From Spirosoma fluviale (GTDB taxonomy: Bacteria; Bacteroidota; Bacteroidia; Cytophagales; Flexibacteraceae), in the NCBI GenBank assembly GCA_945883425.1, contig CAMCXM010000024.1, forward strand, positions 1-32,894: a DNA stretch of 32,894 nt, read 5' to 3'. The translations under genes and the position numbers were made by a program. The notes under the pieces are model-generated. The model searched no databases. It worked only from the letters and a program-made list of their open reading frames with translations, and had not been told where the DNA came from. This document shows, piece after piece, positions 1 to 32,894 of this stretch (within the stretch, counting starts at the first letter, position 1; every line of letters begins with the position of its first letter).

Positions 1-1739
1 AAAAAGTGAATCCGGAAGCCAGAAATAGGTCTGCTGGTTTTGTGGAGGTTCGGGTCCGCCGGAAAACGAAAAAAGAGAATCCGGAGGATGCAGATGATAA
101 AGACGATGTTCAGGAAGAAGAAGGCACTTCCATGCCCTGGCTTGTCGGCGAAATTAAAAAACTGCAGGATGCTGGATTCAAGGCTTCCGATATCGCCATT
201 CTGGTCAGGAAAAATTCGGTGGTTCTGGAAGTTGTCGATATTCTGGACGCTGAGCTTCAGAAAAAGGAGCCGGGTTATGATTTTAGTTTTTCCACTTCAT
301 TAATGGGAAAAGCCGGCGATCTGCCTTTATACCGATTCCTTATTCTGGCTTTGCAAAATTGTATTGAAGCAGAACCCAATCGGTTTGTGTTTGAAGAAAT
401 GGAACAGATTGCCCGAACATTGAGACTGAATGCCAGGTTTTATCCGGTCGTTTTTCCTGCAGTGCCGGATTGGCGGGCAGAGTGGCTTTCTTTGGAAAAG
501 GACACATCCGCTGGTTTGTTGGCTCTGTTTTTTCGGCAGATCGCCTATTTTGGTCTCGACCAGATCGTTGCCTGCCAGAGTGATTTGCAGGAATTTCAGA
601 ATTTGCTCTATCAGTATATTCAACAGGATGCAGCGAATTATCCTGACTTTTTTGAATGGTGGACAGATAAAGCCTCGGAGAAAGAGAGGGCCGCAACTGA
701 AATGCCGGAAGGCATCCGGGTAATGACCATTCATAAATCCAAAGGTCTTGATTTTGGGGTTGTCATCATTCCGATGGTATCAAACTACCAGGCCGACTCT
801 GTCCACAGCCAGGCGGTTTTCTGGCCGGAGGGGCAAGAAGAACCATGGAATGCCTTCCCCCTCCTGAAGGCCGATGCCAAAAGAGAATTTCTGGGAACAG
901 ACCTTGCCGAACAATATCAGGAAGATGTGTACAGGCGTTCTCTGGAGAACCTCAATAATCTCTATGTGGCCTTTACCCGCCCAAGAAACGGGTTGATCAT
1001 TGATCTGAGCGTTGATTTTTCATTGGATCAGGGAGATACAAAGTCAACGACAAAGCCCAAAGACCATCGATTGGGATACAAGCTTCCGGTATCACTAAAA
1101 AATGCATTTGAGAATGGGAGCCTTCCTTTTGAAAACTGCCGGCTGGAAGTAATGGATAGTGAAGTGCTTTTGCATTTCTCATTGGGTAACTACGTGAAAA
1201 CGGTGCTGCCAGATAAACCTGAAATCACCAGTCCAACTGCCACAAATCCGCCTGTTTTTCCGGTTTCCGATACCATTCCATGGGCCAGCCCACCAGAGCA
1301 ATCGTTTGAAGTGAAGACGGGAATTCTGGTTCACCGGATTTTGGAAATGACGGTATCGTCAGAACATTGGCCGGATTTGTTTCGTGAAGAAGTAAGCCAT
1401 AAAAACATCGCTCCCGAAATTGCAGATGAGGCATTCCGACAATTGCAGAATCTGTTTTCGTTTCCTCAATTTCAGGAGTGGTTTTCTGGTGAATATGTCT
1501 TTTATCCGGAACAGCAAATGGTGGCTGAAAACGGCGATGTTCTTAGAGCCGACAGACTTCTGATCCATTCCGATAAACTCATTTTACTGGATTATAAAAC
1601 TGGGGAAGCATTGGATTCTCATCAACACCAGATCCGTAAATACATCAAGGCATTGCAATCTGCCACAGGAATGCCAGTGGAAGCGTTTCTTGTGTATAGT
1701 GCGGAACAAAAGATTATCCCTGTTGCTCTGAACGGATAG
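1..1739 (+). CDS. RecB/AddA-like UvrD-family helicase-nuclease, C-terminal part (5' end outside window)
   Basis: The reading frame is open from the window's left edge, so the Walker A half of the helicase lies upstream; a GTG at 6-8 is unlikely to be the true start. Counting from that GTG, residues around 62-69 (IAILVR) fit superfamily 1 helicase motif IV. Residues around 240-250 (MTIHKSKGLDF) are motif V, and those around 318-325 (LYVAFTRP) are motif VI. The C-terminus has a PD-(D/E)XK nuclease fold: a GILVHRILE helix near 440 and the catalytic DYKTG near 529, preceded by RADRLL. This is the domain order of RecB/AddA, the helicase-nuclease of double-strand break repair. In Bacteroidota such genes usually sit beside an AddB-like nuclease gene, which would be off the left edge. 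The gene ends at a bidirectional terminator. Family assignment is firm; a specific gene name is not. Confidence 0.9.
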   Translation, partial: KVNPEARNRSAGFVEVRVRRKTKKENPEDADDKDDVQEEEGTSMPWLVGEIKKLQDAGFKASDIAILVRKNSVVLEVVDILDAELQKKEPGYDFSFSTSLMGKAGDLPLYRFLILALQNCIEAEPNRFVFEEMEQIARTLRLNARFYPVVFPAVPDWRAEWLSLEKDTSAGLLALFFRQIAYFGLDQIVACQSDLQEFQNLLYQYIQQDAANYPDFFEWWTDKASEKERAATEMPEGIRVMTIHKSKGLDFGVVIIPMVSNYQADSVHSQAVFWPEGQEEPWNAFPLLKADAKREFLGTDLAEQYQEDVYRRSLENLNNLYVAFTRPRNGLIIDLSVDFSLDQGDTKSTTKPKDHRLGYKLPVSLKNAFENGSLPFENCRLEVMDSEVLLHFSLGNYVKTVLPDKPEITSPTATNPPVFPVSDTIPWASPPEQSFEVKTGILVHRILEMTVSSEHWPDLFREEVSHKNIAPEIADEAFRQLQNLFSFPQFQEWFSGEYVFYPEQQMVAENGDVLRADRLLIHSDKLILLDYKTGEALDSHQHQIRKYIKALQSATGMPVEAFLVYSAEQKIIPVALNG

Positions 1740-1746
1740 AGAAGGC

Positions 1747-1790
1747 AAAAAAAACAGGAGCCCCTGAATAAAAGGACTCCTGTTTTTTTG
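1747..1790. terminator. Bidirectional intrinsic terminator
   Basis: The stem caggag (1755-1760) pairs with ctcctg (1777-1782). It is flanked by an A run (1747-1754) and a T run (1783-1789), which extend the stem and supply a U-tract in both directions. It lies between convergent genes, the helicase-nuclease and the barrel protein, and can serve both. Confidence 0.85.
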
Positions 1791-1837
1791 ATTGAAATTC
1801 GTCGAAACCGTTTTCTTATTGACGACCGAACGTACAA

Positions 1838-2629
1838 TTATCTTTTTTGCTTCCCTGCTTTTTTAGCAGTAGAGCTGGTTTTTTTCTTTGGTAGCTTGAA
1901 TGTGTGGAAATAACCAATGCAAACATTGGCTGTTCTCCATGAACCATTTGGTTTCAGGTATTGGTTTTGTTTTGTGGTAAATCCCTTGATTTGATCGCCC
2001 GTTTGTTTGTTATAAAAATCGAGGAACCCGAGCTGAATCCGGGCTTCAATAAATAATACCCCGCTTTTGCCAATCTGATACTGGCCGCCACCTCCAATAA
2101 TTCCTCCCAGGTCGAACTTTCTGAAGTCACCCTTCTCAAATTTGACGTTGTCGTAATTCTTGTTCATCAGAATGTATGACCCATTTCCAACCGCGTTAGG
2201 GCCATTCGTCCAGACGCCCTTCATTCCAATACCAAAATAGGGACCAAATGAAAGAGTGGCTTTGTACTTCTTTTCACCAAAAGTGACCCTTCCTAAAACC
2301 GGAATCTGCAGATACCCTATTTTGGGTGTAGTTGTAGCAGAAACCCGAGCTCCAGGTGCATTTCCTGGATAAAAATTGGTATCATAATCCAGTGATTCAG
2401 ACAGGGACATGTAATTGAATTCCATTCCAGCTGAAAAATGAAGGTCCAGGTCGTAGTTGAGCATCAGACCAAAAGTTGGATTCGTACCCAGCGTTCTTTT
2501 CATTCCATTCACCAACTCCTGTGATGTGCTGGATGCACCATACCCAAACCGTAGTCCCACACCCAATTGTGCGAATGTGGTGGATATATAAAAGCAGGAG
2601 AAAACTGCCAGGAAAATATATTTTTTCAT
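1838..2629 (-). CDS. PorT-like outer-membrane beta-barrel protein
   Basis: This is a 263-residue protein with a signal peptide (MKKYIFLAVFSCFYISTTFA, cleavage probably before Gln21). After it come alternating amphipathic strands and glycines typical of the Bacteroidota OMP_b-brl_2/PorT-like family. Strand signatures include GVGLRFGYGA near the mature N-terminus, GYLQIPVLGRVTF, KATLSFGPYFGIGMKG and a final ANVCIGYFHTFKL. It probably sits in the outer membrane as a small barrel; its substrate or partner is unknown. It is monocistronic: the upstream region 2630-2801 holds no gene and the 3' end meets a bidirectional terminator. The odd point is a strongly basic tail (KKKTSSTAKKAGKQKR) after the last barrel strand, where a barrel would normally end with an aromatic residue. 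No function beyond the fold can be claimed. Confidence 0.82.
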   Translation of the reverse strand: MKKYIFLAVFSCFYISTTFAQLGVGLRFGYGASSTSQELVNGMKRTLGTNPTFGLMLNYDLDLHFSAGMEFNYMSLSESLDYDTNFYPGNAPGARVSATTTPKIGYLQIPVLGRVTFGEKKYKATLSFGPYFGIGMKGVWTNGPNAVGNGSYILMNKNYDNVKFEKGDFRKFDLGGIIGGGGQYQIGKSGVLFIEARIQLGFLDFYNKQTGDQIKGFTTKQNQYLKPNGSWRTANVCIGYFHTFKLPKKKTSSTAKKAGKQKR

Positions 2630-2801
2630 AAAGAGGGCCTTGTGTCTTTGACTTCTAAAAAGTGTGCAATTTTAACTCCTTCAACAGGCAAATAAAAGAA
2701 AGGGATTCCAATTAAAGGACTTTGTACTTTAATTTAACAAAATGATAAGGTTATTCAGTGAACAATGAAATCCAACTTTTCTTAAAATCTGCTATTGCTG
2801 G

Positions 2802-4637
2802 TTATTCTACGGTTACGGATTTTGCCAGATTTCTTGGTTGATCAACGTCGCAACCTCGCATCACAGCAATGTGATAAGACAACAACTGAAGTGGAATCAC
2901 AGATATCAGAGGCATTAAAGCTTCGTGTGCTTGTGGTACTTCAATAATGTAATCCGCCATCGTTTTGATTCGGCTGTCTCCTTCAGAGACAACAGCAATT
3001 ACTCTGCCCTTTCTGGCTTTCACTTCCTGGATATTGCTGATTACTTTGTCATAACTGCTGTCGTTTGTGGCGATGAAAACCACCGGCATTTCGTTATCGA
3101 TCAATGCAATCGGGCCATGTTTCATTTCAGCAGCCGGATAGCCTTCTGCGTGTATGTAGCTGATTTCTTTCAGTTTAAGTGCTCCCTCCAGCGCTACTGG
3201 GAAATTATACCCTCTTCCCAGGTATAAAAAGTTGGTTGAATCCTTAAATTCCAAAGCCAGTTTTTTGATCTGGTCATTGAGCTTTAAGGCCTTATCAACT
3301 TTTTCTGGTATTGCTTCCAGTTCGTACAACATATTCCGAAAGGAAGCTTCTGAAATGGTGCCCTTTTTATTGGCAATCAACAGAGCCATTAATGTGAGAA
3401 CCGTTACCTGTGCGGTAAACGCTTTTGTTGATGCCACACCGATTTCCGGACCGGCATGCGTATAGGCACCTGCATGTGTGGCACGGGCAATGGAAGAACC
3501 CACCACATTGCATACACCAAAAATAATGGCACCTTTCGATTTGGCCAGTTCAAGTGCTGCCAGTGAATCGGCGGTTTCCCCTGATTGAGATATCACAATC
3601 ACCACATCTCCTTCCTTAATAATCGGATTGCGGTACCGGAACTCTGATGCATATTCTACCTCAACCGGTATCCGTGTAAATTCTTCGAAAATGTACTCGG
3701 CAACCAATCCGGCGTGCCAGGAAGTACCACAACCAAGAATGATAATCCGGTCGGTGTTGATTACTTTATTTATGTAATCTCTTAAACCTCCCAGAACCAA
3801 ATGCCCTTTATCGGCAGCCAGGCGTCCTCGAAGACAATCTTTGATGGATCTGGGCTGCTCGAATATTTCTTTCAGCATAAAGTGCTCAAAACCACCTTTC
3901 TCAATGGATTCAAGCTCCATTTCCAGTTTCTGGATATATGGGGTCTGTATCTGAGCATCAATGTTCCGAATGCTGAGTTCGCCATTCCGAATGGTCACAA
4001 TATCGAAGTCGTTGATGTAAATAACATCGTTGGTGTATTCGATAATGGGGGTGGCATCTGAAGCGAGGAAGAATTCATTTTTTCCAACTCCCACTACCAG
4101 AGGAGATCCTTTTCTGGCTGCGATTAATTGATCCGGAGCGGTCTTGTCCATTACTACAATAGCATAGGCACCGACAATCTGGTTCATCGCAATCCGGATT
4201 GCCTCCTCTAATTGGCAATTCAGATTCTCATAAATATCTTCAATAAGATGAATGAAAACCTCTGAATCTGTGTCGCTTTGAAAAATGTGGCCCTTGCGAA
4301 CCAACTCCTCTTTCAATGAGCTGTAATTTTCAATAATGCCATTGTGAATGATGGCCAGATTCTCTTTGGCAGAATAATGCGGGTGGGCATTTACATCATT
4401 GGGTTCTCCGTGGGTAGCCCATCGGGTATGGCCAATACCAATGGTAGATGCCAGTTCGGTTTCTGAGAGAGAGTCTTCCAGTTCCGACACCTTGCCCTTT
4501 TTCTTGTATACATTTAATCCTCCATTTAGTAAAGCGATTCCTGCTGAGTCATATCCTCTGTATTCCAGTCGCTTAAGGCCTTTTATTATGATGGGATATG
4601 CTTGTCTGTATCCGACATAGCCTACAATTCCGCACAT
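2802..4637 (-). CDS. glmS: Glutamine-fructose-6-phosphate aminotransferase (isomerizing)
   Basis: The enzyme converts fructose-6-phosphate and glutamine to glucosamine-6-phosphate, the entry to UDP-GlcNAc for peptidoglycan and lipid A, in the cytoplasm. At 611 residues it has the usual full length. The N-terminal glutaminase domain begins MCGIVGYVG, with Cys2 as the expected nucleophile after Met removal, followed by RGYDSAGIA and GHTRWATHG. Two SIS sugar-isomerase domains follow: GCGTSWHAG near residue 300 with SQSGETADS, then GRGYNFPVALEGALKLKE with AEMKHGP near 505. It ends in the conserved AKSVTVE. A -7 promoter motif lies 32 bases upstream of the ATG. The neighbouring glycosyltransferase lies upstream on the same strand, but 186 bases and a promoter separate them. 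I see nothing like the glmS ribozyme of Firmicutes. Confidence 0.98.
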   Translation of the reverse strand: MCGIVGYVGYRQAYPIIIKGLKRLEYRGYDSAGIALLNGGLNVYKKKGKVSELEDSLSETELASTIGIGHTRWATHGEPNDVNAHPHYSAKENLAIIHNGIIENYSSLKEELVRKGHIFQSDTDSEVFIHLIEDIYENLNCQLEEAIRIAMNQIVGAYAIVVMDKTAPDQLIAARKGSPLVVGVGKNEFFLASDATPIIEYTNDVIYINDFDIVTIRNGELSIRNIDAQIQTPYIQKLEMELESIEKGGFEHFMLKEIFEQPRSIKDCLRGRLAADKGHLVLGGLRDYINKVINTDRIIILGCGTSWHAGLVAEYIFEEFTRIPVEVEYASEFRYRNPIIKEGDVVIVISQSGETADSLAALELAKSKGAIIFGVCNVVGSSIARATHAGAYTHAGPEIGVASTKAFTAQVTVLTLMALLIANKKGTISEASFRNMLYELEAIPEKVDKALKLNDQIKKLALEFKDSTNFLYLGRGYNFPVALEGALKLKEISYIHAEGYPAAEMKHGPIALIDNEMPVVFIATNDSSYDKVISNIQEVKARKGRVIAVVSEGDSRIKTMADYIIEVPQAHEALMPLISVIPLQLLSYHIAVMRGCDVDQPRNLAKSVTVE

Positions 4638-4669
4638 ATTCTTTCCGTTGAAATTTGTTTAAGAGGTTG

Positions 4670-4677
4670 CAAAAGTA
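4670..4677 (-). promoter_or_regulatory. Bacteroidota -7 element for glmS
   Basis: Read on the minus strand this is TACTTTTG, a perfect TAnnTTTG, placed 32 bases before the glmS ATG. No TTG lies at the expected -33 position, so the call rests on the -7 box and its position. Confidence 0.5.
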
Positions 4678-4787
4678 GGAAAACAAATCTGAGTAATCTG
4701 AATTGTGTAACAGTGGGCCGGAAGGATGTACTTATTTGACTCAATTTGAAAAAATATCAATCGATTATTGTCCAGATTAGCTACCTG

Positions 4788-4815
4788 GCGTACATCGTTA
4801 CGCAACTTGAACGAT
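4788..4815 (-). other. Two overlapping, mutually exclusive stem-loops after the glycosyltransferase gene
   Basis: GCGTA (4788-4792) can pair with TACGC (4799-4803). Alternatively ATCGTT (4794-4799) can pair with AACGAT (4810-4815). The two share bases, so only one can form at a time. They begin 8 bases past the glycosyltransferase stop codon and lie upstream of the glmS promoter. No T run follows, so this is not a standard intrinsic terminator. It may be chance. Confidence 0.3.
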
Positions 4816-4823
4816 GGCTGATT

Positions 4824-6002
4824 TCAAGATTTACGGATCTGAAGGAAGCTCATGAAAAAACTGAACGTCGCTACCTGAAATCCTAAAAGAATAGATGTAA
4901 CCGCCGGGATCACTTTTCTAAGCACAATCTGTGGATTCAGCGGTCCAAAATTCTGCAGTTCCCAATAATGCAGTGCTGTAAAAGAAAGCCACATTCCAAA
5001 AATTATGAATGACCCGGCCAGAATCAATCCTTTTTCAAGTGTAAACCAATTGAGTGAAATTCCGGACTGAATGGACAGTCCTTCCCTACGGGCAAAAGCC
5101 TGACTCATAATATAAAATGCGATCATTTGCGATCCCACCAATACCAATCCATTGGAATAGAGAAGCGTAGAAACATCCAGTCTGATGGATTGAAAAGGAA
5201 TCACCGATCGAAGCAAGAGACTGGAAAAAAGCAGCCCTAAAAACACAAACGTGAGGCCCGGGTAAAAGAAAAGCCAGCGGGGACTGAAAAGGAGTAAAAA
5301 CCGCAAATGCCGCCAACCATCTGTCCAGGTATTTAAATGTGGAGGCCGGCCTCTTCCGTCTTTGTACAAATGTACCGGCACTTCAGCCGACGGCAAATTG
5401 AGCAGAGATGCTTTTACAACCATTTCCGAAGCAAACTCCATTCCAGCTGTGGTCAGTTTCATTTTATCAAAAGCCTCACGGGTAAACCCCCGCATTCCGC
5501 AGTGAAAATCCCTGAAATGATTCTGGAAAAACAACCTTCCGATGAATGACAGAACAGGGTTTCCCAGATAGCGGTGTAAAAACGGCATGGCATCTTTGTC
5601 AATTCCTCCTTTGAAGCGGTTTCCCATCACAAAATCGGCACCCGCTTTCCAGGACTCAATGAATGGTTTGATTTCCAGAAAGTTGTAACTGTCATCGCCA
5701 TCTCCCATAATGATAAACGACCCCTGGCTTTGTTCCACGCCACCCCGAATGGCCGCTCCATAACCACTGGCAGCAACAGACACCACTCTTGCTCCTGCAT
5801 TTTCAGCTGCTTCGATAGAACCATCCTGGCTGCCGTTGTCGGCAACAATAATTTCACCTGATACCTGAAGGTCCAAAAATGCCTGCCTTGCTTTTTGAAC
5901 GCAAACGGCAATCGTTCTGACCTCATCGAGGCAAGGAATGACGATGGAAATCGCTGGTTTTTCTGGTGTCACTTTGGTGGTTTGAAAGGCAAAAAAGTTC
6001 AT
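4824..6002 (-). CDS. Membrane-anchored family 2 glycosyltransferase (polyprenyl-phosphate sugar synthase-like)
   Basis: This is a 392-residue protein with an N-terminal GT-A domain. SIVIPCLDE near residue 20 and VADNGSQDGS are nucleotide-sugar binding segments, GDGDDS near residues 99-104 is the metal-binding region, and GNRFKGG and HCGMRGF are conserved in the DPM1/dolichol-phosphate-glucose synthase group. From about residue 235 the C-terminus carries roughly four hydrophobic helices, so the enzyme is a multi-pass inner-membrane protein. By analogy it would transfer a sugar to undecaprenyl phosphate for glycan or glycolipid assembly; donor and acceptor cannot be read from the sequence. It is transcribed away from the alpha/beta hydrolase gene, with about 80 bases between the two starts. 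It is upstream of glmS on the same strand but glmS has its own promoter box. Confidence 0.85.
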   Translation of the reverse strand: MNFFAFQTTKVTPEKPAISIVIPCLDEVRTIAVCVQKARQAFLDLQVSGEIIVADNGSQDGSIEAAENAGARVVSVAASGYGAAIRGGVEQSQGSFIIMGDGDDSYNFLEIKPFIESWKAGADFVMGNRFKGGIDKDAMPFLHRYLGNPVLSFIGRLFFQNHFRDFHCGMRGFTREAFDKMKLTTAGMEFASEMVVKASLLNLPSAEVPVHLYKDGRGRPPHLNTWTDGWRHLRFLLLFSPRWLFFYPGLTFVFLGLLFSSLLLRSVIPFQSIRLDVSTLLYSNGLVLVGSQMIAFYIMSQAFARREGLSIQSGISLNWFTLEKGLILAGSFIIFGMWLSFTALHYWELQNFGPLNPQIVLRKVIPAVTSILLGFQVATFSFFMSFLQIRKS

Positions 6003-6048
6003 TTTTTACCATTTTGTGAATCTAATTTGACGGTTCTCTTCAAGTTAA

Positions 6049-6079
6049 TTGGAATCAGACCCTGCTTTCCATTGATTTG
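6049..6079 (+). promoter_or_regulatory. Promoter of the hydrolase-methyltransferase pair; may give a leaderless mRNA
   Basis: TTG (6049-6051), then 20 bases, then TTGATTTG (6072-6079), one mismatch from TAnnTTTG. The ATG is at 6084, only four bases after the -7 box. Transcription starting 5-7 bases past the box would begin at or next to the start codon. Confidence 0.45.
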
Positions 6080-6083
6080 CAAC

Positions 6084-6863
6084 ATGAGTCTTCAATTATT
6101 TTTCCGGGAATCTGGCGCAGGAAATCCGCTCGTCATACTGCATGGTGTGTTTGGTTCCGGAGACAACTGGCTGACGGTAAGTAAGCTATTCACGCCTCTG
6201 TATCATGTTTTTCTGGTCGATCAGCGGAATCACGGAAGATCGCCTCATTCAGATACCTTTAACTATGATGCTCTGGTAGAAGACCTCAAAGATTTTGCAG
6301 ATCAACAGAATCTTCCTGTTTTCGATCTGATTGGCCATAGCATGGGAGGAAAGGTGGCGATGAAATTTGCGGCAAAGTATCCGAACAGACTTTCTAAAAT
6401 GGTGGTGGTTGACATTGCTCCCCGGTTTTACAACCCCCATCATCAGGAAATAATGAACGGTTTTAAATCGGTGGATCTGAAGACGATGGTGTCGCGGCAG
6501 GAAGCGGAAGAGGCTATGATTCCATTTATTCCGGAATTGGATGTCCGGCAGTTCCTTTTAAAAAACCTCTACCGGAATACAGATGGTGAATTTGCCTGGA
6601 GGATCAATCTGCCGGTTCTTGAAAAAGGAATTCATCAGATTGGTGAAGCTCTGAACAACGACATTCAGATCAGCACTCCTACGTTATTTATAAAAGGCGA
6701 AAACAGCCGGTACATTTCTCAACAGGACGAAATCCAGATTGCCTCACAGTTTCTTCATTCCCGTATTGTTGAAATTCCGGGTGCTGGTCATTGGGTTCAG
6801 GCAGAGCAACCCCAATTATTTGCTGAAGCCGTTCTGGAATTTTTACAACACACAAACGCATGA
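6084..6863 (+). CDS. Alpha/beta hydrolase, YbfF-like esterase family
   Basis: This is a 259-residue protein using the ATG at 6084; the frame is open further upstream, but that part overlaps the divergent glycosyltransferase gene and looks like no known domain. It shows the classic fold markers. These are the oxyanion-loop HGVFGSGDNW, DQRNHGRSP, the nucleophile elbow GHSMGG with Ser86, and the terminal GAGHW with catalytic His236. DQRNHGRSP and the overall length match the YbfF esterase group, which hydrolyses short acyl or acyl-CoA esters in the cytoplasm; the natural substrate is unknown. The stop overlaps the next gene's start by four bases (ATGA), so the two are probably translated together. 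Confidence 0.85.
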   Translation: MSLQLFFRESGAGNPLVILHGVFGSGDNWLTVSKLFTPLYHVFLVDQRNHGRSPHSDTFNYDALVEDLKDFADQQNLPVFDLIGHSMGGKVAMKFAAKYPNRLSKMVVVDIAPRFYNPHHQEIMNGFKSVDLKTMVSRQEAEEAMIPFIPELDVRQFLLKNLYRNTDGEFAWRINLPVLEKGIHQIGEALNNDIQISTPTLFIKGENSRYISQQDEIQIASQFLHSRIVEIPGAGHWVQAEQPQLFAEAVLEFLQHTNA

Positions 6864-7756
6864 TCTCAACACTACTTCCCGAATCATGGCCTGACTATGA
6901 ACTCATCGATTCAGGCAATCAGGAAAAGCTGGAACGTTTTGGTAAATGGACGGTACGGCGACCAGAACCTCAGGCTATCTGGGCACCGTCCTTAACAGAG
7001 ACAGAATGGGAGCGGATGACAGATGCCCGTTTCGTTCGCTCGAAAAATAATCCCGAGGCAGGTAACTGGCAATTGAAAGGAGCGATGCCCGAAAAGTGGT
7101 TCTGTGCATTCCAACGACCCGACCGGTCACTTTCTTTAAAGTATAAGCTTTCCCTGTCCTCTTTCAAGCACGTTGGAATTTTTCCGGAGCAGGCGGCCAA
7201 CTGGGATTATGCCTTTGATCAGTTGAAATTTTTGAAACAGAAAACCGGGATTACCCCTAAGGTTCTCAATCTTTTTGCCTATACCGGAATTGCTTCGGTG
7301 GTAGCAAAAGCTGCCGGGGCAGATGTCACCCATCTTGATTCGGTCAAGCAGGTGGTCACCTGGGCCAGAGAAAACATGGAAGCCAGTAATCTGGAAGGAA
7401 TCCGTTGGATGGTAGACGATGCCCTTAAATTTGTTCAGCGAGAAGAAAGAAGGGGAAATCTGTACCAGTGCCTGATACTTGATCCGCCTGCTTACGGACG
7501 GGGTCCCGATGGCGAGAAATGGATTTTAGAAGAAAAGCTTCCGGATTTGTTGCATTCCTGTTCAAAGATACTGGACCTGGAAAATCATTGTTTTATTCTT
7601 AACTTGTATTCCCTTGGGATGTCTTCGATGATTGCCCTCAATTTGCTGAAGCAGTATTTTCCGGATGGCAGAACAGAAACGGGTGAAATTTATCTCGAAG
7701 ACAGGTTTGCAAAAAAACTCCCACTTGGCATTTATGCCCGGTTCCGGAGTGTTTGA
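6860..7756 (+). CDS. Class I SAM-dependent methyltransferase, RlmI/RlmK-like
   Basis: This is a 298-residue protein. The SAM-binding motif I region is NLFAYTG (from residue 137), the next acidic strand is THLDSVKQ, and the catalytic motif is DPPAYGRGP (from residue 208). The DPPxxG motif and the preceding KHVGIFPEQAANWD block are typical of the 23S rRNA m5C/m2G methyltransferase group (PF10672-type, related to RlmI/RlmK). The PUA domain of true RlmI is not evident in the N-terminal 100 residues, so RNA as substrate is an inference from family. It overlaps the upstream hydrolase gene by four bases and shares its promoter. No clear terminator follows. Confidence 0.85.
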   Translation: MISTLLPESWPDYELIDSGNQEKLERFGKWTVRRPEPQAIWAPSLTETEWERMTDARFVRSKNNPEAGNWQLKGAMPEKWFCAFQRPDRSLSLKYKLSLSSFKHVGIFPEQAANWDYAFDQLKFLKQKTGITPKVLNLFAYTGIASVVAKAAGADVTHLDSVKQVVTWARENMEASNLEGIRWMVDDALKFVQREERRGNLYQCLILDPPAYGRGPDGEKWILEEKLPDLLHSCSKILDLENHCFILNLYSLGMSSMIALNLLKQYFPDGRTETGEIYLEDRFAKKLPLGIYARFRSV

Positions 7757-7840
7757 TGGGTTAAAAACTCATCGGATTGATGTTTTGAGAGCCTTTCGCC
7801 TGTTGCGAATTGGAAAATCTGATTTGCCGTAGTTTTAAAA

Positions 7841-7872
7841 TTTGGACGTTCGGCCAAAAATGTATCCCTTTG
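7841..7872 (+). promoter_or_regulatory. Promoter of the 7.9 kb barrel gene
   Basis: TTTG (7841-7844), 20 bases, then TCCCTTTG (7865-7872), one mismatch from TAnnTTTG. Transcription would start near 7878-7880. Confidence 0.5.
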
Positions 7873-7912
7873 CAAACGTGTGCTCATTCATCCTTTTTGT
7901 GATTTTACTCAA

Positions 7913-8644
7913 TTGAAAGCGTTATTGTCAGGAAAGTTTTCCATCGTTGTTTTCACTATCTGTCTGCTTTCCTCTTTGGATATTCAGGCCCAGAAAATTG
8001 GATTTGGACCTAAACTGGGTGCAAATGCATCGTTTTTCAGAGGGGAGATGGCCCTTCCGGGAATGCGTGGACTCAAGCCGGGGTTCTCAATTGGAGCATA
8101 TATGAGTATGAAATTTCCGAAGCAAAGGAAATGGCAGTTGGAGATAGATATGATGTATTCAACAAGAGGCAATCGTTCTAAATTTTATAATACATTGAAT
8201 GATGACATTAATGATGATGTCGTGGAAAAAGAATTAAAATACAATATTCAATATCTGGAAATTCCGATTTTGTTTAGATACATGTTGAATCGTGGGGGGG
8301 TGAGCCGGCCTTACTTCCTCTTCGGACCAACCTATAGTGGGATTCTTGGAGCCAAATTGATTCAACCCAATAAGACGCTCGATGTCCGAAGTTCCATCAA
8401 ACGAGATGATTTTGGACTGACAGTCGGATGGGGAATAACAGGATTCCTTATTAATCATTGGTATCATATTGACTTGCGGTACTATCATGGTTTTATTAAT
8501 CTGAGCGATAATCTCACTAATGCTATGGAGCCTTTTGTTGATGGAAAATATAAGGGCCAGGTAATCACCAATTTTTATAACAGTACTCTCTCGATAACTG
8601 TTGGGATGAGTTTAGAAAGGCCGGAGCAGTATTTCCTCAAGTAA
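7913..8644 (+). CDS. PorT-like outer-membrane beta-barrel protein, probable TTG start
   Basis: The frame has no ATG before its first strands. Candidate starts are GTG at 7880 and TTG at 7913. I prefer 7913 because it gives a compact signal peptide (Met-Lys-Ala-Leu-Leu start, hydrophobic core FSIVVFTICLL, cleavage after LDIQA before Gln) and leaves a leader of about 34 bases. The mature protein is about 217 residues with barrel strands such as KIGFGPKLGANASFF, FSIGAYMSMKF, LEIPILFRYML, FGLTVGWGITGF and TLSITVGMSLE. This is the PF13568-like outer-membrane barrel family of Bacteroidota. It has its own promoter and lies just upstream of a type IX cargo gene that also has its own promoter. It is not a PorP/SprF protein, the usual partner of type B cargo, as it is too short and lacks the N-terminal signature. 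Partner and function are unknown. Confidence 0.78.
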   Translation: MKALLSGKFSIVVFTICLLSSLDIQAQKIGFGPKLGANASFFRGEMALPGMRGLKPGFSIGAYMSMKFPKQRKWQLEIDMMYSTRGNRSKFYNTLNDDINDDVVEKELKYNIQYLEIPILFRYMLNRGGVSRPYFLFGPTYSGILGAKLIQPNKTLDVRSSIKRDDFGLTVGWGITGFLINHWYHIDLRYYHGFINLSDNLTNAMEPFVDGKYKGQVITNFYNSTLSITVGMSLERPEQYFLK

Positions 8645-8678
8645 TTTCATTTTGAAATTCTGCGACCGGCAAACAAAC

Positions 8679-8708
8679 TTGTAAATTCCGGCTGCCGGAC
8701 TATTTTTG
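8679..8708 (+). promoter_or_regulatory. Promoter of the type IX cargo gene
   Basis: TTG (8679-8681), 19 bases, then a perfect TATTTTTG -7 box (8701-8708), 20 bases before the ATG at 8729. The spacing is canonical for Bacteroidota. Confidence 0.7.
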
Positions 8709-8728
8709 TAGCCGGTCACTGGCTGGAC

Positions 8729-11700
8729 ATGAGGAATTATGCTGCGTTCATTTTGGGTTTATTGTTATTGTTTCTATGCGGAACAGTGGCAGCGAGTCCA
8801 TTCCATTCCTCCAGGTTTATCATCAATAAAGGGCAGTGGAATGATAAGGTTCGGTTTAAGACCCAAATCGGAAGTCACCAAATCTGGCTTCAGGATCAGG
8901 CCTTAACTTATCAGCTGATCAATGCCAGTCAACATCCCATGGCTCAGGTGCATGCGCTCCGGTTTCATGAAAGTCCTGACACATCAAAACATGTGGCGCA
9001 TGTTTTCACGGTTCGGTTTCAGGGGGCCAATGTTGTAAAACCTCAGGCAGCCGGATCAGCAGACAAAACCCGTTTCAATTTTTATCTGGGAAATGATCCG
9101 AAGAAGTGGCAAAGCAATGTGCCTTCATTCGAGGCTGTTCGATACCAGAATCTTTACAATGGAATTAATCTTCAAATTAAAAGTGGTGATCAGTTTCTGA
9201 AATACGATTTTGAGCTGGCGGCTGGAAATGATGGAAGACAGATCGAAATGGATTTTCAGGGTGATCACGGAGTTGAGCTTAAAGGAGGCCGTCTCCGGAT
9301 CCGTACAACCCTGGGTGTGCTCGAAGAACATATTCCGAAAGCGTATCAGCTCAAGGACGGAGTCGCTCATGAAGTCGAATGCCATTACACCCTCAAGGGA
9401 AAAAAAGTGGGATTCCGGTTTGCAAAGCCATTGGATCTCCGGTATCCCACGGTGATAGATCCACTCCTTAATTTCTTTACCTACAGCGGTGCTGCCAGTG
9501 ACAACTGGGCCAATACTGCCATTAGCGATAAAGAGGGCAATTCTTACACAGCAGGAACCATTTATGGAAGTTCTTTTCCAACCACCAACGGGGCTTTTGA
9601 CAGGACCTACAGCGACACGACATTTCTAACGAACCCGTATTTTGTTTATGATGTGGGCATTATGAAATTCAATTCTACTGGCAGCGAATTATTGTTTTGC
9701 ACGTTTTTAGGTGGGCAGGGAGTTGAAACGCCACATTCTCTGGCAATTGATGAAAATCAGGATCTGGTCATTCTCGGTTCTACGTCCTCATTGAATTTCC
9801 CGGTGTCATCGAATGCATTTCAGAAAAACCTCAAAGGTGGACCCATTGAATATCCGTTTGGCAGTTTCTTAGGCGTTGTAACCCCAACCTATGGAAACGG
9901 ATGCGACCTGTTCGTTGCCAAACTGAATTCGAGTGGACAGGAACTGATCGCCTCCACTTATCTGGGTGGAATCGGAACGGATGGAATTATGTCAGTTGTA
10001 GAAAATCTCGTCCCCAACTATGGTGATCAGTTCCGGGGTGAGGTGATGATTGATACAGATGGTTCTGTCTACATAGCTAGTCATACCCACTCACCCGATT
10101 TTCCTTTGGTCGATCCATCCCAAAGTGAACTTCGGGGGAATATGGACGGTTTGGTTGTTAAAATGAATTCCGGTTTATCGGGCATTGTTTGGTCTACCTT
10201 GTATGGAGGAAATGGCGAGGATGCTTTTTTTTCTATTAAGTCGCAGAATGCAACCCAGATCGTGTTGTGTGGTGGCACCAATAGTACCAACCTTAAGATG
10301 CCGGCATCTACCTACCAGCGAAATAAAAGCGGCGCTGGAATAGACGCGTTTATTGTCGTTTTTAATAAGATTACCGGAGATTGGGTTCGCTCAACCTATT
10401 CTGGAACCACAGCAGATGATCAGGCATTTATTGTAGAAACTGATGATGAAGGTGCCATTTACATGTTTGGCCAGACCAAAGGAGAAATGCCAAGAACCTC
10501 CGGAACGTATGGACAGCAACGTGGCGGACAGTTTTTGCAGAAGTTCAGACCCGATCTTTCATCCCTTTTCTGGAGCACCACTTTTGGCCCAACGCCACTC
10601 CAACCCAATATCGTACCAACTAGTCTGATGGTCGATTCGTGCGAACGGATTTTTATGGCCGGTTGGGGCGGAAATGTGAACTACAGAGGTGATGGATTTA
10701 CTGGCGGGCATACATTCGGCATGGATGTTACTCCAGATGCGTTCCAATCACTGTCGGCTGACAGCTCCGATTTTTATTTTCTGGTTCTTTCGAAAGATGC
10801 CCGTTCCCAGATTTTTGGTTCTTATCTCGGTGCTGTTTCTCGACGAGGGGAGCATGTGGATGGCGGAACCAGTAAATTCGACAAGAGAGGAACCATCACG
10901 CAGGCTGTCTGCGGTTGCCGTGACCAGAATAACCGCTTTTACAGGGGAACGACCGGGGCTTATAAAACCAACATTGGCAGTGGAAACTGCAACAATGGGG
11001 TGATGAAATTAAATTTGTTTGATCTTAAAGTGAAGTTTCAGTTTGCCGGAATCATAAAGTGCCCGGCCAGCCTCACCCTTACAAACAATTCTGAAAACGG
11101 TGATTTGTACACCTGGTATTTTGGCAATGGTGATTCGCTTCAATCAAATTCCAGGATTGTGTCATACACCTATAAAAACCCGGGCAAATATATCATTACG
11201 CTGAAAGCAGTTAATCCCCGGAGTTGTGTTTATCAGGCGGTTGCGATCGATTCAATTGTTGTTCCTGACCCATTCAACATCACAAAAGATTACCCGCCGG
11301 ATTCATTTTGTGTGGGTGAAGAAATCAAACCGGAATTTTCTGAGCTCGCCGGTTATACACTCAATTGGGTTCCTCAAAACTATCTCGATGATCCAACCTC
11401 ATACAAGCCGGTTATCAAACCACTTGGCAGTACCCGATACAAGATCAATGTAACCAACCAGGATGGATGTGTTTCAAGTGTCACATATGGTGTGCAGAAC
11501 AGGGAGATCAACCTGGGTTTTGGTATTGATAAACAATTTAATCCTTGTGAAGGGAGCTACAAGATTCGCTACTTTTCAAACCGGGACAGTTCAGATCGCT
11601 ACGTCTGGTATTTCGGCGATTCGGATTCAGCAACGGGTCCGGTGGTGGAGCGAACGTATTCTTCAAACGACACAATTCCGGTGAGGCTGAACGGATTGAA

Positions 11701-12238
11701 AGGAACCTGTGAAGAAAATGCATTTGATACACTTCGCCTGAACGATCGGAAAATTTCGGTTCTGCCTGCATTTGCTGTTTCCCGGTCCTATGAAGGTTGT
11801 GAACAACCGTATTACGTTTTTCAGAACTCGACAGTCAATGGGGATGCGTTTATCTGGGATTTTGGTGATGGCGTAAAAAGTACAGAAGTGAATCCCAGGC
11901 ACCAATACATAAAAACAGGTTTGTATGATGTGAAGCTTGATGCATTTAAGCAGGGTTGTCTCGAAACGACGATTCAAAAGTTGCGGGTGAATGAGTTTTC
12001 TGTTCCTAACCTAATCACGCTTAACGAAGATCTGAAAAATGATCTGTTTATTATTAATGGTTTGGAAGAAGGTTGGGTACTGGACATATACAATCGATGG
12101 GGAAAAAGTGTCTATCAATCCAGCTCGTATAAAAATGACTGGAAGCCAGATTTGTTAGAGGCCGGCGTTTACTTCTACAACATCCGGTTTCCTGGAAATT
12201 ACCATTGCAATGGTTGGGTAGAGGTGGTGAAAGAATAA
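8729..12238 (+). CDS. Secreted SBBP/PKD protein with type IX (type B) C-terminal sorting domain
   Basis: This is a 1169-residue exported protein. Residues 1-22 are a signal peptide. Residues about 27-250 resemble the domain that precedes SBBP repeats in Bacteroidota (FIINKGQWNDKVRF opening). Residues about 250-760 carry at least five SBBP beta-propeller repeats of the form GG.G.D...I..D..G..Y..G.T.S..FP, for example around YLGGIGTDG and LYGGNGEDA. Three PKD domains follow, marked by WYFGNGDS (about 796), WYFGDSDS (about 959) and WDFGDG (about 1042). The last 80 residues form a gliding-motility-type C-terminal domain with DIYNRWGKSVYQ and GVYFYNIRF, the signal for transport by the type IX system and surface attachment. 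The usual TPNGDGKND opening is replaced by TLNEDLKND. The role is probably adhesive or structural; no enzyme motif is seen. A terminator follows. Confidence 0.9.
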   Translation: MRNYAAFILGLLLLFLCGTVAASPFHSSRFIINKGQWNDKVRFKTQIGSHQIWLQDQALTYQLINASQHPMAQVHALRFHESPDTSKHVAHVFTVRFQGANVVKPQAAGSADKTRFNFYLGNDPKKWQSNVPSFEAVRYQNLYNGINLQIKSGDQFLKYDFELAAGNDGRQIEMDFQGDHGVELKGGRLRIRTTLGVLEEHIPKAYQLKDGVAHEVECHYTLKGKKVGFRFAKPLDLRYPTVIDPLLNFFTYSGAASDNWANTAISDKEGNSYTAGTIYGSSFPTTNGAFDRTYSDTTFLTNPYFVYDVGIMKFNSTGSELLFCTFLGGQGVETPHSLAIDENQDLVILGSTSSLNFPVSSNAFQKNLKGGPIEYPFGSFLGVVTPTYGNGCDLFVAKLNSSGQELIASTYLGGIGTDGIMSVVENLVPNYGDQFRGEVMIDTDGSVYIASHTHSPDFPLVDPSQSELRGNMDGLVVKMNSGLSGIVWSTLYGGNGEDAFFSIKSQNATQIVLCGGTNSTNLKMPASTYQRNKSGAGIDAFIVVFNKITGDWVRSTYSGTTADDQAFIVETDDEGAIYMFGQTKGEMPRTSGTYGQQRGGQFLQKFRPDLSSLFWSTTFGPTPLQPNIVPTSLMVDSCERIFMAGWGGNVNYRGDGFTGGHTFGMDVTPDAFQSLSADSSDFYFLVLSKDARSQIFGSYLGAVSRRGEHVDGGTSKFDKRGTITQAVCGCRDQNNRFYRGTTGAYKTNIGSGNCNNGVMKLNLFDLKVKFQFAGIIKCPASLTLTNNSENGDLYTWYFGNGDSLQSNSRIVSYTYKNPGKYIITLKAVNPRSCVYQAVAIDSIVVPDPFNITKDYPPDSFCVGEEIKPEFSELAGYTLNWVPQNYLDDPTSYKPVIKPLGSTRYKINVTNQDGCVSSVTYGVQNREINLGFGIDKQFNPCEGSYKIRYFSNRDSSDRYVWYFGDSDSATGPVVERTYSSNDTIPVRLNGLKGTCEENAFDTLRLNDRKISVLPAFAVSRSYEGCEQPYYVFQNSTVNGDAFIWDFGDGVKSTEVNPRHQYIKTGLYDVKLDAFKQGCLETTIQKLRVNEFSVPNLITLNEDLKNDLFIINGLEEGWVLDIYNRWGKSVYQSSSYKNDWKPDLLEAGVYFYNIRFPGNYHCNGWVEVVKE

Positions 12239-12266
12239 GTTCATTCACTTTTCATTGAATCAATTC

Positions 12267-12290
12267 CTGATCATTATCAGTTTTGTTTTT
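12267..12290 (+). terminator. Probable intrinsic terminator after the type IX cargo gene
   Basis: CTGAT (12267-12271), loop CATT, ATCAG (12276-12280), then ttttgttttt. The stem is short and AT-rich, but the T tract and the position 28 bases after the stop support it. Confidence 0.5.
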
Positions 12291-12355
12291 AATTGCGATC
12301 ATGGATTGGCCGATCGGCAAATCTCTACTTTGATTCCACTATTTGTTCCCGTTGC

Positions 12356-13609
12356 ATGACGTCCAAAACAATTGACCAACTTCTCAAGGAAAAGCAAAAG
12401 TTTGAAGCGCTCTTCAATTTTGCCACCTTAGGAATTGTAATAGCCAACAGCCGCGGAGAAATCACGCTGGTGAATCAACATGCAGAAACAATATTTGGTT
12501 ATGAGCCCGAAGAACTGAAGGGTAAGAAAGTCGAAGTTCTAATACCCATGGGCAAGCAGCATGCTCACCAGGCCAACCGTGAACACTATACTGAGCAGCC
12601 ACAGGTTCGTCCAATGGGTTATGGCAGGGACCTCAAAGCACTCCGGAAAGACGGTTCCGAACTTCCTGTTGAGATCAGCCTGAGCTATTTCCATACAGAT
12701 GAAGGTTTGTTTGTGATCGCCTTTATTTTGGATATCACCGCCAGGAAGCAGAGCGAAGCGATATTGATTCAGCAAAAAGCCGAGTTGGAAACCATCACCC
12801 GGGAAATCAAATTGCTGAACTCGAATCTGGAGGAAGAAGTAGAGAGACGGACCGAGGCTCTTAGACAAACACTTAATCAGCTCGAGGCCTCCAGAAAAGA
12901 ATTGCAGGATGCCCTGAAGCGTGAAAAACAACTCGGTGAATTGAAAAGCCGGTTTGTGACCATGGCCAGCCATGAGTTCAAAACACCACTGGCGACCATT
13001 ATCACATCTGCGACCCTGATCGGAAAGTATCAGAAAACAGAAGATCAGGTTCATAGGGAAAAGCATCTCAAGCGTATTTCTGATACCGTCCTGAATTTAA
13101 GTAATTTATTAAATGAGTTTTTGTCGATCGGGAAACTGGAAGAAGGAAAAATCAATCCCAAACCAGAATTGTTTTTCCTTCCGGATCAAATGAAGGAAAT
13201 CGTGAGTGAAATGCAGAGTCAGGCGGGTGATGGAAAACAGATTCGGATCGAGATGCCCGATGTGGGCGAAGTTCATCTTGATAAAGAACTGATCCGGTAT
13301 GTGATGCTTAACCTGCTTTCCAATGCAATTAAATTCTCTCCGCCTGCTTCAACCATCACCGTGAGGGCATTCAGAAAAGATAAAGTGCTGTGCATTGAAG
13401 TTCAGGACCAGGGAATCGGTATTTCACGGAAGGATCAGGAGCATTTATTTGAGCGGTTTTTCCGGGGACGAAATGCAGACAACATTCAGGGCACTGGTTT
13501 AGGGCTTCATATTGTAGAGCGATATGTGACCCTAATGGAAGGAGAAATAAAGATTCAAAGCGAATTGAATAAAGGAACAATCATCTCACTATTATTTGAA
13601 AACAAATGA
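12356..13609 (+). CDS. PAS-domain sensor histidine kinase
   Basis: This is a 417-residue kinase from the ATG at 12356; the frame reaches a TTG at 12293, but those residues are not domain-like. There is no membrane segment, so it senses a cytoplasmic signal. Domains in order: PAS (about 12-130, with FGYEPEELKGK and RKDGSELPVEISLSYF), a coiled coil (about 135-195), HisKA with phospho-acceptor His206 in MASHEFKTPLA, and HATPase_c with N-box NLLSNAIKFSPP, G1 DQGIGI and G2 GTGLGLHI. His71 and Arg91 in the PAS domain align by eye with the heme ligand and oxygen-contacting arginine of FixL, with identical 20-residue spacing, so oxygen or another gas is a possible signal. The stop overlaps the response-regulator start by four bases (ATGA), marking the partner. 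Confidence 0.93.
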   Translation: MTSKTIDQLLKEKQKFEALFNFATLGIVIANSRGEITLVNQHAETIFGYEPEELKGKKVEVLIPMGKQHAHQANREHYTEQPQVRPMGYGRDLKALRKDGSELPVEISLSYFHTDEGLFVIAFILDITARKQSEAILIQQKAELETITREIKLLNSNLEEEVERRTEALRQTLNQLEASRKELQDALKREKQLGELKSRFVTMASHEFKTPLATIITSATLIGKYQKTEDQVHREKHLKRISDTVLNLSNLLNEFLSIGKLEEGKINPKPELFFLPDQMKEIVSEMQSQAGDGKQIRIEMPDVGEVHLDKELIRYVMLNLLSNAIKFSPPASTITVRAFRKDKVLCIEVQDQGIGISRKDQEHLFERFFRGRNADNIQGTGLGLHIVERYVTLMEGEIKIQSELNKGTIISLLFENK

Positions 13610-14583
13610 AAAAGATTCTGCTTGTAGAGGACCATCAGGAAATCAGAGAAAACACAGTTGAAATTCTGCAACTCGCAGGATTTGAAGTCATTGCTGCTGC
13701 GAACGGTAAGCTGGGGGTTGAAATAGCCCGGGAAACTCCACCAGATCTGGTTGTGTGCGATATTATGATGCCTGTTTTAGATGGATTCGGCGTGCTTCAT
13801 TTGTTTCGGCGGGATGATGTTCTGAGCCAGATTCCGTTCATTTTTATGACAGCCAAGTCGGAAAGAGCCGACCAGCGGAAAGCCATGGAACTGGGTGCCG
13901 ATGATTATCTCACAAAACCATTTACCGAACTCGAACTGCTGGCTGCCATCGAAGCCCGTTTCCAGAAATCTTCAGGAGGCCCGCAACGAAGTGCATCGCC
14001 AAGAAAACTTCAGGATGCCCACGATCAGCTGAACAACTTCTTCAAAAATTTGATGAAAGAGTCAGAAGCAGAACTGGTAAAGCTTCCAAAAAAACACCTC
14101 CTTTTTTCAGAAGGTCAGTTCCCGCAATCGGTTTACTGGCTGGAAAAAGGCATTGTAAAACATTACCGGACCACACCGTTTGGAAAATCACTCATCACCC
14201 GGATCGATTTTGGTCAGGAGCTGATCGGCCTTACCGACGCATTATTGCCACACAGTTATCGTACTTACGCAGAAGCGGCTACATCTCTGGAAGTGCGGTC
14301 AATTCCGAAGGAGAAAGCAGTGAAAGCACTGGCAGAAAATGCGCCCATGCTGATGGCAGCCCTGCAATTGCAGGCTGAAGAAGCCAATCGACTTCAGGAA
14401 AAAATGGTTCATCTGGCCTACACTCCGATGCGTGAGCGTGTTCTTTCTGAAGCAGAATATCTTCGTAGTCATCTTTTAGAAAATGGGTTTTCTGAAGGAG
14501 ATAGGATTTTTTCCAGGGAAGAAATGGCGCAGATTGCCGGAACCGCTACCGAATCTCTCATCCGCGTTCTGAACGAAAAATAG
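13606..14583 (+). CDS. Response regulator with Crp/Fnr-type output domain
   Basis: This is a 325-residue cytoplasmic protein. The receiver domain (1-125) has acidic Glu8/Asp9, phospho-acceptor Asp52 in CDIMMP, the conserved threonine in FMTAKSE, and Lys104 in LTKPF. A linker leads to a cyclic-nucleotide-binding-like beta-roll (about 160-260, LLFSEGQFPQSVYWLEKGIVKHYR). A long dimerisation helix (LMAALQLQAEEANRLQEKM) follows, then a Crp-type helix-turn-helix (FSREEMAQIAGTATESLIRVL). The protein stops at NEK, directly after the recognition helix, so the usual 15-20 residue wing is missing. It is translationally coupled to the upstream kinase, the expected phosphodonor. The beta-roll lacks the canonical cAMP-binding RxS motif region as far as I can see, so it may have no nucleotide ligand. 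Only four bases separate it from the convergent SDR gene. Confidence 0.92.
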   Translation: MKKILLVEDHQEIRENTVEILQLAGFEVIAAANGKLGVEIARETPPDLVVCDIMMPVLDGFGVLHLFRRDDVLSQIPFIFMTAKSERADQRKAMELGADDYLTKPFTELELLAAIEARFQKSSGGPQRSASPRKLQDAHDQLNNFFKNLMKESEAELVKLPKKHLLFSEGQFPQSVYWLEKGIVKHYRTTPFGKSLITRIDFGQELIGLTDALLPHSYRTYAEAATSLEVRSIPKEKAVKALAENAPMLMAALQLQAEEANRLQEKMVHLAYTPMRERVLSEAEYLRSHLLENGFSEGDRIFSREEMAQIAGTATESLIRVLNEK

Positions 14584-14587
14584 TCTT

Positions 14588-15397
14588 TCAAGGCTCCAGT
14601 CCGGAACCCGGTTCTGCGGCCATTTTCTGGTATACTTTCCGGCTCACGAAGGCTGGGAAAAATTTGTTCAGCCAAAACGAAAGCTTGCCTTCGGTGGTCA
14701 TTACAATGTGTTGTTTTTTCTGAACGACTGCATTGTAAATCTGCCGGGCAACTTCTTCAGGCTGCATCATTTTCTCTTCTTCCCTTGGCGTTTCACCTTG
14801 AGCGCTTCCGTCTTTGGTGAGGGCATTTTCTCTGATCCGGGAGGCCGTAAATCCGGGAAATGCCATCAGTACATTCACTCCTTTGCGGGATAATTCCGAT
14901 TGGAGTGATTCCAGAAAACCCTGCATCGCAAATTTGGAAGCACAATACGCAGTCCGTCCGGGGAGTCCTTTAAATCCTGCCACCGATGAAATGCCCACGA
15001 TCGTACCTTTTGACCGGATTAAATACGGAAGCGCTGCTTGAGTAATGTAAACCGTTCCGTAAAAATTTATGTCCATCACTTTGTGGAAAACCGACAAATC
15101 CAGTTCTGAAAAGAGAGCCCTCATCGAAATCCCGGCATTGTTGATCAACACATCCAGTCTGCCATATCGGTTCATGGTTTGAACCACCGCTTTTCGCTGA
15201 TCGGTTTCAGAAGATGCTTCGGCCTGAATGCCAAAGGATTCGATGCCAATGGATGCCAGTTTTTTTTCTGTTTCCTCAATTCGGGTCAGGTCTCTGCCAG
15301 TGAACGCAATCCGCGATCCGTTTTTTCCAAAACACTCGGCCAGTGCCAATCCAATTCCGGATGTTCCGCCTGTGATCAATACAATCTTATCTTTCAT
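14588..15397 (-). CDS. Short-chain dehydrogenase/reductase
   Basis: This is a 269-residue classical SDR with all expected elements: NAD(P)-binding TGGTSGIG (9-16), NNAG (86-89), catalytic Ser138, Tyr151 and Lys155 (YCASK), and the PG motif after the active site. The arginine in TGRDLTR after strand 2 suggests NADP(H). The C-terminus (VMTTEGKLSFWLNKFFPAF) resembles the DHRS7B-like/DltE-like subgroup, which tends to associate with membranes or lipids; the substrate is unknown. It starts 23 bases after aroC on the same strand and is likely the third gene of the propeller-aroC-SDR operon. Nothing in the sequence links its activity to the shikimate pathway. Confidence 0.9.
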   Translation of the reverse strand: MKDKIVLITGGTSGIGLALAECFGKNGSRIAFTGRDLTRIEETEKKLASIGIESFGIQAEASSETDQRKAVVQTMNRYGRLDVLINNAGISMRALFSELDLSVFHKVMDINFYGTVYITQAALPYLIRSKGTIVGISSVAGFKGLPGRTAYCASKFAMQGFLESLQSELSRKGVNVLMAFPGFTASRIRENALTKDGSAQGETPREEEKMMQPEEVARQIYNAVVQKKQHIVMTTEGKLSFWLNKFFPAFVSRKVYQKMAAEPGSGLEP

Positions 15398-15420
15398 AAT
15401 CCCACGAATCTATTTTCCGT

Positions 15421-16500
15421 TTACAGTTTTGTCATCCGGTTCCGTAGCCAGAAATCAACCAGAACCAAAGCTGCCATCGCTTCCACAATTGGCACCGCTC
15501 TGGGCAAAACACATGGGTCGTGGCGACCTTTTCCTTCTACAATCACTGGGTTTCCGTCCGCATCTACACTGTTCTGATCCTGCATGATGGTGGCCACCGG
15601 TTTGAAGGCCACATCAAAATAAATATCCTCTCCGTTGCTGATTCCTCCCTGAACTCCACCGGAATGATTGGTTCGCGTGCGGATTTGGCCGTTTTCTGAG
15701 TAGAACTCATCGTTGTGTTCCGATCCCCGCATTCCCAAAGAAGAAAACCCGGACCCAATCTGAAATCCTTTCACCGCATTGATGCTCAGCATGGCCTTTC
15801 CCAGTTCCGCATGCAGTTTGTCAAACACCGGTTCGCCCAAACCAACCGGAACACCTGTACAGATACAGCGAACCAGCCCTCCGATGGTATCTTTCTCCTT
15901 TCGGACGGTATCGATTAGTGCTTCCATTTGCAATGCCGTTTCCGGATCCGGGCACCGCACATCATTCGATTCAGTCAATTCAAGATTCAGTTCCTGGTAC
16001 GATTTCTCTACTTGAATAAATCCCACTTGTTGTACATAGGCCAGAATTTTTATTCCGGCTGTTTCCAGGATTTGTTTGGCAACGGCACCGGCTGCTACAC
16101 GGGCAGCTGTTTCTCTGGCTGAACTTCTTCCCCCACCCCGGAAATCACGTATTCCATATTTTGTCTGGTATGTAAAGTCGGCATGCGAAGGCCGGAAGGT
16201 CTGTTCCAGATGGGCATAATCTTTCGGTTTCTGGTTTTCATTCGGGATGAAAATACACAAAGGTGTGCCGGTTGTTCGTCCTTCGAATACACCCGATAAA
16301 ATCTGGATTTCATCCTCTTCTTTTCTCTGGGTTGTCAGTCTGCTTTGACCTGGTTTGCGTCGTTGCATTTCCAAGCGGATTTTATCCATATCCAGTTCGA
16401 GACCAGAAGGACAGCCGTCTATAACTACACCGATTCCCGGTCCGTGAGATTCTCCGAAGGTGCTGATGGTAAAGGCTTTACCATACGAATTGTTGCTCAT
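15421..16500 (-). CDS. aroC: Chorismate synthase
   Basis: The enzyme converts 5-enolpyruvylshikimate-3-phosphate to chorismate with reduced FMN, the last step of the shikimate pathway, in the cytoplasm. Translation most likely starts at the ATG at 16500 ([20 protein letters not shown]), giving 359 residues, the normal length. A longer frame reaching 16563 would add 21 residues inside the upstream gene. Family signatures are [59 protein letters not shown], and [18 protein letters not shown]. Its start overlaps the stop of the upstream propeller-protein gene by four bases (ATGA), so expression appears coupled. No other aromatic-pathway gene is in the window. Confidence 0.97.
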
Positions 16501-17354
16501 TTCCGTGTAATCAGATAAAGGTCTCTTTGTTCGTTTCCTGCCAGTAGTGAATCCCGGCCCCAATAACTGAGCGATTCACTTTGCCTGAATTTTGACCAGG
16601 CAAAACAAAAATCGGGATTTGGGATGGATTGAAGTCCATTATTCAGTGTAAAAAAATAAAGTTTGCCATACGTGAGCAGCGCTAATTCCTTTCCATCTGG
16701 TCGGAGCGATGCGGCCGTAACCATTCCAAGCAGCGGAATCTCCTGCTTTTTCACAACTGTAAAATCGCCCGGTTTAGCTGGAATGGTATAGACATTTGTG
16801 CTTCTCTCCTTTTTGTTTTTTGTGAATAAATAGAGACTATCTTTCTGATAGACCATGGCTTCACAATCAAAATTCATCGATCCCGGCTTAACAGGAGGGA
16901 ATGCCACCTGATCAGCATACCGGAAACGAATCATACCTTCCGTTTTGTTTTTCACCGGATCGAAAATATATATCCGGAGGTTTTTCGAAGCATTGAAATT
17001 ATTGCCGAAATCACCAATGAAAACTCTGCCCTTATCATCCTGACATACGTCCTCCCAATCTCTGTTTTTAAATGGAACGAACCATTTCCGGATCAGTTTT
17101 CCTTTGGCATTGATTAGGTACAGGCAGGAATCAGTATCGTCGTTGTGAGTGAAAAACAGATCTTCTTTCCAATGCGAAAGTCCCGAGCTTTCATTCAATT
17201 CCTTAGATCTTATTTTTCCAATTCCGGCGATGTTAAAGTGGTCGCCGCCTGAACAATTTTCAGAATAGATCTGACGGTGATGCCAGGCCAGGTACAGAAT
17301 AGTGGAGGCACCTGCCACGAGAACAAAAGCTGCCGTAATCCGAAGTAATTTCAA
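16497..17354 (-). CDS. Predicted membrane-anchored or exported beta-propeller-like protein, TTG start
   Basis: This is a 285-residue protein of unknown function. A stop codon directly precedes the TTG at 17354 and there is no ATG near the 5' end, so TTG is the likely start. Residues about 5-24 are a hydrophobic signal or anchor ([18 protein letters not shown]). The rest has repeating strands like a propeller: [97 protein letters not shown]. This pattern of asking whether a value is known and then showing it resembles the SdiA-regulated/NHL type of propeller, but I cannot name a family with confidence. It probably acts in the periplasm. It is the first gene of an operon with aroC and an SDR, with a four-base overlap to aroC. 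Confidence 0.75.
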
Positions 17355-17456
17355 TCAAAGACCCTTTTGCAGGAAATGGCAAAGAGAAATGCAAATCAAA
17401 TGAAATCCGTCCGTGAAAAATAATGAAGAGCGATTCTGTCCTTCTCAGAAGGTTGG

Positions 17457-17489
17457 TTCGGATGAAATAGGATTCATTTCCTACCTTCG
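17457..17489 (+). promoter_or_regulatory. Promoter of the HD-phosphohydrolase gene; may give a leaderless mRNA
   Basis: TTCG (17457-17460), 21 bases, then TACCTTCG (17482-17489), a common TAnnTTTG variant. The ATG at 17496 is six bases beyond the box, where transcription itself should start. Confidence 0.5.
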
Positions 17490-17495
17490 CAGCTT

Positions 17496-18746
17496 ATGGC
17501 CAAAGCAGGCAAAATCATCAACGACCCGGTCCACGGTTTTATCACCATTCCACCGGGACTCATTCAGGATGTGGTGGATCATCCTTATTTTCAAAGGTTA
17601 CGAAGAATAAAGCAACTGGGGTTGACCGATCTGGTATATCCCGGTGCGCATCATACCCGTTTCCACCACGCCATTGGTGCCATGCATCTGATGGGCCTGG
17701 CCATCGAAACGTTGCGGGAAAAAGGTCATTCTATTTCGAAGGAAGAAGAAGAAGGTGCCCGGCTGGCAGTTTTGTTGCATGATGTTGGACACGGTCCTTT
17801 CTCTCACGCTTTGGAAAGCAGTATTTTACAGGGTGTGCCTCATGAAATGCTGTCTTTGGCCTTCATGGAAAGATTGAATTTTCTGTTTGGGCACCGGCTG
17901 AATCTGGCCATTGCCATTTTTAAAGGAGAGTACCACCGTCCGTTTTTTAATCAGTTGGTATCAGGTCAGCTCGACATCGACCGGATGGATTATCTCCGGC
18001 GGGATTGCTTTTTTACCGGTGTGGCAGAAGGATCCATTTCGGCAGAACGGATTCTGAAAATGATCGACATTTCTGGTGACGAACTTGTGGTGGAAGAGAA
18101 AGCGATTTATTCGGTAGAAAACTTTCTGAGTTCCCGGCGCCTTATGTACTGGCAGGTGTATCTTCATAAAACAACAGTGAGTGCCGAAGAGATGGTGATT
18201 CAGTTGATGCGAAGAGCCCGGTTTCTGATGGATGGAGGTGTGCGTCTGACCATGCCCCCGGCACTTGTTCCCTTTTTTGAAAGGAGCTTCGGTTTGCCCG
18301 ATTTTCTTTCCGATCCCTCTCATCTGAATGCATTTTCCATGCTGGATGATTATGATATTTGGTATTGCATAAAAAACTGGGTGAGTCATCCTGATTTTGT
18401 GTTGTCATTTCTGGCGAGGGGATTGATGGACAGAAGGTTGCTGAAGGTTCGTATTTCAGCAGAGTCTGTCGATGCCCAGTCATTGGAAGAACTGCGAAAA
18501 GCCTATGAAATCGATCTGGGTATTTCAGCTGAAGATGTCACCTATCTTGTGTTTGAAAAGGAAGTTTCCAATTCAGCCTATATTTCAGGAGGAAACCGGA
18601 TCAACGTAAAGTACCGAAATGGAGAGATTCTGGATCTTTCTCAAACCACTGATTTGCCGAACATAAATGGTATGACAACCGTTGTGAAAAAATATATTGT
18701 CTGCCAACCCAAAACCATATCTTTGCAAACTTTTGCGGGAAAATAA
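17496..18746 (+). CDS. HD-domain phosphohydrolase (SAMHD1/dGTPase-like)
   Basis: This is a 416-residue cytoplasmic metal-dependent phosphohydrolase. The N-terminus has KIINDPVHGFI (6-16), conserved at the start of this family and fixing the start codon. The HD metal site is built from FHHAIG, LLHDVGHGPFSH (near 93-104) and QLDIDRMDYLRRD, the last giving the final aspartate. This is the arrangement of dNTP triphosphohydrolases such as SAMHD1 and of the YpgQ/YdhJ-like group. The substrate here is unproven; dNTPs are the best guess. It lies directly upstream of lpxD in a cluster seen in many Bacteroidota. The promoter for lpxD lies in its last 50 bases, so the lipid A genes can be read with it or alone. 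Confidence 0.9.
   Translation: MAKAGKIINDPVHGFITIPPGLIQDVVDHPYFQRLRRIKQLGLTDLVYPGAHHTRFHHAIGAMHLMGLAIETLREKGHSISKEEEEGARLAVLLHDVGHGPFSHALESSILQGVPHEMLSLAFMERLNFLFGHRLNLAIAIFKGEYHRPFFNQLVSGQLDIDRMDYLRRDCFFTGVAEGSISAERILKMIDISGDELVVEEKAIYSVENFLSSRRLMYWQVYLHKTTVSAEEMVIQLMRRARFLMDGGVRLTMPPALVPFFERSFGLPDFLSDPSHLNAFSMLDDYDIWYCIKNWVSHPDFVLSFLARGLMDRRLLKVRISAESVDAQSLEELRKAYEIDLGISAEDVTYLVFEKEVSNSAYISGGNRINVKYRNGEILDLSQTTDLPNINGMTTVVKKYIVCQPKTISLQTFAGK
18697..18725 (+). promoter_or_regulatory. Internal promoter for the lpx genes
   Basis: TTG (18697-18699), 18 bases, then TATCTTTG (18718-18725), a perfect -7 box. It lies inside the 3' end of the HD gene, 24 bases before the lpxD ATG. Confidence 0.65.
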
Positions 18747-18749
18747 AGA

Positions 18750-19835
18750 ATGGAGTTTTCTGCCGGGCAAATAGCCGCCCTACTTCAAGGCGAGCTACAA
18801 GGCGATTCACAGTTGAAGATCAATAATGTTGCCAAGATAGAGGAGGGTAATCCCGGCTGTATATCTTTTCTGGCAAATCCTAAGTATGAACCATTTATTT
18901 ACACCACACAGTCTTCAGTTGTGCTGGTGTCAAAATCCTTTGAAGCAAAACAACCAATCTCAGCTACACTCATTCGTGTAGAAGATCCATATACCGGATT
19001 TACCTCACTTCTGGAAGAATACAGTCGTTTGACCACTCCAGTTAAACTTGGTGTGGAAGAACCGTCATTTATTGGAGCTGGAAGCTCGACAGGTGAAGGC
19101 ATTTACCGCGGTGCGTTTTCGTACATCGGGCAAAACTGCACCATTGGAAAAAACGTCAAAATTTACCCGCAGGTATTTATTGGCGACAACGTTACCATAG
19201 GAGACCATACCGTCCTTCATCCCGGAGTAAAAGTACTTAAGGGCTGCCAGATCGGAAGCCATTGCAACATTGCCGCCGGTACCGTGATCGGAAGTGATGG
19301 TTTTGGTTTTGCACCACAGGCCGATGGAACATATAAAAACATTCCTCAATTAGGGAATGTCATCATCGAAGATCATGTGGACATCGGTGCCAATACCACC
19401 ATCGACCGGGCTACAATGGGATCGACCATTATCCGGAAGGGTGTAAAACTTGACAATCTGATCCAGATAGCGCATAATGTGGAAGTCGGTGCCAACACGG
19501 TAATCGCTTCTCAAGCGGGTGTTTCGGGTTCAACCAAAATCGGAGAAAACTGCGTTATTGGTGGACAGGTAGGTGTTGTAGGTCACATCAAAATGGCCAA
19601 CCGTACATCTGTTGGAGCTCAATCTGGAGTGAGCAAAGAAGTGAAAAAGGAAGGTACGATTCTGTTCGGAAGTCCTGCCATTGAATATGGCAATCAAATG
19701 AAATCCATAATTGTCTTTAAACAACTTCCGGAACTTCTAAGGAAGGTTCAGGATCTTGAAAGGGCATTTGGCGAAAAAGTGAAAAATGAAAGTTCAAATC
19801 CGGGCAAAAGCACGCCGGAATCAGCAATATTATGA
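18750..19835 (+). CDS. lpxD: UDP-3-O-(3-hydroxyacyl)glucosamine N-acyltransferase
   Basis: The enzyme adds the second 3-hydroxyacyl chain (from acyl-ACP) to UDP-3-O-acyl-glucosamine, step three of lipid A synthesis, in the cytoplasm. The 361 residues comprise an N-terminal uridine-binding domain (about 1-100, with [11 protein letters not shown]). A left-handed beta-helix of hexapeptide repeats follows (about 105-310, for example [20 protein letters not shown]), then a C-terminal helix. His242 in QIAHNVEVG matches the catalytic histidine. The C-terminal tail ([14 protein letters not shown]) is low complexity and probably disordered. The stop overlaps the lpxC start by four bases (ATGA). Confidence 0.97.
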
Positions 19836-21241
19836 ACACCAAACAGCATACGATTAAAGAGCGATTTACACTCGAGGGTGTAGGTCTGCACACCGGAAAA
19901 GATGCTACAATGACGTTTGTGCCGGCCGACATCAACCATGGAATTAAGTTCCAGAGAGTTGATTTACCAGGGCAACCGATCGTTGATGCCGATGTCGATT
20001 ACGTTGTCGATCTCAGCCGTGGCACCACCATCGAACACAATGGCGCCAGGGTGAATACGGTGGAGCACACAATGGCTGCTCTGGTGGGAACGGAGGTAGA
20101 TAACGTCCTCATTCAACTGAATGGCCCGGAGCCTCCGATCATGGATGGAAGTTCGATGCCATTTGTGCTTGCCATTGAAAAGGCAGGTTTTGAGGAGCAG
20201 AATGCTATGCGGAACTTTTTCGATGTTACGGAGGCCATCAGTTACAAAGATGAATCCCGAAATGTCGAAATCGCTGCTTTGCCATTGGACGACTACCGCC
20301 TAACCGTTATGGTGGACTACAACTCACCCGTGCTGGGAAGTCAGCATGCTTCTCTAACGGATATCCGTGACTTTGGAAAAGAGATTGCTTCCTGCCGCAC
20401 GTTTTGTTTTCTCCATGAGCTGGAAATGCTCTACAAACAAGGGCTCATTCAGGGTGGAGATCTGAACAACGCCATCGTGGTGGTTGACCGTGTGGTAGAA
20501 GACAGCGAACTGCAATACCTCGCTAAGCTTTTCAACAAAGAAACGGTTGAAGTGAAGAACGAGGGAATTCTCAATAATGTGGAGCTTCGGTATAAGAATG
20601 AACCTGCCCGTCATAAACTTCTGGACCTTGTAGGCGATCTTGCTTTGGCAGGCCGTCCAATTAAAGGACAGATTCTGGCGGCAAGGCCAGGTCATGCAGC
20701 CAATGTGGCCTTTGCCAAGAAGCTGAAAAAGGTAATGAAGGAGCAGGAGAAAAAGGCCCTTCCCAAAGGAATTCCAATGTACGATCCTTCCGTCCAACCT
20801 TTGTTGGATGTGAATCAGATTTACAAGATGCTTCCTCACCGTTATCCATTCTGCCTGATCGATAAAATTTTCCATCTTGATGAAACGTCGGTTGCCGGAA
20901 TAAAAAATGTAACGATTAATGAACCTTTTTTCCAGGGACATTTTCCAGGAAATCCGGTTATGCCTGGCGTGTTGCAGATTGAAGCGATGGCGCAAACAGG
21001 GGGTATTCTGGTTCTAAGCACGGTTCCTGATCCGGAAAATCACTGGACATACTTTCTGAGTATCGAAAATTGCCGTTTCAAAAAGATGGTTCTGCCAGGC
21101 GACACGGTGGTTTTTAGCTGTGAACTTTTGGCACCAATAAAGCGAGGTATTGCAAAAATGCACGGACGGGCTTATGTTGCAGGCAATATTGTATGCGAAG
21201 CTGTGATGTCAGCGTATATAGTGAGGAAGGAGACTAAGTGA
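19832..21241 (+). CDS. lpxC/fabZ: Bifunctional LpxC deacetylase / FabZ dehydratase fusion
   Basis: Two enzymes are joined in 469 residues. Residues 1-310 are LpxC, the zinc amidase that deacetylates UDP-3-O-acyl-GlcNAc, the committed step of lipid A synthesis. It shows GVGLHTG, zinc-ligand His79 in [15 protein letters not shown], and HKLLDLVGD with His261 and Asp265 (the E. coli His238/Asp242 pair, same spacing). Residues about 320-469 are FabZ, 3-hydroxyacyl-ACP dehydratase, with His336 in [19 protein letters not shown] and Glu384 in IEAMAQTGG. The fusion is characteristic of Bacteroidota and puts the branch between lipid A acyl use and fatty-acid elongation in one polypeptide. Its TGA overlaps the lpxA ATG by one base. 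Confidence 0.97.
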
Positions 21242-22053
21242 TGAACCAACCATTAGCGAATATTCACCCGGATGCCAGGATTGGCAATAATGTTCGGATC
21301 GAGCCTTTTGCCACCATTTATGGCGATGTAGAAATTGGCGATGACTGCTGGATCGGGCCTAACGCCGTACTTATGGACGGGGCCCGTCTCGGCAAAGGCG
21401 TTCAGATTTTTCCAGGGGCGGTTGTTTCATCCATCCCACAGGATCTGAAATTTGCAGGCGAAAAAACAACAGTAGTAATTGGAGACAACACCGTAATCCG
21501 GGAATTTGTCACCATCAGCCGTGGAACCATCGACAGGTTCAAAACTGAAATTGGCAAAAACTGTCTCATCATGGCCTACGTTCACGTGGCACACGATTGC
21601 CTGATCGGTGATGGTTGCATCATTGCAAACGCTGTACAGCTGGCGGGACACGTGGTGATCGAAGACTTTGTTGTTATAGGCGGAACCTCAGCGGTTCACC
21701 AGTTCGTTAAAATCGGAGCACATGCCATGGTTTCTGGTGGTTCTCTGGTACGGAAAGATGTTCCTCCCTATGTGAAAGCCGGACGAGAGCCACTTTCCTA
21801 TGTGGGTGTGAATTCGGTTGGTTTACGCCGGCGGAATTTCAGTAATGAGAAAATCGAAGAAATTCAGGATCTGTTCCGGATTATTTATCTGGAAGGAAAC
21901 AACTATACCAAAGCCTGTGATATGATTGAGCTTGAATTCACACCGTCAAAAGAACGGGATGAGATCATCAACTTCATCCGCAGCTCTGATCGTGGAATTA
22001 TGAGGGGATATGGCGGAAGCTCAAACGGAAAGAGTTCTGCTCCTGTGATTTAA
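21241..22053 (+). CDS. lpxA: UDP-N-acetylglucosamine 3-O-acyltransferase
   Basis: The enzyme catalyses the first, reversible lipid A step: transfer of 3-hydroxyacyl from ACP to the 3-OH of UDP-GlcNAc, in the cytoplasm. The 270 residues form a left-handed beta-helix from hexapeptide repeats (about 1-185), with the catalytic histidine at His118 in VHVAHDCLIG (E. coli His125). A helical C-terminal domain follows from GLRRRNFSNEKIEEIQ. A GTG directly before the ATG could also serve as start; the ATG at 21241 is preferred because it forms the TGATG junction with the preceding stop. It is the last gene of the cluster; a strong terminator follows after about 20 bases. Confidence 0.96.
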   Translation: MNQPLANIHPDARIGNNVRIEPFATIYGDVEIGDDCWIGPNAVLMDGARLGKGVQIFPGAVVSSIPQDLKFAGEKTTVVIGDNTVIREFVTISRGTIDRFKTEIGKNCLIMAYVHVAHDCLIGDGCIIANAVQLAGHVVIEDFVVIGGTSAVHQFVKIGAHAMVSGGSLVRKDVPPYVKAGREPLSYVGVNSVGLRRRNFSNEKIEEIQDLFRIIYLEGNNYTKACDMIELEFTPSKERDEIINFIRSSDRGIMRGYGGSSNGKSSAPVI

Positions 22054-22074
22054 TTGCAAAGGAGAAAAAATGGT

Positions 22075-22102
22075 AAGAGATCTGAAAGGGTCTCTTTTTT
22101 TA
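22075..22102 (+). terminator. Intrinsic terminator of the lpx operon
   Basis: A nine-pair stem (22075-22083 with 22088-22096) closes a GAAA tetraloop and runs into a T tract to 22101. The remaining 150 bases up to the next terminator hold no gene that I can see. Confidence 0.85.
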
Positions 22103-22258
22103 TGCCCAAAGATCAGGCTGGTTATTTTTTTAGTGCTTGAAATGTTGGACTTTCTCAATTTTAGGGAGGAATTCTGAAGACTACTTTTCAATCATGGTTT
22201 TTACTCACCCGGCGGTCACATTTTTGGATCTCCGTATTTCAATCTGTAGAAAATAAAA

Positions 22259-22283
22259 AAAGCCATACACAAGGTATGGCTTT
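22259..22283 (-). terminator. Intrinsic terminator of the small lipoprotein gene
   Basis: AGCCATAC (22261-22268) pairs with GTATGGCT (22274-22281) around a five-base loop; flanking A and T bases extend the stem. On the minus strand it is followed by TTTTTTTATTTT. It lies 24 bases past the lipoprotein stop. Confidence 0.85.
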
Positions 22284-22306
22284 GATTATAGTGAATTCAG
22301 AATTGA

Positions 22307-22519
22307 CTAGTGACCAGCTGGAGCAGCAGCAGAATCAGCAGCAGGAGCAGTAGCAGCTGAATCAGCAACTGGAGTAGCAGCTGAATCTACAGTAGCAGCA
22401 TCCATTGTAGTGCTTTCAGCAGCTGTTGAATCAGTAGCTGTAGATTCTTCGTGCTTTCCACCGCAAGAATACATAGCAAGAGTACCAGCAACCATTAACA
22501 ACGCGAATAACTTTTTCAT
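22307..22519 (-). CDS. Small Ala/Ser/Thr/Asp-rich lipoprotein with tandem repeats
   Basis: This is a 70-residue protein. Residues 1-18 form a lipoprotein signal (MKKLFALLMVAGTLAMYS) with Cys19 as the lipidation site. The residues after it (GGKHEES) have the lysine-plus-acidic character of reported Bacteroidota surface-export signals, so surface exposure is possible (inference). The mature part is almost entirely Ala, Ser, Thr, Asp, Glu, Pro and Val, with imperfect 8-9 residue repeats of DSAATPVA type, and is probably disordered. At DNA level a 15-base word (agtagcagctgaatc) recurs exactly 24 bases apart (22349 and 22373). It has a near-consensus promoter, an A-rich leader and its own terminator, so it looks like a strongly expressed single-gene unit. 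I do not recognise a function. Confidence 0.85.
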   Translation of the reverse strand: MKKLFALLMVAGTLAMYSCGGKHEESTATDSTAAESTTMDAATVDSAATPVADSAATAPAADSAAAPAGH

Positions 22520-22556
22520 TTTTGTGTTTTTATTGATTCTTTAAAAATTTTGGATG

Positions 22557-22587
22557 CAAAAGTATGCCTCGTTTCCAAATTCACAAA
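22557..22587 (-). promoter_or_regulatory. Strong promoter of the small lipoprotein gene
   Basis: On the minus strand: TTTG (22587-22584), 19 bases, then TACTTTTG (22564-22557), both perfect matches to the Bacteroidota consensus. It is followed by an AT-rich leader of about 30 bases without Shine-Dalgarno. Confidence 0.75.
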
Positions 22588-22594
22588 AAAACCA

Positions 22595-23908
22595 TCACTT
22601 TTTTCTGAAAAATATATTAATCGGTACACCTTCAAGGTTGAAATTCTCCCGTAAACGATTCTCCAGAAACCGCTGATAGGGTTCTTTGATATACTGCGGC
22701 AGGTTGCAGAAAAATGCGAATGAAGGCGTGTAAGTGGGTAATTGGGTGATAAACTTAATCCGGATCACCTTCCCCTTGCTGCTCGGTGGCGGATACTTTT
22801 CGATCTCAGGTAATATTTTATCATTTAGTTGTGAAGTGGCCAGTTTTGTGGTCCGGTTTTCAAAAACCTGGATCGCTTTCTCGATCGCCTGGAAAATTCG
22901 TTGCTTTTCATACACCGACACAAACAAGATGGGTGTGTAGTCAATCGGGGCCAGTCGTTCCCGGATTTCATTTTCAAATTTCCGGGCAGAGTTCGAATCC
23001 TTGCCTTCTACCGCATCCCATTTGTTCACCAGAATCACGATACCCTTCCGTTTCTTTTCAGCCAGTGAAATAATCGAAACATCCTGTGCCTCGATTCCTC
23101 TGGTGGCATCCAGCATCACGATACAGACGTCGGAATTCTCCAGCGACTGCAACGAACGTAAGACCGAGTAAAATTCGATCTGGTGGTCTTTCAGCTTTGT
23201 CTTCCGGCGGATACCGGCTGTGTCGGTCAGAATAAATTCTTTTCCAAATGCTTTATAATGTGTGTCGATCGAATCACGGGTTGTTCCGGCCACATCCGTC
23301 ACAATGTTCCGGTTTTCGCCTAACAGCAGATTGATGAAACTTGATTTACCAACGTTGGGTCTTCCCAGAACAGAAATCCTTGGAATTCCTTCGTAAGGAT
23401 CTTCCAGCCCTGGATCTTCAAAGTGACCCACTACGGCATCCAGCAATTCACCCGTTCCGTTTCCGGTCTGCGAAGAAAGTGGGAAAATCTCCCCGATTCC
23501 CAGTCCGTAAAATTCTCCGGCCAGGTGTCCTTTGTCGTGTGTATCGGCTTTGTTCACCGCAACATAAACTGGCTTATTGCTCCTTCGGAGAATGTTGGCG
23601 AAATCCTGGTCGTAACCCGTAACTCCATCGTTGACATCCACCATGAAAATGATGACGTCGCATTCTTCCAACGCCATCTCCACCTGATCTCGGATGGCCT
23701 GTTCAAAAACATCTTCGGAACCAACGACATACCCACCGGTATCGATGATGGTGAAAAACTTCCCGTTCCATTCAGAAAAACCGTAATGGCGGTCACGGGT
23801 TACCCCCGCTTCATTGTCCATAATGGCTTTGCGGGCACCGACGAGTCGGTTGAAAAAGGTCGATTTGCCCACATTGGGCCGACCTACGATGGCGACTATA
23901 TTGTTCAT
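22595..23908 (-). CDS. der: Ribosome-assembly GTPase Der (EngA)
   Basis: This is an essential tandem GTPase that acts in maturation of the 50S ribosomal subunit. The 437 residues are the normal length. The first G domain has GRPNVGKST (8-16), DTGGY and NKAD. The second has GRPNVGKSS near 182, DTAGIRRK and NKWD. A KH-like C-terminal domain follows (about 350-437, with FITQLPTYTPSFAFFCN). The start ATG at 23908 leaves three residues before the first strand, as usual. It lies 93 bases downstream of feoB on the same strand. I see no clear terminator or strong promoter between them, so some read-through from feoAB is possible. Confidence 0.97.
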   Translation of the reverse strand: MNNIVAIVGRPNVGKSTFFNRLVGARKAIMDNEAGVTRDRHYGFSEWNGKFFTIIDTGGYVVGSEDVFEQAIRDQVEMALEECDVIIFMVDVNDGVTGYDQDFANILRRSNKPVYVAVNKADTHDKGHLAGEFYGLGIGEIFPLSSQTGNGTGELLDAVVGHFEDPGLEDPYEGIPRISVLGRPNVGKSSFINLLLGENRNIVTDVAGTTRDSIDTHYKAFGKEFILTDTAGIRRKTKLKDHQIEFYSVLRSLQSLENSDVCIVMLDATRGIEAQDVSIISLAEKKRKGIVILVNKWDAVEGKDSNSARKFENEIRERLAPIDYTPILFVSVYEKQRIFQAIEKAIQVFENRTTKLATSQLNDKILPEIEKYPPPSSKGKVIRIKFITQLPTYTPSFAFFCNLPQYIKEPYQRFLENRLRENFNLEGVPINIFFRKK

Positions 23909-24001
23909 TTGTAAGGCTTTCCGGGTCTCCTCCCTGTCAAAAAGCGCACAAAGGTCGCAATTAAACCGGAGAAACCGATTGTCCTCCGTAAATAATGAAA
24001 A

Positions 24002-26056
24002 TCAGGACAATAGGTGAAACACCCAGGTGCTTAGTCCAAATGACAGCCCTGTCATATAAATAAGTTGCAGAAATGGCCATTTCCAGCTTCCGGTTTCTCT
24101 GTACGAAACGGCGAGGGTGCTCATGCATTGCATGGCAAAAATGTAAAATACAAGTAGAGATGTGATCACTGCAGGAGTGAAAACCGGCAAACCGGTGGAA
24201 GGATTGCGGGCAGCTTCCATTTTGGATCGAAGTAACCCGGGTTCGCCATCTGACCCGGAAGCATAAAGGATGGACATAGTTCCGACAAAGACTTCTCTTG
24301 CCGCAAATGAACTGATGAGAGCTACTCCAATTTTCCAGTCAAAACCCATAGGCTGAATGGCAGGTTCAATCCATCGTCCTGCGATTCCGGCGTAACTGGC
24401 TTCCAATTGCCGGGAGGCCACCAGATGGTCTTTTTCGGTATCAGTGAGGTTCATGGATGCGGCTTCCACTTCAGCATGTACTGCTGCCTTTTCGATGGAA
24501 TCACCAGGTCCGAATCCGGCCAGATACCAGAGAATTACAGAAATCGCCAGAATAATCTTACCGGCTTCGAGCACAAATGCCATGGATTTCTGATAAACCG
24601 AAATGCCCAGGTGTTTCCAGTTCGGAAGTTGGTAGGGTGGAATTTCCAAAAGAAAGGAACCGTTTTGTTTTCCCGGCAGAAAATGGTGAAGGATAAATGC
24701 CGTAATAACTGCGCCTAACAATCCAATAAGGTAAAGGCAAAATAATACAAGACCCTGCAATGGAACTGGCCCCCAGAAGACCCGTGCCGGAATCAACAAA
24801 GCGATGAGCAACGTAAAGACGGGTAATCGGGCAGAGCAGCTCATCAGCGGAGTTACAAAGATGGCGATGAGGCGCTCTCTCTGGCTTGTCATGCTACGGG
24901 TTGACAGAATGGCCGGGACCGCACAGGCAACTCCAGAAATGAGCGGGACGATGGCTTTACCGCTTAATCCAATTTTACCCATCAGCCTGTCAAGCAAAAT
25001 CATAACTCTGGCCATGTAGCCCGATTGTTCCAGAAGTCCGATCAATCCGAAAAGAATGGCGATCTGTGGAATGAAAATGACAATTCCCTGGATACCGGCC
25101 AGAATGCCTTCCAGAAGAAATCGTTTCAGTATTCCCTCAGGCAGAATTTGTTCAAGAAATGAACCAATTGACCCGACCATGTTTTCGATCCATTCCATGG
25201 GATAGCTGGCCAGCTCGAATATGCCTTCAAAGACGATGAGCAAAACCACAAGCATCAGCACATATCCAAAAATTGGGTGTAACGCGATGCGGTCGAATTT
25301 GAATCCGGAGTCTTCTTTTCCTCCCGAATTCCGTTCTACCTTTTCCGTTATTTTTTTGATCATTTGATAACGGAACACGGTTTCTTTCGCCAGGGCCAGC
25401 TTCGGATCAGTGTCTGAAGCTGAAACTGTCGACTTTTCTTGATTAGCACCGCCAGAAACCCAATTCAGCCAGTTGATGTACTGATCTGCTTGTTCAGTAC
25501 CCCAGGATGAAAAACCAGCTGCCAGTTCGGGTTTGAAAATGCGGAACAAAGGCACACTGGCTTCAGGGAGTTTTGCTTTTAATTCCTTCACACCCTCACC
25601 AGTCCGTCCGTTTACAGGCACTACTGGACAACCCAATTCGTTTTCCAACGCTTTGATGTCCAGACTGATTCCTCTTTTTTCAGCCACGTCCGTCATCGTC
25701 AGTGCTACCAGACAAGGTTTTTTCAGATCGGCCAGTTGTGAAAAGAACAACAGATTTCTCGAAAGATTGGAAGCATCGACCACCACTACAAATGTCTGGT
25801 CAGTTTCCAGGCCGCGGATGATTTCATTGAACACGACGGTTTCATCCGGTGATTTTGGCACAAGGGAATAGGAGCCAGGCAAATCAGTTATTTCATACGA
25901 AATATGGTCGGATTCGAACCGGCCGGTTTTCTTTTCAATCGTGACACCAGCGAAGTTTCCTATTTTCTGCTGCAGACCGGTTAATTGATTGAAGAGGGAC
26001 GACTTCCCGATATTGGGATTGCCAACAAGTGTTAACTGCCGGCGGACCTGGTTCAT
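24002..26056 (-). CDS. feoB: Ferrous iron transporter B
   Basis: This is the inner-membrane Fe(II) uptake protein. The 684 residues start with a G domain: GNPNIGKSS (12-20), the switch segment GNFAGVTIEKK, DLPGSYSL and TMTD as the G4 motif (NxxD in most FeoB proteins). A helical GDI-like spacer follows to about residue 230. A membrane domain (about 260-684) has the two gate repeats, with IVPLISGVACAVPAI and TPLMSCSARLPVFTLL, and a later FAAREVFVG segment. An insertion of roughly 40 residues rich in charged residues precedes FAAREVFVG. The gene overlaps feoA by four bases (ATGA), so the pair is translated together. No FeoC is present, as is usual outside gamma-proteobacteria. Confidence 0.96.
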   Translation of the reverse strand: MNQVRRQLTLVGNPNIGKSSLFNQLTGLQQKIGNFAGVTIEKKTGRFESDHISYEITDLPGSYSLVPKSPDETVVFNEIIRGLETDQTFVVVVDASNLSRNLLFFSQLADLKKPCLVALTMTDVAEKRGISLDIKALENELGCPVVPVNGRTGEGVKELKAKLPEASVPLFRIFKPELAAGFSSWGTEQADQYINWLNWVSGGANQEKSTVSASDTDPKLALAKETVFRYQMIKKITEKVERNSGGKEDSGFKFDRIALHPIFGYVLMLVVLLIVFEGIFELASYPMEWIENMVGSIGSFLEQILPEGILKRFLLEGILAGIQGIVIFIPQIAILFGLIGLLEQSGYMARVMILLDRLMGKIGLSGKAIVPLISGVACAVPAILSTRSMTSQRERLIAIFVTPLMSCSARLPVFTLLIALLIPARVFWGPVPLQGLVLFCLYLIGLLGAVITAFILHHFLPGKQNGSFLLEIPPYQLPNWKHLGISVYQKSMAFVLEAGKIILAISVILWYLAGFGPGDSIEKAAVHAEVEAASMNLTDTEKDHLVASRQLEASYAGIAGRWIEPAIQPMGFDWKIGVALISSFAAREVFVGTMSILYASGSDGEPGLLRSKMEAARNPSTGLPVFTPAVITSLLVFYIFAMQCMSTLAVSYRETGSWKWPFLQLIYMTGLSFGLSTWVFHLLS

Positions 26057-26277
26057 GCAGGATCCATGAAAATGCTGGATGCGTCTTCCATTCGGACGGA
26101 AATCCGGGTGTTGCCATTGCTTAAAACCAACGGGCCGGAAAATGGAATTTTGCGAATCAACCGCCAGACGGAACCTGGAATCATACCAAAATCAGCGAGC
26201 TTCGAGTTGAGGTCGGGTAGGTTACAGGTCACAAAATGTGCCTTATGTTCTTGTTTTAGTGTAATAAGCGGTATCAA
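26053..26277 (-). CDS. feoA: FeoA, SH3-like accessory protein of iron transport, TTG start
   Basis: This is a 74-residue cytoplasmic protein needed for FeoB activity. Its layout matches FeoA: LITLKQEHKAHFVTCNL, then LADFGMIPGSVWRLIRKIP, then GPLVLSNGNTRISVRMEDA, an SH3-like barrel with the conserved G(M/L)xPG turn. There is no ATG upstream of the first strand; the TTG at 26277 gives the right length and the next upstream in-frame codons reach a stop. A promoter lies 32 bases upstream. First gene of the feoA-feoB operon. I looked for a Fur-like or DtxR-like operator and found none clear. Confidence 0.9.
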   Translation of the reverse strand: MIPLITLKQEHKAHFVTCNLPDLNSKLADFGMIPGSVWRLIRKIPFSGPLVLSNGNTRISVRMEDASSIFMDPA

Positions 26278-26308
26278 GTTGCTTATTTAGAATCAGTATA
26301 AACAGTTG

Positions 26309-26339
26309 CAAAGGAATGCGAAACAAGGGATATTCCAAA
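26309..26339 (-). promoter_or_regulatory. Promoter of feoAB
   Basis: On the minus strand: TTTG (26339-26336), 19 bases, then TTCCTTTG (26316-26309), one mismatch from TAnnTTTG. Confidence 0.5.
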
Positions 26340-26370
26340 GCCCTGAGAAAATAAAGACGGGGAGATTCAT

Positions 26371-26403
26371 CAGGAAATCAGATGATCTTCCGCATGATTC
26401 CTG
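26371..26403 (-). other. Large inverted repeat between the SpoIIE-phosphatase gene and feoA
   Basis: CAGGAAATCA (26371-26380) pairs with TGATTCCTG (26395-26403): nine pairs with one bulged A and a 14-base loop. It begins four bases past the phosphatase stop. No T run follows on either side, so it is either a weak terminator, an mRNA-stabilising 3' hairpin, or a protein-binding site upstream of the feoAB promoter. Confidence 0.45.
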
Positions 26404-26407
26404 TTGG

Positions 26408-27640
26408 TCAGGGTTTTATTCGGGCTGTCAGTAAGGTGATGTCGTCGTTGAAACCGTGTTTTCCTGCAAAATTATCCAGCCGGTGCAGTAATCGCTGGTG
26501 TAAAATCGGCATTTTTTCGAATCGGTTTTCTGATAAATAACTCTCAATGCTGTCTGCGCCGAATTCTTCTCCCTTCTCATTTTCAATTTCAGAAAGGCCA
26601 TCGGTGTAGGCAGCCAGAAGAACCTCATCTTCCAGTATGATTTCTCCGATCACCAAATGAGGGAGCTTTGGAAAGATGCCCAGAATAGTGGAACCAAGAC
26701 ACAGTTGTTCTACACGTCCGTCCTGATAAACAAGGCAGGGAGGATTATGCCCCGCATTCACATAGTTTAGTTTACGCCCTTTCGGATCCACAACTGCAAT
26801 GAAGGCAGTGATGAATCTTTCCTGGTTACTATTCTGGCAAATCAAGGTGTTGATCATGGAAACGGCATCGCCCAGTCCCTTTTTTTCCATCATCAATGTT
26901 CGGAGACAAGCCTGGAAATTTGACATCAGAAGAGCGGCCGACATGCCTTTTCCTGAAACATCCGCTACACAGATGGCGAATTGGTCATCTTCAAGAGGAA
27001 TGTAATCGTAATAATCCCCACTCACGTCCATATGTGGCAGGTAGGTGGTGTACAACCGAAGTTCATTGGTATCCGGCAGGTTTTTGGGAAACAACATTTG
27101 CTGAACCTGCCGGGCAATTTCAACTTCTTTCCGCAATGCTTCCTGACGGAGTCGGTAGGCGAGCAGTTTCTGGTTTTCCATTGCCATCACCGTAAGACTC
27201 ACCATCGTTTGAAGCAGAGCTATTGCTTCTGTATCATAAGGATAGGGAAATAGTGCGGGTCGTGCACAAAGTATAATACCACCAAGTGATCCGTCAAAAT
27301 GAAACGGAATAACGTGGTCCACATGTGAATTGAGCCGAGCCAGATCCGGAAGGGAATCGGCCAGTAAAGAAACCTGTACCTGGTGTTCAAGAGATGAAAT
27401 CCCTCGCCAACCTGAAATTACTTTGCCGTAACTGAAGGAATTCCGCCAGTTGTTTTCTTCACAGAAATACAGTGAAAAATGACCGATCCCCAGTTTTTCC
27501 AGAAGGTATTCTTCCAGAATAAGGTATAGACCCGATTCCGGTTTGTTTTTATTGATGGCAATGGTCAGATCAAGAACAGCTTGAAATTCAATCTGCTTCA
27601 GGTCGAAACTTCGCTGAAAGTCTGCTGCTTGATTGGCCAT
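26408..27640 (-). CDS. GAF-like / SpoIIE-type PP2C serine phosphatase
   Basis: This is a 410-residue cytoplasmic protein with no membrane segment. Residues about 10-175 resemble a GAF sensory domain (AVLDLTIAINKN, LGIGHFSLYFCEENNW). A short coiled linker (LLAYRLRQEALRKEVEIARQ) leads to the SpoIIE/RsbU phosphatase domain (about 200-410). The metal-binding motifs are MDVSGDYYDY, VADVSGKGMSAALLMS and YTDGLSE, plus GFNDDITLL at the end. Such enzymes dephosphorylate anti-sigma antagonists or other Ser/Thr phosphoproteins. No RsbV/RsbW-like partner is in the window, so the target is unknown. It starts 40 bases after accA on the same strand without a visible terminator and is probably read from the accA promoter. 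Confidence 0.9.
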   Translation of the reverse strand: MANQAADFQRSFDLKQIEFQAVLDLTIAINKNKPESGLYLILEEYLLEKLGIGHFSLYFCEENNWRNSFSYGKVISGWRGISSLEHQVQVSLLADSLPDLARLNSHVDHVIPFHFDGSLGGIILCARPALFPYPYDTEAIALLQTMVSLTVMAMENQKLLAYRLRQEALRKEVEIARQVQQMLFPKNLPDTNELRLYTTYLPHMDVSGDYYDYIPLEDDQFAICVADVSGKGMSAALLMSNFQACLRTLMMEKKGLGDAVSMINTLICQNSNQERFITAFIAVVDPKGRKLNYVNAGHNPPCLVYQDGRVEQLCLGSTILGIFPKLPHLVIGEIILEDEVLLAAYTDGLSEIENEKGEEFGADSIESYLSENRFEKMPILHQRLLHRLDNFAGKHGFNDDITLLTARIKP

Positions 27641-27680
27641 TGATGGTGCGTTCTTAAGATGAGTTTATCCTGGAATCAAT

Positions 27681-28628
27681 CTACTTTTCAACGACAACGC
27701 CCATTCCGGAGAATTTCTCAATTCTCTTAATGATTCGCTCCGCCGGATCCATTTTCTGAAGTTCTTCCAATGTATCCAGAATCGTTTTCTTGATTTTTTT
27801 CGCTGTCGTAACCGGATCGGTATGGGCACCTCCAAGCGGTTCTTTGATGATATCGTCTACCAACCCGAATTTCTGCATGTCTTTGGCCGTCAGTTTGAGG
27901 GCTTCAGCGGCTTGTTCTTTGTAATCCCAGCTTCTCCACAGAATAGATGAGCATGATTCGGGTGAGATCACAGAATACCATGTGTTTTCAAGCATAAATA
28001 CTTTATCACCAATGGCAATTCCCAGCGCTCCTCCGGAAGCTCCTTCTCCGATGACAATGCAGATAACCGGTACTTTAAGCGAAAACATTTCCTTCAGGTT
28101 TCGGGCAATGGCTTCGCCCTGACCTCGCTCCTCAGCTTCTACTCCCGGAAATGCACCTGGTGTATCGATCAGCGTAACAATTGGCTTGTTGAATTTTTCA
28201 GCCAGTTTCATGAGCCTGAGTGCCTTCCGGTAACCTTCCGGATTGGCCATGCCAAAATTTCTGTATTGACGTTGTTTCGTGTTCCGGCCTTTTTGCTGAC
28301 CGATGAACATGATCGATTGATTGCCAATTTCACCAAATCCACCCACCATGGCTTTATCGTCACCAAATCCACGGTCACCGTGAAGTTCTACAAATTTATC
28401 GCAGATGGTTTCGATGTAATCCAACGTGTAGGGTCTGTCTGGATGACGGCTCATTTGAACCCTCTGCCAACGAGTAAGATTGTGATAGGTTGTCTTTTTC
28501 AATTTCGAAATTTTCTCCTCAAGCGATTTCACCGCTTCTGTGACATCGACATTGTTTTCAACAGCAAACTGCTTCATATCAGCAAGTTTCTGGTCTAGTT
28601 CGATGATCGGCTTTTCAAAGTCAAGCAT
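27681..28628 (-). CDS. accA: Acetyl-CoA carboxylase, carboxyltransferase subunit alpha
   Basis: With AccD it transfers CO2 from carboxybiotin to acetyl-CoA to form malonyl-CoA, the first committed step of fatty-acid synthesis, in the cytoplasm. The 315 residues match the family. Visible signatures are an N-terminal helical region ([18 protein letters not shown]), [29 protein letters not shown], and [17 protein letters not shown]. These are followed by [21 protein letters not shown] and [16 protein letters not shown], the oxyanion-hole glycines of the crotonase fold. A -7 promoter box lies 24 bases upstream. The other ACC subunits are not in the window. It is followed after 40 bases by the SpoIIE-type phosphatase gene. 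Confidence 0.98.
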
Positions 28629-28652
28629 ATAAATTTACAATTCTGAAGGACC

Positions 28653-28680
28653 CAAAAATAGGCCTTCCTTTGGTAGCAAA
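28653..28680 (-). promoter_or_regulatory. Promoter of accA
   Basis: On the minus strand: TTTG (28680-28677), 16 bases, then a perfect TATTTTTG (28660-28653). The spacer is shorter than the usual 19 bases. Confidence 0.5.
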
Positions 28681-28795
28681 AATTATTTTTATTGTTGGAA
28701 ATGCCGGAAGTTTTGAGAATCAGGTTTTTAATGTCGAATCACTTTTGGTAGCCCGAATTCAGAACGTCTGCCGGATTTGTGATTTCCTATCCGAT

Positions 28796-29605
28796 TCATT
28801 TCTTCCCCATTATTTTCTGTAGAAGTTTTTCCGGGTGATCTACATAATACATAATCCAGCCCCGGTTCTTTCCCAGCTTTTTCAGAATGCTCAGCTTAAT
28901 TTTCTGACCAGCAGACAAATTGGGCAGGTACCGGTTGAAAACCTGATGGAGATTCTCCACGTTTCTTCCGGCTGAAATCTCTTTCATTGTTTTGCTGTTG
29001 GCCACCATCACATAATTGCCCAGAACAGAATCCACATACACAATGTTCGCTTTGCCTGGAAGTCGCAGCAGGAAGTCAATGTCCATCGTCAGGTGATCGT
29101 CCATTTCATACATGCCAACCTTATTGTGCAGGCTTTTGTGATAAAAGTAGGCCGATGGATTAAATGGAAAATTGTAATCCAGCATGAAGGAAACCTGGTC
29201 AAACGGATAGGGTTTGTTGATCATGTATTCCGAGCCGTCTTCCCGGAGAACACGGCAATTACCCACATAGAATGAATTGGCTGGTGCTGTCTTGAAAAAC
29301 GAATGCGCTTTTGAAATGGCCCCCGGTTCATAACGGTCATCGGCATTCAGAAACGAAATCACCGGATTTCGGGCCATTTCAATGCCCTTGTTCATCGCAT
29401 CGCTCTGGCCTTTGTCTTTTTCAGAAACCCATCGGATGTGCGGAAACTGAGCTGCTATTTCCTGAATAATTTCCGGCGTACCGTCTGTTGAGCCACCGTC
29501 CATAATCAGATGCTCGAGTCCTTCGAAATGCTGTTCTGCCACACTCTGAATGCAGGTGCGGATGAAAGTAGCCGCATTAAAAACCGGACTGATGATGGTA
29601 ATCAT
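28796..29605 (-). CDS. Family 2 glycosyltransferase
   Basis: This is a 269-residue cytoplasmic GT-A enzyme. ISPVFNAATFI at the N-terminus, IMDGGSTDGT and SEKDKGQSDAMNKG bind the nucleotide sugar. FLNADDRYEPG is the metal-binding DxD-type motif, and FNPSAYFYHKSLHNKVGMYE plus MDIDFLLRL form the acceptor and catalytic region. This set is typical of WcaA/WbbD-type transferases that build O-antigen, capsule or exopolysaccharide. There is no membrane helix; the basic C-terminus may bind the membrane surface. The gene follows the methyltransferase by 33 bases, with a terminator-like hairpin between them. The sugar and the acceptor cannot be read from the sequence. Confidence 0.92.
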   Translation of the reverse strand: MITIISPVFNAATFIRTCIQSVAEQHFEGLEHLIMDGGSTDGTPEIIQEIAAQFPHIRWVSEKDKGQSDAMNKGIEMARNPVISFLNADDRYEPGAISKAHSFFKTAPANSFYVGNCRVLREDGSEYMINKPYPFDQVSFMLDYNFPFNPSAYFYHKSLHNKVGMYEMDDHLTMDIDFLLRLPGKANIVYVDSVLGNYVMVANSKTMKEISAGRNVENLHQVFNRYLPNLSAGQKIKLSILKKLGKNRGWIMYYVDHPEKLLQKIMGKK

Positions 29606-29621
29606 GACCGCAAATCAAAAG

Positions 29622-29647
29622 AAAAAAAGCCACCTCCGTCAGGGCTT
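29622..29647 (-). terminator. Intrinsic terminator overlapping the methyltransferase stop codon
   Basis: On the minus strand the bases AAGC-CCT (29647-29641) pair with AGG-GCTT (29635-29627) around a five-base loop with a two-base bulge, followed by a seven-T run (29628-29622). The TGA stop (29641-29639) lies in the hairpin, and the next gene's ATG is 17 bases beyond the T run. Confidence 0.55.
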
Positions 29648-30316
29648 GCGGGCAAAAACTCCATACTGGCCACCCAAAGGAATTTTCTTCAGCCACTTTT
29701 CCAACGGACGGAACCAGGAAAGCCATTGTGGAAAGTAAAACAGGAAATCGGTTTGTTGAACATGATAACCAGCTGATATCATGAGCTTTTCCAGCTGATA
29801 GTGCGTTATTTTTACCACACCTTTATCAAACGGATTGGTGTACATCGCCCATTGGGTTCCCGGGTTGAGCGGGTTGTTTTCAAAAATCCAGATGCGGGTT
29901 CCCTCATGCGCCAGCCGGAATAGATGCCGCATCACGTCGGGTCTTTCCTTTACCGGAACATGGTGAATCACTCCGTTGAGGTAGATAAGGTCAAAGGTAG
30001 TTTCCGGGATTTCATGGAGAGATACAAACGAGAGATTGGGCCTTTGAAATTGTTTCTGAGCGTATATGATCGCTTTTTCAGAAAGATCGGAACCGAGAAT
30101 CTGGCACTGAGGGAAACGGCTGGCCAGATCGAATGAACTTTGCCCGGTTCCACAGCCATAATCCAGAATTGTACGAACCAAACTGAGATCCGGACTGTGT
30201 TTTGCTACATGGTTCAACCGACCTTGAATAAAGAAATTCTTATCGTTTCCTGTTGCCGAAATGCCTTTCTGGAGCATTTGGTCGTATTCTTCCGGAAGAT
30301 CAAAAAGTTCCTGCAT
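29639..30316 (-). CDS. Class I SAM-dependent methyltransferase
   Basis: This is a 225-residue enzyme using the ATG at 30316 (MQELFDLPEEYDQML). The frame continues to a TTG at 30433, which would add 39 Lys/Arg-rich residues; the shorter form looks complete for the family. Motif I is ILDYGCGTGQS (near residues 50-60), followed by ILGSDLSEKAI and the post-motif LIYLNGVIHHVP. The C-terminus (TDFLFYFPQWLSWFRPLEKWLKKIPLG, given here as one helix-rich region) is hydrophobic and may sit at the membrane. Such proteins next to glycosyltransferases often methylate sugars or lipid-linked glycans; this is inference from context. It is divergent from pyrF, with about 117 bases between the starts. Confidence 0.88.
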   Translation of the reverse strand: MQELFDLPEEYDQMLQKGISATGNDKNFFIQGRLNHVAKHSPDLSLVRTILDYGCGTGQSSFDLASRFPQCQILGSDLSEKAIIYAQKQFQRPNLSFVSLHEIPETTFDLIYLNGVIHHVPVKERPDVMRHLFRLAHEGTRIWIFENNPLNPGTQWAMYTNPFDKGVVKITHYQLEKLMISAGYHVQQTDFLFYFPQWLSWFRPLEKWLKKIPLGGQYGVFARKP

Positions 30317-30363
30317 GGTGCTTTCGGGTTCAAAGGTTTTTAAAAATCCCGGATCTTTTGTTC

Positions 30364-30395
30364 TTTTTGAAAGGATTCTTTTCAGAATAGATTTC
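30364..30395 (+). promoter_or_regulatory. Possible promoter of pyrF
   Basis: TTTTTG (30364-30369), 18 bases, then TAGATTTC (30388-30395), one mismatch from TAnnTTTG, 38 bases before the ATG at 30434. Confidence 0.4.
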
Positions 30396-30433
30396 TTTTG
30401 AACCTCAATACGGTTCAGAAACAGTTTAATCAA

Positions 30434-31249
30434 ATGAAAGCATCGCTGCTACCTTCGCAGATCCGCCAGAAAAATTCGTATTTGTGTGTGGGCTTAGACC
30501 CGGATCTGGACAAGCTTCCGGATGGAATTTCGAAATCCGCTCAGGGTGTTCTTGAATTCTGCCTTCAAATTATTGAGAAAACATTGCCATTCACGGTTTC
30601 ATATAAACTGAATACGGCTTTTTTCGAAAGTTTGGGTGCCGAAGGCTGGAAGGTGATGGAAATTCTTTTCTCTCATCTGGAATCCCGGAATGTATTTGCC
30701 ATTGCCGACGCCAAGAGGGCAGATATTGGCAATACGTCCCGTCAGTATGCACGAGCCTTTTTTGAAAACATGGGAGCCGATGCGATTACACTTTCGCCTT
30801 ATATGGGCTTTGATTCGATCGAGCCTTTCCTCGACTATCCTGATAAAACTGCCATATTACTGGCATTAACTTCCAATCCGGGACACGCTGATTTTGAGAT
30901 GCAACCACTTGCCAACGGACGGAAACTGTATGAAGAAGTGCTGGTTCGTAGCCAGTCATGGGAACGGAAAGGAAGCCTGATGTTTGTGGTAGGAGCAACC
31001 CGGGCAACCGAACTTGAGTCGGTGCGTGCTTTATGTCCGGATTCTTTTTTGCTGGTTCCGGGTGTGGGAGCGCAAGGAGGAGATCTGAAGGAAATTTCGG
31101 AAAAGGGAATGAATGGATCGGTTGGATTGCTGGTGAATGCTTCGCGTTCAATTCTGTATGCATCATCCGGAAGCAACTATGCCATGGCAGCCAGCAAGGC
31201 AGCGTTTGATATGCAGCAGGAAATGGAGCGGTATCTACGAAAGCTGTAA
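30434..31249 (+). CDS. pyrF: Orotidine 5'-phosphate decarboxylase
   Basis: The enzyme decarboxylates OMP to UMP, the last step of pyrimidine synthesis, in the cytoplasm. From the ATG at 30434 it has 271 residues, as usual for the longer (type 2) PyrF group. This start puts about 16 residues before SYLCVGLDPDLDKLP, matching relatives; an upstream start at 30398 would run into the divergent gene's leader. The catalytic array is DAKRADIG with Asp92, Lys94 and Asp97. The phosphate-binding loops are LTSNPGHADF and VPGVGAQGGD, and the end NASRSILYAS closes the barrel. The stop codon directly abuts the stop of the convergent GH3 gene. Confidence 0.96.
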   Translation: MKASLLPSQIRQKNSYLCVGLDPDLDKLPDGISKSAQGVLEFCLQIIEKTLPFTVSYKLNTAFFESLGAEGWKVMEILFSHLESRNVFAIADAKRADIGNTSRQYARAFFENMGADAITLSPYMGFDSIEPFLDYPDKTAILLALTSNPGHADFEMQPLANGRKLYEEVLVRSQSWERKGSLMFVVGATRATELESVRALCPDSFLLVPGVGAQGGDLKEISEKGMNGSVGLLVNASRSILYASSGSNYAMAASKAAFDMQQEMERYLRKL

Positions 31250-32773
31250 TCAGCGTTCTGACCGAATCATCGCCAGCATTGGCTCGATGTATTCTCTGGA
31301 ATTGGAAAGACGGGGAACTTTGTTTTGTCCTCCGAGTTTTCCTTTCGATTTCAGCCAGTTATAAAAATGTTGAACCGGTGCAACTCGTATTCTTGGAAGA
31401 AGCAAGGCCATGTCCTTATAACGTTTGGCGTCGTAATCGCCATTGATTTTCCGTAATTCAGAATCAAGTGTTTCAACAAAAACATCTTCCGATTCCGGCA
31501 GTTTGGAGAACTCAATGAGCCATTCGTGCCGTCCTTGTTTTCCGGCCTGCATGTATTCCGGTGCCACCGTAAAATCGACCACCACTGCTCCGCTTTTTTC
31601 GCAGGCTCTGGCCAGGGCCAGTTCGGCATTGTCGATCATGACTTCTTCGCCAAAGGCATTGATGAAATGTTTGGTTCGTCCGCTCACCTGAATACGGAAA
31701 GGAGACAGCGAAGTAAATCGGATGGTATCGCCAATCCGGTAACGCCACAGGCCGCCATTGGTGCTGATCACCACTGCATAATTCTTTCCGATCTCCACCT
31801 GGTCCAGCAAAAGAGCTGTAGGAAAAGGGTCATGTGCCTGTTCCATGGGTACGAATTCATAAAAAATACCGTAGTCCAGCATCAGCAGCATCTGGCCCTC
31901 CAGACTCAAATCGTCCTGAATCCCAAAAAATCCCTCCGAAGCATTGTACGTTTCCAGATACGTCATGGCCGGGTTGGGAATCAGTTTTTTGAAAACTTCC
32001 CGGTAGGGTGTAAATGACACAGCACCATGAAGAAAAACTTCGAGGTTGGGCCAGATTTCTGAAATGGAAGACGCTCCGGTTTTTTCCAGAATCCGGTTCA
32101 TCAAAATCATCATCCAGGTGGGTACACCGGAAATGGATGTCACATTTTCTTCCAACGTAGTGGCCACCATCCTCTCGATTTTTTCCTCCCATTTGTCCAT
32201 CAGGGCAATTTCGAGTGAGGGTGTGCGCATCCACTGCGCCCAGGCAGGAAGATTATGCATAATCACGGCTGAAATATCACCGCATATGGCGCTACTATCA
32301 AGGGGATTCGGCTGAAGGCAGCCTCCCATCGCCAGGTTTTTCCCGTTCAGAACTTCTGAGTTTTCACGGTTGTTGAGGTAGAGTGAAATGAGGTCTTTTC
32401 CTCCTTTATAGTGGCATTCTTCCAGCGAATCCTGGGTGACCGGAATGTATTTATGTTTGTCGTTTGTTGTGCCGGAAGATTTTGAAAATGAGGTGGTAAG
32501 GCCTGGCCATAACAGATTTTCACCCCCTTTCATTGCTTTTTCAATCCAGGGGAACAACTCCTCATAACTGGATGTAGGAACCTGTTCCTGAAATTCACGG
32601 ATCGATGTAATTTTATGATATTGGTACTGCCTGCCCCATTCGGTGTCTCTGGCTGTATCCATTAGTTTTTGCCAAAGCAAAGCCTGTGTCTCAACCGGAT
32701 TGTTCCGGATGTGGTCGATTTCGCTCATTCTTCGTTTGAGCCACCACGTGATCACAGTACTAATCGGATTCAT
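31250..32773 (-). CDS. GH3 auxin-responsive promoter family protein (adenylate-forming amide synthetase fold)
   Basis: This is a 507-residue cytoplasmic protein. Plant GH3 proteins adenylate acyl acids (jasmonate, auxin) and join them to amino acids; bacterial members share the fold but mostly have no assigned substrate. The ATP-binding motif is SKSSGTTNDKHKYIPV (near 96-111), followed by SISGVPTWMM, the pocket region YNASEGFFGIQDD, and LWRYRIGDTIRF with the conserved Tyr-Arg-Ile-Gly-Asp of adenylating enzymes. SGRTKHFINAFGEEVMIDNAE marks the start of the mobile C-terminal domain. The N-terminus (WWLKRRMSEIDHIRNNPVETQ) matches other Bacteroidota GH3 proteins. A -7 box lies 46 bases upstream. 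It is convergent with pyrF with no bases between stops. Family is sure; reaction is not. Confidence 0.92.
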   Translation of the reverse strand: MNPISTVITWWLKRRMSEIDHIRNNPVETQALLWQKLMDTARDTEWGRQYQYHKITSIREFQEQVPTSSYEELFPWIEKAMKGGENLLWPGLTTSFSKSSGTTNDKHKYIPVTQDSLEECHYKGGKDLISLYLNNRENSEVLNGKNLAMGGCLQPNPLDSSAICGDISAVIMHNLPAWAQWMRTPSLEIALMDKWEEKIERMVATTLEENVTSISGVPTWMMILMNRILEKTGASSISEIWPNLEVFLHGAVSFTPYREVFKKLIPNPAMTYLETYNASEGFFGIQDDLSLEGQMLLMLDYGIFYEFVPMEQAHDPFPTALLLDQVEIGKNYAVVISTNGGLWRYRIGDTIRFTSLSPFRIQVSGRTKHFINAFGEEVMIDNAELALARACEKSGAVVVDFTVAPEYMQAGKQGRHEWLIEFSKLPESEDVFVETLDSELRKINGDYDAKRYKDMALLLPRIRVAPVQHFYNWLKSKGKLGGQNKVPRLSNSREYIEPMLAMIRSER

Positions 32774-32819
32774 AATTCGTTCTTTCTGGTGCTAATCGGC
32801 AGGACTGAACTGTCGGATT

Positions 32820-32827
32820 CAAAAATA
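32820..32827 (-). promoter_or_regulatory. -7 element for the GH3 gene
   Basis: On the minus strand this reads TATTTTTG, a perfect TAnnTTTG, 46 bases before the ATG. No TTG lies at the expected -33 position. The region 32828-32894 holds no gene that I can see. Confidence 0.4.
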
Positions 32828-32894
32828 CGACATAATTGCTTTTGAAGTAATTGTAGCCCGTTTTGTTTGACGAAACAACGGAAGCTTAATTGGA

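Follow-up and report, generated by a model that had tools for sequence, protein, structure and literature searches.

The window analysed here, a stretch of 32,894 nucleotides forming part of a 3.75-Mb draft genome of Spirosoma fluviale, carries a real and old gene for a lipoprotein of 70 residues, in whose short tail Asp-Ser motifs of the kind used in Bacteroidota O-glycosylation recur in series. We lean towards the view that the product is a strongly expressed, lipid-anchored protein with a disordered tail that would act as an anionic bristle, probably O-glycosylated and most likely placed on the periplasmic face of the outer membrane. Its abundance and lipidation, the presence of glycans, the side of the membrane and the role as a bristle are read from computed features, namely the gene, its signal, lipobox, promoter and terminator, its codon bias, motif enrichment and synteny.

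The layout of the locus (Table 1) agrees with much of the first-pass annotation, which had proposed a tiny lipoprotein with a perfect promoter, an A-rich leader and a clean terminator. The lipobox, M-Y-S-C, was read by eye and closes a lipoprotein signal peptide with its Cys at position 19, so that the protein can be written MKKLFALLMVAGTLAMYS-C-GGKHEESTATDSTAAESTTMDAATVDSAATPVADSAATAPAADSAAAPAGH. The promoter is an exact TTTG-N19-TACTTTTG, and each of the five genomes of the genus examined, counting the window, has it in the corresponding position. According to PMC6847099, the Bacteroidota consensus is TTTG/TANNTTTG and an A at -3 is a positive determinant. Exact TTTG-N19-TANNTTTG matches occur twice on the two strands of the window, where shuffling predicts 0.09; the other one lies at 5367-5397 (-). 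The terminator is a GCCATAC-CTTGT-GTATGGC hairpin with a T run (fold z -4.2), and by eye each of the four relatives in the genus likewise has a hairpin with a T run behind the gene, the stem being nearly identical in one and different in three. Rfam returned nothing in the window at gathering scores, and Pfam nothing for the lipoprotein at E 0.01.

Table 1. Features of the lipoprotein locus in the window.
Feature	Position	Strand	Basis
Intrinsic terminator of the lipoprotein gene	22253..22289	-	inverted repeat and fold
Lipoprotein gene, 70 aa, ATG start	22307..22519	-	ORF and relatives
C-terminal His70 (...APAGH)	22310..22312	-	end-residue statistics over 43 genera
Motif 4, D62-S63-A64	22328..22336	-	sequence
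Motif 3, D53-S54-A55	22355..22363	-	sequence
Motif 2, D45-S46-A47	22379..22387	-	sequence
O-glycosylation-type motif 1, D30-S31-T32	22424..22432	-	sequence
Charged linker without motif, residues 20-29 (GGKHEESTAT)	22433..22462	-	motif position statistics
Cys19, probable lipid acceptor	22463..22465	-	invariant in alignment of 6
Signal peptide MKKLFALLMVAGTLAMYS	22466..22519	-	best conserved part in alignment of 6
A-rich leader, no evident Shine-Dalgarno, A at -3 and -6 (5' end, the transcription start, inferred from the promoter)	22520..22552	-	sequence
Bacteroidota-type promoter	22557..22587	-	exact pattern match, kept in genus
-7 TACTTTTG of the promoter	22557-22564	-	pattern match
-33 TTTG of the promoter	22584-22587	-	pattern match; 19-base spacer after
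der (EngA GTPase), upstream neighbour	22595..23908	-	TIGR03594, 513 bits

The gene begins 75 bases downstream of the end of der on the same strand, and since Der lies upstream of a homologue on the same strand in 27 genera of the order (counting one locus per genus), the locus must be old. A search with the whole protein gave a match at E <=1 in 49 of 59 genomes, our own included, although the weak end of these matches reflects chance or signal-peptide similarity. Der was present in 56 of 137 loci tested, a number in which the same gene is counted several times and which includes two loci without the lipoprotein and 28 from outside the order; L002 and L029, which hold no lipoprotein, were dropped. 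Among the 43 genera found with the signal peptide alone, 23 show the linkage to Der; for the 28 high-scoring homologues beyond the order (L190-L217), about 1500 bases on either side contained no Der. Pairs of genus members differ in their first 20 codons by 0-6 synonymous and 1-5 amino-acid changes, and the lipoproteins are identical between L004 and L032 and between L005 and L033. Small lipoproteins of this type also lie next to one another, as a group of three in L013 and a pair in L027. In the window, the gene for FeoB (24002-26056, -) precedes der in the same orientation, while a row of lipid A genes (an HD-domain protein, LpxD, an LpxC-FabZ fusion and LpxA; 17496-22053, +) converges on the lipoprotein gene.

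The promoter kept across the genus, together with codon adaptation, suggests that the lipoprotein is probably abundant and strongly expressed, which lends indirect support to the high expression proposed at first. Its codon adaptation index is 0.817, above all 287 ORFs of at least 120 aa sampled from the window and 20 other stretches of the same genome (median 0.607, maximum 0.748). The reference consisted of 13 genes which, judged by their N-termini, encode ribosomal proteins and elongation factors. With an earlier and less clean reference that included non-ribosomal ORFs, no recoding out of 5000 with matched composition scored as high as the real gene. The Ala codons illustrate the bias, as GCT serves for 19 of 20 compared with a background of 20%, and GCT is also the main Ala codon in the six relatives tested; the repetitive nature of the tail may contribute. 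The same usage accounts for the repeat that had drawn attention to the gene. The 15-base word GATTCAGCTGCTACT does recur exactly 24 bases apart (22349-22363 and 22373-22387), but an exact repeat of at least 15 bases arose in 487 of 1000 synonymous recodings with the gene's own codon usage, compared with 6 of 1000 when background codons were used. Codon bias acting on a repetitive protein therefore accounts for the DNA repeat, which we reject as a sign of slippage. The suggestion that repeat number varies between strains is likewise weakened, as it varies little between the species of the genus (4, 5, 4, 4 and 4 motifs in proteins of 64-70 aa).

The tail of the window protein comprises 51 residues with prolines and four D-S-[A/T] motifs spaced 15, 8 and 9 residues apart, and it was modelled as disordered (pLDDT <50, from a shallow alignment of six sequences). 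Within the genus, S and T interchange in the first motif while D30 is constant, and one motif of the relatives, M-D-T, reads M-D-A in our own genome (G000). The O-glycosylation site of Bacteroidota is described as Ser or Thr after Asp, with L, I, V, T, A or S as the usual next residue (PMC12871550), and we therefore counted D[ST][ALVIMTS] against expectations from shuffles within each tail. Because circularity had to be avoided, homologues were collected with a query limited to the first 20 residues, which is blind to the tail. From 194 genomes of the order, this search retained one protein of at most 130 aa in 43 of 48 matched genera (42 without our own), the other five offering only longer frames; genus g78 is represented by its second-best match, and four unrelated-looking proteins (L163, L172, L183 and L186) were kept.

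Across the 42 other genera the motif occurs 112 times against 21.4 expected (sd 3.9; maximum of 1000 shuffles, 34), or 111 against 21.0 once the four unrelated-looking proteins are left out. D[ST] as such is found 117 times against 36.2, whereas E[ST] stands at chance (48 against 51.3) and the reversed [ST]D is rarer than expected (20 against 36.4), and hence neither composition nor acidity explains the excess. E[ST]x is slightly raised (34 against 24.1, z 2.4), far less than the Asp motif. In the 43-genus set, 114 of 118 D[ST] pairs are followed by A, L, V, I, M, T or S. The excess persists in a 36-genus subset that lacks seven genera with short matches (88 against 17.3 without our own genus), in 27 genera collected with queries or profiles that themselves contain the motif (92 against 19.1) and in the 27 der-linked genera (81 against 13.1, maximum 27), where E[ST]x reaches 32 against 19.2 (z 3.3). 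In genus g37, the member of the blind set has no motif and other species have two (L009, L126).

The position of the motifs and the end of the tail are also patterned. Of the 28 proteins that have at least two motifs, 27 place the first at a distance of 10 or more residues after the Cys; in shuffles the same measure had a mean of 10.5, and the largest of 5000 was 19. The tail ends in His or Lys in 30 of 43 genera, where 4.4 are expected. Lys is the last residue in 21, and His in nine, although it contributes only 9 of the 2199 other tail residues. Six of these nine end exactly in ...APAAH, and a terminal ...APA[AG]H is common to seven genera whose tails otherwise differ (L142, L147, L148, L157, L164, L181 and L017). 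Our guess is that the terminal His protects the Ala-rich end from tail-specific proteases.

A similar preference runs through the exported proteins of the genome. In 51 proteins with a signal peptide there are 181 motifs against 88.6 expected (z 14.4), whereas 218 proteins without one hold 209 against 215.0 (z -0.4), and controls with E, N and the reversed motif are near chance. These counts cover ORFs of at least 120 aa in 21 stretches, with genes and signal peptides called by simple in-house rules rather than a trained predictor; capping proteins at 1000 aa and adding four lipoproteins gave 163 against 84.0, a ratio of 1.94. An excess confined to exported proteins is the signature that a working general O-glycosylation system would be expected to leave in protein sequences. 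The window tail, with four motifs or 7.8 per 100 residues, exceeds every one of the 287 sampled ORFs, whose maximum is 2.75 per 100. Among the 15 motif-densest ORFs listed, the largest number of motifs, 56 D-[ST]-x, belongs to an exported protein of 2376 aa (L236:7386-14516, -, contig C11). A metG-wzx-glycosyltransferase locus is known from Bacteroides and from genera formerly included in it (PMC12871550); in our genome metG lies on contig C15, and no glycosylation locus was seen in a plain list of the neighbouring ORFs.

A strict link between a motif-bearing tail and genome-wide enrichment was examined in nine genomes and is not established. Exported proteins are clearly enriched in three of five genomes with motif tails (our own, G000, 1.94; G007, 2.03, z 4.7; G014, 1.63, z 3.0), and the signature is absent from G106 (1.22, with 1.18 in the reversed control) and G029 (0.70), so that a motif tail is no reliable predictor of exported-protein enrichment. 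Of the four genomes with Glu-rich tails, three are not enriched (G108, 0.50; G187, 0.98; G025, 1.07) and one, G020, is (2.00), although its cytoplasmic set is raised as well (1.38, z 3.0). The exported proteins of G108 (L260-L269) even seem depleted in D-[ST]-x, 15 against 29.8, as if the motif were avoided, and those of G029 are likewise low (37 against 52.9). The proposal that the lipoprotein is a glycosylation target thus gains from the statistics of the blind set, of the der-linked set and of its own genome, and is weakened by G029 and G106.

In the explanation that we favour, the signal would direct export and lipidation at Cys19, and the charged, motif-free linker of about 10 residues would set the Asp-Ser-[Ala/Thr] sites off from the membrane. 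The general system of Bacteroidota would then act in the periplasm and glycosylate as many as four Ser, turning the disordered tail of 51 residues into a hydrated bristle of negative charge on the outer membrane. The glycans would add negative charge, since the common glycan is given in a review as a trisaccharide of hexose, deoxyhexose and hexuronic acid (PMC12871550). At the der locus, tails with no motif or a single one occur in 7 of 27 genera, six of them plainly Glu-rich, which implies that motifs are not needed there; such Glu-rich tails may be another route to the same charged layer. One der-linked tail, that of L182 (genus g49), is Lys-rich and yet holds four A-D-S-[VI] motifs.

The strongest competitor, which we regard as a real but lesser possibility, is an anionic low-complexity spacer that bears no glycans, in which charge and disorder are selected and runs of Asp-Ser/Thr or of Glu are interchangeable. 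The Glu-rich tails of six genera at the same locus speak for it, as do the motif-rich tails of G029 and G106, whose genomes lack the signature. Charge, however, explains neither why Ser or Thr should follow Asp and not Glu, and follow rather than precede it, nor why a small set of residues comes next almost without exception.

A bolder form of the glycosylated bristle can be imagined, although we think it rather unlikely. The lipoprotein might be a minimal mucin of Bacteroidota: a dedicated and very abundant lipid-anchored carrier, built of a membrane-proximal linker, a series of O-glycosylation sites and a basic residue at the C-terminus, that would hold a large share of the cell's protein-linked O-glycan and coat a membrane face, with Glu-rich tails replacing glycans where the system has been lost or reduced.

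It is improbable, in our judgement, that the tail is a structural rod, with V-D-S-A-A-A-x as a helical heptad like that of Braun lipoprotein and D-S in a structural role. Runs of heptads do occur in L112, in L015 and in another order, where they make up much of the tail in homologues such as L191-L202; one homologue of that order was modelled as a long helix over residues 29-69 (pLDDT about 60-70, seven sequences), and G029 combines 7- and 8-residue V-D-S-A repeats (L026) with exported proteins that lack the signature. From the heptad tails and the helix model, D-S-A can be a structural unit in some lineages. The window tail, with its prolines, irregular spacing and predicted disorder, does not fit such a rod, and over 36 genera of the blind set D[ST] pairs are spaced anywhere from 2 to 40 residues apart.

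The side of the membrane is the weakest step of our explanation. The first-pass annotation had pictured a surface-exposed lipoprotein with strain-variable repeats, directed outward by KHEE after the lipid Cys. The charged KHEE is present, but it does not follow the Cys directly (C-G-G-K-H-E-E, with K at +4). The minimal signal for surface export is reported as C-X-K-(D/E)2 (PMC5080379), and next to the lipid Cys it occurs in none of the 43 proteins, one per genus and our own included, although a signal proper to this order may differ. Moreover, O-glycosylation in Porphyromonas gingivalis is described as strongly biased against abundant surface proteins (PMC8729774). On this bias and the missing strict signal, a tail facing the periplasm seems more likely than one on the surface. 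A surface repeat lipoprotein is therefore the least probable of the readings considered: the Lys and Glu after the Cys, and the 14 of 43 proteins that fit a loose in-house charged pattern, are outweighed by these two points and by a DNA repeat that codon usage accounts for.

In the Bacteroidota, the function of O-glycosylation is mostly unknown and its transferase undiscovered, according to a 2025 review (PMC12871550). A tiny, apparently abundant protein whose tail consists largely of putative acceptor sites would serve conveniently as a reporter for that transferase and as its acceptor substrate, and deleting its gene would be a direct test of what a glycan-rich membrane coat does.

Compared with known systems, the protein is a further example of a small lipoprotein type already known in Bacteroidota. 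Its residues 1-56 align to the whole of the 59-position NCBIfam profile NF050142.1 (PG1828 family lipoprotein, the closest named family) with 46.3 bits, below the membership cut-off of 50. Elsewhere in the genus, L004 passes (56.8) and L003 (35.6), L005 (47.9) and L006 (37.9) fall short, and the cut-off is passed in 13 of 291 genomes of the order and 20 of 395 in a sample of the phylum. The window protein is thus best called PG1828-like and not a formal member of the family, a comparison made through the profile of the family that is named after PG1828 of P. gingivalis. PG1828 is reported to be triacylated (PMC10126205, PMC11225709), to be a source of TLR2 signalling (PMC5693985) and to occur in the standard LPS preparations made from P. 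gingivalis; one study confirmed it in a gel band within 10-17 kDa (PMC7352132). The window protein has the lipoprotein signal peptide with Cys that belongs to the family, and the likeness extends to the tail, as 27 of the 28 high-scoring homologues outside the order, picked by profile score, hold at least two D-[ST]-x motifs; the position after der sets the window gene apart from them. In the mostly open-access literature searched, we did not find the family described as a serial O-glycosylation carrier, nor its statistically strong motif pattern.

With the general O-glycoproteins of Bacteroidota the protein shares D-(S/T)-(L/I/V/T/A/S/M) motifs behind an export signal and a genome with the matching signature. 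It differs in that its tail is little more than motifs and linker, with none of the 287 sampled ORFs as dense, and its glycans are putative. Braun lipoprotein, Lpp, is small and abundant, is built of continuous helical heptads and is joined to peptidoglycan through its C-terminal Lys. The window protein resembles it as a small, apparently abundant lipoprotein, and heptads appear in some homologues, but its own tail, as modelled from the shallow alignment, is disordered and irregular rather than a continuous run of heptads, and it ends in His instead of Lys.
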